Assembly (NCBI RefSeq): GCF_018127925.1
Contig: NZ_CP072347.1
Location: 1,383,074 to 1,447,073 of the forward strand
Reading direction: 5' to 3'
Length of the DNA: 64,000 nt
Source of the DNA: Prevotella melaninogenica
GTDB lineage: Bacteria > Bacteroidota > Bacteroidia > Bacteroidales > Bacteroidaceae
Shown: one piece after another, positions 1-64,000 of the stretch
Layout of the letters: every line of letters begins with the position of its first letter
Numbering within the stretch: position 1 is the stretch's first letter
Notes under the pieces: model-generated
What the model saw: the letters and a program-made list of their open reading frames with translations, nothing else
Databases searched by the model: none
What the model was told of the DNA's origin: nothing
Program-made: the position numbers and the translations under genes

Positions 1-32
1 GCAAGGGGGAGGGGCCAGTTGTTGTTGTGCTT

Positions 33-64
33 AAAAAAGCTGCCACCCTTTCAGGCGACAGCTT
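33..64 (-). terminator. Terminator of the infC-rpmI-rplT operon
   Basis: An 11-bp stem (37-47 pairing with 54-64, two G-U type pairs) has a 6-nt loop. On the minus strand it is followed by a T run (A33-A38 on the plus strand). It lies about 45 bp beyond the rplT stop, as expected for an intrinsic terminator. Confidence 0.7.
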
Positions 65-108
65 CCATTCCGTTATAACGAGTGCCCACGTCCGTGAGCG
101 TCATTAAT

Positions 109-453
109 TTACTTTACTTTGTCAACAATAGCCTTAAAAGCTTCCTGATTGTTAACAGCGAGGTCAGCGAGCACCTTACGGTTGATCTCGATACCAGCCT
201 TGTGCAATGCACCCATCAACTGGCTGTAGCTCATATCATAAAGACGAGCAGCAGCGTTGATACGCTGAATCCACAATGCGCGGAAGTTACGCTTCTTGTT
301 ACGACGGTCACGATAAGCATAAGTCAAACCCTTCTCATAGGTATTCTTTGCTACCGTCCAAACATTTTTACGGGCACCATAGTAACCCTTAGTCTGCTTC
401 AGAATTCTTGTTCTCTTTGCTTTTGAAGCAACATGATTGACTGATCTTGGCAT
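109..453 (-). CDS. rplT: 50S ribosomal protein L20
   Basis: L20 binds 23S rRNA early in assembly of the large ribosomal subunit. The 114-residue product has the usual family length. It starts [15 protein letters not shown] and carries the conserved basic stretch around [20 protein letters not shown]. It is the last gene of the infC-rpmI-rplT operon, 36 bp behind rpmI, and is followed by an intrinsic terminator. In several bacteria L20 represses its own operon by binding the leader RNA. No site was proven here, but the infC-rpmI spacer looks structured. Confidence 0.98.
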
Positions 454-489
454 AGTTTTTCTTTCCTTTTAATTTGTTTGACTAATGAA

Positions 490-687
490 TTAACGAAGTC
501 TGAGCAAGTCGCGTACCTGCTTCAAGTTTGTACCATCCACGAGCGTCTGGTGAACAAGATTTCTCTTCTGTTTCTTTGTCTTCTTAGTCAGAATGTGACT
601 GTGGTAAGCGTGATGACGTTTAATCTTACCAGTACCGGTGAACGTGAATCTCTTCTTTGCGCCGGAATTTGTCTTCTGTTTTGGCAT
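490..687 (-). CDS. rpmI: 50S ribosomal protein L35
   Basis: A small, very basic large-subunit ribosomal protein of 65 residues, the typical L35 length. The start [14 protein letters not shown] and the motif [19 protein letters not shown] are characteristic. It sits between infC and rplT on the same strand, the standard arrangement. The 113-bp gap to infC is long for this operon and holds several short inverted repeats that could form an autoregulatory RNA structure; this is inference. Confidence 0.97.
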
Positions 688-800
688 TTTTGTAAAATTT
701 AAAATTGTTATTTATATTCATCTGTGGCAACGTATATACCAGGACGTTACGCACAGGTTGCCCATGTCGCCCCTCATAACGAGGAGACACCCAACGGGCG

Positions 801-1481
801 TTAGTCAATATTCAGTTTCTTCAATGCGTCAGCACCATTCTTAGCGTTGGCAAACAAACCGCCATCCGTCTTTGGCTCCTCGCTGACGCCCTCAGCACCA
901 GCCTTCGCACCAGCCTCTGCCTCCTCACGGTCGCGCTTCTGCTGACTCTTCTTGGCAACACCTGCCTTCTTAGGTGCAAGATAGAGGAACATCTTCTTGC
1001 CTTCAAGTTTCGGAAGCTGCTCTACCTTTGCAAGCTCCTCAAGATCGTTAGCGAAACGAAGCAATAACACCTCGCCCTGCTCCTTAAACAGAATCGAACG
1101 ACCACGGAAGAACACGTATGCGCGTACCTTATTACCTGCATTGAGGAACTCCTGCGCATGCTTGAGCTTAAACTTATAGTCGTGCTCATCCGTCTGAGGA
1201 CCGAAACGAATCTCCTTCACCTCCTGCTTAACCTGCTTCTGCTTCATCTCCTTCTGATGCTTCTTCTGCTGGTAGAGGAACTTAGAATAGTCGATGATAC
1301 GACAAACCGGTGGCTGTGCGTTAGGAGAAATCTCCACAAGGTCAACTCCCTCTTTCTGAGCCAATTCCAACGCCTTTCGCGTAGGCATAACCTCAGCTCC
1401 ATCATCACTTACCACACGTACTTCCCGAACGCGAATCTGCTCGTTCACGCGGTACTTCATTTTCATTTTGTCATTCTTCAT
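801..1481 (-). CDS. infC: Translation initiation factor IF-3
   Basis: IF-3 keeps the 30S subunit free of 50S and checks start-codon/initiator-tRNA pairing. The 226-residue product has the N-terminal domain ([15 protein letters not shown] at about residues 10-24) and the C-terminal domain ([17 protein letters not shown], then [13 protein letters not shown]). A roughly 45-residue charged, Ala/Gly/Glu-rich tail makes it longer than the about 180-residue E. coli protein; such tails are seen in Bacteroidota IF-3. The ATG start at 1481 is 38 nt from a -7 promoter box. In many relatives thrS lies directly upstream; here a 9-kb island intervenes. Confidence 0.97.
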
Positions 1482-1519
1482 TCAACTATTTTAATGTGTT
1501 TAAATTCGCTAAACGCGTG

Positions 1520-1550
1520 CAAAGTTACTATTTTCCAACCGATTATGCAA
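1520..1550 (-). promoter_or_regulatory. Promoter for infC operon
   Basis: The minus strand reads TAACTTTG (1527-1520), matching the Bacteroidota -7 box TAnnTTTG. TTGC at 1550-1547 lies about 19 bp upstream as a near-match to the -33 TTTG. This would give infC its own transcription start although it is separated from thrS. Confidence 0.55.
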
Positions 1551-1584
1551 GCGTTTTTAGTTATATTTTTTATATAAAGAGAAA

Positions 1585-1790
1585 AAGCCCCACCCAACCT
1601 CCCCAAAAGAGGAGGAGAAGCCCCACCCAACCTCCCCGAAGGGGGAGGAGGAGCCTCCCCCAGCCCCTCCGAAGGGAGGGGAGTGCCTATGCGCACACGA
1701 GGGATAATGACTCAGGGCTCTTTCTCAGATAATTTCTGCGAAATACTTGCAAACTTGCCTCCCCTCCCTTCGGAGGGGGCGGGGGAGGCT
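1585..1790. repeat. GC-rich intergenic repeats (family A)
   Basis: Several copies of a G/C-rich dispersed repeat (AGCCCCACCCAACCTCCCC and relatives, two in tandem at about 1588-1645) fill the gap between infC and the smalltalk gene. The block runs directly into the stop codon of the minus-strand micro-ORF at 1791. Related copies recur at 2070-2190, 3005-3110, 9855-10045 and 49133-49270. No coding capacity is credible here. Confidence 0.75.
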
Positions 1791-1883
1791 TTACAAACAG
1801 CTCGACATACCCAGCGTTGTAGCAATGGCAGTGAGCACAGAGATAATCACATTAATGATTGTTTTCCATTTTTCGTGTTTCAT
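1791..1883 (-). CDS. Smalltalk protein (30 aa)
   Basis: A 30-codon ORF reads MKHEKWKTIINVIISVLTAI and continues ATTLGMSSCL. This is the pattern of the tiny 'smalltalk' family of Bacteroides/Prevotella: a charged KxEKWKT start, one hydrophobic helix, then a Gly/Ser/Cys end. The family is typically found beside HU-like DNA-binding proteins and cell-wall hydrolase genes, and an HU-like gene lies 300 bp upstream on the same strand. Its function is unknown. The hydrophobic segment with a Cys near the end suggests a small membrane peptide. Confidence 0.8.
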   Translation of the reverse strand: MKHEKWKTIINVIISVLTAIATTLGMSSCL

Positions 1884-1899
1884 AAGGCTTTTAACTTTG

Positions 1900-2165
1900 A
1901 AATTTGAACTTTATGATTTGAACTATTAACTTTGAACTATTAACTTTGAACTTTATGATTTCAAATATTAACTTCGAACTTTGAGGTTTGAACTTTGAGG
2001 TTTGAACTTTATGATTTGCGACTACGAATTTCTCTAATTACGCTAAAATTATTGCTAAGTAATTCGTAATCCCCCTTTGACCCTTGAATAGAACTTTAGG
2101 GGTATCTCGCTAATCACTCCCCTCGCCCTTCGGAGAGGGGTTGGGGGTGAGGCTGCTCCTCCCCT
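1900..2165. repeat. Left long inverted repeat of the island
   Basis: Positions 2071-2123 are the perfect reverse complement of 10008-10060 (53 of 53 bases). The similarity extends in patches outward through the stretch at 2048-2066 (matched at 10085-10103) to reiterated GAACTTTATGATTTG units at 1905-2020. The repeat abuts the 3' side of the HU-like gene. It could support recombination or mark an island boundary. Confidence 0.8.
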
Positions 2166-2187
2166 TTCGGGGAGGTCGGGAGGGGCT

Positions 2188-2703
2188 TTACGCATGTCCA
2201 CCCTCACTCGTCGCCGTAGACTCGCCAGGCTCAGGTCCCGAAGGCGTAGCCCCACTGGCTGGGTGCTTACCCTTCTTATTACCCTTCCTGCTATCCTTAA
2301 GCGACTGGTCGTACTTATCGTACTCACGCAGGCGCACAGAATGCTTCAAGCGAGCCGTCATCAGCGAACCAGAAGCACGAGCACGCAAGTGAGGCTGATA
2401 GATATCCCTTGCCGGAGTAAAGTCCTCCAACTTCTCCACACCCTGACTGCGAATGCCTGCCGAGAAGATAGCCAAGTCGGGGATTTTCACTGCCACACCC
2501 TCCAGCACCAACTCGCGGATGCAAGCCACCATATCGGTCAGCACACCAGCAATAGCACCCTTAGAATAAGGCGTGTTATGGGCAGACATATACTCCGCCA
2601 ACTTCTCCAAATCGTAGGTCTGATCGACCACCGCACGCGCATACCAATATCCCTTACGCTTACTGGTCTTACGCTTGTCCTGATAAATTTTGTAATGAAT
2701 CAT
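2188..2703 (-). CDS. HU-like DNA-binding protein (histone-like family)
   Basis: 171 residues. The first about 125 resemble the Bacteroidota HU/IHF-like family: MIHYKIYQDKRKTSKRKGYWYARAVV at the start, then YSKGAIAGVLTDMVACIRELVLEGVAVKIPDLAIFSAG, typical of the helix pair and first strand of an HU fold. The last about 45 residues are Lys/Gly/Pro/Ser-rich and probably disordered. Such proteins are routinely encoded beside smalltalk and BT4734/DUF3987 genes. It probably binds and bends DNA. The stop codon lies inside the end of a family-A repeat. Family assignment is good; role in the island is inference. Confidence 0.88.
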   Translation of the reverse strand: MIHYKIYQDKRKTSKRKGYWYARAVVDQTYDLEKLAEYMSAHNTPYSKGAIAGVLTDMVACIRELVLEGVAVKIPDLAIFSAGIRSQGVEKLEDFTPARDIYQPHLRARASGSLMTARLKHSVRLREYDKYDQSLKDSRKGNKKGKHPASGATPSGPEPGESTATSEGGHA

Positions 2704-3389
2704 AGTATTTTAACTTTGAATGAAATTAATAGAACAACAAATAACAAACAGCCAGCCCCTCCCCCTCGCCCCTCCCCCGTAGGGAGGGGAGTAAACACCG
2801 TGTTATCCCAGCATTAACGTATGCGGTTACGCTTTTTCTTTTTCTCGTCCCGCCCCATTTAGCAATCACAATTTTTGAATTGTAACCTACTGATGAAAAC
2901 GCTGTCCGAATTATTCAGAATTAACAAAGAACGCTATACTATAAGTTTGAGAGCACTAATCTTTACGTTTAAGAGCGCTTACCTTTGCGTTTAAGAACTG
3001 CTATCATCCCGATAGGGGTATCTCGCTTTTCACTCCCCTCTCCACTCGGAGAGGGGTTGGGGGTGAGGCTCCCTCCTCCCCTTTCGGGGAGGTCGGGTGG
3101 GGCTTTTCTGTTTGCAAAGTTAATCAACAGCAAGAGGGAAAGCAAAAATACACTGTGTTAAATTTTGCAAAACCGCACCTAACGCACTATTTTACAACAT
3201 GTTAAGAAACTACGACCACGTTATAGCGAAAGCAATACAAGCAAGCAATGGTAAGCAAAACGCCTCTTTTCCTAACGGAATAATCTATACCCAACTCTCC
3301 TACTCTACCCTTTTGAAAATTACAAATTACAAATTACAAATTACATTAAGCCCCACGCAGGGTGCGGAGAGGAGGAGGAATTCTAATAG

Positions 3390-3433
3390 TTTATTATAAT
3401 ATATAATATAATTATATTATATATTATAATAAA
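3390..3433. repeat. Perfect 44-bp A/T palindrome
   Basis: Every base from 3390 to 3411 is complementary to the mirrored base from 3433 back to 3412, and all 44 are A or T. A perfect dyad of this size can extrude as a cruciform or form a long hairpin. It lies in the island between the divergent HU-like gene and the coiled-coil gene. Confidence 0.9.
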
Positions 3434-3700
3434 AATTTATATATAATAATTTATAACTATTTCCTATACTTATCCTTTCAATCCACGACCTCACTCCCCT
3501 CTCTCTATCCTCAAGGAATATCCCGATCAACCTTAATGTAATTTGTAATCTGTAATTATGTAATCGAGAGTGAAAACAAAAATAGCCGTTATTTTTACCA
3601 TCCTCATCTTGAATCGCCTTAACCATCAGCAGTTAGAATCTGCCTTGCAGAATTACCCTTCAAGGACCCCAAAAAAATGAAAAAAAAGAAAAGATGATGC

Positions 3701-3731
3701 TTGCATTTGTACGAAAAATTTTATAACTTTG
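3701..3731 (+). promoter_or_regulatory. Candidate promoter of the coiled-coil gene
   Basis: TAACTTTG at 3724-3731 matches the -7 box. TTGC at 3701-3704 is a weak -33 match at a 19-bp spacing. This would leave an untranslated leader of about 175 nt before the ATG at 3915. Confidence 0.45.
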
Positions 3732-3914
3732 TAAGGCCTTATCATAAAACGAAGGCTGAAGACGAACTTTAATCTGCGCCCTCTTAGCAGCTTTGTTAAC
3801 CACAATAGAAGCATACAGAGAGGTTGGCTCCATAAAAGAGCTGTCGATTCTATGAAAAAAGGAAAGACACAGAGAAAAGAATAGTCTTCATTAACCTTTA
3901 AATTTCCTTTTTTA

Positions 3915-5186
3915 ATGGAAGAAATTTATCTTAAAAAAATTTTGAATTCAAGAGAGGCACAGCCTACTCTGAATGCTTTTTCAGGTAATTTAGGGAAACT
4001 GGATGACAAGAGCAGCCAGAAGGATGACGTGAACTTTATTATCAACCGCCTTAACCACGGCGATGCCAGCTTCGTACATGAAAGTTGGCAAAAACTGACA
4101 GGAGGATTCGACCTTGACAAGATTGAAAGAATCATCAATGGAATAGAGGATGATGGAATGCTTATTGCTATCGTAAGGATAATAAAATCAGAGTATTTAC
4201 GATTAGTAAAGCAAGGCAAGATAAAAACTATATCAAGGCAAAAAGATTATGACAATGGATGGGGGCAATGCGTATACGATGTATACTTTGAGGAACTCAT
4301 CGACGACTTCATAACCCATCGGAAAGAAATAAAAGAAGCCTTGCAGAACGAAAAAGAGGAACGCGAAAAGGCTGCATCTTTCTTTAGTATATTCTACGAT
4401 GAGGAAGACCGCAAAGAATCTTTTGCGCCTTTATCGCCAAAATTTCTGCCACAAGACAAGGAAATCGACGGACAGAAAGTGGGATTATGGGCTGAAAACA
4501 TCGTAGAGAAAGCTATAAGTGAGGAACGACAGGCCACTATCGCACAGCTGAGAGAGGAAGCCGAAAAGCTAAAACGATCTAATACCCTGCTTAAAAAGCA
4601 AATAAAAAACCTAAAGAAAAAGGACGCTCAAATACTCAAGGAGAACGAAGAACTCCAAGAGGAAATCGAGAACCTTGAGAAGCTCAACAGCGCACAGGAG
4701 GAGACGATAACGCAGCTGCGGCAGCAGCTTGAAGATGCAGAACCGACAGGTCTTCCCTTGTCTGCAGGGGAAGCTGACACAGTCGAAAGAATGAGGGCTT
4801 TAGGCTTTAAGGGTACGAACAAAGAACTCCTTGCATCCATCCGCCGTGAAGAAGACATCATGACCATAGAAGCATTGGAAGACAAGAACCAAGAGTTGGT
4901 ACAAAAGATGAAAGCACTTCTGGAGGAAAAGGGAAACACAACCATCAAAATTGAGGATATTATGGAGGGATTGGAGAATATTCCTAACTCTCCCGAAAAA
5001 TTGATTGTTATGGAGAAGTTAGGCTTTTATGTCTTTGGCAATACGCCCTTTAGCACACAGATTAGGGAACTTATACAAAAGATGTATGAAACACAGCAAG
5101 AAATTCAGAACAAACAGACTGTTATGATTAACCAGCTTGTAACAGGCAACGGAACACAGAATATTACTAACGCCAATATGGGATAA
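3915..5186 (+). CDS. Coiled-coil protein with C-terminal GxxTQ motif
   Basis: I do not recognise this 423-residue protein. The first about 160 residues are mixed charged/helical sequence without a known motif. Residues about 190-278 form a long heptad-rich coiled coil, with a second helical stretch at about 300-345. The last about 21 residues (VMINQLVTGNGTQNITNANMG, split here for reading: VMINQLV / TGNGTQN / ITNANMG) closely match the N-terminus of the next protein. No signal peptide or membrane segment is visible. The next gene starts 12 bp downstream, so the two are probably co-transcribed. The ATG at 3915 is the only upstream start in frame. Confidence 0.7.
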   Translation: MEEIYLKKILNSREAQPTLNAFSGNLGKLDDKSSQKDDVNFIINRLNHGDASFVHESWQKLTGGFDLDKIERIINGIEDDGMLIAIVRIIKSEYLRLVKQGKIKTISRQKDYDNGWGQCVYDVYFEELIDDFITHRKEIKEALQNEKEEREKAASFFSIFYDEEDRKESFAPLSPKFLPQDKEIDGQKVGLWAENIVEKAISEERQATIAQLREEAEKLKRSNTLLKKQIKNLKKKDAQILKENEELQEEIENLEKLNSAQEETITQLRQQLEDAEPTGLPLSAGEADTVERMRALGFKGTNKELLASIRREEDIMTIEALEDKNQELVQKMKALLEEKGNTTIKIEDIMEGLENIPNSPEKLIVMEKLGFYVFGNTPFSTQIRELIQKMYETQQEIQNKQTVMINQLVTGNGTQNITNANMG

Positions 5187-5198
5187 AACGAAGGAACG

Positions 5199-5717
5199 AT
5201 GAACAACGAACATAAAGAGGCTTTGCAGCAACTGCTGCAGGGGGCTAACGTGAATATTCATCAGTTAGTCGTTGGCGACAGCACACAGACGATTGAGAAC
5301 CTTATCATGGGCGATTGTACGCAAAACTACTATGGCAGCAGCCACGATGAGCCACGCCTTGCTCCTGACGATGAGGAGATAAAGCAGGCGCTGACGGAAC
5401 TTCTCGAAGCCAAGACTGACGACGGCAAGCCGATGATGAAGACGCAAACGCAGTGGTATGCTGTCTATAGAGTGCTCTATGAATACTGCAACTATCCTAA
5501 GAAGATGACCGATTTTGAAAGGGACATTAACAACAGAATGGGCTTCAAGGAGGCGGAGCCTGCCTGCAGTTACCAATCTTTCAAGAAGGTGCCTACCGAC
5601 CTGACTGACCTCTCTGTTAAAGTGAGCAAGTGGGAGGCTCTCAAGAAGAAGACTCCCGCCTACGAACAGCAATGTATGGTTGCCGAATTCCTAATGAAAA
5701 GGCTAAATCTGACGTAG
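5199..5717 (+). CDS. Unknown protein with N-terminal GxxTQ repeats
   Basis: 172 residues, no recognised family. Residues about 18-47 carry two units of a motif, VNIHQLVVGDSTQTIEN then MGDCTQNYYG, which matches the C-terminus of the protein encoded just upstream (QLVxG[ND]xTQxIxN). The rest (about 60-172) looks like a compact helical domain with several Trp/Tyr (TQWYAVYRVLYEYCNYPKKM) and a Lys-rich end. Cytosolic by appearance. It is followed by an intrinsic terminator, so 3915-5717 is likely a two-gene unit. The shared motif suggests the two proteins bind or co-assemble; this is inference. Confidence 0.7.
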   Translation: MNNEHKEALQQLLQGANVNIHQLVVGDSTQTIENLIMGDCTQNYYGSSHDEPRLAPDDEEIKQALTELLEAKTDDGKPMMKTQTQWYAVYRVLYEYCNYPKKMTDFERDINNRMGFKEAEPACSYQSFKKVPTDLTDLSVKVSKWEALKKKTPAYEQQCMVAEFLMKRLNLT

Positions 5718-5756
5718 GTTTATTCCCCTTTCAGTTCCCTTTTTCCCAATACTATT

Positions 5757-5791
5757 CCCCTTGTACGTTTTTTCGTGCAAGGGGCTTTTTT
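5757..5791 (+). terminator. Intrinsic terminator after the GxxTQ gene pair
   Basis: CCCCTTGTACG (5757-5767) pairs with CGTGCAAGGGG (5774-5784) around a 6-T loop and is followed by a T run at 5786-5791. It lies 40 bp after the stop at 5717. Confidence 0.85.
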
Positions 5792-5797
5792 ATGCCC

Positions 5798-5805
5798 TAT
5801 CTTTG
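5798..5805 (+). promoter_or_regulatory. -7 box before the DUF3127 gene
   Basis: TATCTTTG matches TAnnTTTG directly after the upstream terminator. No clear TTTG is seen 20 bp upstream because that position is inside the terminator. A small hairpin (GTAGC/GCTAC at about 5830-5845) lies in the leader. Confidence 0.45.
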
Positions 5806-5873
5806 CATCAGCTAACGAAAGGAAGCCCCGTAGCAATGTCGCTACGCACTATCCTCGGTAAGCAAAAAATATT

Positions 5874-6161
5874 ATGCAAGATTTAGAAAATATCGTTTTC
5901 AAGGTGAAGGCTTTACAGCCAGTAGTAAAAGGAATCAGCCAGCGTGACGGACAAGCTTGGCAACGTCGTGACGTAGTGCTGGAGGCAGAAGAGAATGTTG
6001 TCTACCCTGACGCATTAGTAGCCACGCTGCACGGCAGTATGATTGAGAAGTTTACCCTTCAAGAGGGCGACCGCCTAAAGGTGAGCCTGCATTATGGCGT
6101 CCGTCAGTGGCAAGACCGCTGGTTCAACGACATCCGTATCATTAAGTTTGAGAGGGTATAG
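5874..6161 (+). CDS. DUF3127 OB-fold protein, SSB-like
   Basis: 95 residues. The layout VFKVKALQPVVKGISQRDGQAWQRRDVVLEAEE, then a Pdal...GSMIEKFTLQEGDRLKVSLHYGVRQWQDRWFNDIRIIKFERV, fits DUF3127, a small OB-fold family related in shape to single-strand DNA-binding proteins (a strand with a Trp/Arg-rich motif, EGDxLKVSL, then RWFNDIR). It therefore probably binds nucleic acid. The neighbours (HU-like protein, primase/helicase-like protein) support a DNA-handling role within the island. The exact ligand cannot be seen from sequence. Confidence 0.7.
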   Translation: MQDLENIVFKVKALQPVVKGISQRDGQAWQRRDVVLEAEENVVYPDALVATLHGSMIEKFTLQEGDRLKVSLHYGVRQWQDRWFNDIRIIKFERV

Positions 6162-6231
6162 CCATCGGGAGGAATAAAAAAAAGAACTATTCATCTGAGT
6201 GAAGTGAGCTGAAGGAAAGTCTCCGGAGAGT

Positions 6232-6247
6232 AAACGTGGCCACGTTT
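6232..6247. promoter_or_regulatory. Perfect 16-bp palindrome, possible operator
   Basis: AAACGTGGCCACGTTT is a perfect dyad that ends 36 bp before the ATG at 6284. Its position between two genes of the same strand would suit a regulator site, but nothing shows which protein binds. Confidence 0.3.
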
Positions 6248-6283
6248 TCAGACGCTTCTTCCTCACTTAACGAAGAAGAAAAA

Positions 6284-6685
6284 ATGAAGAAAAATATTGA
6301 AACTAACGCAGCTTTTATCGAGAACATTAACGAAGTATTTTATGACAATATCTGTATGGACACACAGACGCGTTTTCATACCGACGGCCATATCCAGTTC
6401 AAGCCCTGCCCATGGGAGAGGTCTGTTGTCGTGGCAGGTAGCGAGAAGAAATTCCAAGCATCGGTCAGTGTGCGCGAAGATGGTGAGACGCTTATCCGTC
6501 CTTATCGCAAGGGTACGGGTAGCCGCTATGAGAAACTCTTTGAGATTCCTTACGCTTGTGTTAAACAGACTTCTCACGACCTTATCGTCAATATCCGATT
6601 GCCCCGAAAACTCGGCATCCGCCGCATCGTCACGATGATGAGCGAGATATTTGTAGCCGTAACAGCGTTCGTGGGAGGGATGTAA
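6284..6685 (+). CDS. Hypothetical protein
   Basis: 133 residues from the ATG at 6284, which is preceded by a purine-rich GAAGAAGAA ribosome-binding stretch. A GTG at 6236 would add 16 residues but overlaps a palindrome and has no better binding site. I do not recognise the family. The middle (CPWERSVVVAGSEKKFQASVSV, RPYRKGTGSRYEKLFEIPYACVKQT) alternates like a beta-rich domain. The last about 25 residues are hydrophobic (IVTMMSEIFVAVTAFVGGM), possibly a membrane anchor or buried helix. It lies between the OB-fold gene and the primase/helicase-like gene, all on the plus strand. Confidence 0.6.
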   Translation: MKKNIETNAAFIENINEVFYDNICMDTQTRFHTDGHIQFKPCPWERSVVVAGSEKKFQASVSVREDGETLIRPYRKGTGSRYEKLFEIPYACVKQTSHDLIVNIRLPRKLGIRRIVTMMSEIFVAVTAFVGGM

Positions 6686-6689
6686 AAGA

Positions 6690-6870
6690 AGCCCCGACTT
6701 GCCCCTCCCCCTTGCCCCTCCCCCAAAGGGAGGGGAGTAAGCACCGAGATACCCCTGTGTTTTGTTTACTCTTTGTTTTATTACCGCTAAGTATTATCTG
6801 AGATATAGGGATAACACGGTATTCACTCCCCTCCCTTTGGGGGAGGGGCAAGGGGGAGGGGCTACTTCTT
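6690..6870. repeat. Inverted pair of G/C-rich family-B repeats
   Basis: Two copies of the family-B element (AGCCCCTCCCCCTTGCCCC type) face each other at about 6693-6760 and 6803-6866, each arm about 55 bp, separated by an A/T-rich centre. They lie right after the stop at 6685 and before the gene at 6899, so the transcript could fold into a long hairpin. Confidence 0.75.
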
Positions 6871-6898
6871 TTCTTTACTCTTATTAATTCTTAAAACT

Positions 6899-9256
6899 AT
6901 GACACAAAACATTGCACTCAACACTTCACGCAACGGCAATAAAGGAATCGTCAGAACGATGACTATCGAAGACTACGATAGACTCATTAGAGAGCCGTGG
7001 CTGAAGAAACTGATAAACGAAATTCGTACACTACCAGCTGGCGACAAACGGGCTGACGCACTGAAGGCACAACTACCGTGGCGATGCCCACATTACACCG
7101 CCTTCGGGGATAATCACCGTAGGCAAGCAAACCTACTGCCTGAAGCGTTCACCTTTCAGACAACTTTCGATGTAGACGACGTATCGGTCGTAGAGAAAGC
7201 TATCACTGCGGCACGCGAACTTGACACGAAGCCTGGACGTTGGCGCAGTAAGTTATTGCATATGGAATATTCAGCCCGCAAGAAACTGCATATTGACTTC
7301 CGTCTTCCACTCGGTATGACCGTAGAGGAGGCGCAGCAGGCTTATGGCGAGGCTATCGGTGTGCCCTATGACAAATCCTGCATCACTCCCGAACGCTTTA
7401 TTTATGTCACATCCATTGACGACGAAATCTATCGCTCGAAAGAATGGTATCAACCCCTCAATGATGACGATCGTGAGATGTATGTAGCTGCTTTCCGAGG
7501 ACGTGGACTTACGGACGATGGGCGCACGCTTGCCTATCAAGTGCCAACGGCAGAAGCTACACACACACCGAAAGAGGAAACCACGCACACGCAGCCTACG
7601 ACCTGCACAGAAAAGCAGTTGCGCATCTTCGACCTCAGTCGTGAAGCTGCAGGCTTAAAGGATGTAGATATCAACCGCATAGGCTCACGCCACACCTCTC
7701 TGCAGGCTATCCTCTCCATTGCAGCCAGCCGACTGATGAGCGAGGAAGAACTCTTGGCAGTGGTGCAGCAGCGCATGCCTGAATATGCTAAGGAGCAGGA
7801 TTGCCGTCAGCTTATCCACGATTTTTATGCGAAATATCACGACGACTCAAAGATTTTCAACGCAACCGTTCAACGTATCAATGCCCTTGCTGAACAGGAG
7901 GCTGGCGAAGATGTCTCTAATCTTAAAACAGCCGTAACGAGTGGCTTAATGGGCAACCAGACCTTCTCCATACCCACACCGAAGGCAAAGCCCCAATATG
8001 TTGCAGACATCGAAAACGCCATCTTACGTCTGCCTGCACTAAAAGCAACCTTAGCAGGCGTTCCAGAAGGGATGAAGATACCTGTTCTCTGTGCTGTCAT
8101 GCCTCTGGCAGCCGCTTACGCCGACAGCGTAACGGTGGAATACTGCGACGGAAAGCGAATGCAGCTGGGACTTATGTCGGTCATCGTCGGTCCGCAAGCA
8201 TCGGGCAAAAGTGCGTGTAAGGAAGCCCTCGACACATGGCTCGAAAGGATGAACGAGGACGACGAAAAGGCGCGAAAGCAGGAAGACGAATGGAAGGAGA
8301 AACGCCGTAACCGAAAGGCTAACGAAAAGGCTCCCGAAGACCCAAGAGTGATGATACGCAACGTGCCAGTTACCATCTCGTGTTCTACCCTACTGAAACG
8401 TATGAAATATGCACAGGGGCACACGCTCTTCTCCTTTGGTGAGGAACTCGACACGCTACGAAAGACAAACGGTGCAGGCTCGTGGTCGCAGAAGTATGAC
8501 ATCTATCGCCTCGCCTTCGATAACGGACGGTGGGGACAAGATTATAACTCTGATCAGGCAGAGAGCGGAGTTGTTGACGTTGCCTATAATTGGACCATAC
8601 TCGGCACATACGGTGCGCTGGCAAAATGCTTTCAAGGCGACAACGTGGAGAACGGACTCTCCTCACGCATCATCTTCTCCGAAATGCCCGACAACGCTTT
8701 TGCTCCTATGCCCCGCTTCCGAGGAATGATTGACAGGGATTCTGCCGCCATTCGTGAAGCCGTAGAAAAGCTGTGTGCTGCCAACGGATTCCTTGACACC
8801 CCCCGATTGCGCAAACGAATTGCTAATTGGGTGGAAGAGAAACGTCTTGAGGCATCACGCACCTGGGACATTGTCAAAGACACCTATCGCAAACGTGCTG
8901 CCGTCATAGGCTTTCGCTGTGGCGTTGTCTATAGGCTGATCGTCGAGAAAGAGTCGAAAGCCTGCCTTGACTTTGCCGAGGCTATGGCTGAATATGTCTT
9001 ACAAGCACAAATGCAAATCTTCGGAAAGCCACTGCTTACACAGATGGGTAAGACAATGGAGGGAAACGAGAGAAGAAGCAGAAACAAGAATATTCTTGAA
9101 GAATTACCACAGACATTCACGCTCGACGACCTTAACCGACTGAAACCTGAGAATACGAACATTGGGACGCTGCGCGTTATGATTCATCGATGGAAGGCGG
9201 ACGGATGGATTGAAAAGGTAAAGGAAGGCGAATGGAAGAAGACTGTGACTGTATAA
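6899..9256 (+). CDS. BT4734/BF3469-type VirE-N + DUF3987 protein
   Basis: 785 residues in two parts. Residues about 1-210 fit the 'VirE N-terminal'/BT4734-like domain, with LPWRCPHYTAFGDN and conserved Asp/His/Arg residues (FDVDD, HIDFRLP). Residues about 360-720 fit DUF3987, with a Walker A loop VGPQASGKSAC at about 430-440 and an acidic, Lys-rich linker after it. This architecture resembles primase plus helicase-like ATPase modules of mobile elements and is common in Bacteroidota beside HU-like and smalltalk genes. It probably acts on DNA in the cytosol; the substrate is unknown. It lies between the paired family-B repeats and the DUF5675 gene. Confidence 0.85.
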   Translation: MTQNIALNTSRNGNKGIVRTMTIEDYDRLIREPWLKKLINEIRTLPAGDKRADALKAQLPWRCPHYTAFGDNHRRQANLLPEAFTFQTTFDVDDVSVVEKAITAARELDTKPGRWRSKLLHMEYSARKKLHIDFRLPLGMTVEEAQQAYGEAIGVPYDKSCITPERFIYVTSIDDEIYRSKEWYQPLNDDDREMYVAAFRGRGLTDDGRTLAYQVPTAEATHTPKEETTHTQPTTCTEKQLRIFDLSREAAGLKDVDINRIGSRHTSLQAILSIAASRLMSEEELLAVVQQRMPEYAKEQDCRQLIHDFYAKYHDDSKIFNATVQRINALAEQEAGEDVSNLKTAVTSGLMGNQTFSIPTPKAKPQYVADIENAILRLPALKATLAGVPEGMKIPVLCAVMPLAAAYADSVTVEYCDGKRMQLGLMSVIVGPQASGKSACKEALDTWLERMNEDDEKARKQEDEWKEKRRNRKANEKAPEDPRVMIRNVPVTISCSTLLKRMKYAQGHTLFSFGEELDTLRKTNGAGSWSQKYDIYRLAFDNGRWGQDYNSDQAESGVVDVAYNWTILGTYGALAKCFQGDNVENGLSSRIIFSEMPDNAFAPMPRFRGMIDRDSAAIREAVEKLCAANGFLDTPRLRKRIANWVEEKRLEASRTWDIVKDTYRKRAAVIGFRCGVVYRLIVEKESKACLDFAEAMAEYVLQAQMQIFGKPLLTQMGKTMEGNERRSRNKNILEELPQTFTLDDLNRLKPENTNIGTLRVMIHRWKADGWIEKVKEGEWKKTVTV

Positions 9257-9323
9257 CCCCGAAGAAATTACATTATTACAATTACAAATTACATTAAGGT
9301 CTAACCACATAATCGCTACTGCA

Positions 9324-9854
9324 ATGGAAATAATCATCAGACGTACCGCCTTTAAAGAAGGCTACACAATAGGAAACCTCTATATTCTGCCCGAACAGGC
9401 TGGAATTGAAAAGAAAAGTATGCCTACACCAGCTAACAATAAAGAAATAGATGTGCCTAAACAAATAGTTAATGAAGAAAAGGCTATGCCCGAATGGTTC
9501 TGCAATACGATGGAGCCAACAGCGAGAAAGCTGACTTCTCAAATGCCGCTGACACTCATCCGCAGGCATAAAATAATTGGAAAGACAGCTATCCCCACTG
9601 GGCGTTATCGCATCCTCATCACACGCAGCCGACGGTTCGGACGATGGCTGCCGCTGCTGCTGAACGTGAAGGGTTTTGAGGGGATAAGGATTCATGCGGG
9701 GAATAAGCCAGAAGACACACGGGGATGTATCCTCCTCGGTTTCAACCGACGCAAAGGATATGTGCTCGACTCTACCCGCTGCGTGCTCACACTCGTTAAG
9801 ATGATGACGGAGGCAATAGCGAAAGGAGAAAAGGTGTTTGTGGAAGTGAGGTAA
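9324..9854 (+). CDS. DUF5675 family protein
   Basis: 176 residues. The C-terminal about 100 residues (KTAIPTGRYRILITRSRRFGRWLPLLLNV, GIRIHAGNKPEDTRGCILLGFNR) match the DUF5675 pattern, in which an IHxGN...DTxGCI core carries His and Cys residues like those of L,D-transpeptidase-like or phage lysis-associated domains. The N-terminal about 75 residues look like an insertion with low complexity. In related loci this position is held by an N-acetylmuramoyl-L-alanine amidase, so a cell-wall role is plausible. There is no signal peptide. The stop codon is followed immediately by a family-A repeat. Confidence 0.75.
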   Translation: MEIIIRRTAFKEGYTIGNLYILPEQAGIEKKSMPTPANNKEIDVPKQIVNEEKAMPEWFCNTMEPTARKLTSQMPLTLIRRHKIIGKTAIPTGRYRILITRSRRFGRWLPLLLNVKGFEGIRIHAGNKPEDTRGCILLGFNRRKGYVLDSTRCVLTLVKMMTEAIAKGEKVFVEVR

Positions 9855-10190
9855 AGCCCCACCCAACCTCCCCGAAGGGGGAGGAGTGCAAACTGCCGAT
9901 CTCCCCGAACCAACAGTCACTGACCGAAGGGAGGTAAAGGGAAGGAGTAGCCTCACCCCCAACCCCTCTCCGAACCAACGGTCACTGACCGAAGGGAAGT
10001 AAAGGAGAGGGGAGTGATTAGCGAGATACCCCTAAAGTTCTATTCAAGGGTCAAAGGGGGAGACTGCGAATTACGCGAATGACACGAATTACTTAGCAAT
10101 AATGATTCGTGTTATTAGTGCCATTCGTAGTGCTAATCATAAAGTTCAAAGTTAATAGTTGAAATCATAAAGTTCAAAGGGAAAAGAGTT
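9855..10190. repeat. Right long inverted repeat plus family-A repeats
   Basis: The perfect 53-bp match to the left arm is 10008-10060, with further matching at 10085-10103 and in GAACTTTATGATTTCA-type units (as reverse complement) to about 10185. Inside lie two G/C-rich family-A copies with an extra segment containing GGTCACTGACCGAAGGGA, present twice (about 9915 and 9980). The orientation is opposite to 1900-2165. Confidence 0.8.
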
Positions 10191-10484
10191 CACAAATAAA
10201 AAGCGGCACCCACTAAGGGATGCCGCATAAGGGATTCTCCTTCCCTTGATTAGAAGAGAAGGAAGACCACGAGGGTCATTAATATGTTAGCCTCTAAAGC
10301 AATAAGGCTTCTAACTTCTGTTCTTCCCCAACAAGTATGTTATCCAACTTCTGTTTCCCCCTAACAAGTATGTTATTCGCATACCACCACTTATCTAACA
10401 ACAGGGGTATCACGGTGTTTACTCCCCTCCCTATGGGGGAGGGGCAAGGGGGAGGGGCTGGTTGTTGCGAGTTGTTATTTTTTT
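10191..10484. repeat. Hairpin and family-B repeat at the thrS end of the island
   Basis: A hairpin (GCGGCACCC with GGGATGCCGC, about 10203-10228) and a family-B repeat (10393-10463) with GTTTACTCCCCTCCCTATGG lie between DUF5675 and thrS. No gene is seen. Two copies of AACAAGTATGTTAT occur at about 10330 and 10363. Confidence 0.6.
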
Positions 10485-12434
10485 TTAATCCAACCCCTTC
10501 AGCTGTTCAGCAACCTCGTTGTTGATACGCTCTGCGAAGGCTTCCATTGTCATCGTTGCCTGTTCGCCACCGCCCTGCTGACGCATTGATACGAGGCCTT
10601 CGGCTGCTTCCTTCTCGCCCACGATAACCATGTAAGGAACACGCTTAAGCTCGTTGTCGCGAATCTTGCGACCAATCTTCTCGTTGCGGTCGTCCATGAT
10701 TGAACGTACGTCGTGAGCATCGAAGTAAGCCTTCACCTTCTGAGCATAGTCGTTATACTTCTCAGAGATTGGGAGGATGGCAACCTGATCAGGTGTCAAC
10801 CAGAGTGGGAAGTGACCTGCTGTGTGCTCGATGAGAACGGCAGTGAAACGCTCGAGTGAACCGAATGGTGCACGGTGAACCATCACTGGTGTCTTCTTAG
10901 AGTTGTCCTCTGCTGTATATTCGAGCTTGAAGCGGTTAGGGAGGTTATAGTCAACCTGGATTGTACCGAGCTGCCAACGACGACCGATAGCATCCTTCAC
11001 CATGAAGTCGAGCTTAGGACCGTAGAACGCTGCCTCACCAAGCTCTACACGAGCGTTGAGACCCTTTTCTGCGCATGCTTCCTTAATGGCTGCTTCGCTC
11101 TCTTCCCATACCTCGTCAGAGCCGATATACTTCTCCTTGTCCTCTGGGTCGCGGAGGGAAATTTGCGCCTCGTAGTTATCGAAACCAAAGGTCTTGAACA
11201 CCTTGAGGATGATATCGATATTGTTCTCAAACTCTGCCTTTACCTGGTCAGGACGCACGAAGATATGTGCATCATCCTGTGTGAAGGTACGAACACGTGT
11301 AAGTCCGTGAAGCTCACCACTCTTCTCATAACGGAACACGGTTCCGAACTCTGCGATACGCAGTGGAAGATCTTTGTAAGAACGTGGCTTGTAAGCGTAA
11401 ATCTCACAGTGGTGAGGACAGTTCATTGGCTTAAGCATATACTCTTCGTCCTCCTCTGGTGTGTGGATTGGTTGGAAAGCATCCTTGCCATAGTGAGCAT
11501 AGTGACCAGAAGTTACGTAGAGGTTCTTACCACCGATACCCGGTGTGATTACCTCTTGATAGTTGTAAGGACGGAGGAGACGACGCAAGAGCTCCTGCAG
11601 GCGCAGGCGCAGCTGTGTACCCTTTGGCAACCAGATAGGAAGACCCTTTCCGACGCGGTCAGAGAACATAAAGAGTTCCATTTCCTTACCAATCTTTCTG
11701 TGGTCGCGCTTCTTAGCCTCTTCGAGCATCTCGAGGTATTCGTCGAGCATCTTCTTCTTAGGGAAGGTGATACCGTAGATACGTGTCATCTGCTCGCGCT
11801 TAGCATCGCCACGCCAGAAAGCTCCAGCAACGCTGGTTATCTTGACAGCCTTGATAGCACCTGTTGAAACGAGGTGAGGGCCACGGCAAAGGTCGGTGAA
11901 GTTACCCTGCGAATATGTTGAGATAGTGCCATCTTCGAGGTCCTCTACGATGTGCTCCACCTTGTATTCCTGTCCATCGGCAGTAAACTCCTTAACAGCA
12001 TCCGCCTTAGAGACGTTACGACGAACGACTGGCTCGTTCTTCTTAGCAAGTTCGCGCATCTTCTCTTCAATCTTTGGGAAGTCGTTCTCAGAGATTGTCT
12101 GACCCTCTGCAGGCATCACGTCATAGAAGAAGCCGTTCTCAACAGCTGGTCCGAATCCGAACTGAATGCCTGGGTAAAGCTCCTGCAAAGCCTCAGCGAG
12201 GAGGTGGGCAGAAGTGTGCCAGAAGGTGTGCTTACCTTCTTCGTCATCGAACTTGTAAAGTGCGATGCTTGCGTCCTCATTGATAGGACGGTTGAGTTCT
12301 GTTGTTTCGCCATTTACACCGCAAGATACAACGTCACGGGCGAGAGCCGGCGAAATGCTCTCGGCGATTTGAAAACCAGTTACGCCCTGCTCGTATTCAC
12401 GAACGGAACCGTCTGGGAAAGTGATTTTAACCAT
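10485..12434 (-). CDS. thrS: Threonine-tRNA ligase
   Basis: Attaches threonine to tRNA-Thr. The 649-residue protein has the N-terminal TGS domain (about 1-62), the editing/SAD domain with [11 protein letters not shown] (about 70-240), the class II catalytic core with zinc ligands in [14 protein letters not shown] and motif 2 [20 protein letters not shown], and the C-terminal anticodon-binding domain. Length and motif order are normal. It is the last gene of the ruvX-def-TPR-thrS block; infC would normally follow. A -7 box at 12475-12468 suggests a separate promoter. Confidence 0.98.
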
Positions 12435-12467
12435 ACTACAAATTAGTTTTATAAATCAAATATGTGG

Positions 12468-12475
12468 CAAAGGTA
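12468..12475 (-). promoter_or_regulatory. -7 box of thrS
   Basis: The minus strand reads TACCTTTG (TAnnTTTG), 34 bp ahead of the thrS ATG at 12434. The expected -33 TTTG is not clear. The adjacent 12480-12600 stretch is low-complexity AATTCAGAATTCATAATT-type repeats without a gene. Confidence 0.5.
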
Positions 12476-12646
12476 ATACTTTTAATTCAGAATTCAGAAT
12501 TCATAATTCATAATTATGATTACTTCTTTAATTCAGAATTCAAAATTCAGAATTATTCGAACGAAGTTCTCATCAGTACGTCATAATTATGATTACCGAT
12601 GTAGCTTAAGGGTTAAACTCAAATCATAAAGTTCAAAGCTCAAAGT

Positions 12647-13261
12647 TCAAAGCTTCAACGGACGCTTGTCATCACTTTCAATGCGAAGACTCGGTAGCTT
12701 GTAAAAATGCGAAGCATTAGGTTTCATGGGCTGCTGCTTTGGCTTCCTACCCGCTACGATGTCGGCACGAAGCTGGGAGGCTGCATCGAATGATTTCCAT
12801 CGCTTGAGGATATAATCAAGTTGCTGAAGAGCAGCCTTGCTATCGCCCACTTGATAAAGGCAATAGGCACGATTAAACCAATAGTCACGATTGTCGGGGG
12901 TTATGTCAAGCGCGTGGGTAAAGGCAACGATAGCACTGTCGTAACGCTCCACACGAATGTTAGACATACCATAAAGTTCGTAGATATCAGCAATATAGGG
13001 CTGTAAAGTCAAAGCACGGCGACAATCATCACCAGCACCCTTATAGTCTTCAAGGCGATACTTTGACAATGCCATCAAATACCAAGCCTCGTATAGATTT
13101 GGTTTGAGGGCAACGATACGGGAGAAAATCTGCATGGAAGTAACGTAGTATCCCTGATCAAGCGTCCGCCTCCCCTCCTCCATCATCTTCTTGACGTTGT
13201 ATTGGGCTGCTGACGGTAATGCCAATAGGCAAAGCAAGGATACTACGATACCACGCAACAT
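12647..13261 (-). CDS. Tetratricopeptide-repeat periplasmic protein
   Basis: 204 residues. A cleavable signal peptide (MLRGIVVSLLCLLALPSAAQ) is followed by three or four TPR units (about 25-150), including NLYEAWYLMALSKYRLEDYKGA, then DIYELYGMSNIRVERYDSA and NRDYWFNRAYCLYQVGDSKAA. TPRs mediate protein-protein contacts, so it is probably a periplasmic scaffold. It starts 4 nt after the def stop, so it is co-transcribed with def. This gene is commonly found between def and thrS in Bacteroidota. Its partner is unknown. Confidence 0.85.
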   Translation of the reverse strand: MLRGIVVSLLCLLALPSAAQYNVKKMMEEGRRTLDQGYYVTSMQIFSRIVALKPNLYEAWYLMALSKYRLEDYKGAGDDCRRALTLQPYIADIYELYGMSNIRVERYDSAIVAFTHALDITPDNRDYWFNRAYCLYQVGDSKAALQQLDYILKRWKSFDAASQLRADIVAGRKPKQQPMKPNASHFYKLPSLRIESDDKRPLKL

Positions 13262-13265
13262 AGGC

Positions 13266-13826
13266 TTACTTACGTGGAGCCTTCACACGATAGTGGCAGC
13301 GAACTTTTCCCTGCAGAAGGGCTTTGAGCTTGCTGGTAATCATCTGCTTGCGGAATGGCGAGATACGATCAGTAAAGACACGACCTTCGAGGTGATCAAA
13401 CTCATGCTGGATAACGCGAGCAAGATAGCCATCAATCCACTCCTCATGCTCAACGAGATTCTCGTCATACCACTTTACGTAGACACGCTTTGCACGTGTC
13501 ACACTCTCGTGAACACCTGGCAGAGAGAGACATCCCTCTTCCAAGGTCTCCGTCTCAGAGTCATCATACTCAAGGATGTGACCATTGATGAAAGCATGAC
13601 GATAGTCTTTATACTCAGGGAAGGTGTCTGAGAGCACATCCAAGTCGACAACAACGACACGGATAGACTTACCAATCTGTGGTGCTGCCAAACCGACACC
13701 ATCGCTGGCGGTGTTGGTCTCAAACATATTTTGTATCAGTTCTTGGAGGTCAGGATAATCGAGGGGGATATCCTCGGCTACCTTTCGCAACACTGGCTGA
13801 CCATATGTGTAAATGGGTAATACCAT
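13266..13826 (-). CDS. def: Peptide deformylase
   Basis: Removes the formyl group from the N-terminal Met of new proteins. The 186-residue product has the three family motifs: GVGLAAPQIG (about 42-51), EGCLSLPG (metal-binding Cys) and QHEFDHLEG (HExxH, two metal-binding His and the catalytic Glu). Length is normal for the type I enzyme. It lies between ruvX (153 bp upstream) and the TPR gene (4 bp downstream). Confidence 0.98.
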   Translation of the reverse strand: MVLPIYTYGQPVLRKVAEDIPLDYPDLQELIQNMFETNTASDGVGLAAPQIGKSIRVVVVDLDVLSDTFPEYKDYRHAFINGHILEYDDSETETLEEGCLSLPGVHESVTRAKRVYVKWYDENLVEHEEWIDGYLARVIQHEFDHLEGRVFTDRISPFRKQMITSKLKALLQGKVRCHYRVKAPRK

Positions 13827-13979
13827 ATTCTTTTCTTTCTTTTAAACTTAATAGGTGTCCAACACGTTTAATCATCAAATAGCGCAAAACTCTATCAGCT
13901 TAATAATCAAACGGCTCAAGGCTCTACGATTCTGATTTCCAAACGTTTCGAATCTTAATAAACATAAACTTCAAACGGA

Positions 13980-14399
13980 TTAAAGCCCCTTGGACCTCAT
14001 ATAATCTTGTAGGATAATTGTTGCCGAAATCTCGTCAACAAGTCCCTTATCTTCACGGCGGGTCTTCTTCTTAACCCCACCCGCAATCATTGCTTGATGA
14101 GCGATAACCGACGTAAAGCGCTCGTCATAATAATCAATAGGCAACTCTGGGTGTGCCTTGCGCCAACGATTGACAAATTGCTCCACACGAGCGAGGTTCT
14201 CACTCGGCTGACCATTGGACTGTATAGGTTTGCCAATGACAAGCTGGCTGACCGCTTCCTTTGCAATATACTGGTTCAAAAACTCAAAAAGTTCAGACGT
14301 AGGAACAGTCGCCAACCCATTGGCGATGATGCACAATGGGTCGGTGACAGCTAATCCTGTACGTTTTTTACCGTAATCTATCGCTAAAATTCTACTCAT
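13980..14399 (-). CDS. ruvX: Holliday junction resolvase-like YqgF/RuvX
   Basis: 139 residues, RNase H-like fold. Motifs are DYGKKRTGLAVTD at the N-terminus (first catalytic Asp), VIGKPIQSNGQPSENLARVEQF (catalytic Glu region), YDERFTSVIA, and DKGLVDEISATIILQDYM near the C-terminus. In E. coli YqgF is needed for 16S rRNA 5'-end maturation; other members are described as resolvases. It begins immediately after the stop of the SPOR-lipoprotein gene, so translational coupling is likely. Confidence 0.93.
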   Translation of the reverse strand: MSRILAIDYGKKRTGLAVTDPLCIIANGLATVPTSELFEFLNQYIAKEAVSQLVIGKPIQSNGQPSENLARVEQFVNRWRKAHPELPIDYYDERFTSVIAHQAMIAGGVKKKTRREDKGLVDEISATIILQDYMRSKGL

Positions 14400-14894
14400 T
14401 TATCGAGAGAGCAACCAAGCATCAGCGTAAGTAGCACGGAGCTGATTGCGGCTCTGAACAGCTGAAGCCTTGCTGTCGTAAGTAGAAGCAACAACGCGAT
14501 ACATATTGTTACCAGCATTGTAAGCAACCTGAGCATCGTAGCCAGCATTCTTCAAACGCTGCTGCAAGCCCTCAGCGTTAGACTTAATACTGAATGAACC
14601 AACAACTACGCTGTAAGCCTTCAAACCAGAACCATTTACAACAGAAACAGTCTCGCGGCGTACTGGCTCATTGTCGTAATTATCAACAACTGGAGCCTGC
14701 GTAACTGGCTGAGTCTCTACTGGAGCTACAACAGCGTCCTGCTGAGTTGCGTTGTCATCAGTATTCGTAGTAGTATTCTGCTCCTGAGACTTAGCCTTCT
14801 CGTAAGCCTTCTTGTATGCACTCTCGCTTGACTTACAGCCAGTGAAAGCCATTGCAACACACATAGCTGCGCCCAAAACCATAAATTTCTTCAT
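14400..14894 (-). CDS. SPOR-domain lipoprotein
   Basis: 164 residues. A lipoprotein signal (MKKFMVLGAAMCVAMAFTGC, lipid Cys at 20) precedes a Gln/Thr/Asn-rich linker (about 21-85) and a C-terminal SPOR domain (YSVVVGSFSIKSNAEGLQQRL to the end). SPOR domains bind peptidoglycan glycan strands lacking stem peptides, so the protein is probably tethered at the outer membrane and reaches the cell wall, perhaps at the division site. It is the first gene of the ruvX-def-TPR run. Confidence 0.9.
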   Translation of the reverse strand: MKKFMVLGAAMCVAMAFTGCKSSESAYKKAYEKAKSQEQNTTTNTDDNATQQDAVVAPVETQPVTQAPVVDNYDNEPVRRETVSVVNGSGLKAYSVVVGSFSIKSNAEGLQQRLKNAGYDAQVAYNAGNNMYRVVASTYDSKASAVQSRNQLRATYADAWLLSR

Positions 14895-15047
14895 AATCCC
14901 TTAGTTTTTATTGATTATACTATTAATTTACTATGTAATTATCGTGCGAAGTTACAAAATAAGAAGCAGAAGTAAGAAAGCAGCGTCAATAAAGTTTGTT
15001 AAATAAACTATTTGTAAGATTTTTAACACAAAAATACTTCCTATTCT

Positions 15048-15079
15048 ATTGCTAATATGCGAAACTTTAGCTATATTTG
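15048..15079 (+). promoter_or_regulatory. Promoter of the YtxH operon
   Basis: ATTG (15048-15051), a 20-bp spacer, and TATATTTG (15072-15079) match the Bacteroidota -33/-7 pattern. The leader to the ATG at 15128 is about 40 nt. Confidence 0.65.
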
Positions 15080-15127
15080 CCATTGATAAAGAAAGAACTA
15101 TTCATTAACAATAAAAAATAAGAGATT

Positions 15128-15343
15128 ATGAAGACATTAGGTTATGTTTGCGCATTCCTCTGTGGTAGCATCACAGGCGCAGCTCTCGGACTTCTTTTGG
15201 CTCCAGAGAAGGGTACAGACACACGTTCAAAGATTTCTGATGCTGTTGACGATTTCTGCAAGAAGCATGATATCAAGCTCAGCCGCAAGGAAGCTGAGGA
15301 TTTCGTTGAGGATATCAAGGATGCAGCTTCAGACGCTATCTAA
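15128..15343 (+). CDS. YtxH domain-containing protein
   Basis: 71 residues. A hydrophobic Gly/Ala-rich segment (VCAFLCGSITGAALGLLLAP) is followed by EKGTDTRSKISDAVDDF, the typical YtxH layout, and a charged helix. These are small membrane-associated, often stress-linked proteins of unclear function. It is the first of three tightly packed genes (10- and 4-bp gaps) with its own promoter. This trio is common in Bacteroidota. Confidence 0.88.
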   Translation: MKTLGYVCAFLCGSITGAALGLLLAPEKGTDTRSKISDAVDDFCKKHDIKLSRKEAEDFVEDIKDAASDAI

Positions 15344-15353
15344 ATTGTAAAGG

Positions 15354-15707
15354 ATGTTCTCAAACGACAAGAACGTAGAAACAATAGCACAACTCGTAGA
15401 GGTGCTAAAGCATTATATCGGGCTTCAGTCAGAGTACATGAAGCTCGATGTAATAGAAAAGGTCGTGCGATTACTGACCGTGATTACAATCATGGTTGTT
15501 TTCTGCACTATCTTATTAATTTCCCTAATTTATCTCTCCTTTGCTGCAGCCTTTGCATTGCAGACATTGGTGGGTTCACTTATTTGGGCTTTCCTGATTG
15601 TTGGTGGTGGCTATTTGCTATTACTCTTTTTCTTCATCTTACTACGTCGCAGTCTTATTGAACGCCCATTGGTAAGATTCTTGGGAAGTCTCTTAATGTC
15701 AAAATAA
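15354..15707 (+). CDS. Phage holin superfamily III / YqjE-like membrane protein
   Basis: 117 residues with two long hydrophobic segments (about 43-70 and 78-105) and charged ends, like the DUF1469/YqjE ('phage holin family') proteins that accompany YtxH genes. Despite the family name nothing nearby is phage-like; these are host membrane proteins of unknown function. It starts 10 bp after the YtxH stop and ends 4 bp before the next gene. Confidence 0.8.
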   Translation: MFSNDKNVETIAQLVEVLKHYIGLQSEYMKLDVIEKVVRLLTVITIMVVFCTILLISLIYLSFAAAFALQTLVGSLIWAFLIVGGGYLLLLFFFILLRRSLIERPLVRFLGSLLMSK

Positions 15708-15711
15708 GCTT

Positions 15712-16017
15712 ATGACTGAACAGACCACTCACTTTGGAACCAATTATAGGTCGCTGAACGACATTCGCTTGCGCAAAGCACAGCTGCGTACAGACTTGAC
15801 CAAGGATAGCAACAAGATTGCGGGGTTGTGGAATGAACTTATGCATAAGCCGAAAGACAAGAACACGCCTACTCAGCGCTTCTCTGGTGCATTCAATGTT
15901 GGTGCGGGCGTATTGGATGGACTTATCCTTACGTGGAAACTCTATCGTATGTTTGGGGGTAAGCAATCATCAGGTCCCTTTAATAAGTTCAGCTTATTCA
16001 AAAAGAAAAAGAAATAA
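15712..16017 (+). CDS. Hypothetical protein of the YtxH operon
   Basis: 101 residues, no family I can name. The N-terminal half is charged and helical (RSLNDIRLRKAQLRTDLTKDSNKIAGLWNEL). A Gly-rich hydrophobic stretch follows (FNVGAGVLDGLILTWKLYRMFGG), and the end is Lys-rich (KKKKK). It probably associates with the membrane together with the two preceding proteins. In related operons a similar small protein follows the holin-like gene. Confidence 0.75.
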   Translation: MTEQTTHFGTNYRSLNDIRLRKAQLRTDLTKDSNKIAGLWNELMHKPKDKNTPTQRFSGAFNVGAGVLDGLILTWKLYRMFGGKQSSGPFNKFSLFKKKKK

Positions 16018-16480
16018 GCTATGCGGCAGCTAAATAAGTTGTGGAAACTTCCTGCTGATAAGCATTATTTCTATCACTAATAAGCATTATCACTATTATT
16101 AAAATGAGAGAAAGCACGTCTTTCACCCTCTAAAATTACTTGCTTTCTGCAACTTTTACGAGCGGTAATAAAAGTCTCGTTCATACAAAAACAGAGACAA
16201 TGAAGATATTTTTTTGTTCTGTTTTTTCATATCTTCGCTTTAAACCTACGCTCTTTTGCATATGAAAAGATGCCTTATAGCACTTCAAAAGGGCATTATT
16301 TGAAGTCTTACTAACGCCCTTTAAGAGCCTTATTAAGCACCTTTACACATGCCATTTTACAACCTCCTGATTATCTTTTAGTTACAAAGACGGAAGAAAA
16401 GCCCCTTTTCTTGGCTTTTTCTTGCGCAAACCTTAATCCTATGTAAATATTTTTCCAAGTTCAATTATTAGTAGTACAAC
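16018..16480. repeat. Intergenic stretch with a family-C repeat
   Basis: No gene is seen. 16263-16360 is a copy of a dispersed element built on AAAAGATGCC..., TCTTACTAACGCCCTTT and TTAAGCACCTTT; the other copies are at 29453-29530 and 48835-48940. Confidence 0.65.
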
Positions 16481-16515
16481 AAAAAACTCCCTATAATTAT
16501 GAAAATTATAGAGAG
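16481..16515 (-). terminator. Terminator of the SusC-metalloprotease operon
   Basis: CTCCCTATAATT (16487-16498) pairs with AATTATAGAGAG (16504-16515) with one mismatch. The minus-strand T run corresponds to A16481-A16486. It lies 30 bp beyond the stop of the last gene. Confidence 0.8.
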
Positions 16516-16544
16516 CTTTAAGTTTATCGAATTGAAGAATTCTA

Positions 16545-19181
16545 TTATTTCAAATACTTCTTCAAACGCTTTTCAAGAAGCATATAATGTGCTTTCAAAT
16601 CAGGAGAAGAAACACGTGGAATAGTTGTTTCCAACAAAGAAAGCAACTTCTGCGCATACTCTAATTGGAACTCTGAAGTGCGATTGACAGTTGTTCCCCA
16701 CAAAGGTTCTGGCTCACCATAGCCATTACCGAAGTTAAGGAAATGAGTATCATCATCTGAACTTCGTTGTCTGTCTGCCAAATAACAACATTCCGTATGC
16801 TCTTTTTCAGCCTCGTTCCTCCGTAACATATTAGTGATAACACTATTTACAGAAGTCAAAGGCATCTGAAGATTATGAACATTAGGTGCTTGCTTCATAT
16901 CAGAGACACCCTCTTGCAATAAGTCGACATAGAGTCGTTGCATAGAGAGGTCAGCCACTGAAAGATTCTCTTTACCAGCAATCGTCTTGCCAAAGACATC
17001 TTGATAAACATCCTCCATATACTCAATTGGCGAATAAGAGGTAGAGTCAAGATAATAAGAAATAGCAAGTTTTGACGTTGCCATCATAGCAAGCGACTGC
17101 ACATCACGAGCTAAAATCTTAAAAGGCTTGTTTGCTCCGAATGGTAGTTTCTGCTCTATAGTATCGTTACCTAAAGTTGCAAACGTACGTGCTTGCTTCA
17201 AAAGCCATTGTACAGACTCTTTTTGCTTAGCCTTAGGCACAACCTTATAGCGTGGTAAGCCCGACTTCTCGCTTGTTTGATAGAGGTAGATGCCAGGGAC
17301 ATTAACACTAACATTGCGTACATAATGCATAGCCTGAGACAGCACCTCATTATATAACTCAGCCTTACGCTTATCACCATCCTCATCACCAATCCAATGA
17401 TCAAGGTTCTTGAGAATCATTCGAAGATTGTCCATACCATAGGTAGATGACTTTACAGGGTCATCACCGAGGTCCTCCTCAATAGCAGAAGGGTCATACT
17501 TCGTGCCCGTTTGCTGTAAGCCATAACGATAGAAAGGATCGCCCTCATGCTTATCAGCCAATAAACGCAGCTGTTTAGCATCATCCTCAAACCCCTTCGA
17601 ACCAGGGAAAAGTTTGTAAGCCCACTCAACAGCATAGTAATCATAGACACCAAGGCGCGGTGGAGTAAGTTTAACACCATAATCAGTAGGTTGCGCAACA
17701 TAATTAAAACGTGCATAATCCATGATGGAAGCCGTTGTGCCATACTTTTGCGTAAAGGCAGGAGAACGCAGCGAGTCGGTTGGAAGTGCTGCAGATGCAG
17801 CCATGTTGTGCATAAATCCAAGCGTATGGCCAATCTCGTGCGCAATAATATACTCAAGTGTCTCCTCTATAATACTGTCAGGCATCTGCGCTCTACGTGC
17901 ACGAGGATCAATCTGTGCCGTCTGAACAAATCGCCAGTTGTTGATAGTGTTTACAACATCATTATAAACAAGAACAGTAGCATTGATAACCTCTCCTGTT
18001 CGAGGGTCGGTCCACGAAGGTCCCATAGCATTCTCAACGTCAGTAGGTAAGTATCTGATACAAGAATACTTGAAGTTGTCAGGGTCGAAATTAGAGTCGT
18101 TCGTAGGGAAGTCTGCCACCTGCATAACATTCTTAAACCCGATACGTTCGAAAGCCTTATTCCACCATAGAACACCAGCTTTGATAGCCCGTTTCCAAAG
18201 TGGAGGGAATGTATTCTCTACATAATAGACGATTGGCCTTGTTGGTTCGCAGAGTTCGCCAGCAAAGTAGGCAGCCGTATCCTTCGGTACAAGTCGCCAA
18301 CGCTTAACGAATGTTGCTTTATCAATTGATCCGTCCTTCTTAAGAACATCCTTGTTCATAAGAAACATTCCCACACGTGTATCACTCAAACGAGGTGTCA
18401 TCAAGTCGTTTGGCAACAAAGCTAACGTAAAGTTGACGCCAATCGTTACGGGATAGTTGGTGATAGGCGAACCCTTCTTACCAGAGAGACTAATGATGTA
18501 ATGCCTATCCATACCGACACAGGCATTCTCATCGAAGACTTTTAGTTTCGTCACCCTTGTAAGGTTCTCTTTCAAAGATGAGTTTACTGTGTACGACCCT
18601 ACATTCTTAGCAATCACTGGGAAGAAGCGATTCTCCTTTAGAATAAATGACGAAGCATCGAACAGCACGGCTCCTGTGGAGTCGTTATGTGCCTTGATAG
18701 GGAATGAAAAAAAATCAAGATTATCATAGTTCAGCCTTGCAGCAAGGTTAGCTGAAGGCTGATTCTTTGGTACAAACAAGTCAGTATTTACCACCTGCAT
18801 CACCACAGAGCTATCTTTTTCTATGAAGCGCACATGCACTAAGTTGGAATTCTTAAAGCCTAAGTCGCCCATCTTGGGATTTGATACTGACGAAATGGTT
18901 ACGCCAATAATCATGTCGCGCCCCAAAGACTGCTTCGGAAGTTCCATCAATATACGTCCGTCAGTCTTATGAAACGAAACAAAGCTACCACGCACCGACT
19001 CCGTCAGTTGCTCGGTAAGGGCACGCTCGTAAGCCGATTTCTTATCTGTTTGTGTGCTCTGCGCCTTCTTCTTACGTTTTGAAAACGGGAAAGCCGCTCC
19101 CGATGTTGCGACGAAAGAAAAGAGAAGCAGAAGTAAAAGTATGCGACGCATTAACTGATTAGATATTAATGAATATTTCAT
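16545..19181 (-). CDS. Zinc metalloprotease, DUF5117/DUF4953 family (active-site intact)
   Basis: 878 residues. The signal peptide is near residues 10-35 (LLLLLLFSFVATSGAAF). A DUF5118-like start (YERALTEQLTESVRGSF, KTDGRILMELP) and a DUF5117 middle lead to a metzincin-type core: HEIGHTLGFMHNM (three zinc His and the catalytic Glu, about residues 443-455) followed by the Met-turn SIMDY. It is probably a cell-envelope or secreted peptidase. Its ATG overlaps the stop of the upstream paralogue by 4 bp (ATGA), so translation is coupled. It is the last gene of the SusC/SusD operon, pointing to breakdown of peptides or proteins for uptake; substrate unknown. Confidence 0.9.
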   Translation of the reverse strand: MKYSLISNQLMRRILLLLLLFSFVATSGAAFPFSKRKKKAQSTQTDKKSAYERALTEQLTESVRGSFVSFHKTDGRILMELPKQSLGRDMIIGVTISSVSNPKMGDLGFKNSNLVHVRFIEKDSSVVMQVVNTDLFVPKNQPSANLAARLNYDNLDFFSFPIKAHNDSTGAVLFDASSFILKENRFFPVIAKNVGSYTVNSSLKENLTRVTKLKVFDENACVGMDRHYIISLSGKKGSPITNYPVTIGVNFTLALLPNDLMTPRLSDTRVGMFLMNKDVLKKDGSIDKATFVKRWRLVPKDTAAYFAGELCEPTRPIVYYVENTFPPLWKRAIKAGVLWWNKAFERIGFKNVMQVADFPTNDSNFDPDNFKYSCIRYLPTDVENAMGPSWTDPRTGEVINATVLVYNDVVNTINNWRFVQTAQIDPRARRAQMPDSIIEETLEYIIAHEIGHTLGFMHNMAASAALPTDSLRSPAFTQKYGTTASIMDYARFNYVAQPTDYGVKLTPPRLGVYDYYAVEWAYKLFPGSKGFEDDAKQLRLLADKHEGDPFYRYGLQQTGTKYDPSAIEEDLGDDPVKSSTYGMDNLRMILKNLDHWIGDEDGDKRKAELYNEVLSQAMHYVRNVSVNVPGIYLYQTSEKSGLPRYKVVPKAKQKESVQWLLKQARTFATLGNDTIEQKLPFGANKPFKILARDVQSLAMMATSKLAISYYLDSTSYSPIEYMEDVYQDVFGKTIAGKENLSVADLSMQRLYVDLLQEGVSDMKQAPNVHNLQMPLTSVNSVITNMLRRNEAEKEHTECCYLADRQRSSDDDTHFLNFGNGYGEPEPLWGTTVNRTSEFQLEYAQKLLSLLETTIPRVSSPDLKAHYMLLEKRLKKYLK

Positions 19182-21721
19182 TGACCATCCTCCAAAGCTT
19201 TGTTCACCTTAAAGAGCAACATAGAATAATGTGAGTGCGCATCAGATGAGAGGTTCGCTTTGACACACTTCTCTAACATTGGCTTTAGCTTCAACAGTGA
19301 AGTGTAGAAATAAATAGCTGAGCCGTCTAACAAAGCAGCATCAACTGTTGGTGCGAGTGAGGCAGTAGGGTTACCATAGGCAGTGCTACTCGTCTGATTG
19401 CCGTTAGCCGATGTAGACTGAAGTGCTGCTGGACCATTACCGCCCTGCTTGTTAGCCTTGTCGATAACGGCACGTGAATACGTTAGATAAGCACGTTGTA
19501 GCACACGCTCCTCCTGAGATGGAGCCTTACACAATTGTGCACTTTGGAAGAGTGAAGAGAAAAGGTCGTCGAAATATTCTTTCTGACTGTAACTCTGTGA
19601 TGAAAGGTGTGATGCTACTGCCAAGCGTGTACGAACACCAAAGAGATCATATCCAATAAACTCTAAGAGCTGGTCGTAATAGCTTATAGCCATGAATCCC
19701 TTACGCTCAAAACTTGGGTTAGCATATTGCTTAAAATGCTTTGCCTGATTTAAGCACCACAACATCGCCTGTCGCTGACGTGTTTTAGGTACTACCTCAT
19801 AGCGAGGAACACCCGATGACACTTTCATATCGTTTAAGAAGATACCACCAACATTGCTCAACACACGTTTGAAGAAAGCATATCTCTGCTGAGAGATTGC
19901 CAGATATAACTTCTCTTTGATGCGACTATCATCATCGTCTTTCACCCAGTTATAAAGGTTGTTCTCAACGATTTGCATATTACGCAATCCATATTCACTT
20001 GCCTTAATCGCATCGTTGCCTAATGCACCTTCTTGTACACGTGGGTCCCAAATCAATGAAGAAGTTCGGAAGAAACGATAACGAGGATTCTGTACACGCT
20101 TATCAACCATCTTCTCAAGCACATCGGTCTCAGCACTTAAACTTGTCTTTGATGGGTCGAAATAACGATAAGCCCATTCGATAGCATGCTTGTCATACTG
20201 TCCAACACTCTCTGGCATATAAACAACACCCTTATCACTTGGCTGAGCAACATAATTAAAAGGTGTATTAGCCATTATTGATGCAGCAAGATTGTTGGTA
20301 TGTGTGAATGTGCTATTACGAAGAGAGTCAACAGGATAGGAATATGAAGCCCCTATATTATCAAGCAAACCAAGGCTTCGCCCTACTTCGCATGCTACCA
20401 TGTACTTCAATCCTTGATTGAACTTGTCTTGTGGCAGATGAGAGGTACGCATTGTGGCATCTGATGCTGCTGAACCTAAGAATAACCAACGGTAAATCTG
20501 ATCACCGACATTGGCTGGAACAAACACAGACGCATTGATGATTTCTCCTGTTTGTGGGTTCGCCAAGAAAGAAGATGTAACCTTTTCAGCTGTACTTGGT
20601 ACATATCGAATACAAGAATAGGCAATGTCGTCTGCATCGAAGTTACGGTCATTCTTTGGGAAGTCTAAGGCTTCAATAGCCTTTTGATAGCCCGCTTGTT
20701 CGAAGGCCTTATTCCAAAGTTCTACTCCTTGCTTTATCGCATTCTTCCATTCAACAGGGAAGGCATCATCAATATAAAAGCATATAGGCTTAACAGGCTT
20801 TGACAACTTACCTTGTTCGTAAGCCTTAAGATTCTGTGGAACGAGGTTCCAACGTTGTGCTATGAATGTTTGCTTGCTTTTCGCTATGTTATTATCGAAG
20901 GTGAGTTTAGATACAGATGCAATACCAACACGCGAATCTGTTACGCGCTGGCGCATCTTACTATCTGGTAATAACGCTAAACTATAGGTAACACCTACGG
21001 TTGTTGGAATCTCACTGGCAACTGGTAAAGACATGAGTGAGGCTGTGAGTAGATAGTTGAAATCAACGTTTATCGTAATATTACGATCGAAACTCTTAAT
21101 CGTTCTAACGTAAGACATTTCGCTCTTAGGCGAAGCTGACAATGCTAAATCACCCGACTTCTTTGGAATAATAGGTAACATAGTATTAGGACGTGCCAAG
21201 AGATCTGTTGCATCTATCACAATAGCCGAACTATCATTGTTGTAAGCAGCAATCTTAAATCCCATCAAGACTGGGTCACGATAGCTAATCTTCAAGGCTT
21301 CTTGCATCTCAGTGCTTGCACTACCGTCTGAATAAACCACACTGTTAGGTGTCTTCATAACCAAGCTACTGTCTTGAACTTCAAAGAAGAAATGCAAAGG
21401 AGTGAAGCTCTTTGTACCAATGGTCAGATAGGTTGGGTCTGTTGTTGAGGAGATACCACCACCCAACAACATCTCTTTATGCAAGTATTTGACAGGAACC
21501 TCCAAGTAGAGTTTCCCATCACTCTTATGTACAGTGATAAACTTACTACTTGCAGTTTCCTTCTTCTTGTCCTTAAATAGTTTATCGTATTTTGTTTCCT
21601 TCTTAGCTTTTTTGTCTTCGTCGCCTTTTTTATCATCGGCAAAAGCCCTAACATTAACGCACAATAGTAATAAGCCTATTCCTATTGTGCGCAGTGTTGC
21701 CATTATACTGTTTGTTTTCAT
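19178..21721 (-). CDS. Metalloprotease paralogue without zinc ligands
   Basis: 847 residues from the ATG at 21721; an in-frame ATG at 21763 lies inside an inverted repeat and is unlikely. The signal peptide is MKTNSIMATLRTIGIGLLLL and onward. The order of domains equals the downstream gene, and the lines ASVFVPANVGDQIYRW, DNIGASYSYPVDSLR and IEWAYRYF align to it. Where that gene has HEIGHTLGFMH, this one has CEVGRSLGLLD: all three zinc His are replaced (C, R, D) while Glu stays, and the Met-turn SIMDY became SIMAN. It is therefore probably a non-catalytic partner or binding protein. Confidence 0.88.
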   Translation of the reverse strand: MKTNSIMATLRTIGIGLLLLCVNVRAFADDKKGDEDKKAKKETKYDKLFKDKKKETASSKFITVHKSDGKLYLEVPVKYLHKEMLLGGGISSTTDPTYLTIGTKSFTPLHFFFEVQDSSLVMKTPNSVVYSDGSASTEMQEALKISYRDPVLMGFKIAAYNNDSSAIVIDATDLLARPNTMLPIIPKKSGDLALSASPKSEMSYVRTIKSFDRNITINVDFNYLLTASLMSLPVASEIPTTVGVTYSLALLPDSKMRQRVTDSRVGIASVSKLTFDNNIAKSKQTFIAQRWNLVPQNLKAYEQGKLSKPVKPICFYIDDAFPVEWKNAIKQGVELWNKAFEQAGYQKAIEALDFPKNDRNFDADDIAYSCIRYVPSTAEKVTSSFLANPQTGEIINASVFVPANVGDQIYRWLFLGSAASDATMRTSHLPQDKFNQGLKYMVACEVGRSLGLLDNIGASYSYPVDSLRNSTFTHTNNLAASIMANTPFNYVAQPSDKGVVYMPESVGQYDKHAIEWAYRYFDPSKTSLSAETDVLEKMVDKRVQNPRYRFFRTSSLIWDPRVQEGALGNDAIKASEYGLRNMQIVENNLYNWVKDDDDSRIKEKLYLAISQQRYAFFKRVLSNVGGIFLNDMKVSSGVPRYEVVPKTRQRQAMLWCLNQAKHFKQYANPSFERKGFMAISYYDQLLEFIGYDLFGVRTRLAVASHLSSQSYSQKEYFDDLFSSLFQSAQLCKAPSQEERVLQRAYLTYSRAVIDKANKQGGNGPAALQSTSANGNQTSSTAYGNPTASLAPTVDAALLDGSAIYFYTSLLKLKPMLEKCVKANLSSDAHSHYSMLLFKVNKALEDGQ

Positions 21722-21745
21722 GTCGAAATTATGGTTTGAATGAGA

Positions 21746-21983
21746 GTGTATCAAAATAGACACATCCTCTCTTTTAAATTCCTAAAACTTAATCTGTCTA
21801 CAAAAGGGTCAACAGTTTTTATCAAAATAGTCGACTGTTTTTCAAAAAGGGTTGACCCTTTCATCAAAAAGGGTTGACCCTTCCGTCAAAAAAGGTTGAC
21901 CTTTTCGTCAAAAAAGGTTGACCTTTTCGTCAAAAAGGGTTAACCTTCTTGTCAACAAAGAGGATATGTCTATTTTGACACAC
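21746..21983. repeat. Hairpin array: 22-bp tandem repeats inside 25-bp inverted ends
   Basis: Five units begin at 21842, 21864, 21886, 21908 and 21930, exactly 22 bp apart. Each contains TCAAAAAGGGTTGACCCTT or a close variant, itself a hairpin (AAGGG-TTGA-CCCTT). The block is framed by 25-bp ends (21746-21770 and 21959-21983) that are reverse complements at 23 of 25 positions. It lies between the PKD-like gene and the dead metalloprotease gene, so it is within the operon transcript. Confidence 0.85.
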
Positions 21984-21992
21984 GCCCGTTCA

Positions 21993-23429
21993 TTATTGTC
22001 TGTATGTAATGCTCTTGATACGTCCAGTAATATTCTTTTTCGCCCAAAGCAATTTATTCTCGTTCATATCAAAACAGTAAATGCTTCCCACAAGCTGACC
22101 TGAAGCTGCATTTGTAGCTACATAAAGCTTATTGCTTCCTTCTAAGATGAGCATATCAGCGATAGTCTCACCAGCATCTCCAAAGCTTGTTAATGCGCTT
22201 TGTGGGAAATTACCACCGGACAACACATTGTAAGCATACAGCTTATTACCAGCAGAATAGTAAACTAAGTTCTTCTCTGCAGATACGCGTACAACTGATT
22301 GTGTAGTCAAACCCGCAGTAGCTGGTACAACAGCCTCATCTTTTACAACAGCAGCCTCAACCTTTGTAGCTGTAGAAGGATAGAAGCCTGGGAAGATATA
22401 ATAACACTTAAACTTTGATGAAGTAGCATTCCATGTGAGCAGTACGATGTTACGCTCGTTATCAACAGGTCCCATACCAACAAGTGTTTCACCCGTAAAC
22501 TTACCTTTCAATAACTCAACAGGTACCTTACCTGTAGCCTGTACCTTTTGTGCTACCAATCGTCCTTCAGCATTGTCAAACATTACGTAGCCTTGTACAT
22601 AACGTAGATCTTGTTGCTTCCAAGCTGTTGCAGCATCAGCTAAAGATATGTCAGAACCTAAAGCATCCTTTATAGAATTACCTAAGTTGAAGGGTGTTGT
22701 CTCTGAGAGTGTCAATCGGTTTGGCACATGATTTACCATTGTCAGCATTGACTTAGGATATGTCAAGGCACTCTTTCTAAGATATGTAACATCACCTGTA
22801 CTATTAGTAGTGAAGCGCATATTCATCAGATTACCGTCGAACTCATAGATAGTACTTGGACTTCCCACGGCAACAAACAAGAGTGGAGTCTTGTTATCAC
22901 GTGCTAACGCATAATCAATTCCCTTAGGTTCTCCTGTGAAATCAATGCTTGGATTATTCTTTTGCAGAACATCTAAGTCAAAAGTCTTTGTACTTCCTTC
23001 CTCTGGCAGATAAGAAACGATTGTCTTTCCGCTATTGCTTGCTAATATGTAAAGACCATCAACATAAGAGTATTGTACATTTAGTCCAAACTCATAATAT
23101 TGAATATTGTCTCCATTGCTTACCTTTAATCGACATGGGAAAGAGCCGAAGTCCTTACAAACATATTTAAGAGAGGCATCGGTCGATACCACCTTACCAT
23201 TTACTTCCCACTCATAGTCAACCTTCTTTTGCTCATTTGTCTGTACGACATTAGGCGAAATCTTCAATGTATCCCATCTATTAAGGGTGTATTTCTCCTG
23301 TAAGTCCTGTGCCAATGATAACTTAGACGAATTCCCAGAAGGACCATAAGATTCATCTTTTATACATGATTGAAATGACAATGCCACTAATGGGAGTGCC
23401 AAGAGAAGATATAAATATTTCTTTATCAT
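21993..23429 (-). CDS. PKD-like family surface lipoprotein
   Basis: 478 residues. Lipoprotein signal MIKKYLYLLLALPLVALSFQ with lipid Cys in SFQSC. Residues about 35-120 have the PKD-like immunoglobulin fold (VDYEWEVNGKVV, YVCKDFGSFPCRLKVSNGD), and the remainder (about 125-478) looks like a beta-propeller-type domain (LYILASNSGKTIVSYL, LLFVAVGSPSTIYEFDG). PKD-like lipoproteins commonly follow SusC/SusD-DUF4843 genes and are thought to bind ligands on the cell surface. Third lipoprotein of the operon; 264 bp of hairpin array separate it from the next gene. Confidence 0.85.
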   Translation of the reverse strand: MIKKYLYLLLALPLVALSFQSCIKDESYGPSGNSSKLSLAQDLQEKYTLNRWDTLKISPNVVQTNEQKKVDYEWEVNGKVVSTDASLKYVCKDFGSFPCRLKVSNGDNIQYYEFGLNVQYSYVDGLYILASNSGKTIVSYLPEEGSTKTFDLDVLQKNNPSIDFTGEPKGIDYALARDNKTPLLFVAVGSPSTIYEFDGNLMNMRFTTNSTGDVTYLRKSALTYPKSMLTMVNHVPNRLTLSETTPFNLGNSIKDALGSDISLADAATAWKQQDLRYVQGYVMFDNAEGRLVAQKVQATGKVPVELLKGKFTGETLVGMGPVDNERNIVLLTWNATSSKFKCYYIFPGFYPSTATKVEAAVVKDEAVVPATAGLTTQSVVRVSAEKNLVYYSAGNKLYAYNVLSGGNFPQSALTSFGDAGETIADMLILEGSNKLYVATNAASGQLVGSIYCFDMNENKLLWAKKNITGRIKSITYRQ

Positions 23430-23575
23430 CTTATTTCTTATTTATCTGTTTACCAATATTCATTCTATCATAAGGTATAATCATTGTTTTTCGCAAGCTA
23501 AAGTCCCTTATAGAAACGACACTCTGTCTACACTCGATTATACCTTAAGACAAGTAACAATACTTATCCTACCTT

Positions 23576-24298
23576 TTACAACTCATCTGGATGCGCTGCA
23601 AAGTAAGCAATTACCTCCTGCACATGCTGATAAAGATAGCCTTGTGCCGTTACATCAGAGCCTTCTATGATATCTCTGATAGTAGCCTCATTACTGTCAT
23701 AATAAGCAAGTAACTTACGATACTTGTTTTTGGTAAAGGCTCCTAAACCCCAATAACTCTCCATCACTTCCCAGAAATCAGGCTTAGAGAGTACGTTGTT
23801 AAAGGTTATTTTAACCGTATTGTTCTTGGTAAGTCTTGTTCCCAACTTATCCTTCCCTACTAAGTTCAATACCAATCGTATTGAATCGTCCTTATCTTCT
23901 GACAAGTTAGCACGTATCAACGTTACAGGAACATAGGTACGATAAGCATTAGGAGCGAAACGCAAGGTGTCAGCATTAAGTGTGTAATGCTTCCCTGCAA
24001 CAGCTGTTGTACCCTTACCTACTTCTACACTGAAGGGTTGCGCCTCAGCAGAAAGATTACCTACAAGTTGCACGGGGAGATAAACCACGTGTGTAAGTGT
24101 ATCAACAGGCTTTACTCCGAATGAGTAATTCACAACGGTATCACCTGGTTGTGCATAATAGAAGCTAACTTGATTTGTTGGTTCAAACATGCCGTCAGAA
24201 CTATGTTCACCATCAAAGTCGACGTTGCTGCATGCTGCAAACATGGTTACACCAGCGCAAACAAGTAGTATATTTCTTATTGTTTTTTTCATTTTCAT
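23576..24298 (-). CDS. DUF4843 lipoprotein
   Basis: 240 residues. Lipoprotein signal with lipid Cys in VTMFAACSN, then a beta-rich domain typical of DUF4843: VSFYYAQPGDTVVNYSFGV, VVYLPVQLVGN, FSVEVGKGTTAVAGKHYTL, YVPVTLIRANL. DUF4843 proteins sit after SusD in many Bacteroidota loci and are taken to be accessory surface-exposed ligand binders. It starts 15 bp after the SusD-like stop. Reading from the second Met (24292) is also possible. Confidence 0.88.
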   Translation of the reverse strand: MKMKKTIRNILLVCAGVTMFAACSNVDFDGEHSSDGMFEPTNQVSFYYAQPGDTVVNYSFGVKPVDTLTHVVYLPVQLVGNLSAEAQPFSVEVGKGTTAVAGKHYTLNADTLRFAPNAYRTYVPVTLIRANLSEDKDDSIRLVLNLVGKDKLGTRLTKNNTVKITFNNVLSKPDFWEVMESYWGLGAFTKNKYRKLLAYYDSNEATIRDIIEGSDVTAQGYLYQHVQEVIAYFAAHPDEL

Positions 24299-24313
24299 AA
24301 AGTGTTTAATAAC

Positions 24314-25774
24314 TTACTGTCCTCCGAACTCTTTCTCCGTTTCTGGCCAAGGCAAGACGAAGATGGAATTAGATGGCTGACGTGTGGTAATACCTCTAAA
24401 GTCAGTAAATGCTTTGTTATAGTGCTTTAACGCATAGAACGTTTGTCCTTCTCCAGGCATCTCACGCATACGCTCACGCAACATCTCCTTATTGAAAGCC
24501 TCGCGTGTTGCTACCTTTGCGCTATCAACATCCTCTAATCCACGACTTTTTCTTACTTCATTGAGTAATCTAACAGCCTCTGTCTTATTACTATCGTATG
24601 TACATTCACTTAAGATATAATACATCTCTGGCAAACGGATTAGTGTCAAGCCCTGTAAAGGATTGCTATTCACCTGTGCATCACTCTCTAAGAATCTTAC
24701 AAAAGAATAGGTCTTCAAACCATCTGGTGTAGTATTCTGTCTGTAATAGCCAGTGTAACGCAAGTCTGTACTTGTCGCCGAGAAGGCTGATGTCTCATAC
24801 AGATTCTCAAGATCTCTACGTCCTTCAGTGAATGTACCGCGTGCAGTCTGTGATAAGAAAAGCGTAGAAATAGTACTTGAAAGCGTATTGTTATACAAAC
24901 CGAAAATCAACTCTCCTGCTGCAGGGAAACGCTTTACATCACTCAATGAACTATACTTCTTCAATGAGAAGTTATTGGTTGCATCGATTACCTGCTTAGC
25001 ATACTTAGCCGCATTCGTCACGTCACCCATAGCATAGTAAACTCTTGCCTTTGTAGCAGCCACAGCATACTTATTAAAGAACACAGCACGTCCTTTCAGA
25101 TAGTCACTGGAAGCAGTTGTCTCAACGTTTACTACATCATCGTTCTTCAAGAGCTCTTCAGCTTTATCCAAATCCGACAATATCGCCTCATACGTTTTAT
25201 GCAAAGTCAATAGCTTCTTATTATTGAGGTCGAAAGACGTTGAGTATGGTATACCACGTGTTGACGCATTGCTTTGACCATAGTCTTCAGCAAAAAGACG
25301 AACGAGGTCGAAGTGCATAAAGGCACGTAAGCCATAGCACTCACCACGCATCAAAGACAGCTCCGCATGCTCAAACTTAGCATTTTCTGTTTGATCAATT
25401 ATATTATTGACGTATGCTATTACTTGATATTGCTTTGTCCAAATAGCATCAACAATAGAACGCACATCACTTCGCATATAATCGTATTGTCCTACGAAGT
25501 AGCTTGTCTCTGATGAGTTATCGTAACCAAAGATTTGTCCTAACTGGTCTACGAAACCAAAGCCTAAGTTGCCACCATATAAGTCTGATGTTGCCATACT
25601 GCCATAAACACCATACATAGCATTACGGAAACCACGGATAGATGAGAACTGTTGTTCCTCATCCTCCTGCCCAGATGGTTGAACATTTATAAAGTCGTTA
25701 CACGATACTACAGATAGCATCATGACAGCACCTACCAATAGTTTTGTATAATATGATATTCTCTTCATATTCAT
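24314..25774 (-). CDS. SusD/RagB family outer-membrane lipoprotein
   Basis: 486 residues. Lipoprotein signal ending LSVVSCNDF. Four TPR-like helix pairs frame a ligand-binding face, as in SusD (AMYGVYGSMATSDLYGG, RGECYGLRAFMHFDLVRLFAEDYG; at the C-terminus MREMPGEGQTFYALKHYNKA). SusD proteins cover the SusC channel and capture the substrate. It starts 63 bp after the SusC stop. Substrate cannot be read from sequence; the two protease-family genes in the operon favour a peptide or glycoprotein. Confidence 0.93.
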   Translation of the reverse strand: MNMKRISYYTKLLVGAVMMLSVVSCNDFINVQPSGQEDEEQQFSSIRGFRNAMYGVYGSMATSDLYGGNLGFGFVDQLGQIFGYDNSSETSYFVGQYDYMRSDVRSIVDAIWTKQYQVIAYVNNIIDQTENAKFEHAELSLMRGECYGLRAFMHFDLVRLFAEDYGQSNASTRGIPYSTSFDLNNKKLLTLHKTYEAILSDLDKAEELLKNDDVVNVETTASSDYLKGRAVFFNKYAVAATKARVYYAMGDVTNAAKYAKQVIDATNNFSLKKYSSLSDVKRFPAAGELIFGLYNNTLSSTISTLFLSQTARGTFTEGRRDLENLYETSAFSATSTDLRYTGYYRQNTTPDGLKTYSFVRFLESDAQVNSNPLQGLTLIRLPEMYYILSECTYDSNKTEAVRLLNEVRKSRGLEDVDSAKVATREAFNKEMLRERMREMPGEGQTFYALKHYNKAFTDFRGITTRQPSNSIFVLPWPETEKEFGGQ

Positions 25775-25836
25775 TTTTTCTTATTGTTGCCTAAATAGTC
25801 TTTCACCATTATATTAATGTGTCAGCCATCATCGGT

Positions 25837-28800
25837 TTAAAATCCAAGTCTTACTGAGAACTCTACACTTCGCTCATAAGGATAACTTAATCCGCGCTCA
25901 CGTTTTACAGATGAGAGATAGAAGAGGTCGTTAGCCAACATCTCCAAGTGTAAACGCTTCAAGCCATATCGCTTAATGAATGTCAATGGCACTTCGTATG
26001 CTAACGAGAGACTGCTCAGCGTGATATAATTATTTGTCTCAACAAATCGTGATGTCTGCATAGGTACACTTGAATCGCTAATTCGCTTGTACTTTGCTTG
26101 CTGACCTACTTCCTTCCATCTACTGCTAAATACACGTTCGTCAGCGTTATAGCGTGGGTCGGCACCCTCCACCTTACTTGCTAACGTCTGGTTATAGACA
26201 GCTCCACCGAAAGAATAACGCATAGACATACCCATTGAGAACTGCTTATAGGTAAGGTAAGAACCGATTGAACCCATACCGAATGGTGTGGTATCGCCAT
26301 ATACGACCTTGTCATTAGGATCGTAAACGAACGTAAGGCTGCCGTCGCGCTTAATAAATACCTCATTACCCGTGATAGGGTCGATACCAGCAGAAGAAAC
26401 TACCTTCAATGCTGTCAACGACTGACCTTCCTCATAGATAGGCAATGGTGTCACACCACCCTTTGCCTGGTTCTTCTCGTTTTGTTCACGAAGAGCGTTA
26501 CTAATCTTCTTAATCTTATTCTTGTTGTAGGCATAGTTAAGGCTCAACGACCACTCCCAATCCTTATTCTTGATAGGGATAACACGTGTCTGGAACTCAA
26601 ATCCATGGTTCTCTACCTCTCCGACATTCTCACGTGACGTGGTGATACCCAATGATGGAGCCTTAGTGATGTCAAGCAACAAGTTGTCTGTATTCTTTAC
26701 ATAAACATCTGCCGAGAAGTCCCAGCGTCCCTTGAACATTGTGAGGTCAAGACCGAGGTTGGCACTGAGTGTTCTCTCCCACTTAAGGTTCTTGTTTCCA
26801 ATACCCATTGGTACGGCACCAATACCTTTTATATAGTTAAGACCTGCCAAACTGGTATACATTGTCAACGCCTGATAGGGTTCAAACGAGATGTTTCCAA
26901 GATAACCCAAACTTGCACGAAGCTTTAACAACTGGAAAGGTGAACCTTTAAGGAACTTCTCATTATGAATATTCCATCCTGTTCCCACACTCCAGAAAGG
27001 AGCGAAACGAGAGTTCTTACCAAACTTAGACGAACCTTCATAGCGATAAATTACATCTAAGAAGTAACGGTTATCCCATATTGTGTTAAGGTTTACGAAG
27101 AAACCTGCACCATTATACTTATTGTCTACACCACCTGGTTTACCTGTTGGATAGTTTCCTGCCAACAATGGGTGGGCTACATTGTCTGAATAATAACCTA
27201 CAGAACCATACGTACTACCATCGACAGAGTTTGACTCGATCGTTGCACCAGCCATCGTCGTAAGGAACAGCTTACTAAATATATAGTTATTGTATGACAC
27301 CATCAACTTACCCTGATAAGTAGTTGTACTGGTGAAAGTCTCTCTCAGTAGTCCTCTGCGTGACACATCGGCTACGTTCTTAATCTGATCTGCCGAGAAT
27401 GGTGACACAAAGTTACGTCCTTCATATTTCGTCTTTTGTATTGAGAAGTCACCATCAATTCTGAATTTCTCACCCAACCATAACTGAAGTGTTGTTGTGT
27501 TTAATACGTCGAGCGTATTTCCTCTGTTGAAACTACCTAACGAAGCCTCATACAAAGGGTTAGAGAGGTCATAATTCAACTTTGGTTTCAATGCGCCATA
27601 CTCATCATATGGATATTCATATGGGTTCTGCTTCACCCACTCAGAGAAGTCACCATATGGCGACTGAGTTGATTTTACAGATGAGATAGTAGCCGTATTA
27701 CTGATAAAGAACTTACCTGAAAGGTTATATGAGAGTTTGAAGTTTGTTGACAAACGCTCACGACTCGAACCCTTCATTACACCTTCCTCATCACCATAAC
27801 GGACACCTAAGTTATATCGTGCGTGCTCATCACCTCCATCGATACTTACACTATGCTGTGAAGAAACCGCATTACGCAATGGTTTCTTAATCCAGTCGGT
27901 TGTCACACCGTCCTGTATCTGGTTGTAATAGAATGCATACTTGTTTTGCAGCGCATATTGGTCCGCTAAGTTGGTCGCTGTGTAAAGACCTGCCAAGCGC
28001 TCATACTCAAGCTTTTGTGATGCTGAGAGCAATTTATAATCACTCAAATCTGGAGTTGACAAACGTAATGTTCCGTTATAATTAAATCTCAACTTACCAC
28101 CCTTGAGTGCCTTTGTTGTGATAACAATAACACCTGCGGACGCCTTCGCACCATAGAGTGCTGATGCCGACGCATCTTTGAGTACGGTAATTGACTCGAT
28201 ATCGTTCATATCCATATCATTGACATAGTCTACCTTTACCTGCGAACCATCAACAACGAATACAGGTAAGTTAGCCTGACCTGAGAAGGTAGCGCGTCCA
28301 CGAATATTGATATCAGCAATCTTATTTGGGTCAGATCCGCCAAGGTTATCTTCTAACACGCTAAGACCTGGCACAAAGTTAGCCAAACTCGTAAGTACAT
28401 TTTTTGTACCAACAGACAACAATTCGTCTTTCTTTATAGATACTTGCGAACCTGTAAAACTGTTTCTATTCTTTGTTGCAAAACCTGTTACGACAACTTC
28501 ACCCAACTCACCAACGTCTTCCTGCATCGTGAAGTTACCTGCCGTACCATTCTTTACCTTTTTCTCTAAAGGCTTATATCCTATATAATTAAAGGTGAGC
28601 GTAACCTCTGGCAAGTCGGTATTAATCTCATACTGACCGTCCAAATTCGTGATATAACCGCCATTAAAGCCTTTCATTCGGATGGTTACACCAGGCAGAG
28701 GCAGACCGTCTTTATCGGTTACCTGTCCATATACTCCCTTCCGTTTCTCTTGTGTTGGTTTACGAACAAGTTTCACGCTGTTGCCATCAATACTATAGCT

Positions 28801-29103
28801 AAAACCAGTCTTATTAAAGACTTGCCCTAACACGGCACGAACAGGCTGCGCTTGTGCGTCAATGTTAACTTTCTCCGCTTGAGATAGTAGCTCAGGAGTC
28901 ACATCAAATTGTAACCCTGTTTGCTTTGACACTTCATCTAAGAAGGTCTTCATTTCTGTTTGCTTCATAGACAGCGTCACCACCATCTTATCGACATCTT
29001 GTGTTTGTGCCGATACGGTTGACCCTATACTAAGCATTAACATCAGAGCCAGTACTGCCCAAATTCGTAATACGAGATTACTTTTTTGCATTTCTTTTCT
29101 CAT
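25837..29103 (-). CDS. SusC/RagA TonB-dependent transporter with STN domain
   Basis: 1,088 residues. In order: signal peptide (about 12-33), secretin/TonB short N-terminal (STN) domain (about 36-115, VTLSMKQTEMKTFLDEVSKQ), carboxypeptidase-like extension (about 123-195, GQVTDKDGLPLPGVTIRMKG), TonB box (LGEVVVTGFATKNRNSF), plug (about 215-330) and a long beta-barrel ending SVEFSVRLGF. It transports large nutrients through the outer membrane. An STN domain usually means signalling to a FecR/FecI pair; none is seen within the window. A full promoter lies 110 bp upstream. Confidence 0.95.
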   Translation of the reverse strand: MRKEMQKSNLVLRIWAVLALMLMLSIGSTVSAQTQDVDKMVVTLSMKQTEMKTFLDEVSKQTGLQFDVTPELLSQAEKVNIDAQAQPVRAVLGQVFNKTGFSYSIDGNSVKLVRKPTQEKRKGVYGQVTDKDGLPLPGVTIRMKGFNGGYITNLDGQYEINTDLPEVTLTFNYIGYKPLEKKVKNGTAGNFTMQEDVGELGEVVVTGFATKNRNSFTGSQVSIKKDELLSVGTKNVLTSLANFVPGLSVLEDNLGGSDPNKIADINIRGRATFSGQANLPVFVVDGSQVKVDYVNDMDMNDIESITVLKDASASALYGAKASAGVIVITTKALKGGKLRFNYNGTLRLSTPDLSDYKLLSASQKLEYERLAGLYTATNLADQYALQNKYAFYYNQIQDGVTTDWIKKPLRNAVSSQHSVSIDGGDEHARYNLGVRYGDEEGVMKGSSRERLSTNFKLSYNLSGKFFISNTATISSVKSTQSPYGDFSEWVKQNPYEYPYDEYGALKPKLNYDLSNPLYEASLGSFNRGNTLDVLNTTTLQLWLGEKFRIDGDFSIQKTKYEGRNFVSPFSADQIKNVADVSRRGLLRETFTSTTTYQGKLMVSYNNYIFSKLFLTTMAGATIESNSVDGSTYGSVGYYSDNVAHPLLAGNYPTGKPGGVDNKYNGAGFFVNLNTIWDNRYFLDVIYRYEGSSKFGKNSRFAPFWSVGTGWNIHNEKFLKGSPFQLLKLRASLGYLGNISFEPYQALTMYTSLAGLNYIKGIGAVPMGIGNKNLKWERTLSANLGLDLTMFKGRWDFSADVYVKNTDNLLLDITKAPSLGITTSRENVGEVENHGFEFQTRVIPIKNKDWEWSLSLNYAYNKNKIKKISNALREQNEKNQAKGGVTPLPIYEEGQSLTALKVVSSAGIDPITGNEVFIKRDGSLTFVYDPNDKVVYGDTTPFGMGSIGSYLTYKQFSMGMSMRYSFGGAVYNQTLASKVEGADPRYNADERVFSSRWKEVGQQAKYKRISDSSVPMQTSRFVETNNYITLSSLSLAYEVPLTFIKRYGLKRLHLEMLANDLFYLSSVKRERGLSYPYERSVEFSVRLGF

Positions 29104-29214
29104 TTCCCCTCTGGTACTTTAATGTTTAGAACTATTCTTATAAATTAAAAAAGTAGAATACAAATTATACTGATATTCTTTTTTATTAAAGCCGCTTTTT
29201 AAACAGCGAATCTA

Positions 29215-29246
29215 CAAAAGTACACAAAAAACAAAAACCATGCAAA
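29215..29246 (-). promoter_or_regulatory. Promoter of the SusC operon
   Basis: Minus strand: TTTG (29246-29243), exactly 20 bp, TACTTTTG (29222-29215). Both boxes and spacing fit the Bacteroidota consensus. The leader to the ATG at 29103 is about 105 nt. Confidence 0.7.
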
Positions 29247-30093
29247 TATTTTTTAAGTTTATATATTAAAAACATATCATTTCATAACATCTATCACAAA
29301 TATTTGATTGAAACCTAAAATATTATTTCTTTGCCTATTCTTTACATTGTCTTTCTGCCATTTATGCCTTCACTTAGCCACAACCGATAAATGTATGTAA
29401 ATATTTTTTGTACACCTTGAATTTTATATATGGCCTTTAGCCTTCGAAAAGGGGCTTAATAGGCTTCTAAAAGATGCCCTTTTAAGGTCTTACTAACGCC
29501 CTTTTGAACCCTTAATAAGCGCCTTTTAAAACATAGGTTGATAACACTCTGTATACCTGACAGTTACAAACACCTTTAGAAATGCTATCTTACACGCATG
29601 AAAAGGAGATTTAGCTCGAAGTTATGTAAATATATTTCACAATAATAAAAGAGTCGGTAGATTCAGGTACTCAGTGTGAAATCAGATTTAACCCATGCGG
29701 TCATTAGAACCTAAACATATTTTGGGTATTCAGGATTTTGGAGTGATAAGGTTTGCCACTTAAGGTTAGGTTTCTGACGAAATGTCACACGGAGAAAAGG
29801 AGAGGACAGAGGATTATTAAAGCAATGGAAGTCACAGAGGCACTGTCGGTGCATAGAGCGACGGAGTTTATTGGTCAATTCTATTAGCAAATTATATACA
29901 AAGCGTTTATACCAAAATAGTTATCAAGAATCTGTACGCTTCGTCTCTGTTACTCTTTGTGCATCGTCACCTCCATAACATTACGTTTATCTCCGTCCAC
30001 TCCGTGACTCTGTGTGCCATATTATTTGAGCGTCTTAGTTTATCAGTCTATCTTACGGGAGGAGCCAACACAGAAGTTTATAAGATAGTATAC
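29247..30093. repeat. Long intergenic stretch with a family-C repeat
   Basis: No convincing gene is seen. 29453-29530 is the second copy of the family-C element (AAAAGATGCCCTTTTAAG, TCTTACTAACGCCCTTTTGA, AATAAGCGCCTTTT). Around 29780-30030 are degenerate CACAGAGGCACGGAG-like pieces in both orientations. Confidence 0.6.
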
Positions 30094-30128
30094 AAAAAAC
30101 GGGATTACCTTCGTAAAGGCAACCCCGT
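30094..30128 (-). terminator. Terminator downstream of the MFS transporter
   Basis: A 13-bp stem (30099-30111 with 30116-30128, including G-U pairs) is followed on the minus strand by a run of T. It lies 105 bp past the stop at 30233. Confidence 0.65.
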
Positions 30129-30232
30129 AAAACTATTGTAACTTAGGATTATTTAATGTAATAAAAATACTGCTTCCAACCTAAAGAAAGGTTATTATAC
30201 AGAGACTTATAACGTCTTTAGATATGAATCTA

Positions 30233-31441
30233 TTAACGTAACTTATAGCCCTTGAACGCATAGAACAAGATATAACCAAAGCATACAAAGCAAAGACCAT
30301 AGGCATATCGAGCATCTGAAACATCCTTTAAAAGACCAAACAGTACTGTAATTGCTGCTCCACCGATAAGTCCCATCGTCAAGAGTGATGAACCCTTCTT
30401 GGTAAACTTACCCAAATCCATCAATGCCAAAGGCCAAAACGCTGGCCACATCAGTGAACATCCTAAAGCCATGACACCAACACTATATATACTATAAACT
30501 CCAGGAAGAAGAACAACAAGAGTCGTTCCCAACAAGGCTACGAATGAACAAATCTGCAAAGCACGTGTCTGAGAAAGATACTTAGGAATCAGAATGATTC
30601 CTGCTATATATCCAATACTAATACTAATCGGAGTTATCCAAGAATAGTTTTCTGGATGAGCAAGTCCTAACTCATTCGCATAGTCAATGAGCGTTCCCAA
30701 CACGATAGTCTCTGCACCAACATAAAAGAAGATGGCAATAGCACCCAGAACCAAGTGTGGGAACTGGAAAACAGACTTCTTACTGTTTGCATAAGCAGAT
30801 ACTTCTTGGTCAACCTCATCAGTCTCACTGCTATCCTCACCCGCTGCTTTCACCTCTGGCAATGGTGACAAAAGAGCCACTACACCTAAAGCAACGAACA
30901 GACAAATAATCACAGCAAAAGGTTTACCTAAATCATCTATAGCAACACTACCTGAAGCACCTGCGAAAAGAGCAATAAAGAGGGGTGACACTGGCCAAGC
31001 TAACTTGTTGATCATACCCATAATAGAGATACGCTTTGCAGCACTCTCCGTTGGTCCCAATATTGTCACATAAGGATTTATAGCTGCCTGTAAGAAGGTG
31101 TTAGCCGTTCCACAGAAAAAGGAAGCTGCAAGAAACAAAGGAAAACTCTTTGCATCTGCCGAGAAGATAAACACTCCAAAACCTACAGCAAACATTCCGA
31201 ACGCAATAGCCATCGTACGCTTATATCCTATCTTGCTAATTAACATTCCCGCAGGATAGCCAAAGATGAGGAAAGGCAAGAATGTTGCACCAATGAGCAT
31301 ATATGCTTCCATTGAAGAAACGCTTAACGACACCTTCAATACTGGAACCAACAATGAATTTATACCCAAGGCAAATCCACAAGTGAAAAACATAAGCCCT
31401 AAGAATGCCATAGGGACAAGGAAACTCTTTTGTTCTTTCAT
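30233..31441 (-). CDS. FucP-like sugar MFS transporter
   Basis: 402 residues with about twelve hydrophobic segments. The N-terminus (LVPMAFLGLMFFTCGFALGINSLLVPVLK) and the region with FGYPAGMLISKIGYKRTMA and ANTFLQAAINPYVTILGP match the FucP/glucose-galactose branch of the major facilitator superfamily, which imports sugars with protons across the inner membrane. Length and the conserved NTFLQAAxNPY region are normal. It has its own promoter and terminator, so it is probably monocistronic. The sugar cannot be inferred. Confidence 0.9.
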   Translation of the reverse strand: MKEQKSFLVPMAFLGLMFFTCGFALGINSLLVPVLKVSLSVSSMEAYMLIGATFLPFLIFGYPAGMLISKIGYKRTMAIAFGMFAVGFGVFIFSADAKSFPLFLAASFFCGTANTFLQAAINPYVTILGPTESAAKRISIMGMINKLAWPVSPLFIALFAGASGSVAIDDLGKPFAVIICLFVALGVVALLSPLPEVKAAGEDSSETDEVDQEVSAYANSKKSVFQFPHLVLGAIAIFFYVGAETIVLGTLIDYANELGLAHPENYSWITPISISIGYIAGIILIPKYLSQTRALQICSFVALLGTTLVVLLPGVYSIYSVGVMALGCSLMWPAFWPLALMDLGKFTKKGSSLLTMGLIGGAAITVLFGLLKDVSDARYAYGLCFVCFGYILFYAFKGYKLR

Positions 31442-31693
31442 AAATCTACTATGCTACACTATTAATGAATACTTCACTTAAATAATATGGGACAACATGA
31501 CATCTTCTTTTGTTGATTAGAGTAATGTTATGTCCACGAACAAATCCCTAAAACCTATCATCAACAACTGACATACTCCATCATATTAAACTGTTGGAAG
31601 GCCCAACAAATATTACCCTGCATTCTGTCATTTCAAGAAAAAACCTAACCCAAGTGTTGCAATAAAAGTCACATTAAATCTTGATTGACGATG

Positions 31694-31728
31694 CAAAGGT
31701 ATAAAAAAAACGCGAAAAACTATCACAA
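31694..31728 (-). promoter_or_regulatory. Promoter of the MFS gene overlapping the ispH terminator
   Basis: Minus strand TACCTTTG (31701-31694) is a -7 box; TTGTG about 23-27 bp upstream is a near -33 match. The -33 region lies inside the loop of the ispH terminator hairpin. Confidence 0.5.
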
Positions 31729-31748
31729 CTTGATAGTTTTTCGCGTTT
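31708..31748 (-). terminator. Strong terminator of ispH
   Basis: A perfect 18-bp stem (31708-31725 with 31731-31748) and 5-nt loop, followed on the minus strand by a T run (A31703-A31710 on plus). It lies 30 bp after the ispH stop. Confidence 0.9.
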
Positions 31749-31777
31749 AATCTCTTTGTTTGAGGATTATAAAGCTA

Positions 31778-32785
31778 TTATTTCGTACGCCTGAGTATCT
31801 CATCACGACATTCTTCCATCAGCCATTTTGGCGTACTCGTAGCCCCACAGATTCCTACTGTCTCGACTCCATCAAACCAACTCATGTCGATTTCGTCTGC
31901 ACTCTCAACTTGATGGGAGTTTGGGTTTACACTCAAACATTCGTGAAAGAGGACCTTACCATTTGAACTCTTACGGCCTGCCACAAAGAGAATCAAGTCG
32001 TGACGAGCAGCAAAGGTTGAAATGTTCGGCATACGGTTAGCAACCTGTCGGCAGATGGTATCAAAGCTTTGGAACTTTGCCTTTGGTGATATATTACTTT
32101 GAATGTATTCGATAATCTTATGAAACTCATCCAAACTCTTTGTCGTCTGTGAGTAGAGATAGATGTCATTATTAAAGTCTAACGCTTTGACATCTTCAAA
32201 CTTCTCTATCACAATCGCCTGACTATGGGTCTGACCAACAAGTCCAAGCACTTCGGCATGACCATTCTTTCCAAAGATAACAATCGAAGAGGAGGCACTA
32301 AGTTCTTGTCCCTCGCCTACTGCAGGAGGAAGAGAAACAGAAGAAGTAGAGGTTTCTACCGCTTCATTCGTTACTGGCTTGAGGTTTGAAGGTTCATCAA
32401 CAGTAGCCCCACCCTTTGACGATATCATATAAGAAGGTTGACGACCTTTCTCATACTGTGTCTTAATACGACGTTGGAGGGCAAGAACCACAGGGCAAGT
32501 TGCATCGATAATCTCAATGTTATTACGTCTTGCAAGCTCGTAAGTCTCAGGTGGTTCGCCATGTGCACGCAGCAAAACCTTCACATTATGGAGTTCGCGC
32601 ATCTGCTCATGATTGATGGTGATGAGCCCTTTCTTTGTGAGGCGTTCCACCTCCATACTATTATGTACGATATCACCCAAGCAATAGAGCTTTGTACCCT
32701 TTGCCAATTCTTCTTCGGCTTTCTTAATGGCTGTGGTCACACCGAAGCAAAAACCACTACCGTTATCTATCTCTATTTGAAGCAT
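31778..32785 (-). CDS. ispH: 4-hydroxy-3-methylbut-2-enyl diphosphate reductase
   Basis: Last step of the MEP isoprenoid pathway, a 4Fe-4S enzyme giving IPP and DMAPP. Family motifs: GFCFGV (first Cys), HNSMEVERL, RAHGEPP, DATCPVV (second Cys), KNGHAEVLGLVGQT, QSFDTICRQVANR (third Cys), SSNGKVL and STPKW. At 335 residues it is about 45 longer than usual relatives because of a Ser/Thr/Glu/Pro-rich insert at about residues 115-167, between the second and third cluster Cys, where normal proteins have only a few residues. The rest looks intact, so it is probably active. Confidence 0.94.
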   Translation of the reverse strand: MLQIEIDNGSGFCFGVTTAIKKAEEELAKGTKLYCLGDIVHNSMEVERLTKKGLITINHEQMRELHNVKVLLRAHGEPPETYELARRNNIEIIDATCPVVLALQRRIKTQYEKGRQPSYMISSKGGATVDEPSNLKPVTNEAVETSTSSVSLPPAVGEGQELSASSSIVIFGKNGHAEVLGLVGQTHSQAIVIEKFEDVKALDFNNDIYLYSQTTKSLDEFHKIIEYIQSNISPKAKFQSFDTICRQVANRMPNISTFAARHDLILFVAGRKSSNGKVLFHECLSVNPNSHQVESADEIDMSWFDGVETVGICGATSTPKWLMEECRDEILRRTK

Positions 32786-32876
32786 TTCTTTTTAAGGAGT
32801 TAAGGAGTTGGGAAGTTAGGGGAGTTAAACCAATACCCCTACTCCACAACTCTATCTAATAACTTGTTTACTTGTC

Positions 32877-33020
32877 AACTCGTTTACTTGTCAACTCGTT
32901 TACTTGTCAACTTGTCTACTCATCTACTTGAAAATGAATAGAGTTAAAACAACACTTTGACTCGACAACTCTATCAAATAACTTGTTTACTTGTCTACTT
33001 GTTTACTTGTCAACTCGTAT
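32877..33020. repeat. 16-bp tandem repeats continuing the A2M gene end
   Basis: The unit TTTACTTGTCAACTCG recurs from about 32878 to 32915 and again around 32986-33018. The last unit contains the stop and final codons of the alpha-2-macroglobulin gene. The 32786-32870 part is AGTTAGGGGAGTTAAAC-type low-complexity sequence without a gene. Confidence 0.7.
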
Positions 33021-36000
33021 AACCTCCGCACCTGTACGTCCGCTATATTCTGGTGCGTATGCACATTGTGCGGTACAGGTTCCTGTCTGATAAACACCAG
33101 CACGGTCAATATAATATTCTGTCTCTACGACATGCTTACCTTTAGCCATTTGGTCGAAGTAGTAATTAGTCGTGTAATCCTTTGGAGCAATGTAATATCC
33201 CCAACGATAACCACTCAACTGACTGACAGGCTCAAGGCAAGCTGCACGCTTATCAACTACTTGCACAAAGTCGTAATCACGGTCAGCAATGATCGTCAAA
33301 CGGATACGCACCTTGTCACCAACTTTAAGGTTCTTACCTCTCTTCAACAGTACACTATCAACCATGACTTCACGCTTAATCTTCAAGCCAGATGAAGCAT
33401 CAGAGATATCTGTTGACGCCTGGAAGAACTGTGCATAGACAGCACCCCAACTTGTGCCAGTGCTTGTCTTGCTGATAACCAAATCATGAATCTCAGACGA
33501 GTGGAAATCAACAGACTGCGTAGCTTTCACATAACCTAACCCTGCCGTAGGCTGTGTTGTCTGCAATGGCTTATTATCAAGCATTAATGTAGCATGCTCT
33601 CCATTCTGCATCAACCAGTTGCCATTGTTCATAAATGCCCAAATAGCATTCACTGAGTTCAATGGTGTATCCCAAGCCTGCGTACGCTTCTCCTGTAAGA
33701 GCCAACGCTGCATCTCAACAAGCGTCTTACCATCAGTAGGAGTAATGGTCTTTATCGCCTCAATAGCAGCCACCTCTGTTGGAATCTTATAATCACGCCA
33801 GCTGTAATAAGCGTTTTTAGAATCGAAATAACATCCCTTCTCCTCCGTATAAACCGTATATTCCTTGATACTCTGGAGATATTCGCGCGCCTTTTCAACC
33901 TTACCATACTGCTGAAGGATTACTGCAGTATTCGCTTTACCATAGATAGTCAAGTCCGTAGGCTTCTTGGTCAGGCGGTCAATGAGGTACTTTATGTCAT
34001 TTGTAGCTCGGTCATGATAGAACAAAGCATTGGTGTAAAGATAATCACAAAGGTCATCAGATGGGAAGAGTATCGTATTATACTTCTTCTCATCACGCTT
34101 CATTTCAGCCACACACTTAGCTACCTTCTTATCCATAAAGCGGAAAGAAGCGTTAATCATGTTTGTTACCTCTGGGCTTGGACTTGTAAGATTCTGCAAA
34201 CGAGCAAGTGTCTTTGTCACCGCAACTGTCATATACAGACTTCCCCTCATTCCTTGCCACCAAGAGAAAGAACCATCAGAGTTTTGTAGTTTCTTTAGAC
34301 TTGAGAATGTTGATGTCAACTTGTTCTGCAACTGATTCTCATCAAAGAAGCGCACGAGTTGCTGTTTCTGTTCGCTTTCATTCTTAGCATCCATCACCCA
34401 AGGAGTCTCATCAAGTGTCAAAGACTTGAGTTCTTGATTCTTCTCCAAAGCCGACATCATTGACGTTTCCTTGCCTGTTTCCTTCTTCCATTGCTCGATT
34501 GTCTGCTTAATCGATGGGGAAGTACTTATAATCTGCTTACCCAAACGATTTGCATAATAAGCCGAAACAAGACTGATAGCATTCTTTTCATTTGCATCTG
34601 CGACATAAGGCAATGCCTGAATCATCAGCCAATTAGGGTTATTGGTGTACTCTACTGTCAGCTTCTGTTCCGTACTCTTCTTTGGGAAAAGCTTACCAAC
34701 ATTAATCGTCTTCACCTCTGCTTCATTCTGTGTGAATGGATAGGTGTTTGTTACATACTCCTTATTCTGAAGTACTGAGAGGTAATGTTGCTCACCATCA
34801 GAGAAGCCATCGCCCTCAACCGTGAAGCGAACAACAAGCAATGACTGGTCAGCTGTAAGCTTATTTGTATTCTGTGCTAATAAAGAAGCTAAGCTATAAG
34901 TTGCAGAACCACTCCCCTGCGCCTTCAAAACAACAGCTTTACTATCCGTAAAGAGCACCTTCTCTGTTGCAGGGTCAAGGATTTCAATCTTTGCTTTTGC
35001 CTTGATATCCTTCTCAGACTGATTAAACAAACGAGCAGAAACCATTGCTTCGTCACCCATACGTACAAAACGAGGCATATTAGGTTGCACCATCAAGATC
35101 TTCTGAGCAACGATATCATCAGAAAGGAAGCCATTATTCATATCCTCATCGTGTGCCAATCCCATGAATCGCCACGTAGTAAGACTCTCTGGAAGCGTAA
35201 ACTTAATACTAACATTACCCTTTCCATCCGTCTGCAACTGTGGATAGAAGAATGCTGTCTCATTGAGATTCTCACGCATAGAAGGCTTTACATTCTTCGG
35301 TTCGTCCTTTTCTTGTTTTATCTCCTCATCTTTCTTTACTACAGGAGCAGTAAATTTCGCTTTCGTTTCCTTAGTAGGTCCAAAGCCAACCTTAACGACC
35401 TCATTCATAGAAGACTCCTTTGCCAAAGCCATTGTCTTAACGGTACGTGTCATGCTTACCATTCGGTCTTCTCTTGCTGAATAAATATAAGCATCTGGCG
35501 TATCATAATCTTCCAAGAAGCGACTATCAAATCTCGAGAAAGACAATAGCTCTACATCAAAAGGTTTGATATTAGCTTCCCATGAAAGACCCAAACCTGA
35601 ATAATCAGGCCTCTCCCAATTAACAGATGTATAGTTAAGCGAGAAGAAGTTACCTAAGTTCCATGAATTAGACAAGAACTGATCAAGACTCTTGTCATAA
35701 AGCGTTGCCATCAGTTGAGCATTGGCAGCCTTACCATCAGGACGATTAATAGTTACTGTCCATTCCTCCTGCTGACCAGGGATAAGTTTATTACGGAAAG
35801 TCTTCCATTTCACAATTAAGCTCTTATCTGGTAACGGACGTATAATCCTCTCTGAATGAGCATACAGAACGCCATTCTTTACCCAAGCATAATTAAGAAA
35901 TATCTCATCACCATACTCTTCCTTATAGACAAACTTGCATGTCTGTATACTATTGCTTTGATTGAAAGAACCTGTTTCAATCACTTTATTACCTGAGAAG

Positions 36001-38549
36001 ATAGAATAAACAACATACTGATTCTCATCACTTGAACCCACCTGCATATAGATAGGACCACCATCGCGAGGGAATTGGATTCCACTCAGATAGAACCAGT
36101 CATGTGTCTCAATAACTGGACGCTTATCATCAAAAGAGAAGACGACAAAGTCCTCATCTATCGTATCTGTTCCACAAATAGCATGTAGGCGATAAGCACC
36201 AGAAGACAAACCCTTTATAGCAACATTCTCATTTGCCTTTGCGGTCTTGTAATCGCTATAAACATAATTATTCTGATCCTTCTGCTGTGGTACAATTACA
36301 TACTTCACTGTTCCATCAACAGGAGATCCTGCAGCGTTTAGGTAATAAAACTTAATCGTTTTAAGACTGTCACGCAGATTCTTCTCAGCAATATTGCAAG
36401 AAAGACTTGCCTCCTTTGTTCCTAATGGCAATGAAGTAAAACCGTCATGTGTCTCACCTGCGGCATCAGTCACCGAAGCCTCAACTCTAAAGTTATAGAA
36501 AAGTGAACGATAACCCTTACCAGACTTCAGTTCTTTCTTGGCTTTGTCAGATAAGACAAAAGGCACGGTAACAACAAACTCTCCCTTGTCATCTGTGACA
36601 ACATCTTGTTCATTCACTTCCTCACTACCTTCATAGAAGCGACACCAATAGCTTATATTACGTGTAACGACATAATGCACCTTTGCACCTTGTACAGGTA
36701 CACCAGCAAAACTCTTGGCACAACCAATCAACTTGATAGAATCACCGACAGCATACTTCTCCTTATATTCGTCAAAGTTTACATCAAACGTTGGACGCTT
36801 GTACTCATCTACTTGGAAACGCTTAGATCCTTTTGTTCCAAAATCAGCATAAATAGAGAAGCTACCAGTCAGTCCACTTGATGGAAGATTAAAGTCTGCT
36901 GCAGCAGTACCGAAACGGTCTGTGGTTACTGACTTACGTCCAATCTCCTTATAATTGGCATCTTTCAAAACCATATCAAAGGTTTGTCCGCCTGCAGCCT
37001 TAGTCTTATAGTCTTGCTTTGTGTTCTGATAAGCAATGACAGATGCGTGCACCGTCTGTCCGGGACGATAGATACCTCTATCCGTGAAGACCTGTGTTAC
37101 CATCTTGTCATAGTTCACCTTGTCGTAATCATACGAACCCTCCAGTTGAGTTTCTTCAAAGGCTTTATCCTTATTCGTAAAGACATAGATGTCAGGGGTA
37201 GTTCTTCCCGAATCAAAAACTACCTCTCCATTCTTGTTCGTAACCAGTTTCTTGACGATAGAAGACTTATCATTATAATTTGGATAGGTAGCCTGAACCG
37301 TTGCATTTGCTACTGGTTGCCCATCCACAACATTGACAACAACATACCGTGCTTTCTTCTTTGGCTGTAGTTCGCTCATGACATAGAGGTCACTAACATA
37401 GTAGAAAGCATATTCTGGTGTAAAATTCTTTTTTGGCGTTTCTACCTTAATGAGGTAAACACCCAAAGGTAATGTAGGCATTAAGAAAGAGTCTTTCACC
37501 TCTTCATAATCCTTATGACCAGTAAAAGTACGGGTTATCGTCTGCGTTGTTGCTGGCAACAGACTTGCCTTCAACTTAGCCATGTCGTCCTTATCTCCAA
37601 GACTGAGAGAATGATTACCTGATAGTTTCGTACGCATAATCGTTACGATTACATCTGATACATTGCGCGTATTCAGCTTAACCCAGTTATTCTTCTCCGT
37701 CGAACTAACATTACGCTTATCGAAACTCACTTCAAACATCGGTCTTGTCAGTTCTGCACGAGCATTACGTAATGATGTGATTCTATTCCATGATGCCCAA
37801 CGGACAAGTGCATTATCAATATAGGCTATCTTTTCCTCAACCGGAGTATCTTCTCCCATACAAGCATAACGCTTCAACGCAACTTCTCCACATATCGGTA
37901 AGTCACTATATGCTTGCATGAGTGAGTCGAGCTTTGAAATACTCTCTTTCTCCTCCTTTATTCCCATCAATGCCGTGTAACAAGCAGCCTCACGGTTTCC
38001 AACGCTTTTATAATAGCTATGTAATTTGTCGTAGTTACCTGCCTGCATACCAATAACATGCAATAGGTCACCCTTAAAGATATCATCGTTCTTACCTATC
38101 TTTATCAAAGGCTTAAAGTCGGCTGCTTTCTGACTTGCCAATAGAGAAGGGTTAGCAAGTGCCTTCTTGAAGTATTCGTCAGCATTTCCACTTTCTTCAT
38201 TCCGTCCTATCACGCCCAAGATACAGTTGTAGACAGCCGACAAGACTTCATCCTTCCCTTCTACCATCTTTGCCTTTGCCTTCAATCGCTTTAACTCTAC
38301 CTCAGCAGAGTCGGGTGCAATCTCTGTCTGTAACCTTGATGCTAACAGACTTGCTGCCAAGATTTGCCCATAGGCTTTCTCTTTCTGTGCTTTCTGTTCT
38401 ATCTTCTTTAACAAGCTGATTTGTGTCTTTGGTAAGTCCTTTTGCTCAGCTTGATTTACTTGTTGCCATAAGGCATCGAAGCTCTGTGCTGTTACTGTAA
38501 TTGGCAACAACAGAAATATAATTGATAAAATGATAAGTGGTTTCTTCAT
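33003..38549 (-). CDS. Alpha-2-macroglobulin family protein without thioester
   Basis: 1,848 residues. A signal peptide (MKKPLIILSIIFLLLPITVTAQ) precedes a helical N-terminal part, a series of MG-type beta domains (e.g. FTDRGIYRPGQTVHASV, the A2M_N hallmark), a bait-like loop with KDEEIKQEKDEPKN, and the A2M core (TWRFMGLAHDEDMNNGFLSD, VQPNMPRFVRMGD), then the alpha/alpha-toroid. In thioester proteins the toroid starts with CxEQ; here the aligned place reads LPYVADANEKNAISLVSAYY, so no thioester Cys/Gln is present. It probably traps or binds proteases in the periplasm by another means. It has its own promoter; no penicillin-binding partner is adjacent. Confidence 0.9.
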   Translation of the reverse strand: MKKPLIILSIIFLLLPITVTAQSFDALWQQVNQAEQKDLPKTQISLLKKIEQKAQKEKAYGQILAASLLASRLQTEIAPDSAEVELKRLKAKAKMVEGKDEVLSAVYNCILGVIGRNEESGNADEYFKKALANPSLLASQKAADFKPLIKIGKNDDIFKGDLLHVIGMQAGNYDKLHSYYKSVGNREAACYTALMGIKEEKESISKLDSLMQAYSDLPICGEVALKRYACMGEDTPVEEKIAYIDNALVRWASWNRITSLRNARAELTRPMFEVSFDKRNVSSTEKNNWVKLNTRNVSDVIVTIMRTKLSGNHSLSLGDKDDMAKLKASLLPATTQTITRTFTGHKDYEEVKDSFLMPTLPLGVYLIKVETPKKNFTPEYAFYYVSDLYVMSELQPKKKARYVVVNVVDGQPVANATVQATYPNYNDKSSIVKKLVTNKNGEVVFDSGRTTPDIYVFTNKDKAFEETQLEGSYDYDKVNYDKMVTQVFTDRGIYRPGQTVHASVIAYQNTKQDYKTKAAGGQTFDMVLKDANYKEIGRKSVTTDRFGTAAADFNLPSSGLTGSFSIYADFGTKGSKRFQVDEYKRPTFDVNFDEYKEKYAVGDSIKLIGCAKSFAGVPVQGAKVHYVVTRNISYWCRFYEGSEEVNEQDVVTDDKGEFVVTVPFVLSDKAKKELKSGKGYRSLFYNFRVEASVTDAAGETHDGFTSLPLGTKEASLSCNIAEKNLRDSLKTIKFYYLNAAGSPVDGTVKYVIVPQQKDQNNYVYSDYKTAKANENVAIKGLSSGAYRLHAICGTDTIDEDFVVFSFDDKRPVIETHDWFYLSGIQFPRDGGPIYMQVGSSDENQYVVYSIFSGNKVIETGSFNQSNSIQTCKFVYKEEYGDEIFLNYAWVKNGVLYAHSERIIRPLPDKSLIVKWKTFRNKLIPGQQEEWTVTINRPDGKAANAQLMATLYDKSLDQFLSNSWNLGNFFSLNYTSVNWERPDYSGLGLSWEANIKPFDVELLSFSRFDSRFLEDYDTPDAYIYSAREDRMVSMTRTVKTMALAKESSMNEVVKVGFGPTKETKAKFTAPVVKKDEEIKQEKDEPKNVKPSMRENLNETAFFYPQLQTDGKGNVSIKFTLPESLTTWRFMGLAHDEDMNNGFLSDDIVAQKILMVQPNMPRFVRMGDEAMVSARLFNQSEKDIKAKAKIEILDPATEKVLFTDSKAVVLKAQGSGSATYSLASLLAQNTNKLTADQSLLVVRFTVEGDGFSDGEQHYLSVLQNKEYVTNTYPFTQNEAEVKTINVGKLFPKKSTEQKLTVEYTNNPNWLMIQALPYVADANEKNAISLVSAYYANRLGKQIISTSPSIKQTIEQWKKETGKETSMMSALEKNQELKSLTLDETPWVMDAKNESEQKQQLVRFFDENQLQNKLTSTFSSLKKLQNSDGSFSWWQGMRGSLYMTVAVTKTLARLQNLTSPSPEVTNMINASFRFMDKKVAKCVAEMKRDEKKYNTILFPSDDLCDYLYTNALFYHDRATNDIKYLIDRLTKKPTDLTIYGKANTAVILQQYGKVEKAREYLQSIKEYTVYTEEKGCYFDSKNAYYSWRDYKIPTEVAAIEAIKTITPTDGKTLVEMQRWLLQEKRTQAWDTPLNSVNAIWAFMNNGNWLMQNGEHATLMLDNKPLQTTQPTAGLGYVKATQSVDFHSSEIHDLVISKTSTGTSWGAVYAQFFQASTDISDASSGLKIKREVMVDSVLLKRGKNLKVGDKVRIRLTIIADRDYDFVQVVDKRAACLEPVSQLSGYRWGYYIAPKDYTTNYYFDQMAKGKHVVETEYYIDRAGVYQTGTCTAQCAYAPEYSGRTGAEVIRVDK

Positions 38550-38571
38550 ACTCTCTTTCTTTTATTAATTG

Positions 38572-38603
38572 CAAAGATAATGCTTTTAAAGTAAAAAACG
38601 AAA
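38572..38603 (-). promoter_or_regulatory. Promoter of the alpha-2-macroglobulin gene
   Basis: Minus strand TATCTTTG (38579-38572) fits TAnnTTTG, with TTTCG (38603-38599) about 20 bp upstream as a near -33 box. The ATG at 38549 follows by 22 bp. Confidence 0.6.
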
Positions 38604-38637
38604 GATGAGCTATGTATATTGTATAGGATGAAGGCTA

Positions 38638-39258
38638 CTACCGCACAATATAATTAAACTTATCAAAGTTTGTAAAGCCCATCTCTTCCAACTGTTGTTG
38701 GCTTCGCTGGCGGTCTTCATCTGTGTTATATTCAGGTATCAAGGGTAGACGGATGATTACCTTATCAGCATATCCGTTCGCTGCTAACCATTGAAGATTA
38801 CTAACGACCTGCTTATTCTCTTTACGTCCATACGCTTTGTAGATATCAGGGTTCATGTCCTTTATATCTACATACCACATCTGCACCAACGAGGCAATAG
38901 CTTTGACATTCTCAAGCGGTACGTTGAGCGATGTCTCTATTGTCAACTTCCATTCGGGATTCATGATCTCGGCAAAGGCCTTGATGAAGTCTGAACGTAA
39001 AAGGGGTTCACCACCGCCAAAACAGATACCGCCACCCGTTGCCACAAAGTAAAGATCGTCTATCTCCACCTCACTATACAACTCACCGGGTGTCAGCCTG
39101 CACCATACACCATCAGCCTGCAAGCACTGAGCGTTTAAGCAGTACTCGCAATGCAGCGGACAACCATGAAAGCCTACCAATGTTGTTACGCCTTCGCCAT
39201 CCGTGGTGAGCCTGTGCCGATTAATGGCAATAAACGGTGCTGTTATTTCTGATTGCAT
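38638..39258 (-). CDS. Radical SAM activase-like 4Fe-4S protein
   Basis: 206 residues. The cluster motif CPLHCEYC (CxxxCxxC, about residues 33-40) follows FHG, and a Gly-rich SAM site GGGICFGGGEPLLR lies at about 75-90. This is the layout of pyruvate formate-lyase-activating-type enzymes, which generate a radical from S-adenosylmethionine. No glycyl-radical enzyme is nearby. Its start overlaps the stop of the last tandem paralogue by 16 bp (39243-39258), so translation is coupled and it forms one operon with five Cys-cluster proteins. A role in modifying or servicing them is possible but unproven. Confidence 0.85.
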   Translation of the reverse strand: MQSEITAPFIAINRHRLTTDGEGVTTLVGFHGCPLHCEYCLNAQCLQADGVWCRLTPGELYSEVEIDDLYFVATGGGICFGGGEPLLRSDFIKAFAEIMNPEWKLTIETSLNVPLENVKAIASLVQMWYVDIKDMNPDIYKAYGRKENKQVVSNLQWLAANGYADKVIIRLPLIPEYNTDEDRQRSQQQLEEMGFTNFDKFNYIVR

Positions 39259-39944
39259 TTCTCTTTATGTGATTGAGGAACAGTACTGTCGGCTAATTCT
39301 TTCTCTAAATACTCCCAGTCTATCTCTCCTACTTTGTCAAGAGAAGGATCTAAACGGACCACCATATCATCAGGATTACGAATAGACTTCACTGCTATCA
39401 CCTTATCCTCAAACCCATAAGATGAAAAAACGAGGGTGTCATTACGATTAACCTGCAATACAAATCTTCCATCTTCGCCCAAAGACAGCCTCTTCTTACC
39501 TCCTAATAACATAACATTAACTTCCGAAGCAGCCTTACCAGTAGAAGAGTCGAGCACTCGTCCAATAATAACAATAGCATTCTTCAAATCTGCAGTGAGT
39601 GCTTTTGGTATCACTTCTTGCTTGCCCATAACTGGCGTATCAGTAGAATCCTGAGCTTTATTCTCAACGTTGCAAACTTTGGGAGTGTTCTGACATGATG
39701 TAAGCGGAACCGTAGCAACACAAAGACCAGCAGCCAAACCAGCCACTTTCATGCCCCATCCTTTGCGTTTCCGTTCTCTTAACTGCGTCTCTAAATAGCG
39801 TATCTCCGCTTCACAAGCAGGGCAAGTACCTGCACAATCCCCTTCGTAATGACACTCCTTAGGCTGATAACTGATACCATTGGCATCTGCTATCTGCTGT
39901 CGAATATCCTTTAGTAGCTTACAAGTACTCTTTCCTTTCGTCAT
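39243..39944 (-). CDS. Tandem Cys-cluster/SusC-extension-like protein, copy 5
   Basis: 233 residues. Opens MTKGKSTCKLLKDIRQQIAD, then a Cys cluster C-x5-C-x3-C-x2-C (ECHYEGDCAGTCPACE, about 30-45), a hydrophobic segment (about 68-84) ending PLTSC, which looks like a lipobox, and a carboxypeptidase-like beta domain (about 125-195, IIGRVLDSSTGKAASEVNVM). The end, QSHKEKCNQK, resembles the Lys/Cys tails of the other copies. It is the most divergent copy and lacks a clear TonB-box-like stretch. Last paralogue before the radical SAM gene, 11 bp after copy 4. Function unknown. Confidence 0.8.
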   Translation of the reverse strand: MTKGKSTCKLLKDIRQQIADANGISYQPKECHYEGDCAGTCPACEAEIRYLETQLRERKRKGWGMKVAGLAAGLCVATVPLTSCQNTPKVCNVENKAQDSTDTPVMGKQEVIPKALTADLKNAIVIIGRVLDSSTGKAASEVNVMLLGGKKRLSLGEDGRFVLQVNRNDTLVFSSYGFEDKVIAVKSIRNPDDMVVRLDPSLDKVGEIDWEYLEKELADSTVPQSHKEKCNQK

Positions 39945-39955
39945 AATACTAATCC

Positions 39956-40663
39956 TTACTTACACTTCTTTTTATTCTTCTCCTTATGCGTCCTCGGCTT
40001 ATAAGTCCTATGACCATACACATCATCGTAGTTTGGTAAAACAGATCCAATTCCTCCTACTATCACCGACACATCATAGGCTTCCAGTACAATAACATTA
40101 TCATCTGAACGCAAAAGAGAACTTACACTAACCGTTTTCTGCTTGTAACCAATGAATGAAATAACCAACGAAGTATCTGGTGGTAACTTCAAAGCAAACA
40201 AACCATCTATATTTGTTGCCACACCCTTGTTTGTTCCCTCTATTAAGATAAAAGCTCCTATCAATGGTTCTTTATCATCACTACCAATGACCATTCCACG
40301 TACAACCACAGGTGATGCACAACTTTCAGAAAGGTCTACTACCTTTACAGAATCTTTCTTGGCTGTACGCACAGGAAGATTAGAAGTACTATCGGGCTTA
40401 ACATTTTGCGCAGCAGCAGTCATTGGCATTACCGTAGCACAGATACCTGCAGCAATTCCAGCCACCTTCATACCGAAGCCATTACCCTTACGTGCCTTTA
40501 ACTCACGTTCAAGATAACGTATCTCCTCCTCACAAGCAGGGCAAGTACCTACACAATCCCCCTTGTGATGACACTCCTTAGGCTGATAACTGATACCATT
40601 CGCATCCGCTATCTGCTGCCGAATATCCTTTAGTAGCTTACAAGTACTCTTTCCTTTTACCAT
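39956..40663 (-). CDS. Tandem Cys-cluster/SusC-extension-like protein, copy 4
   Basis: 235 residues. The first about 100 residues are nearly identical to copies 2 and 3: Cys cluster CHHKGDCVGTCPACEEE, charged stretch, hydrophobic segment GMKVAGIAAGICATVMPMTA then AAQ as possible signal-peptidase site. A carboxypeptidase-like regulatory domain (VVRGMVIGSDDKEPLIGAFI, about 118-190) follows. Toward the end, SVIVGGIGSVLPNYDDVYGHR leads into THKEKNKKKCK. Eleven bp separate it from each neighbour. The near identity suggests recent duplication or gene conversion. Confidence 0.8.
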   Translation of the reverse strand: MVKGKSTCKLLKDIRQQIADANGISYQPKECHHKGDCVGTCPACEEEIRYLERELKARKGNGFGMKVAGIAAGICATVMPMTAAAQNVKPDSTSNLPVRTAKKDSVKVVDLSESCASPVVVRGMVIGSDDKEPLIGAFILIEGTNKGVATNIDGLFALKLPPDTSLVISFIGYKQKTVSVSSLLRSDDNVIVLEAYDVSVIVGGIGSVLPNYDDVYGHRTYKPRTHKEKNKKKCK

Positions 40664-40674
40664 AATGCTAATCC

Positions 40675-41388
40675 TTACTTACACTTCTTTTTATTCTTCT
40701 CCTTATGCGATTTCGGTTTATAAGTCCTATGACCATATACGTCATCTTTACTGGTAGGTAGTGTAGCTATTGTTACAATGCCATCTAACATTGCCTCTCT
40801 ATCTTCCTCAAGCACTATAACATTATTATCAGAATGCAAAAGAGAGCTTACATGAACCTTCTTTGTCTTGTATCCGATATATGAAATAACCAACGAAGTG
40901 TCTGGTGGTAACTTCAAAGCAAACTGTCCATCCACGTTTGTTGCAACGCCCTTGTTTGTTCCGTCTATAACAACAGAAGCACCTATCACAGGTTCTTTAT
41001 CTTCTGCGTCTATGACCATTCCACGTACAACCACAGGTGATGCACAACCATCAGAAAGGTCTACTACCTTTACAGGGGCTTTCTTGGTTGTTTGTACAGG
41101 AGGGTTAGCCGTACTATCGGGCTTAACATTTTGCGCAGCAGCAGTCATTGGCATTACCGTAGCACAAATACCTGCATCGATACCAGCTACCTTCATACCG
41201 AAGCCATTACCCTTACGTGCTCTTAATTCACGTTCAAGATAACGTATTTCTTCCTCACAAGCAGGACAAGTACCTGCACAATCCCCCTTGTGGTGACACT
41301 CTTTAGGCTGATAACTGATACCGTTCGCATCCGCTATCTGCTGTCGAATATCCTTTAGTAGCTTACAAGTACTCTTTCCTTTTGCCAT
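40675..41388 (-). CDS. Tandem Cys-cluster/SusC-extension-like protein, copy 3
   Basis: 237 residues. Order: MAKGKSTCKLLKDIRQQIAD; Cys cluster CHHKGDCAGTCPACEEE; hydrophobic helix GMKVAGIDAGICATVMPM with an unusual Asp inside; a Pro/Thr-rich linker; the carboxypeptidase-like domain VVRGMVIDAEDKEPVIGASV to VISYIGYKTKKVHV; then EAMLDGIVTIATLP, which resembles the TonB-box segment that follows the same domain in SusC proteins; and the tail KSHKEKNKKKCK. No plug or barrel follows. It probably spans the inner membrane once, with the Cys cluster in the cytosol; this is inference from charge. Confidence 0.8.
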   Translation of the reverse strand: MAKGKSTCKLLKDIRQQIADANGISYQPKECHHKGDCAGTCPACEEEIRYLERELRARKGNGFGMKVAGIDAGICATVMPMTAAAQNVKPDSTANPPVQTTKKAPVKVVDLSDGCASPVVVRGMVIDAEDKEPVIGASVVIDGTNKGVATNVDGQFALKLPPDTSLVISYIGYKTKKVHVSSLLHSDNNVIVLEEDREAMLDGIVTIATLPTSKDDVYGHRTYKPKSHKEKNKKKCK

Positions 41389-41399
41389 AATACTAATCT

Positions 41400-42134
41400 T
41401 TACTTACACTTCTTTTTATTCTTCTCCTTATGCGACTTAGGCTTATCAGTTCTACGACCACTCACGTTATCTTTATTACCTTTATTTTCATCTTTACAAG
41501 TAGGTAGTGTAGCTATTGTTACAATGCCATCTAACATTGCATCTCTATCTTCCTCAAGCACTATAACATTATTATCAGAATGCAAAAGCGAACTTACATG
41601 AACCTTTTGCTTCTCATATCCTATTAAAGAAATAACCAACGAAGTGTCTGGTGGTAACTTCAAAGCAAACTGTCCATCGATATTTGTTGCAACGCCCTTT
41701 TTTGTTCCGTCTATTACAACAGAAGCACCTATCAATGGTTCTTTATTATCACTGCCTACGACCATTCCACGTACAACCACAGGTGATGCACAACCATCAG
41801 AAAGGTCTACTACTTTTACATCGCCTTTCTTAGCTGTATGTACAGGACGATTAGCCGTACTATCGGGCGTAACAGCTTGCGCAGCAGCGGTCATCGGCAT
41901 TACCGTAGCGCAGATACCTGCTGCAATACCAGCCACCTTCATACCGAAGCCATTACCCTTACGCACCTTTAACTCATGTTCAAGATAACGTATCTCCTCC
42001 TCACAAGCAGGGCAAGTACCTGCACAATCTCCCTTGTGATGACACTCTTTAGGTTGATAGCTGATACCATTCGCATCCGCTATCTGCTGCCGAATATCCT
42101 TCAATAGCTTACAAGTACTCTTCCCTTTTGCCAT
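41400..42134 (-). CDS. Tandem Cys-cluster/SusC-extension-like protein, copy 2
   Basis: 244 residues from the ATG at 42134. A longer in-frame reading from 42221 would overlap copy 1 and lacks family character, so it is rejected. Layout equals copy 3: Cys cluster (about 31-44), membrane segment GMKVAGIAAGICATVMPM, carboxypeptidase-like domain VVRGMVVGSDNKEPLIGASV, TonB-box-like AMLDGIVTIATLP, and the tail KSHKEKNKKKCK. It has an extra Asn/Lys-rich piece (CKDENKGNKDNVSGRRTDK) before the tail. Starts 4 bp after copy 1. Confidence 0.8.
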   Translation of the reverse strand: MAKGKSTCKLLKDIRQQIADANGISYQPKECHHKGDCAGTCPACEEEIRYLEHELKVRKGNGFGMKVAGIAAGICATVMPMTAAAQAVTPDSTANRPVHTAKKGDVKVVDLSDGCASPVVVRGMVVGSDNKEPLIGASVVIDGTKKGVATNIDGQFALKLPPDTSLVISLIGYEKQKVHVSSLLHSDNNVIVLEEDRDAMLDGIVTIATLPTCKDENKGNKDNVSGRRTDKPKSHKEKNKKKCK

Positions 42135-42138
42135 AACT

Positions 42139-42837
42139 TTATTTCTTATTACACTTCTTTTCCTTATGCGATTTCGGTCCTTTCTTCGCCTTATGCTTCC
42201 CGAACATTTTATCGCATCCACCCAAGACTACAATTTCATTCATCATCGCTGAGTCCTCAGTGATATAAATATCATTATTCTTTTTATCTAAGAGTTCTTT
42301 AACTGTCACACTCATTTTATAATAACCAATACCTCTCACCTCCAGTGTATCAGTTAGCAGAGCTTTCACAGCATACTCGCCCTCAATATCGGTGACATCT
42401 CCTTTTTTTGTGTCCTTCAACCCAACAACGGCTCCAATAATAGGCTCCTTTGTCTTTGTATCGAACACCTTCCCACGTAATAGAACAGCATCAGGCTGAC
42501 CATTGGTCAGGTCTACCGCTCTTATAGAATCATTCTTTATCGTCTTAGCCTTAAAGTCAGGACTAATCTTACTCTCTGTTTGTACCATAGCAGCCATTGG
42601 CAATACTGTCACACAGACGCCTGCTGCAATACCAGCCACCTTCATACCTAAACCGCTATGCTGTTTATTCTTTAATTGTTCTTCAAGGTAACGGATTTCT
42701 TTCTCACAGCCAGGACACGTACCTGTACATTCACCCTTATGATGACACTCTTCAGGATGATAGCTTATTCCATTCTCATTTGCTATTTTCTGACGGACAT
42801 CCTTCAATACCTTGCAAATGGCTCTCCCCTTTTCCAT
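42139..42837 (-). CDS. Tandem Cys-cluster/SusC-extension-like protein, copy 1
   Basis: 232 residues; first gene of the operon. Cys residues at 8, 31, 37, 41 and 44 (ECHHKGECTGTCPGCEKE). Hydrophobic segment about 65-83 (GMKVAGIAAGVCVTVLPMAA). Carboxypeptidase-like domain about 117-185 (LLRGKVFDTKTKEPIIGAVV, LEVRGIGYYKMSV). Then DSAMMNEIVVLGG, a good likeness to a SusC TonB box (E-V-V-V-T-G), and the tail SHKEKKCNKK. It is clearly homologous to copies 2-4 but more diverged, so it is likely an older copy. A promoter lies 40 bp upstream. Confidence 0.82.
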   Translation of the reverse strand: MEKGRAICKVLKDVRQKIANENGISYHPEECHHKGECTGTCPGCEKEIRYLEEQLKNKQHSGLGMKVAGIAAGVCVTVLPMAAMVQTESKISPDFKAKTIKNDSIRAVDLTNGQPDAVLLRGKVFDTKTKEPIIGAVVGLKDTKKGDVTDIEGEYAVKALLTDTLEVRGIGYYKMSVTVKELLDKKNNDIYITEDSAMMNEIVVLGGCDKMFGKHKAKKGPKSHKEKKCNKK

Positions 42838-42877
42838 AAATTATTATTTAAGCGTTAGTAAATAAAAGACCTTGCTA

Positions 42878-42907
42878 CAAAAATATAAAAAAAAGAAGAT
42901 AAACAAA
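42878..42907 (-). promoter_or_regulatory. Promoter of the tandem-paralogue operon
   Basis: Minus strand TATTTTTG (42885-42878) as -7 box and TTTG (42907-42904) 18 bp upstream. The start codon of copy 1 is at 42837, 40 bp away. Confidence 0.55.
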
Positions 42908-43340
42908 AACAAACTGACATTTTTGTTATTACATGACGCTAAATTTAATCGTTCACAACAAAATACACACAAAAAATATTAGCTTATCAACAGATGACAA
43001 ACTGTTTACACCGCTTACTTAAAAACACACCTTGTATGTCTACTATTTGTATCTTGCCACAAATAAAATGATAGTTACAAACTTCACCTACCCTATTCAA
43101 GCCTCGTGCGGAGGCTCCGCACATGTGGTGCGAAGGCTTAGCACCATTTGTGCTGAGGGCATATTACCTTATAATATATCACTGAGATACGAGTGATTTA
43201 TCTTCCAACGACTGATTAGAGGTTAAACTCTGATAACTTGGTGATACAATTATCCCCTCTGCAAAACCTTTCATACGGTCGATGCCATTGGTTCTGAGAG
43301 GGGATAGTATCTTTCTTTTGATTTCGTCAAGCAATGTTCT
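42908..43340. repeat. Intergenic stretch with a family-D repeat
   Basis: No gene is seen. 43103-43160 holds a dispersed palindromic element (GTGCGGAGGCTCCGCAC, then GGTGCGAAGGCTTAGCACC); related copies lie at 53591-53650 and 61713-61772. The remainder is A/T-rich. Confidence 0.6.
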
Positions 43341-44153
43341 TTAACTCTCCACAACAGTAAATTTGGAGAAATCTGTCATACGAAGCAGTTCCTCATAAGA
43401 AGTCTTAGGGTTCTTCTTCATATAGTTGTCTACAGCCTCCTCATACCGACTGTGATAGGTTCGCTTTGTCATTATCTGATTGACAATCCATTGTATCTTT
43501 CCAATCTGCAAGTCACGCTCCACTTGCGGACGCGATTCAAAATGCTGTAAAGGATAGATACTCATCAAATAGAATGTCATACAATCTGGAAGGATGTATT
43601 CACGTGACATCTGTTTACGCTGTGTTGGCGAATAGAACTTCGCATACAAAGGATAATTAGGACCGAGATACTTGTCAAGCGAGATACCGATAGTACCATT
43701 ACCCACGACAACACTTTGGTCTAAAGCTGATATCTGTGCATAGACTCTTGGGACTGTAATGTTCGGCAAAGCCTGTTTCAGTCGTCTGAATGCTCCACTA
43801 AACTGATGATCAAGGTCTTCTGTATTGGCAAACTCCGACTCTACATCTGCTATAACAGACTGTAAGGTCGTGTCTTGATAGAACTTCAAGAACTTTGTAT
43901 TGATGTCTGGATCGGTTATCTCACCAATCTTTACGACATCCTCTATCAGTGTACGGGTCTCTATCGGATACTCTGTATTCATCTGCTGAAGGGCAGAGAA
44001 ATCACCCGTTGTCAAGTAACGATATTCCAAACGGTCATAGCGATCTATCTCTAATAACAGTGAATTTTTATTCATGCCATCAGATGAAAGTTTGAACTGA
44101 CAGCCTACACAGGTGAACAGAACAACTAATAATATACAATAGAGATATCTCAC
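43341..44153 (-). CDS. GldB-like lipoprotein
   Basis: 270 residues. Lipoprotein signal MRYLYCILLVVLFTCVGC (lipid Cys 18). The body matches the GldB/HmuF-like peptidase-shaped family: IDRYDRLEYRYLTTGDFSAL, PRVYAQISALDQSVVVGNGTIGISLDKYLG, REYILPDCMTFYLM. GldB was named for gliding motility in Flavobacterium and is essential there; Prevotella members are non-gliding, so it probably serves an envelope or secretion-linked role. It stands alone between A/T-rich gaps. Confidence 0.82.
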   Translation of the reverse strand: MRYLYCILLVVLFTCVGCQFKLSSDGMNKNSLLLEIDRYDRLEYRYLTTGDFSALQQMNTEYPIETRTLIEDVVKIGEITDPDINTKFLKFYQDTTLQSVIADVESEFANTEDLDHQFSGAFRRLKQALPNITVPRVYAQISALDQSVVVGNGTIGISLDKYLGPNYPLYAKFYSPTQRKQMSREYILPDCMTFYLMSIYPLQHFESRPQVERDLQIGKIQWIVNQIMTKRTYHSRYEEAVDNYMKKNPKTSYEELLRMTDFSKFTVVES

Positions 44154-44276
44154 AGGCTATTACTGACAGATTGTTTTTACAATATTTGAGTATTGATTGC
44201 AAAATTACTAAAATATATTTTAAAACGCAAGCGTTCTGCTAAAAATATTAAAATAATATGCAACCATATCTCATTT

Positions 44277-45314
44277 TCATTCAGATAAGGAGCTAAACAC
44301 CTTACGACCCTTTACGTAGTATTGCCAAAGAAGAGCATATTTCTTACGCCCATCATTCGTACAAGAAGGGAGGTTTTCTCGATGTTTTACCACTCCATCA
44401 AGACGAATAGGTAATCTCTCAAACTCATGTCGCCACTTTTTAAAAGCCCTACGTGCTGAGAAGATTGCCTTAAATTCACCCCAATTATGATTCAGAATCA
44501 GCGTTTGAAATGCAGCCAAATAGTCTAAAAACCATCTTACGCGCATGACATGCTTCAATTCATCCTCTGGTAAGTTCTTCCATAACATGGTCAAGTTATT
44601 ACGGAAGTTCAGGAAGGTTTTACGTGGATTTGACTTAGGCAATGTGCCGCCTCCAACGTGATAAACATAGCTTTCAGGGAAACAGAAGATGCGCTTACCC
44701 ATCTGATGCAGACGCCAACAGAGGTCGATTTCTTCATTATGGGCAAAGAATCTGCCGTCCAATCCACCTGCTGCCCAATAGTCTCTGGCACGTATCATCA
44801 AGCAAGCACCTGTTGCCCAAAGTATCTCTTCACTGTTATCATACTGCCCATTATCATCCTCTACCGTGTCAAAGATGCGTCCACGGCAGAACGGATAGCC
44901 ATAACGATCAATGAAACCTCCCGATGCACCGGCATACTCAAAAGCATCAGGATTGGCAGCGGAGAGCAGTTTTGGCTGACAAGCTGCTATGTCCTCATGA
45001 GCGTCCATCTCCTCGATGAGGGGCGTTAGCCAGTGGTGTGTGACCTCAACATCACTGTTTAACAACACGTAATATTCGCTGTCTACCTGCTTTAGCGCAC
45101 GATTATAGCCTTCTGCAAAGCCGTAGTTTTCAGCTAATTCTATCACCCGAACATGTGGATAAGTTTCTTTCAACCAAGCAACAGAGTCATCTGTTGAAGC
45201 ATTGTCGGCTATGATAACCTCTGCCTCATCTCGTGAATAATTCAGCACAGAAGGGAGATATTGCTCCATCATGCTTCGTCCATTCCAGTTCAATATGACT
45301 ATCGCTACTTTCAT
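44277..45314 (-). CDS. Family 2 glycosyltransferase
   Basis: 345 residues. GT-A fold: VAIVILNWNGRSMMEQYLPS at the start, IIADNASTDDSV (nucleotide-sugar binding), LLNSDVEVTHHWL (DxD-like), FFAHNEEIDLCWRLHQMGKR (catalytic-base region), VYHVGGGTLPKSNP. It transfers a sugar from a nucleotide donor, most like rhamnosyl/dTDP-sugar-type GT2 enzymes of cell-surface polysaccharide synthesis. The start overlaps the mtaB stop by 4 bp (ATGA), so the two are coupled although functionally unrelated. Confidence 0.9.
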   Translation of the reverse strand: MKVAIVILNWNGRSMMEQYLPSVLNYSRDEAEVIIADNASTDDSVAWLKETYPHVRVIELAENYGFAEGYNRALKQVDSEYYVLLNSDVEVTHHWLTPLIEEMDAHEDIAACQPKLLSAANPDAFEYAGASGGFIDRYGYPFCRGRIFDTVEDDNGQYDNSEEILWATGACLMIRARDYWAAGGLDGRFFAHNEEIDLCWRLHQMGKRIFCFPESYVYHVGGGTLPKSNPRKTFLNFRNNLTMLWKNLPEDELKHVMRVRWFLDYLAAFQTLILNHNWGEFKAIFSARRAFKKWRHEFERLPIRLDGVVKHRENLPSCTNDGRKKYALLWQYYVKGRKVFSSLSE

Positions 45315-46660
45315 AAGAGTTCTGCCTTTAATGAACTTTGATCGAAATTAAACTCTCCCAATCGTACTCGGAGAATCTGGTTGTCATATTCTTCCTTTGC
45401 CTGATCAGGCGACAGTTCCACACGAATATAGTTATCTGTAAAGCCGTGCATAGCCTTTCCGCGTGCCGCTTTCTCAAAGAGGACGTCTGCCTCCTGCCCT
45501 ATATGCGCTGCATAGAAGGCACGTGTCTTCTCGTCAGAGAGCTTCAATAGCTTATGCGCACGGTGCTTCTTCTCACGGTCATCTACCACATAAGGAATTG
45601 ACAATGCCGCAGTTCCTGGACGTTCTGAATAAGGGAAGACATGGAGTTGGGTGACTGGAAGGGAGTCGAGGAAGTTATAACAATCCTCAAAATACTCTGG
45701 TCGCTCGCCACGAGAACCTACCATCACATCCACACCGATAAACGCATCGGGCATCTTTTCCTTAATAAGTTTTATCTTACGGGCGAAGAGTGCCGTGTCA
45801 TAACGACGGTGCATCAACTCCAACACCTCATCAGAACCACTCTGAAGTGGGATATGGAAATGTGGCATAAACGCTCGTGACTCTGCACAATACGCTATCA
45901 ACTCATCATCTATCAAGTCGGGTTCCAGCGAACTAATACGGAAACGCTGTATTCCCTCTACCTTATCTAATGCTTTTACGAGGTCTAAGAAACTCTCACC
46001 TGTGGTCTTACCGAAGTCACCTATATTCACTCCCGTCAATACAATCTCCTTTCCACCCTCTCTTGCAGCCTCTTCTGCCTGCGCAACAAGTGACTGAATA
46101 GTCGGGTTACGTGAGAATCCACGAGCAAAAGGAATCGTACAATAAGTGCAAAAGTAATTACATCCGTCTTGCACCTTTAGGAAGTAGCGTGTACGATTAC
46201 CACGTGAGCAACTTGCTTGGAAACTTTTAATATCCTTCGTCTTAACAGAGTGATACTCTCCCTCTGACGCCTCTTCTTTAGCTGTATCGACCTTGTTCCA
46301 AGCATCACTAAGATACTGTACGAGGTCGGCTTTCTCATTACTACCCAACACAAGGTCAACACCTTCTATCTTCGCTACCGTTGCACTCTCAAGCTGAGCA
46401 TAGCAACCTGTCACGATTACGAAAGCACCTGGGTTCTGGCGAACCATACGATGGATGATCTGACGGCACTTATGGTCAGCAACCTCAGTAACCGAACAGG
46501 TATTAATCAGACATATGTCTGCCTGCTCAGTCTTCTTCGCTTCACGCACGCCCATATTATATAAGGTACGCGCGAAGGTACTTGTCTCTGAGAAGTTGAG
46601 CTTACAACCCAACGTATAGAACTTGGCTGTCTTGCCTTGAAATGCTGCTGTATCTATCAT
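45311..46660 (-). CDS. mtaB: tRNA t6A37 methylthiotransferase MtaB
   Basis: 449 residues from the ATG at 46660; an upstream in-frame ATG at 46699 precedes the -7 box and is unlikely. Adds a methylthio group to t6A37 of tRNA. N-terminal MTTase domain with KFYTLGCKLNFSET and further Cys in NTCSVTEVADHKC and VTGCYAQL, radical SAM domain with CNYFCTYCTIPFARG, and a C-terminal TRAM domain. Length is normal. The promoter lies so close that the transcript would start a few bases before the ATG. The GT2 gene follows with a 4-bp overlap. Confidence 0.93.
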   Translation of the reverse strand: MIDTAAFQGKTAKFYTLGCKLNFSETSTFARTLYNMGVREAKKTEQADICLINTCSVTEVADHKCRQIIHRMVRQNPGAFVIVTGCYAQLESATVAKIEGVDLVLGSNEKADLVQYLSDAWNKVDTAKEEASEGEYHSVKTKDIKSFQASCSRGNRTRYFLKVQDGCNYFCTYCTIPFARGFSRNPTIQSLVAQAEEAAREGGKEIVLTGVNIGDFGKTTGESFLDLVKALDKVEGIQRFRISSLEPDLIDDELIAYCAESRAFMPHFHIPLQSGSDEVLELMHRRYDTALFARKIKLIKEKMPDAFIGVDVMVGSRGERPEYFEDCYNFLDSLPVTQLHVFPYSERPGTAALSIPYVVDDREKKHRAHKLLKLSDEKTRAFYAAHIGQEADVLFEKAARGKAMHGFTDNYIRVELSPDQAKEEYDNQILRVRLGEFNFDQSSLKAELL

Positions 46661-46668
46661 ATAACTTG

Positions 46669-46700
46669 CAAAGTTACAGTAAAATGAAGACAAAACCAAA
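46669..46700 (-). promoter_or_regulatory. Promoter of mtaB (near-leaderless)
   Basis: Minus strand TTTG (46700-46697), exactly 20 bp, TAACTTTG (46676-46669). The start of transcription should fall about 3-6 bases before the ATG at 46660, leaving almost no leader. Confidence 0.7.
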
Positions 46701-46920
46701 GAAATAACCCCGTTTACACATCAGAAAAAACAAGAAAAAGACAGAAAATAAGATTTTACACGCTAAAACAAGGCTTTAAAGCCGCTAAAAAGAAAGGGTT
46801 TTTAAATTGTGCAGGCACACATCAAAACCTTTAACATTTATTTAATATTCATATCCTATTGATTATCAATAGCTTACGAATTTGTTACAAAAGAAGAACA
46901 AAAAAAGTTCTAAAAATATT

Positions 46921-46950
46921 ATTGCCATATAAAAAAAATACTTACCTTTG
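46921..46950 (+). promoter_or_regulatory. Promoter of the small lipoprotein
   Basis: ATTG (46921-46924), 18 bp, TACCTTTG (46943-46950). The ATG at 47002 follows after about 45 nt of leader. The rest of 46661-47001 is A/T-rich with no gene. Confidence 0.6.
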
Positions 46951-47001
46951 CATCGTTTTAACAAACAAATGATTGTTTTACAGATTTAAAAAGCAAAGAA
47001 A

Positions 47002-47187
47002 ATGAAGAAATTAGTTTTAATGTTCGTAGCTATCGCAGCTATCTCTTTCGCATCTTGTGGTGGTAACTCTAAGCCAGCTCAGAACGCTGACTCTACAGCT
47101 GACTCAATGGCTGCTGATTCAATGGTAGATAGCGTACACGCTGATTCAGTTGCTGCTGATTCAGTTGCTGCTGACTCTGTTAAGTAA
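47002..47187 (+). CDS. Small lipoprotein with Ala-Asp-Ser repeats
   Basis: 61 residues. Lipoprotein signal MKKLVLMFVAIAAISFASC (lipid Cys 19). The mature part is only about 42 residues and consists mostly of repeats of the form A/V-D-S-x-A (ADSTADSMAADS, then repeated HADSVAADSV), so it is acidic and probably disordered. It has a well-formed promoter and a strong terminator, suggesting it is expressed and abundant. Function unknown; it could be an envelope spacer. Confidence 0.8.
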   Translation: MKKLVLMFVAIAAISFASCGGNSKPAQNADSTADSMAADSMVDSVHADSVAADSVAADSVK

Positions 47188-47219
47188 TCAGAGAACGAAC
47201 AGAAAAAGAGAGAAATTGG

Positions 47220-47246
47220 CCGCAGGACATTGTCCTGCGGTTTTTT
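47220..47246 (+). terminator. Terminator of the small lipoprotein gene
   Basis: CCGCAGGAC (47220-47228), loop ATT, GTCCTGCGG (47232-47240), then six T: a textbook intrinsic terminator 33 bp past the stop. Confidence 0.95.
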
Positions 47247-47462
47247 CGTTTATAGACATGAGGAAATTCAGACGAAGAGCACCACTATTACTGTAGACAA
47301 GATGACTAAACCACTTTGAGACAAAGTAAGATTAAGACAGGGTAACAGAAGAACAAAGACAGGATAAAATAAAGACAAAGTAACTCTAAGTTTGCAGCAA
47401 GAAACTTAAAGAGGGTATAAAAATCCTTTAGAAAATAAGGTTGATTCATTACCTTTGTTGTC

Positions 47463-47641
47463 AAAAGGAAGAACCAGCCTACAGGATAGGGAAACTTTAA
47501 AGTAACAAGGAATTCAAATCCAGCTTTTGCTTTAGTCCATCCTGTATAGTTGCAAAGACCTGATAGAAAGTCTAGGCTGCGAGCCTATTTAGAGTTTTGA
47601 GTCCAACAACTATTGGCTAGCCTTCCATAAAATGCAAAGTT
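47463..47641 (+). ncRNA. Candidate bridge RNA of the IS110 element
   Basis: About 180 nt precede the transposase ATG, behind a promoter (TTTA 47427-47430, 19 bp, TACCTTTG 47450-47457). Two stem-loops are visible. The first has ACAGGAT/ATCCTGT (47481-47487 / 47539-47545) around 51 nt. The second has ATAGTTG/CAACTAT (47546-47552 / 47607-47613), GAC/GTC (47557-47559 / 47601-47603), a 13 + 13 nt internal loop, and apical TAGGCT-GCG-AGCCTA (47573-47587). Size and shape resemble the known IS110/IS621 bridge RNA. Folding was done by eye. Confidence 0.55.
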
Positions 47642-48676
47642 ATGAAGAAAGTTTTAATTGGCATTGATTTCTCAAAAGAAAAATTCGATGTAGCTATCAT
47701 CGTTAAGTCCACATCTATGCAAGCGCATGCAGAGTTCGACAATAAAGTGAGTGGTTATCGTAAGATGATCAAGTGGATTAAGTCTGTGGTTGAGGAAAAA
47801 ACATGCTCCTCTTGGTTGTTCTGTGGCGAAACTACGAGTGGATACAGCTGTATGATGAGTGACTGGCTATATGCTCAGGGGTATGACGTGTGGATAGAGA
47901 ATGCACTAACCATCAAACGCACATTCCCTTTGAAGCGTATAAAGAATGATGCTGTTGACGCATTTATGATTGCTGAGTATGCTCTCCGCTTTGAGGATAA
48001 GGCGCAGTTATATGAACCCTTAAGCCCTGCTTTGAGTGGATTACGGGAACTTTTCTTGTATCGTCATCACCTTGTACGCCACAGGTGCAGCTTTCAAGTA
48101 AGACGAATTGAGAAACGTTTTACACAAGAGAAATCGCCTATCAAGAATACTATATCTCAGAGTGCCAGACATATCATTACAGAGATAAATAAGGAAATAG
48201 CCAAGTGTGATGAAAAGATAAAGGAGTATATCGAATCAGATGACCAACTCTATAGTATCTTTGCCATTGTCACATCTATGCCAGGTATTGGAACTATCAA
48301 CGCTGTCAGTTTAATGGTATATACTAACAACTTTACTAAGTTCGCTTACAACCCAAGAAAGATTGCTTGCTACTATGGTATAGCACCTTTTGGACGTGAT
48401 TCTGGCACAAGCGTACACACTGATCCACGAGTGGGCTTTATAGCTAATAAGATGCTTAAATCGCTCCTCACACAGGCTGCATTAGCCGCTGTACGAACTT
48501 GTCCACAGATTACAAAGTATTATCAAAGGCTTATAGAACGAGGAAAGAAACCTATGGTTGCACTGAATAATGTCAAGAATAAGATGATTGCCATTATAAC
48601 AGCAATGGTCAGAAATGGTTGCATGTATCAATCTGACAACATCTGCGTGGCAACGCCAAGTGTAAATGTTAAATAA
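47642..48676 (+). CDS. IS110-family transposase (recombinase)
   Basis: 344 residues. N-terminal RuvC-like DEDD domain: MKKVLIGIDFSKEKFDVAII (first Asp), CGETTSGYSCMMSDWL (Glu), KNDAVDAFMIAEYA (Asp pair). C-terminal Transposase_20 domain with SMPGIGTINAVSLMVY and YYGIAPFGRDSGTSV, where the SxG-type catalytic Ser lies. The gene is uninterrupted, so the element may be active. Recombination by this family is guided by an RNA from the non-coding end, here expected upstream of the gene. Confidence 0.93.
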   Translation: MKKVLIGIDFSKEKFDVAIIVKSTSMQAHAEFDNKVSGYRKMIKWIKSVVEEKTCSSWLFCGETTSGYSCMMSDWLYAQGYDVWIENALTIKRTFPLKRIKNDAVDAFMIAEYALRFEDKAQLYEPLSPALSGLRELFLYRHHLVRHRCSFQVRRIEKRFTQEKSPIKNTISQSARHIITEINKEIAKCDEKIKEYIESDDQLYSIFAIVTSMPGIGTINAVSLMVYTNNFTKFAYNPRKIACYYGIAPFGRDSGTSVHTDPRVGFIANKMLKSLLTQAALAAVRTCPQITKYYQRLIERGKKPMVALNNVKNKMIAIITAMVRNGCMYQSDNICVATPSVNVK

Positions 48677-48834
48677 ATAGTTAAAATAAGAAATATTGGA
48701 GGTTTTTGACATAGAAAGCAGAAGAACAGAAGACAGGATAATGCAAGACAGAATAAGATAAAGACAAAGTAAAAGAACGAATGTTTACAGAGGAATAATT
48801 TGTCCTATATTTTCACATCCCACTTTCTAAAACA

Positions 48835-48940
48835 TGCTCTTTTGGCTTCTTAAAGACGCCCAATTGGCTTGCAAAAGATGCCCTTTAAGTCCCTTACTAA
48901 CGCCCTTTTGAAGTCCAACTAAGCACCTTTTGAAAAGCAG
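48835..48940. repeat. Family-C intergenic repeat
   Basis: Third copy: AAAGACGCCCAATTGG..., AAAAGATGCCCTTTAAGT, CTTACTAACGCCCTTTTGAA, AACTAAGCACCTTTTGAA. No gene lies between the IS and uvrB (48720-49270) apart from this and the family-A copies that follow. Confidence 0.65.
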
Positions 48941-49132
48941 TTTTATAACCCACTGATTTACTGATGATTGCAAACCTACTTCTTACACGTATTTTTCACC
49001 TATATTAGGGACCCTTTACCTAAAATATTGTAATGATTTTTCAAACCCTCGTAGCAACTTTTTCACCATGACCCAAACGAACTAAACAAACATTTTTTCG
49101 CCCTTCTCTTACCCCTCTTTTTACATTTAATA

Positions 49133-49270
49133 TCTGGGGTATCACGCATTTTACTCGCCTCTCCGCTCGGAGAGAGGCTGGGGATGAGGCTACCATCTTT
49201 TACATTTAAGACTTCGGGGGTATCTCGCTAATCACTCCCCTCTCCACTCGGAGAGGGGCTGGGGGTGAGG
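49133..49270. repeat. Two tandem family-A repeats at the uvrB 3' end
   Basis: GGGGTATCACGCATTTTACTC...GGAGAGAGGCTGGGGATGAGGCT and, directly after, GGGGGTATCTCGCTAATCAC...GGGGGTGAGGCT, each with an internal G/C-rich hairpin (CTCTCC...GGAGAG). The second copy ends at the stop codon of uvrB. Confidence 0.7.
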
Positions 49271-51316
49271 CTATTTCCCTTCCAACTCCTTCTGCAAACG
49301 TATTATCTCATCACGATACTGCGCTGCCTGTAGGAAGTCGAGGTCTTTTGCTGCCTGCTTCATGAGGATAGTTGTATTAGCAATACTCTTCTCCAACTGT
49401 GCTTTACTCATCTTCGCAACAATTGGGTCAGCAGCAAAGAGAACACCGTTATTGGGTTCAACGTATGCCTGTCCGACATTCTTACCGATAGAAGCGGTCT
49501 GTGCAGTAAGATTCGATTCACCACCCACTGGCAGTGTACCCTTGATAGCCTTGACAATCTGTGTCGGAGTAATATGATGCTCCTCATTATATTTCAGCTG
49601 CTTCGTACGTCTACGCATCGTCTCATCGATGGTCTTCTGCATACTCTCTGTGATGTTATCGGCATACATAATCACCTTTCCATTCACGTTACGAGCCGCA
49701 CGTCCTGCCGTCTGTGTCAAACTTCTATGACTGCGGAGGAAACCTTCTTTATCGGCATCAAGGATAGCAACCAATGAAACCTCTGGTAAGTCTAATCCCT
49801 CACGCAAGAGATTGACACCCACAAGGACATCATAGATACCCGCACGGAGGTCGTTGATAATCTTAATACGGTCCAAACTGGCAACATCACTGTGGATATA
49901 AGCCGTACGGATATCATGGTTCAGCAGGTATTCGGTCAACTCCTCCGCCATTCGTTTGGTCAGTGTCGTCACCAACACACGCTCTTCCTTCTCTGCACGG
50001 ATAACGATTTCGTTCATCAAGTCGTCAATCTGATTCTCCGATGGACGCACCTCTATCTCTGGGTCGAGCAAACCAGTAGGACGGATAAGTTGTTCAACTA
50101 CAACACCTTCTGATTCAGCCAACTCGAAGTCAGCTGGGGTAGCCGAAACATAGATAATCTGATGAATCAAATCATGGAACTCTTCAAAACGCAGCGGACG
50201 GTTGTCAAAGGCTGCAGGAAGTCGGAAACCATACTCCACAAGATTCTTTTTTCGGGCACGGTCGCCACCATACATCGCTGAAATCTGCGGTACACTCACA
50301 TGACTCTCATCTATCACCATCAAGTAATCTTCTGGGAAAAAGTCTAACAAACAGTAAGGGCGCATTCCCGCCTCTCTACCATCAAAGTAGCGTGAATAGT
50401 TCTCAATACCAGAGCAATGACCGAGTTCCTTAATCATCTCAATGTCATACTCCACACGTTCCTTGATACGTTGTGCCTTAATGTTATCCCCTATCTCGGT
50501 GAAAAAATTAACCTGCTTCACCAAGTCGTCTTGTATCTGACGAATGGCTCCTTCGGTCTGTTCCTTTGACGTAACAAAGAGATTGGCTGGGTAAATCTCG
50601 TAAGCATCGAAGGTCGCAAGGCGATGGAAATCAACAGCATCCACCTCTTCGATAGAGTCTATCTCATCATCCCACCACGTAATACGCAAGACATTGTCGT
50701 TATAAGCCATCGCAATATCCACCGTATCGCCCTTCACACGGAAGTTTCCACGCTGTAGTTCGATGTCATTGCGCATATAAAGTGCATCGACCAAGCGTCT
50801 TAAAAAATCATTACGATCAATGACTTGTCCTTTCTTGATAGAAATGACATTTTCCTTCATGGCTATTGGTGCTCCCATACCATAGATACACGAAACGGAA
50901 GACACGACAATAACATCCTTACGACCTGACAACAAAGAAGATACAGCCGACAAACGCAACTTATCAATCTCGTCATTAATCGCAAGATCTTTCTCAATAT
51001 AGGTATCCGTCACAGGCATGTAAGCCTCTGGCTGATAATAATCATAATAAGAGACATAATACTCCACGGCGTTATCGGGGAAGAAAGCCTTCATCTCTTC
51101 ATAAAGCTGTGCAGCCAAAGTCTTGTTATGCGACAAGATAAGTGTGGGTTTATTGACATTGGCAATCACGTTCGCAACCGTAAACGTCTTACCCGAACCT
51201 GTCACACCCAAGAGTACTTGACTTTTATCGCCACGCTCTAATCCGTCTGTAAGTTCTTTGATTGCCTCTGGCTGGTCGCCCGTTGGTTTATATTTCGATG
51301 TTAATTTGAAGTTCAT
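49271..51316 (-). CDS. uvrB: UvrABC excinuclease subunit B
   Basis: Damage-verifying helicase-like subunit of nucleotide excision repair. 681 residues with Walker A GVTGSGKTFT (about 39-48), the damage-probing beta-hairpin VSYYDYYQPEAY, helicase motifs (LLDFFPEDYLMVIDESH; TAGRAARN near motif VI) and a C-terminal UVR domain (MKQAAKDLDFLQAAQYRDEI) that contacts UvrA/UvrC. Length and motifs are normal. Single gene with a -7 box (TATCTTTG, 51357-51350) 34 bp upstream. Confidence 0.98.
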   Translation of the reverse strand: MNFKLTSKYKPTGDQPEAIKELTDGLERGDKSQVLLGVTGSGKTFTVANVIANVNKPTLILSHNKTLAAQLYEEMKAFFPDNAVEYYVSYYDYYQPEAYMPVTDTYIEKDLAINDEIDKLRLSAVSSLLSGRKDVIVVSSVSCIYGMGAPIAMKENVISIKKGQVIDRNDFLRRLVDALYMRNDIELQRGNFRVKGDTVDIAMAYNDNVLRITWWDDEIDSIEEVDAVDFHRLATFDAYEIYPANLFVTSKEQTEGAIRQIQDDLVKQVNFFTEIGDNIKAQRIKERVEYDIEMIKELGHCSGIENYSRYFDGREAGMRPYCLLDFFPEDYLMVIDESHVSVPQISAMYGGDRARKKNLVEYGFRLPAAFDNRPLRFEEFHDLIHQIIYVSATPADFELAESEGVVVEQLIRPTGLLDPEIEVRPSENQIDDLMNEIVIRAEKEERVLVTTLTKRMAEELTEYLLNHDIRTAYIHSDVASLDRIKIINDLRAGIYDVLVGVNLLREGLDLPEVSLVAILDADKEGFLRSHRSLTQTAGRAARNVNGKVIMYADNITESMQKTIDETMRRRTKQLKYNEEHHITPTQIVKAIKGTLPVGGESNLTAQTASIGKNVGQAYVEPNNGVLFAADPIVAKMSKAQLEKSIANTTILMKQAAKDLDFLQAAQYRDEIIRLQKELEGK

Positions 51317-51416
51317 TTTCTACACGTCAAGTGAATCAATCTTTGATTGCAAAGATACAAAAAAGCGCTGATAGTATATAATTAATAGTGATTTTTTGCT
51401 AAAAATGCAAACCACC

Positions 51417-51448
51417 TTTGCGTATTTATAGAATAATATGTAACTTTG
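51417..51448 (+). promoter_or_regulatory. Promoter of bamD operon
   Basis: TTTG (51417-51420), exactly 20 bp, TAACTTTG (51441-51448): a consensus promoter. The start of transcription falls just before the ATG at 51466, which supports that start over the in-frame upstream ATG at 51418. Confidence 0.8.
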
Positions 51449-51465
51449 CACTTCAAAGTCAAATT

Positions 51466-52305
51466 ATGAAGAAAAGAATTCTTATTGGTCTTTGTGCCGT
51501 TTTACTGTTGACAAGTTGCGCACACGAATATAATCAAGTCTACAAGACAACTAACAACGATTATAAATACGAATTTGCAAAGGAATGCTTTGCAAAGGGA
51601 AAGTATGGCTTTGCTGTGCCCCTTTTGCAAGACCTTGTGACTATCGAGAAAGGTACTGACAACGCACAGGAATGTCTCTATATGCTCGCTATGGCAGAGT
51701 ATTGCTTGAAGGATTATCAAGCTGCTTCAGAAACATTTAAGAAGTATTACCAGACTTACCCACGTGGCCAGTATGCTGAAATGGCATCCTTCTACATTGG
51801 GCAGAGTCTCTTTGAAGGAACCCCTGAGCCACGTCTTGACCAGACTCCTACCGTCGCAGCCATCGCAGCTTTCCAAGAGTATTTGGACATCTTCCCAAAT
51901 GGTAAGATGAAAGAAACTGCTCAGCAACGCCTCTTTGCATTGCAGGATAAGCTTGTCCGTAAGGAGTATCTCAATGCAAAGTTATATTATAACCTTGGCT
52001 CTTACTTTGGTAACAGCATCCGCACCGTTGACAACAACGGTGGTAACAACTACGAGGCTTGCATCATCACTGCACAAAACGCTTTGAACGATTATCCTTA
52101 TAGCGACTTACGCGAGGACTTTGCTATCCTCATTATGAAGAGTAAGTTTGAATTAGCTCAAATGAGTGTTGAGGAGAAGAAGGTACAACGTTTCCAGGAT
52201 GCAGAAGACGAGTGCTACGGATTTATCAACGAGTACCCAGATTCAAAGGAACGCAAAACAGCTGAGGATTACATCAAGAAGTGTAAGCAATATACAAAAG
52301 ATTAA
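51466..52305 (+). CDS. bamD: Outer-membrane assembly lipoprotein BamD
   Basis: 279 residues. Lipoprotein signal MKKRILIGLCAVLLLTSC (lipid Cys 18), then TPR-type helix pairs: FAKGKYGFAVPLLQDL, CLYMLAMAEYCLKDYQAASETFKKYYQTYP, GQYAEMASFYIGQSLF and GKMKETAQQRLFAL, as in the BAM complex lipoprotein that helps insert beta-barrels into the outer membrane. The start is fixed by the consensus promoter 18 bp upstream. Followed by the omega-like gene (34 bp) and the DUF4293 gene, a common Bacteroidota order. Confidence 0.9.
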   Translation: MKKRILIGLCAVLLLTSCAHEYNQVYKTTNNDYKYEFAKECFAKGKYGFAVPLLQDLVTIEKGTDNAQECLYMLAMAEYCLKDYQAASETFKKYYQTYPRGQYAEMASFYIGQSLFEGTPEPRLDQTPTVAAIAAFQEYLDIFPNGKMKETAQQRLFALQDKLVRKEYLNAKLYYNLGSYFGNSIRTVDNNGGNNYEACIITAQNALNDYPYSDLREDFAILIMKSKFELAQMSVEEKKVQRFQDAEDECYGFINEYPDSKERKTAEDYIKKCKQYTKD

Positions 52306-52339
52306 AGAATAACAGACTTATAAAATATAGACAATTAGA

Positions 52340-52681
52340 ATGGATTACAAGAAGTCAAAAGCACCGTCAAATACGGTAACCCGAGATGTTCAGGAACTTT
52401 GGAAAGATACTGGTAACATCTATGAGAGTGTTGCTATCATAGCAAAGAGAGCAAACCAAATCTCGGTTGAAATTAAGCAGGACTTGAGTAAGAAACTTGC
52501 TGAGTTTGCTTCTTATAACGATTCTCTTGACGAGGTATTCGAGAACCGTGAGCAGATTGAGATTAGCCGTTACTACGAGAAACTGCCAAAGCCAACATTG
52601 TTAGCTACTCAGGAGTTCATCGATGGTGACGTTTATTGGCGCGATCCTTCTAAGGATGCTCTGAACGAGGAAGAAGATTAA
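52340..52681 (+). CDS. rpoZ: RNA polymerase Rpb6/omega-like subunit
   Basis: 113 residues. Contains TRDVQELWKDTGNIYESVAIIAKRANQIS, the conserved Rpb6/omega region that wraps the beta-prime C-terminus and helps assemble RNA polymerase, and an acidic C-terminal tail (SKDALNEEED). Bacteroidota carry this Rpb6-type omega with a diverged sequence. It is between bamD and the DUF4293 gene, 3 bp from the latter. Confidence 0.88.
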   Translation: MDYKKSKAPSNTVTRDVQELWKDTGNIYESVAIIAKRANQISVEIKQDLSKKLAEFASYNDSLDEVFENREQIEISRYYEKLPKPTLLATQEFIDGDVYWRDPSKDALNEEED

Positions 52682-52684
52682 ATT

Positions 52685-53137
52685 ATGATACAGAGGAAAC
52701 AAACTGTATTCCTGTTTCTTGCATTGCTTACTACCATTGCGTGCCTCTGCCTACCTGTAGGTGGCTTTGAACCAAAGGGTATGGGTGCTGAGAGCATGTT
52801 AATGAATCTCTGGATAAGTGATGCTAACGGTGGTAAGGACTTTAACGTATGGGCGTTGTTTGCTATTCTTTTAGTAACTTGTCCTATCAACCTCTTCGCC
52901 ATCTTCGACTATCATAACCGCAAGCGTCAGGCTCGTTTCTGTACGTTCTCCATGTTAATGATTATTGGTTGGTATGTGGTTTATGGTGTGTTCAGCCAAG
53001 TATTGATGACTGGCTTCGACTTCCACATTAAGTTTGCAGCCTGTCTTCCACTCGTAGCTTTCATCCTCTTGTGGCTTGCACGCCACTCTATCCTTGCTGA
53101 TGAAGCCTTAGTAAGAGCAGCTGACAGAATCAGATAA
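52685..53137 (+). CDS. DUF4293 membrane protein
   Basis: 150 residues with four hydrophobic helices (about 9-27, 55-76, 88-107, 118-137). The start MIQRKQTVFLFLALLTTIA and WALFAILLVTCPINLFAIFDYHNRKRQAR are characteristic of DUF4293. Function is unknown, but it regularly follows omega in Bacteroidota. It starts 3 bp after the omega-like stop and is followed by a strong terminator. Confidence 0.9.
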   Translation: MIQRKQTVFLFLALLTTIACLCLPVGGFEPKGMGAESMLMNLWISDANGGKDFNVWALFAILLVTCPINLFAIFDYHNRKRQARFCTFSMLMIIGWYVVYGVFSQVLMTGFDFHIKFAACLPLVAFILLWLARHSILADEALVRAADRIR

Positions 53138-53155
53138 AACAAAAGATTCCAATAT

Positions 53156-53201
53156 AAAAGCGACAGCATTAAAGGTTATCCCTTGATGCTGTCGCTTTTT
53201 T
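53156..53201 (+). terminator. Terminator of the bamD operon
   Basis: AAAAGCGACAGCAT (53156-53169) pairs perfectly with ATGCTGTCGCTTTT (53186-53199), with further pairing inside and a T run after. It is 19 bp past the DUF4293 stop. The A/T runs on both sides could allow use in both directions. Confidence 0.93.
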
Positions 53202-53774
53202 ATTAGATATCCTGATCTATGAAGTGAGAAGAATCGATCTTATATGCGAAAGAAAACTATTACAAATCTTACAAGAATAGTTTTATTTTATGTTGCTGTC
53301 ATTTTAACATTTCGTGCAATCTAACTGTAAAAGAATAAGTTAGGTGAACACTTTGAATGATAGCAATGACAGCAAAATTTGTTTCAAGTGAATTGTCTTG
53401 TAAAGGGTATCGTGATAGAGCGTTCAAAAACCATTCAATCTTTACATAGAAATCGAAAGGTTCAAGGAGAGATAACACCTAACATTTTAACCCAACTCTC
53501 TAAGTTAGGCTTATGTATAGTCCTTACTATGGTATTGTTTCCTATTTGGATTTAATAAGGTTATAAACCGCCCAAGCGATTGCTATCAGCCACCCGCACC
53601 ATTGGTGTTTACCTTCCGCACCATATGTGCGGAGGCTCCGCACGCTAATAAGAGCGTTTCATCTCTCATACTGAAGTCCCACTTTCAGAAGTAAACTTTA
53701 TCACTTTACATATCGGAGGAAGCTTTTATTATTAGGCTTATTAGCCTAATTGGGCTAATAAGCCTAATATCCTC
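53202..53774. repeat. Intergenic stretch with family-D and family-E repeats
   Basis: No gene is seen. 53591-53650 is a family-D element (CCGCACCATTGGTG, then GTGCGGAGGCTCCGCAC). 53730-53770 is a family-E element (TTAGGCTTATTAGCCTAATT, then GGGCTAATAAGCCTAAT), an interrupted dyad. The 53220-53560 part shows nothing I can name. Confidence 0.6.
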
Positions 53775-53804
53775 AATAAAAAAAGACAGGCAAAAACCTG
53801 TCTT
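53775..53804 (-). terminator. Terminator of udk
   Basis: AAGACAGG (53783-53790), 6-nt loop, CCTGTCTT (53797-53804); on the minus strand a long T run follows (A53776-A53784 on plus). It lies 8 bp past the udk stop. Confidence 0.85.
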
Positions 53805-53812
53805 ACTTATTC

Positions 53813-54439
53813 TTAATCCCCTGGCATTAAGCCTTCGATATACTTACAGAGGATGTTGATACCCTTTACATTCTCGCCTCCCTGTGGGATAATCACATCA
53901 GCATAACGCTTAGTAGGCTCGATGAACTGTTCATGCATTGGCTTCAATACTTCTAAATAGCGCTCTACAACCATTGAAACCGTACGACCACGATCTATCG
54001 TATCACGCTGAATATTACGGATAAGGCGCTCATCAGGATCACAATCAACAAAAATCTTGAGATCCATCATATCACGTAGACGTTTGTTGCTCAATGCCAT
54101 AATACCCTCAACGATGATTACAGGCTTTGGCTCTACATGAATAGTCTCTGGCAAGCGATTGCTGAGAATATAGCTATAAGTTGGTTGTTCAACTGCTCTT
54201 CCCTCACGCAGCTCATTCACCTGCTTAATGAGTAGTTTCCAATCAAAGGCATCTGGATGGTCGAAATTGATTGCCTTGCGCTCTTCATCGGTAAGTTCTG
54301 TCGTGTCATTATAATAAGAATCCAACGGCACAACAGCCACATAATGAGGAGGAAGACTCTCTACGATTTTCTTCACTACGGTGGTCTTTCCCGAACCAGT
54401 ACCACCCGCTATTCCTATGATAGTTATTTTATCCTTCAT
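53813..54439 (-). CDS. udk: Uridine kinase
   Basis: Phosphorylates uridine and cytidine in pyrimidine salvage. 208 residues from the ATG at 54439; a longer in-frame reading from 54490 has no family character. P-loop GIAGGTGSGKTTVVKKI (about 7-23), LDSYYNDTTEL (base/sugar site), NFDHPDAFDWKLL, and VEGIMALSNKRLRDMMDLKIFVD. Length is normal. Downstream of the uracil-DNA glycosylase-like gene on the same strand, 51 bp away with a family-E repeat between. Confidence 0.95.
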   Translation of the reverse strand: MKDKITIIGIAGGTGSGKTTVVKKIVESLPPHYVAVVPLDSYYNDTTELTDEERKAINFDHPDAFDWKLLIKQVNELREGRAVEQPTYSYILSNRLPETIHVEPKPVIIVEGIMALSNKRLRDMMDLKIFVDCDPDERLIRNIQRDTIDRGRTVSMVVERYLEVLKPMHEQFIEPTKRYADVIIPQGGENVKGINILCKYIEGLMPGD

Positions 54440-54490
54440 ATTGGTTGATTTTATTATTCTTATTATTGGGCTTATTTGCCTTAAGTCCAA

Positions 54491-55075
54491 TTAGCCTAAT
54501 ATCCCTAAATCCCTAAACATCCTTTCGTAATACTCAGCCTTCTTCTCGACCTTCATCGGATAAGCACGACTACTACTTGGTTCACGATAAAGTCGCAGCG
54601 TACGATTCTCAAAGCTAAACTCCTTGTGATCACCCATCTTCATCTTACGCGCATCAATACCATAATGCTCTGTAAAGACCGTTGTTGCCAACTGACCTGC
54701 TGCCAACACCGCCTTACACTCTGGCAATGAACGAAGCATTCCATCGAGGTCAGCACGCTCAATGATTTCTAAGTCTTTGTCAGATGCCGTACCTGTTGTA
54801 CGATAGATACGCAAGGCAGTATCGAAGATAGCTATCCCCTTCTCTTTTAAGAAGGGCTTTAGTAAATCAAGTTTATAGGTCTTCTTTTCTTCATCCACAA
54901 AGTAGTGCTTATCTCCGAAGAAGATATGACCAAAGATACGCCACATATCATTCGTGTAATTAGGATAATACCATTCCATACACCAACGTTTTGGTGCTGG
55001 CGGAAAGGTTCCTAACAGCAACAATTTGGCATTGGATGGGAGCCACGGCTCAAAAGGATGAGTTTCTATTTCCAT
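54491..55075 (-). CDS. Uracil-DNA glycosylase family protein
   Basis: 194 residues. Starts FEPWLPSNAKLLLLGTFPPAPKRW, the conserved GTFP/GxxPS-like first motif of this family, and has MEWYYPNYTNDMWRIFG, then FDTALRIYRTTGTASDKDL, and a central AVLAAGQLATTV. The C-terminal LYREPSSSRAYP is in the place of the LPSTSP-like motif. It probably removes deaminated bases from DNA, but the exact base is unclear. The final codons lie within a family-E repeat (TTAGCCTAAT), which sets its C-terminus. Confidence 0.78.
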   Translation of the reverse strand: MEIETHPFEPWLPSNAKLLLLGTFPPAPKRWCMEWYYPNYTNDMWRIFGHIFFGDKHYFVDEEKKTYKLDLLKPFLKEKGIAIFDTALRIYRTTGTASDKDLEIIERADLDGMLRSLPECKAVLAAGQLATTVFTEHYGIDARKMKMGDHKEFSFENRTLRLYREPSSSRAYPMKVEKKAEYYERMFRDLGILG

Positions 55076-55090
55076 TGTTTTATCATCAAA

Positions 55091-55148
55091 TTGGGCTTAT
55101 TAGGCTAATTGGGCTAATTGGGCTAATAAGCCTAATAAGTCTAATAAT
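55091..55148. repeat. Family-E TTAGGCTAATTGGGCTAAT repeat
   Basis: Three units of GGGCTTATTAGGCTAATT-type sequence and the mirrored GGCTAATAAGCCTAATAAG lie between the UDG-like gene and the EEP nuclease gene, ending 3 bp from the EEP stop codon. Confidence 0.7.
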
Positions 55149-55150
55149 CT

Positions 55151-56194
55151 TTACTGCTGCTTAGCAAAGTAAGTTACAACTGGCAAGTGGTCTGAATAAC
55201 CATCGAGCCAAACACCACCAGCAGTGGTTCGCTTGGTATTACCCTTATACTTACCTGACTCCTGAAAGAGATAATCGCGACGGAAAATTTGGTTCTTCCA
55301 GAACTTCAACTCTGAGAAGTCTTTCTTACCATCCTTATTCAGCAAGTTAGGAGTCATGATAATCTGGTCAAAGAGATTCCACTTACCCTGATACTGCAAG
55401 GTTCCTGTTCCTTCCTTTACAAGGACATTATACCAAGGATTGTACATGTCATTTGCACCAACCTCATTGATTTCGCCCTTTGCAGACAGACATTCATGTA
55501 TACTCTTATTGGTTGGGTCGTCATTCATATCACCCATAACAAGCACCTTCACCTTTGGATCTTCACGAAGAAGTGAGTCCTTCAACGCCTTTACCTGCTT
55601 ACCACCCAACTCACGATAGTAAGAACCTGCACCACGACTTGGTAAATGGCACACAATGATGGTCACATGTTCGCCAGCCAGTGTACCACTTACAGTAAGG
55701 AAGCCACGTGTAGCACGAGTGCTGTCCTTTGGTAAATCATAAACATAAGGAACCAACTTTGTATTTCTTACGGTAAAGAGTTTTGGATTATAAATCAAGG
55801 CACAGTCGATACCACGATGGTCGGGTCCTTCGATATGTACATACTTATAGCCACGTTTTGCCAACTCTGGCTGTGCTGTGAGGTCACGCATTGCGTGGTC
55901 GTTCTCAACCTCAGCCAAGCCAATAACCGCACAACCAACATTCGGAAGAACATCTGTACCCATCTCTGCCAATACCGATGCCATGTTATGCAACTTATGA
56001 CTATACTTCATCTCGTTCCACTGATAACTACCAGTCGGCGTGAAATCGTGGTCGTTTTTCCCTTCATCACGTGTTGTATCAAACAAGTTTTCTACATTAT
56101 AGAAGCCTATAGCATAAACAGAAAACTTCTTCTGGGCTGAAGCTGACGTACCGAAAAGAACGGCACAGAAAAGAACTAATAGTAACTTTCTCAT
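55151..56194 (-). CDS. Secreted endonuclease/exonuclease/phosphatase (EEP) protein
   Basis: 347 residues from the ATG at 56194 (preceded by no signal; upstream codons to 56317 lack family character). Signal peptide MRKLLLVLFCAVLFGTSASA. Catalytic motifs of the EEP fold: GFYNVENLFD (Asn, metal), GLAEVEN (Glu), HRGIDCALIYNP, VCHLPSRGAG (His), GDMNDDPT (Asp/Asn), SDHLPVVTYF (Asp-His). Likely a periplasmic or secreted DNase/RNase or phosphatase. Divergent from the TonB receptor gene 295 bp away, consistent with nucleic-acid use. Confidence 0.9.
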   Translation of the reverse strand: MRKLLLVLFCAVLFGTSASAQKKFSVYAIGFYNVENLFDTTRDEGKNDHDFTPTGSYQWNEMKYSHKLHNMASVLAEMGTDVLPNVGCAVIGLAEVENDHAMRDLTAQPELAKRGYKYVHIEGPDHRGIDCALIYNPKLFTVRNTKLVPYVYDLPKDSTRATRGFLTVSGTLAGEHVTIIVCHLPSRGAGSYYRELGGKQVKALKDSLLREDPKVKVLVMGDMNDDPTNKSIHECLSAKGEINEVGANDMYNPWYNVLVKEGTGTLQYQGKWNLFDQIIMTPNLLNKDGKKDFSELKFWKNQIFRRDYLFQESGKYKGNTKRTTAGGVWLDGYSDHLPVVTYFAKQQ

Positions 56195-56489
56195 TATTTT
56201 TAATGTTGTTGTTTTTATCAGAGCGTCTAAACAAAGACTTATAGTACCCTGGGAATCAGCAATAATACGAAAACAAAAGCATAAGCTGATATGTACTCGA
56301 CTTTTAAGTATAGACACACAAAGCCTATAACTGAATCCTGGACACAGTCACGTTTAGTTTGCAAATATCGGTAAATAATCCGACATTTACGCATAATTCT
56401 CGAAAAATTCATCAAAAAGACTTTCTATTTCCAAATTTATTTCGTTACTTTGCAGTCTATAGTATAACACCTATTTAATGTAATCAACT
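56195..56489. promoter_or_regulatory. Divergent promoter region EEP / TonB receptor
   Basis: 295 bp hold the starts of two divergent transcripts. TTACTTTG at about 56444-56451, preceded by A/T-rich sequence, is a near -7 box for the plus strand. A clear box for the EEP gene was not found. No other feature is seen. Confidence 0.4.
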
Positions 56490-59069
56490 ATGCAGAAAAA
56501 GCTGAAACTTGCCGTTTTAGCACTATGCAGTTCGTCTATGGTGGTCGCACAGAATACCGACACAAAGACGAACCAGCAGGCGCAGACGGCCAACGCTATG
56601 GATGAATCGGCGTTCACCTTCACTGAAGCGCAGTTAGGTGAGAACAATGACATGAATGAAAATGTAACGATTCTCAACTCAAACAGTAACGTCTATGCTT
56701 CACAAGTGGGTTTCTTGTATTCGCCCATGCGGTTCCGTTACCGTGCTCTGAACCAGAAATATAACGATGTTTATATCAATGGTGCACCTATGAACGATAT
56801 GGAAAGCGGACAGTTCCGCTACTCTATGGTAGGTGGTATCAACCAGCAGACACGTAACGTTGACTATGCACTTCCTTTTGAGAACAATAACTTCTCAATG
56901 ACAGCTTTGGCTGGAAGTAACAACTATGACTTCCGCGCTGGTTCAATGGCTGGCGGACATCGTCTCACGCTTTCTGCTGCTAACCGTAACTATACCCTTC
57001 GTGGTATGTACAACTATGCAAGTGGATTCAACGCTAAGGGCTGGGCTATTGCTGCCAGCGTTGCTTATCGTTGGGCTAACCGTGGTTACGTTGAGGGGAC
57101 TTTCTATAACTCATTGTCTTACTACTTCGGTGTTCAGAAGAAATGGAACAATGGTCATTCTTTAGCTTTGTCTACATGGGGTAACCCAACTGAGCGTTCT
57201 ACACAGGGCGCAAGTACTGACGAGGCTTACTGGCTTGCTAACGACTATCAGTACAACCCATATTGGGGTTATCAGAATGGTCACAAACGCAATAGCCGTG
57301 TTATAAACGACTTCGCTCCTTCTGCTATCCTCACTTGGGATTGGGATATCAATAAAAAGATGAAGTTGACAACAAGTCTTTTTGCTCAGTATTCTATGTA
57401 TAAGAGCACTAAGCTGAACTATAACAACAGCGAAAACCCACAGCCTGACTACTGGAAGAACCTTCCAAGTAGCTACTATGACGTGTGGGATCAGAGCAAT
57501 GCACGCTATCGTACAGCACAGACTTTCTCTGATTGGCAGACTGCTGTGAACTGGTGGGGCAATAAGGAGAACCGCCAGATTCAGTGGGATCGTCTTTACT
57601 ATGCTAACCGCCAGGCGGCAGCCAATGGTGAGGATGCACTTTACTACGTGCAGGCTAAGCACAATGATGCAATGACAACGGCACTGTCTTCTACTCTTAC
57701 TAACCATCTTGGTAAGAACAAGGTGTTTAATGCAGGCCTTTCACTCGGTCAGACTTTAGCTCGTCACTATCAGACAATGGAGGACCTCTTGGGTGCAAAG
57801 AGTTTCCATAACATCAATACTTATGCGCTCGGAACCTACGCTGCAGCTGACCCACGTGTTCAGTATGACCTTAATACAACCGGTACTTTGGGTTTAGGTA
57901 AGCTCGTATATGAGGGTGATACATTCGGTTACGACTATAATATCAACGTACGCCGTGCTAAACTTTGGGCTAATTATGCGCAAACTATTGGCAAGCTTCA
58001 CTATATGGTAGCTGGTAGAGTTGGCTATGACAACATGTATCGAGTAGGTAACATGCGCAATGGTATGTTTGCTGACAACTCTGCTGGTAAGAGCAAGGAT
58101 GCAAACTTCCTTACAGGTGGTGTGAAGTCTAATGCTACCGTTACCCTTGGTGGTGGTAATGCACTTTCTCTCGGACTGGGTTATGAGCATCGTGCACCAA
58201 ATGCTAACACTGCTTTTGCTTCACCTGAGATGAACAATGACTTTGTTCTCAACCTCCACAATGAGCGTATTTTCTCAAGCGAACTTAGCTATCAGTACTC
58301 TGGTAGTTGGCTCCACGCTAACCTCAGTAGCTACTACAACCACATGACAAACGTGACCGAGTGGCAGAACTTCTACTTTGATGATGCTAACTCTTTCACA
58401 TACGTTAGCATGACTAACATGAAGAAGAATTACTATGGTATTGAGTTGGGACTTGACTTCAAGCTCACAAGCTTCCTTAACTTCAAGGCGCTCGGTACTT
58501 GGAGCGAGGCTAAGAATGCTAACAATGCTGATGTTATCTACTTGAACTCTACGAAGAGCACTTATAACAAGGATATTGTTTACAATAAGAATATGCACGA
58601 AGCAAGCACTCCTCTGAGTGTTTACAGTGCAATCCTCAGTTATCACAAGGGTGGTTGGTTCATCGACTTGAGCGGTAACTACTATGATCGTATCTACCTC
58701 TCTTACGCACCAAGCCTCCGTTATGGCAACACTCTCCGCACAATGGGTACTGCGCTTGGCGGTATGGATGCTAATGGCAACTATACTCCTTACGCACAAA
58801 CTGAGGGTCATGGTGGCTTTATGCTCGATGCTTCTATCGGTAAGAGTCTTTATCTCCGCCATGGAAGTTTGTCTATCAACTTGATGATTACCAACTTACT
58901 GAACAACCAGAAGATTGTAAGTGGTGGTTATGAGCAGGGCCGCAGCAACTACACTGTCAACAAGACGACTGGAGCTGCTACAACACGTGCTTACGACTTC
59001 TACCGCAATCCTAAGAAGTATTACGTGAATGGTATCAATGGTATGTTGAACGTAGCTTACAAATTCTAA
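56490..59069 (+). CDS. TonB-dependent outer-membrane receptor
   Basis: 859 residues. Signal peptide MQKKLKLAVLALCSSSMVVAQ, a plug-like part (about 55-160: NVTILNSNSNVYASQVGFLY, FRYRALNQKYNDVYINGAPM, NFSMTALAGSNNYDFRAGSM), then a beta-barrel with many aromatic-ended strands and the terminal Phe (NVAYKF). It lacks the carboxypeptidase-like and STN domains of SusC, so it is the simpler receptor type. Followed at 21 bp by two OB-fold lipoproteins, with a secreted nuclease divergently placed. Uptake of nucleotides or nucleic-acid fragments is an inference. Confidence 0.88.
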   Translation: MQKKLKLAVLALCSSSMVVAQNTDTKTNQQAQTANAMDESAFTFTEAQLGENNDMNENVTILNSNSNVYASQVGFLYSPMRFRYRALNQKYNDVYINGAPMNDMESGQFRYSMVGGINQQTRNVDYALPFENNNFSMTALAGSNNYDFRAGSMAGGHRLTLSAANRNYTLRGMYNYASGFNAKGWAIAASVAYRWANRGYVEGTFYNSLSYYFGVQKKWNNGHSLALSTWGNPTERSTQGASTDEAYWLANDYQYNPYWGYQNGHKRNSRVINDFAPSAILTWDWDINKKMKLTTSLFAQYSMYKSTKLNYNNSENPQPDYWKNLPSSYYDVWDQSNARYRTAQTFSDWQTAVNWWGNKENRQIQWDRLYYANRQAAANGEDALYYVQAKHNDAMTTALSSTLTNHLGKNKVFNAGLSLGQTLARHYQTMEDLLGAKSFHNINTYALGTYAAADPRVQYDLNTTGTLGLGKLVYEGDTFGYDYNINVRRAKLWANYAQTIGKLHYMVAGRVGYDNMYRVGNMRNGMFADNSAGKSKDANFLTGGVKSNATVTLGGGNALSLGLGYEHRAPNANTAFASPEMNNDFVLNLHNERIFSSELSYQYSGSWLHANLSSYYNHMTNVTEWQNFYFDDANSFTYVSMTNMKKNYYGIELGLDFKLTSFLNFKALGTWSEAKNANNADVIYLNSTKSTYNKDIVYNKNMHEASTPLSVYSAILSYHKGGWFIDLSGNYYDRIYLSYAPSLRYGNTLRTMGTALGGMDANGNYTPYAQTEGHGGFMLDASIGKSLYLRHGSLSINLMITNLLNNQKIVSGGYEQGRSNYTVNKTTGAATTRAYDFYRNPKKYYVNGINGMLNVAYKF

Positions 59070-59090
59070 AACTAAATACAGGAAACGATT

Positions 59091-60326
59091 ATGAAGAAAC
59101 TGAAATATTTAATGATGGCAGCTGTCTGCGCACTCTTTGCATCTTGTATGGGCGATAGCTACGCAGAGCCAGCTGAAACAGGTTCGGCGCCATACGGCAA
59201 CAATGAACTGACCGAAACAAATGTCATTTCTATTGCTCAGCTGAAGAGTAAGTTTGCTAACTATATTGCGACGGATTACCGTGATGGCGTCAGCTATGCT
59301 AAGGTTACAGACGATATCAAGATAAAGGCTATCGTTACAAGTTCTGACGTTGCTGGTAACATCTATCAGGAGTTAGCTTTGCAGGACGCAACAGGTGCTA
59401 TTATCGTTAGTGTTGCTCAGGGTGGTTTGCATGGTGCACTACCTATCGGCACGGAAGTCTTGGTAAGTCTGAAGGACCTTTACGTAGGCAACTATGGTAA
59501 GCAGGCACAGATTGGTGTTCCTTCTGTGAATGCTTCTGGTGCAACAACCATTGGTCGTATCAGCCGTACTGTTTGGGATCAGCACTATAAGATTCTCTCT
59601 TCTGGTAATAAGGTTGAACCTACTGAGTTTGCTTCTGGCACCAACGCAACAACTTGGAACCTCGACACTGATGGCGGTAAGTTGGGTATTATCCGTAACG
59701 TTAGCTTTAAGAGTAGCAACAGCAGTAAGGTTACTGATACTTTCGCTGATGCTAATGGCGGTGCGGGTAGCGTTAGCTGGACCCTAAACGAGCAGGATGG
59801 CAGAAAGGTTATCGTGTATAATAGTAACTTTGCTAAATTCGCTAATAGCAAGGTCCCAACGGGTAAGGTTGACATCGTTGGTATCTTCAAACGCTTTAAT
59901 AACCAGTGGGAGATTATCATCCGCTCACTTGATGACATCAAGCCTGCAGAGAAGGTTGACCCATTCAAGGGACTCCCAGGCAAGGGTGATGGCACACAGG
60001 CTAACCCATTGGATATCACACGTGCTTTGGCTTATGCAAAGTTGAATAAGAAGGATGCTAACACTTACTATATCAAGGGTATCATCTCACAGATAGATGA
60101 GGTTTCAACTCAGTATGGTAATGCTCGCTACTACCTGTCTAATGATGGTACAACAACTGACCAGTTGCAGGTGTTCCGTGGCTTGTACTTGAATGGCGAT
60201 AAGTTCACTGACCCTTCACAGATTAGTGTAGGAAAGAAGGTTCTTATCCTTGGTACCTTGGATTTTTACGAGGCAACATCAAACCCACAGGTTGGTCGTA
60301 ACAGTAAGATTATCTCAATTAATTAA
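59091..60326 (+). CDS. DUF5689 / OB-fold surface lipoprotein
   Basis: 411 residues. Lipoprotein signal MKKLKYLMMAAVCALFASC (lipid Cys 19). Residues about 40-290 match DUF5689: ISIAQLKSKFA, IKIKAIVTSSDVAGNIYQEL, ALQDATGAIIVSVAQGG, LKDLYVGNYGKQAQIGVP. The C-terminus (about 300-411, YYIKGIISQIDEVSTQYGNARYYLS) is an OB-fold domain like those of the next gene, a fold often used for nucleic-acid binding. Probably a surface ligand-binding partner of the receptor upstream. Co-transcribed with the genes on both sides (21- and 23-bp gaps). Confidence 0.83.
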   Translation: MKKLKYLMMAAVCALFASCMGDSYAEPAETGSAPYGNNELTETNVISIAQLKSKFANYIATDYRDGVSYAKVTDDIKIKAIVTSSDVAGNIYQELALQDATGAIIVSVAQGGLHGALPIGTEVLVSLKDLYVGNYGKQAQIGVPSVNASGATTIGRISRTVWDQHYKILSSGNKVEPTEFASGTNATTWNLDTDGGKLGIIRNVSFKSSNSSKVTDTFADANGGAGSVSWTLNEQDGRKVIVYNSNFAKFANSKVPTGKVDIVGIFKRFNNQWEIIIRSLDDIKPAEKVDPFKGLPGKGDGTQANPLDITRALAYAKLNKKDANTYYIKGIISQIDEVSTQYGNARYYLSNDGTTTDQLQVFRGLYLNGDKFTDPSQISVGKKVLILGTLDFYEATSNPQVGRNSKIISIN

Positions 60327-60349
60327 CAAGACAAATAACTATACAGAAT

Positions 60350-61696
60350 ATGAAAAAGATTATTTATTCAATGATGGCGCTGGCTATGACAACAACTGTC
60401 TTCACAAGCTGTGAGGATGTTCCAGCTCCATACAGTGTTACATTTGAAGAGAACAACAATAACAACACAAACACACCTACCACTCCTACTGCTGGAACTG
60501 GTACAGAGGCTGACCCATTCAACGTTGCTGCAGCGTTGAAGTATATTGATGCTGGTCAGAACCTTGATAAGGATGTATATGTTTCTGGTACAATCGTTAG
60601 TGTCAAGGAGATTGATGCTGCCAACTATGGTAATGCTACCTATCTTATCTCTGACGATGGAACGACCAACGGACAGTTGACTGTATATCGCGGCTATGCA
60701 CTTGGTAATAAGAAGTTCACTGCAAGCGATAAACTTAACGCTGGCGATAAGGTTGTTGTATATGGTAAACTTGTAAACTTCAAGGGTACGAAGGAGTTCA
60801 CACAGGGCAACTATATCTACTCTCTCAATGGTAATAAGGCTGCTCAGCCAACACCAACAGCTGACTTGAATACAGAGACTACTGCATGGACTGTTACTGA
60901 AGCTGTACAAAAGATTCAGGCTAACCAGACTGCTACGGGCGAGGCTTATGTAAAGGGTGTTATCTCTGAGGTAGTTTCTTATAACGAGAACTATAAGAGT
61001 ATCACTTACTATATCTCTGATAACGGTACAGACAAGACGCTCCAGGTATTCTCTGGTAAGGGTCTCAATGGTGCTGACTTCGCTGCAAAGACTGATCTTC
61101 AAGCTGGTCAGACGGTAGTTGTTAAGGGTAACCTTAAGGCTTTCACCAATAAGCAGGGCAAGGTTATCATGGAGATTGACAAGAACAATAAGATTATCTC
61201 TATCAGCGGTGCTTCTACTCCTCAGCCTGCTGCTACTGGTCTTACCGCTAAGTTTGAGACTGGTATGGATAACTTTACTATCAACAACATTACACTCCCA
61301 GCAGACCTTTCTTTCGTATGGAAGCATGATGCAACTAATAAGTACATGAAGGCTTCTGCATTTAAGAAGCCTACTAACTATGCTGCTGAGAGCCGTCTTA
61401 CATCTCCTGCTTTCAGCCTCGCAGGTAAGACTACTGCCACCCTTTCTTTCAAGCATGCAGCTAAGTTCTTCGCTAATGCAGCTAACGAGTTTAAGGTACA
61501 GGTGTCTACAGATGGTACAACATGGCATGACGTTGCTGTTTCAACTTATCCTACAGGTACTGACTGGAAATTCGTCGATGCTACATGCAACCTCTCTGCA
61601 TACGCAGGTAAGGCTACTGTTTACATTGGATTCCTCTATACAAGCACTGCTACTAAGGCTGGTACATGGGAAATCAAGGACGTAGAAGTTAAGTAA
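60350..61696 (+). CDS. Lipoprotein with two OB-fold domains and a jelly-roll domain
   Basis: 448 residues. Lipoprotein signal ending VFTSCEDVP, then an Asn/Thr-rich linker. Two OB-fold copies follow (about 65-160, VYVSGTIVSVKEIDAANYGN; about 180-285, AYVKGVISEVVSYNENYKSI), homologous to the C-terminus of the previous protein. The last about 140 residues (TTATLSFKHAAKFFANAANE, VQVSTDGTTWHDVAV, VYIGFLYTSTATKAGTWEIKDVEV) look like a choice-of-anchor J/cleaved-adhesin jelly roll that binds ligand on the surface. Last gene of the three-gene receptor operon. Confidence 0.8.
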   Translation: MKKIIYSMMALAMTTTVFTSCEDVPAPYSVTFEENNNNNTNTPTTPTAGTGTEADPFNVAAALKYIDAGQNLDKDVYVSGTIVSVKEIDAANYGNATYLISDDGTTNGQLTVYRGYALGNKKFTASDKLNAGDKVVVYGKLVNFKGTKEFTQGNYIYSLNGNKAAQPTPTADLNTETTAWTVTEAVQKIQANQTATGEAYVKGVISEVVSYNENYKSITYYISDNGTDKTLQVFSGKGLNGADFAAKTDLQAGQTVVVKGNLKAFTNKQGKVIMEIDKNNKIISISGASTPQPAATGLTAKFETGMDNFTINNITLPADLSFVWKHDATNKYMKASAFKKPTNYAAESRLTSPAFSLAGKTTATLSFKHAAKFFANAANEFKVQVSTDGTTWHDVAVSTYPTGTDWKFVDATCNLSAYAGKATVYIGFLYTSTATKAGTWEIKDVEVK

Positions 61697-61712
61697 AGTT
61701 CCCTTATCTTAT

Positions 61713-61772
61713 CTTCGTGCGAAAGCCCCGCACCAATGGTGCGCATGGTAAACACCAATGGTGCGGAGGCTC
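61713..61772. repeat. Family-D repeat
   Basis: TTCGTGCGAAAGCCCCGCACC..., GTGCGCATGGTAAACACC and ACCAATGGTGCGGAGGCTC: third copy of the family. It lies right after the stop of the OB-fold lipoprotein gene, with no other gene in 61697-62021. Confidence 0.65.
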
Positions 61773-61909
61773 ATGACACACGGAATTACTAAGTATAAGG
61801 AAACTTATTGGTTACGAAATGACCTAAAGGGAAGCAAAAGTTTATACCGTAGATATTTTTAGTTGTATCACTCGAAATATCGAATGAGCCTAAAAAACAG
61901 CTTAAAATA

Positions 61910-61941
61910 TTTGGCTGACTACAGAATTATTCGTAATTTTG
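61910..61941 (+). promoter_or_regulatory. Promoter of the L31 gene
   Basis: TTTG (61910-61913), exactly 20 bp, TAATTTTG (61934-61941): both boxes fit. The leader to 62022 is about 75 nt. Confidence 0.75.
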
Positions 61942-62021
61942 CACCCTGTAAAGTGTCTATACCCCCTTTGATAAAGGGAAGACTACAGCAAGTATATTAT
62001 TAACAATTAGATAACAATAAA

Positions 62022-62273
62022 ATGAAACAAGGTATTCATCCAGAAAACTATCGCCCCGTCGTATTTAAGGATATGTCCAACGGCGATATGTTCCTTACAA
62101 AGTCTACATGCAAAACTTCAGAGACAGTAGAATTTGAAGGCGAAACTTACCCAGTGGTAAAAGTCGAAATCTCAAGCACCTCTCACCCATTCTACACTGG
62201 TAAGAGTAAGCTTGTCGATACAGCAGGTCGCGTTGACCGCTTCATGAGCCGTTACGGTAAGTTGAAGAAGTAA
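62022..62273 (+). CDS. rpmE2: 50S ribosomal protein L31, type B
   Basis: 83 residues, starts [20 protein letters not shown] and ends [13 protein letters not shown]. It has one Cys (TKSTCKTS) rather than the CxxC pairs that bind zinc in type A, so it is the zinc-independent type B form. In other bacteria type B replaces type A under zinc limitation; here it is the only L31 in view. Own promoter and a strong terminator (62304-62347). Confidence 0.96.
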
Positions 62274-62303
62274 TCGATAATACCCTTCGACATTATTACA
62301 TAC

Positions 62304-62347
62304 AAAGTGCGGACAAACGTAGTTGCATATACGTTTGCTCGCACTTT
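62304..62347 (+). terminator. Terminator of the L31 gene
   Basis: AAAGTGCG-GAC-AAACGTA (62304-62321) pairs with TACGTTT-GCT-CGCACTTT (62330-62347) around an 8-nt loop, with a short T run at the end. It lies 31 bp past the stop. Confidence 0.85.
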
Positions 62348-62551
62348 TGCATTCAACGGAACAGAAACAAATAATATTCTGTCTACAGATTGTATTGAAG
62401 AAATAGATAACAGAGGATAACCTATAATTGAAAGCTTCATAGAAAGCTTAAGATTGGGGATAACATGGAGAACAGACATTAGATGTCTACGCATAATCCA
62501 TCTGTTTCAAACAAGCTAAAACTTCACTGTCAGCCATCCAAAGACAAAAGA

Positions 62552-63481
62552 ATGAACAAGATAATACGATACACAGCTGTATGGGCTTTTACACTCCTTA
62601 CTGTTAGCACAATCACATCGTGTAGTAAGGACGATGATAATTCTAATAATTCAGGAATTGCAGAAACTATAACCAATAACACGAACTCAAATCTTAAAGA
62701 TTTACGTACAGCAACGCACCGCCTGGAGTTTCCTAAGCTAAAGGGTGGACATAGTACTATCCTTACTCATAAACTAAGCAGTGGTGAGATTAATTATAGC
62801 GTTGAATGGGACATAGAAAAAATGTCTAACCGTTGGACATGCTATCAGATTTACGCAAACAATGCTCAACAAACTGTAAAGAGAAAAAGTCAACAGAGTG
62901 CTGACCTCTATCCTATGGACCCACTGTGGACTCCTAATTCCTTCTTTTCATCCGATCCTTATTATAGATCTGGCTACGACCACGGACACCTCTGTCCTTC
63001 ACAAGACAGAGTGAACAGCCGAGAGTCTAATGACCAAACCTTCTATCTCAGTAATATGCAGCCACAAGTTCACGGCTTCAACGCTGGTATCTGGGAAGTG
63101 ATGGAGAGAAAGATGAGAACATACATCACCTATACAAGTGGCTCTAAGGATACATTATTTATCTGTCGTGGTGGTACAATTGACAAACAAGACCAGTACA
63201 CCTATATAAAAAATAAGTTTATTGTACCAACTTATTTCTTCTCTGCAGCACTGATGAAATACAAAGTGAGAGGTCAAGGTGACTGGCAATATAAAGCTAT
63301 TGCCTTCTGGTTCAAACACGAAAACAATAACGAAACCTCCCTTAAGCCATATGTTATCAGCATCAAAGAACTCGAAGCAAAAACTGGTATCGACTTCTTC
63401 TGCAACCTCCCTGACAACATAGAGCGTGATGTAGAATCAAAAACTCCTGAACAAATGATTCTCACTTGGAATATAGTATAG
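62552..63481 (+). CDS. DNA/RNA non-specific endonuclease (lipoprotein)
   Basis: 309 residues from the ATG at 62552; the ATG at 62483 would add a tail without signal character. Lipoprotein signal with lipid Cys in TSCSKDDDN. The NUC1/beta-beta-alpha-metal core reads SGYDHGHLCPSQDR (His is the likely catalytic base; the usual DRGH is DHGH here), then SNMQPQVHGFNAGIWEVMER (metal-binding Asn and Glu) and CRGGTIDKQ. Cuts single- and double-stranded DNA and RNA, probably at the cell surface. Followed by a strong terminator; upstream of it are L31 and the receptor operon. Confidence 0.92.
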   Translation: MNKIIRYTAVWAFTLLTVSTITSCSKDDDNSNNSGIAETITNNTNSNLKDLRTATHRLEFPKLKGGHSTILTHKLSSGEINYSVEWDIEKMSNRWTCYQIYANNAQQTVKRKSQQSADLYPMDPLWTPNSFFSSDPYYRSGYDHGHLCPSQDRVNSRESNDQTFYLSNMQPQVHGFNAGIWEVMERKMRTYITYTSGSKDTLFICRGGTIDKQDQYTYIKNKFIVPTYFFSAALMKYKVRGQGDWQYKAIAFWFKHENNNETSLKPYVISIKELEAKTGIDFFCNLPDNIERDVESKTPEQMILTWNIV

Positions 63482-63503
63482 GGCATCAGCACTAAATAGA
63501 CAC

Positions 63504-63555
63504 AAAAAGAGCATATTAAGTATTACTTTCACAGTTTACTTAATATGCTCTTTTT
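63504..63555 (+). terminator. Terminator of the endonuclease gene
   Basis: A 19-bp perfect stem: AAAAAGAGCATATTAAGTA (63504-63522) with TACTTAATATGCTCTTTTT (63537-63555), loop 14 nt, ending in a T run. It lies 22 bp past the stop. Confidence 0.93.
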
Positions 63556-64000
63556 CTTATAAGTCACTATGAGAATGCTTACACTTACTCTGCTTCGAGA
63601 TAAACAATCGTATCTTCTCAAAAATCTATTCCATGCAATATAAACAACTTAAACAATTCCAATAATATTCTCCACCATCAATAAAAAATTAGCCTTACCA
63701 GCCTCATAACACTTAACTATCAATAGAAGTAGCCTCATTAACCTTAACAATTGAAAGAATTAGCTTTATCACACTAATTACTTGTTATTTTATCTTATTC
63801 TATTTACCTATCAGCCTTATAAGACCAAAAGATTCCAATTTGCCTTATTACCCTGATTGGCCCAATTAGCCTAATAACCCTTAATAGTTTAGCATTATCT
63901 ACCCCATTAGCCTGATTAATCCTGTTAAATTCTATTTGCCTTATTCGCCCTATTAGCCTAATAAGCCCAATTAGCCCAATATAATATCCCATTCTCCCTC
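63556..64000. repeat. A/T-rich stretch with family-E repeats
   Basis: No gene is seen. From about 63830 to 63985 it is dominated by GCCTTATTAGCCTAATAAGC- and CCCAATTAGCCTAATA-like units, the same family as at 53730, 54464 and 55091. Confidence 0.6.

Follow-up and report, generated by a model that had tools for sequence, protein, structure and literature searches.

A cysteine-rich N-terminal domain and an activase-like radical SAM enzyme form a near-obligate pair in Bacteroidales and may mark exported proteins at a glycine

A cysteine-rich N-terminal domain (ND) and a radical SAM enzyme (rSAM) form a near-obligate pair that is almost confined to the Bacteroidales, occurring side by side, in trans or sometimes fused. 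Because the radical enzyme is nearly always accompanied by ND, the pair looks like an undescribed system in which proteins would be chemically marked ahead of export, probably at a glycine. In the window, the 64,000-nucleotide stretch of Prevotella melaninogenica DNA analyzed here, a minus-strand operon encodes five tandem paralogs (copies 1-5) followed by the rSAM gene, an arrangement in which one enzyme would serve five substrates. The six-gene operon of the original prediction is real, and the coordinates agree with the 16 bp overlap of rSAM with copy 5 (Table 1). Successive copies are separated by 4, 11, 11 and 11 bp, with copy 2 starting at the ATG at 42134; the GTG given for it in the open reading frame list, at 42221, falls within copy 1.

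Table 1. Features of the ND-rSAM operon, in window coordinates
Feature	Position	Strand	Description
Copy 1	42139..42837	-	First operon gene; ND + signal sequence + CarbopepD_reg_2; 232 aa
ND of copy 1	42664..42837	-	Residues 1-58
Copy 1 site	42226..42246	-	Equivalent to SusC TonB box; MMNEIVV, no glycine motif
Copy 2	41400..42134	-	ND + signal sequence + CarbopepD_reg_2; 244 aa
ND of copy 2	41961..42134	-	
Copy 2 motif	41520..41534	-	Degenerate glycine motif LDGIV
Copy 3	40675..41388	-	ND + signal sequence + CarbopepD_reg_2; 237 aa
ND of copy 3	41215..41388	-	
Copy 3 motif	40774..40788	-	Degenerate glycine motif LDGIV
Copy 4	39956..40663	-	ND + signal sequence + CarbopepD_reg_2; 235 aa
ND of copy 4	40490..40663	-	
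Copy 4 motif	40049..40063	-	Degenerate glycine motif IVGGI
Copy 5	39243..39944	-	ND + lipobox signal (LTSC) + weak CarbopepD_reg_2; 233 aa
ND of copy 5	39771..39944	-	
Copy 5 motif	39321..39335	-	Partial glycine motif KVGEI
rSAM	38638..39258	-	Pyruvate formate-lyase-activase-like; 206 aa

The domain make-up of the copies largely follows what had been read from the sequence. All five carry the cysteine pattern C-x5-C-x3-C-x2-C, position 8 holds one more invariant Cys, the fifth, and PF13715 (CarbopepD_reg_2) matches the carboxypeptidase-like domain in each, marginally so in copy 5 (31.2 bits in one search, with a cut-off of 32.2, and 33.4 bits in another). A TonB-box-like stretch does follow this domain, as AMLDGIVTIA in copies 2 and 3 and MMNEIVVLGG in copy 1, and the proteins stop at 232-244 aa with no plug or barrel; a domain search found no TonB_C domain in them. 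What had been called a membrane-type segment is more plausibly a signal sequence, with an MTAAAQ end in copies 2-4 and the lipobox in copy 5. Identity among the copies runs from 64% to 95% in residues 1-58 and from 24% to 80% in the exported part, making ND their most conserved portion. The five copies do share the carboxypeptidase-like domain, but ND is what they have most in common, and the group is not defined by the former.

ND comprises about 60 residues with five conserved cysteines and precedes the signal sequence. Among 171 ND sequences G4, C8, L11, A19, C31, C41 and C44 are invariant, and R15, N22, C37, E45 and E47 each vary in only one or two. We found no match to ND in Pfam or NCBIfam. 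Its predicted structure consists of two helices and a Cys loop; searching the PDB with this model returned nothing below E 1.8, and thus no known cluster fold was recognized, while a sequence search of solved structures returned nothing below E 0.13. Identity with a known zinc or Fe-S domain was rejected, as zinc-ribbon models matched the relatives at E 0.018 and the window copies at E 0.04, short of the cut-off in both cases. DUF5869 gave a hint, likewise below cut-off (E 0.0024), for one form only, the free 88-aa ND of locus L143.

Across genomes, ND and rSAM co-occur almost perfectly, contrary to the condition set for refuting the original prediction, namely that elsewhere the radical SAM gene and the paralogs would be unlinked. 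Both were found in the same 7 of 247 genomes in a scan of the order, and a genus scan of 60 genomes gave 20 with both, two with ND only and 38 with neither; in six genomes the two are fused as one protein. The gut commensal Bacteroides cellulosilyticus is among the carriers of the rSAM (L119). One scan recovered at least 576 places, of which the best 79 loci were compared, a sample that is biased towards the query because it is best-scoring. Besides ND, no neighbor recurs in more than 6 of these 79 loci, and a larger operon was rejected. Outside the order, two ND matches among 345 genomes of the phylum (E 8.5e-4) look like chance. A phage origin was rejected, with one viral contig in IMG/VR carrying the peptide pattern, none encoding a relative, and no PHROGs family matched by three ND proteins. 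A defense system was rejected as well: rSAM is only weakly viperin-like (E 6.9e-6), and the sole other match was that of the HIRAN partner of locus L053 to the candidate PDC-M03B. Among the open-licence papers listed, titles and abstract openings held no description of the ND-rSAM system, and passages from PMC10434189 proved unrelated.

The window enzyme matches PF04055 (E 5e-16) and has the radical SAM fold and cluster motif of PFL-AE, with CX3CX2C at residues 33-40. It lies below the curated cut-offs of TIGR02493 (83.7 vs 231.75 bits) and TIGR02494 (118.6 vs 174.35 bits), and a domain search found no SPASM match. It is short and, in the alignment, has none of the ferredoxin insert that larger activases carry. 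Its D20 and N42 are the equivalents of PFL-AE Asp16 and Asn38, described in PMC9326890 as holding the target glycine. Both residues are kept in 79/79 distinct rSAM sequences, a check that took only GGGEP-bearing sequences, and also in one aligned rSAM that has no GGGEP (L096).

The cargo behind ND is evidently interchangeable and, judging from its predicted signals, exported. Among 110 relatives it is a TonB_C domain in 53 and a carboxypeptidase-like domain in 27, the remainder being mostly short or unrecognized. The three cargo classes used in the motif analysis were cut by rough patterns, and its short/other class retained some TonB_C and CarbopepD proteins. When 165 ND proteins from every class were scanned with a simple pattern, putative cleavage sites were lipobox-like in 102 and AxAQ-like in 36. 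Exportable cargo is absent behind the enzyme-fused ND and the free ND of L143.

Otherwise unrelated ND cargo is clearly enriched, at the level of sequence patterns, in a glycine motif, LxG[DE][VI]. The strict form occurs in 61/110 relatives, against a matched control mean of 3.5, and is missing from the other 49; the motif was first spotted by eye in the ND set and then tested, and the counts are not independent since rows within a class are homologous. Looser patterns discriminate less (91/110 vs a control mean of 46.7/110). The motif is also found in short acidic lipoproteins with neither a TonB nor a carboxypeptidase domain, some short ND lipoproteins (such as L079 8001-8444 and L060 41-514) carrying it twice, and a variant occurs in a small peptide beside each rSAM-ND fusion; these six peptides have no evident signal sequence and come from one genus. 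In a learned matrix (120 starts on the real data vs 40 on each of three shuffled sets), the glycine is the most conserved position, and the matrix trained on short cargo is only 3-4x enriched in longer ND proteins (3.5 vs 0.9 per 1000 at threshold 5). At L143 and at L053, the locus with ND-HIRAN, the strict motif is absent from ND, from rSAM and from the genes next to them; near L143 its sole strict match falls in an opposite-strand gene roughly 1.2 kb distant. In the family, a conserved recognition part goes with a recurring core motif; in the window, 0/5 copies carry the strict motif and the core is at best degenerate, which, like the 49 relatives lacking it and the weaker discrimination of looser patterns, counts against modification at the motif.

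We propose, with about even confidence, a two-part protein-modification system in which ND delivers the substrate and rSAM acts at or beside the motif glycine. The cytoplasmic ND, ahead of the signal sequence, would bind rSAM, possibly via an Fe-S or Zn center held by its cysteines, and present the rest of the polypeptide. The enzyme, working in the manner of pyruvate formate-lyase activase, would abstract a hydrogen from the motif glycine or next to it and leave a modification, after which the protein would be exported, signal peptidase would remove ND, and the modified (lipo)protein would have a periplasmic role, in many cases close to TonB. In fused systems ND is part of the enzyme, and the motif would come from the separate small peptide.

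An alternative that we consider unlikely, yet the most serious of the three weighed here, is that ND is itself the business end, either as an auxiliary Fe-S/Zn center completing rSAM or as the part that is modified, with the glycine motif serving an unrelated function. The near-invariance of ND residues, the cargo-free fused and L143 forms, and a short enzyme without the ferredoxin insert would all fit; the motif in unrelated cargos and in ND-less peptides beside the fusions would be left unexplained, and the predicted ND has no PDB match. The activase-like enzyme with both glycine-anchoring residues, together with the conserved motif glycine, could instead point to true glycyl-radical partners, on which rSAM leaves a stable radical as a redox device or as a self-destruct site whose backbone is cleaved on meeting oxygen. 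This is improbable given that the substrates are exported and often short, that no glycyl-radical domain is among the Pfam matches reported for the 110 proteins, and that the first 25 of 35 NCBIfam families include no glycyl radical enzyme.

Equally improbable is that the proteins are TonB-box mimics or decoys, in which the motif engages periplasmic TonB C-terminal domains and tunes TonB-dependent transport while rSAM modifies something else. The TonB link is real at the cargo level (53/110 relatives), copy 1 (MNEIVV) is still TonB-box-like, and in carboxypeptidase-type relatives the site sits at the SusC TonB-box position, but it differs from LDEVVV precisely by the gained glycine. There, a strict LxGEV-like form is found in 14/24 ND-linked and 0/19 ND-free proteins (of 30 CarbopepD loci, 19 formed the control, 4 belonged to the window copies and 7 yielded no row), and a looser pattern in 23/24 vs 7/19, those 7 mostly lying further down in the plug. 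ND-free TonB_C proteins carry the motif in 0/21 rows, two of which (L169 and L182) are the same protein, with 9 of the 30 fetched loci giving no row; the 69 ND-linked rows of that comparison were drawn from 165 proteins, some of them close relatives. In relatives, what resembles a TonB box is a version of the glycine motif, which also occurs in short lipoproteins and in fusion peptides with no evident signal. Of the two roles originally offered for the paralogs, that of TonB decoys is weakened and that of rSAM substrates better supported.

More broadly, and a shade less confidently than the two-part scheme, we suggest an undescribed Bacteroidales rSAM class in which an activase-type enzyme alters a glycine-centered LxG[DE][VI] across a wide range of unrelated exported proteins through an interchangeable Cys-rich leader removed on export, such that lipoproteins and TonB-like proteins bound for the periplasm receive their mark in the cytoplasm. 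ND and the motif would gather several hundred scattered annotations (at least 576 places) into a single system open to testing. Should the motif prove to be the site, an enzyme type known for making glycyl radicals would be modifying lipoproteins that common bacteria of the gut and mouth export, and the modular leader might be transferable to other proteins.

Several known systems invite comparison. Unlike PFL-AE (PDB 3c8f/3cb8) and the TIGR02493/TIGR02494 activases, the window enzyme has only 206 aa and scores below both family cut-offs, and its recurring partner is ND. With Bacteroidales rSAM RiPP systems, such as those surveyed in PMC10352776, the pair shares one rSAM beside one or several substrate candidates strictly linked to it and a conserved leader-like part with a variable rest; here, there is no SPASM match in the window rSAM, a Cys-rich domain before a signal sequence takes the place of a GG leader, and the cargo consists of lipoproteins or TonB_C proteins that are exported. 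The words 'lipoprotein' and 'TonB' have no occurrences in the main text of that paper. SusC/RagA TonB-dependent receptors (TIGR04056) likewise place a TonB-box-like site after a carboxypeptidase-like domain, and copies 1-4 match inside the first 104 of the 981 positions of that model (for copy 5 the match reaches only E 0.0039), but here plug and barrel are missing, ND is added at the N-terminus, and the box has become a glycine motif in many relatives. TonB energy transducers share their C-terminal domain with those 53 relatives but not with the window copies. Anaerobic sulfatase-maturating enzymes, which are SPASM-bearing rSAM enzymes whose target motif contains Cys or Ser, offer a parallel for the cytoplasmic modification before export proposed here; the window enzyme is instead activase-like, and its proposed action would be centered on glycine.

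The operon in the window comprises five tandem paralogues (copies 1-5) and a 206-residue radical SAM gene, arranged head to tail, with gaps of 4, 11, 11 and 11 bp between the copies and a 16-bp overlap between copy 5 and the enzyme gene. Among the first 58 residues, identity is 93-95% for copies 2-4 and at least 64% for every pair of copies, and the exported parts share 24-80%. The predicted carboxypeptidase-like domain was found in all five copies (PF13715, marginal in copy 5), as was a likeness to SusC extensions with nothing further: copies 1-4 match the SusC model within its first 104 of 981 positions and then end, and copy 5 matches it weakly (E 0.0039). The original observation stands at its coordinates, but its emphasis on this domain and on a TonB box is misplaced; the evidence lies with the Cys-rich N-terminal domain of about 60 residues (ND), its radical SAM partner and a glycine motif.

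Coordinates of the operon genes and of related features in two loci (L numbers) from the genome-collection scan
Feature	Sequence	Coordinates	Strand
Copies 1-5	window	42837-39243	minus
Radical SAM gene	window	39258-38638	minus
Copies 3 and 4, with DDVYGH/DDVYNR-type motif	window	39956-41388	minus
Shortened ND copy	L062 (Prevotella histicola)	8726-8920	
Radical SAM gene with extra N-terminal domain, next to an ND-HIRAN gene	L053	6527-9383	

The ND is the part common to the copies and their relatives. Across 171 sequences, G4, C8, L11, A19, C31, C41 and C44 are invariant, and C37 differs in two rows, both with a cysteine out of register. No family covering the ND was found in Pfam or among the NCBIfam matches listed (the first 25 of 35). 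Its predicted fold, a Cys loop joining two helices (mean pLDDT 72), had no match in a PDB fold search. A signal sequence follows; by simple patterns, 102/165 proteins have a lipobox, 36/165 an AxAQ-type site and 27/165 neither, some of the last being clear signal-site variants. The exported part behind the ND, which we call cargo, is diverse: among 110 nonredundant ND proteins, 53 carry a TonB C-terminal domain (TonB_C) and 27 CarbopepD_reg_2, some both, with one each of OmpA, BACON and HIRAN. What remains is either short, of lipoprotein type, or longer and unrecognised.

Other conserved features lie toward the C-termini. Copies 1-5 end in a common basic, cysteine-containing tail, (S/T)HKEK..K. 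It is shared by P. histicola, the closest named relative among the loci listed in the scan (ND 99% identical to the blended ND sequence used as query); variants SHKEKCN or SHVEKNK occur in L035 and L036. The P. histicola array also holds a 64-aa ND copy that is probably a broken paralogue. Many carboxypeptidase-type ND proteins have a second motif (DDVYGH, DDVYNR or similar) C-terminal to the glycine site, including copies 3 and 4 and proteins of L037, L044, L046, L050, L052, L062, L063, L065 and L066.

The pairing of ND and radical SAM enzyme seen in the window is nearly strict in other genomes. Among 247 Bacteroidales genomes, ND and enzyme occur in the identical seven; among 60 genomes of the window's genus, ND occurs in 22, 20 of them with the enzyme, which is never found alone (both samples include the window's own genome). 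Enzyme matches in the genus are unambiguous, with a best E below 1e-99 per genome and 2e-22 for the next-best other radical SAM protein. Of the two exceptions, G036 is an 85%-complete genome and G051 has an enzyme fragment adjoining the ND. Neighbourhoods were counted for the best 79 of at least 576 loci: the enzyme is present in 56, within 200 bp of the ND in 54 of these, and no other neighbour recurs in more than six of the 79. The 23 loci lacking it represent 21 genomes, with a full enzyme elsewhere in 19, a fragment in one and none in one. Four loci (L083, L090, L092, L093) are arrays of 4-7 ND genes with no adjoining enzyme, and some of them encode small ND-TonB_C proteins that lack a membrane segment; the enzyme lies elsewhere in three of these genomes and was not found in G655. 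A phylum-level search outside the order gave no convincing ND match, and the 79 loci bear Bacteroidales names except L087 and L099, from assemblies labelled Clostridia, which may reflect a mislabelled bin or transfer. Cargos at these two are unusual, up to 634 aa.

Side-by-side cargo comparison suggested the motif LxG[DE][VI], which we then tested. Per 1000 residues, it occurs 3.4-4.9 times in cargo, divided roughly into three classes, and 0.21 times in 174 secreted neighbour proteins. Of the 110 ND proteins 61 have it, whereas 200 length-matched draws gave a mean of 3.5 and a maximum of 9. Unsupervised search of 26 short cargos recovered it with log-likelihood 159, versus 86-104 for shuffled sets given fewer starts, and the resulting matrix was enriched 3 to 4 times over control in 84 longer ND proteins. 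Homologous positions provide cleaner controls. Upstream of TonB_C, ND-free proteins read, for example, VFDVVEQMPSFPGG, versus VFGDVAEQMPSFPGG in an ND-linked protein (L041); the strict motif occurs in 25/69 ND-linked versus 0/21 ND-free proteins, and a loose form in 41/69 versus 0/21. In same-genome CarbopepD proteins, the site that reads LxGEV in many ND-linked members is an LDEVVV-like TonB box in ND-free ones (strict motif, 14/24 ND-linked versus 0/19 ND-free; loose, 23/24 versus 7/19); two of the 19 ND-free proteins (L206, L216) have a glycine there without matching the motif. The window's own copies illustrate the motif poorly, with LDGIV twice, IVGGI, KVGEI and a glycine-free MNEIV. Their close relatives include strict forms (L036 IVGEI; L068 LSGEV and FVGEV; L077 LQGEI) and loose ones (L063 ILGIV; L066 LLGIV).

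Because soluble forms exist, the ND is the enzyme's partner domain, more than a piece of membrane anchor. Enzyme and ND are fused into one protein, which has neither signal nor cargo, in six of nine genomes of one family; in L143 the ND is a free 88-residue protein whose gene overlaps the enzyme gene by one base; and in L053 it is joined to a HIRAN domain without a membrane segment. These forms cluster in the midpoint-rooted enzyme tree (8 tips, support 0.90). The system genes of L143 and L053 lack the motif. The L053 enzyme is fused behind a domain of about 350 residues, weakly ADP-ribosylglycohydrolase-like (E 0.0013, below cut-off), and the HIRAN part of the adjoining protein matches the PADLOC candidate PDC-M03B. 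Each fusion gene is followed by one for a peptide of 61-92 residues that has neither an ND nor an evident signal sequence; all six peptides, from one genus, contain LxG[DE][IL] with leucine and glycine invariant. A search with a profile built from these six, whose absences are its informative part, did not find the peptide in the family's three enzyme-less genomes. In L141 and L142 the fusion locus has genes resembling dnaA, mlaD and an amidase on one side and, on the other, a 664-aa gene whose start is TonB-box-like.

It is mainly because the fusions leave the motif in a separate small neighbour protein that we read it as a substrate site. The pairing, the fusions and the enrichment of the motif are established observations. 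We infer a mechanism in which the ND would deliver the polypeptide, nascent or not yet exported, to the enzyme in the cytoplasm, the enzyme would abstract a hydrogen from the motif glycine or close to it, and export would follow, the ND being cut off together with the signal sequence. We found no description of an ND-radical SAM system among the open-licence papers listed by literature searches, and the main text of a survey of Bacteroidales RiPP clusters (PMC10352776) contains neither 'lipoprotein' nor 'TonB'. Set beside known systems, this one looks like radical SAM-dependent modification of proteins, its features being an un-named, Cys-rich domain that partners the enzyme and a candidate motif centred on glycine.
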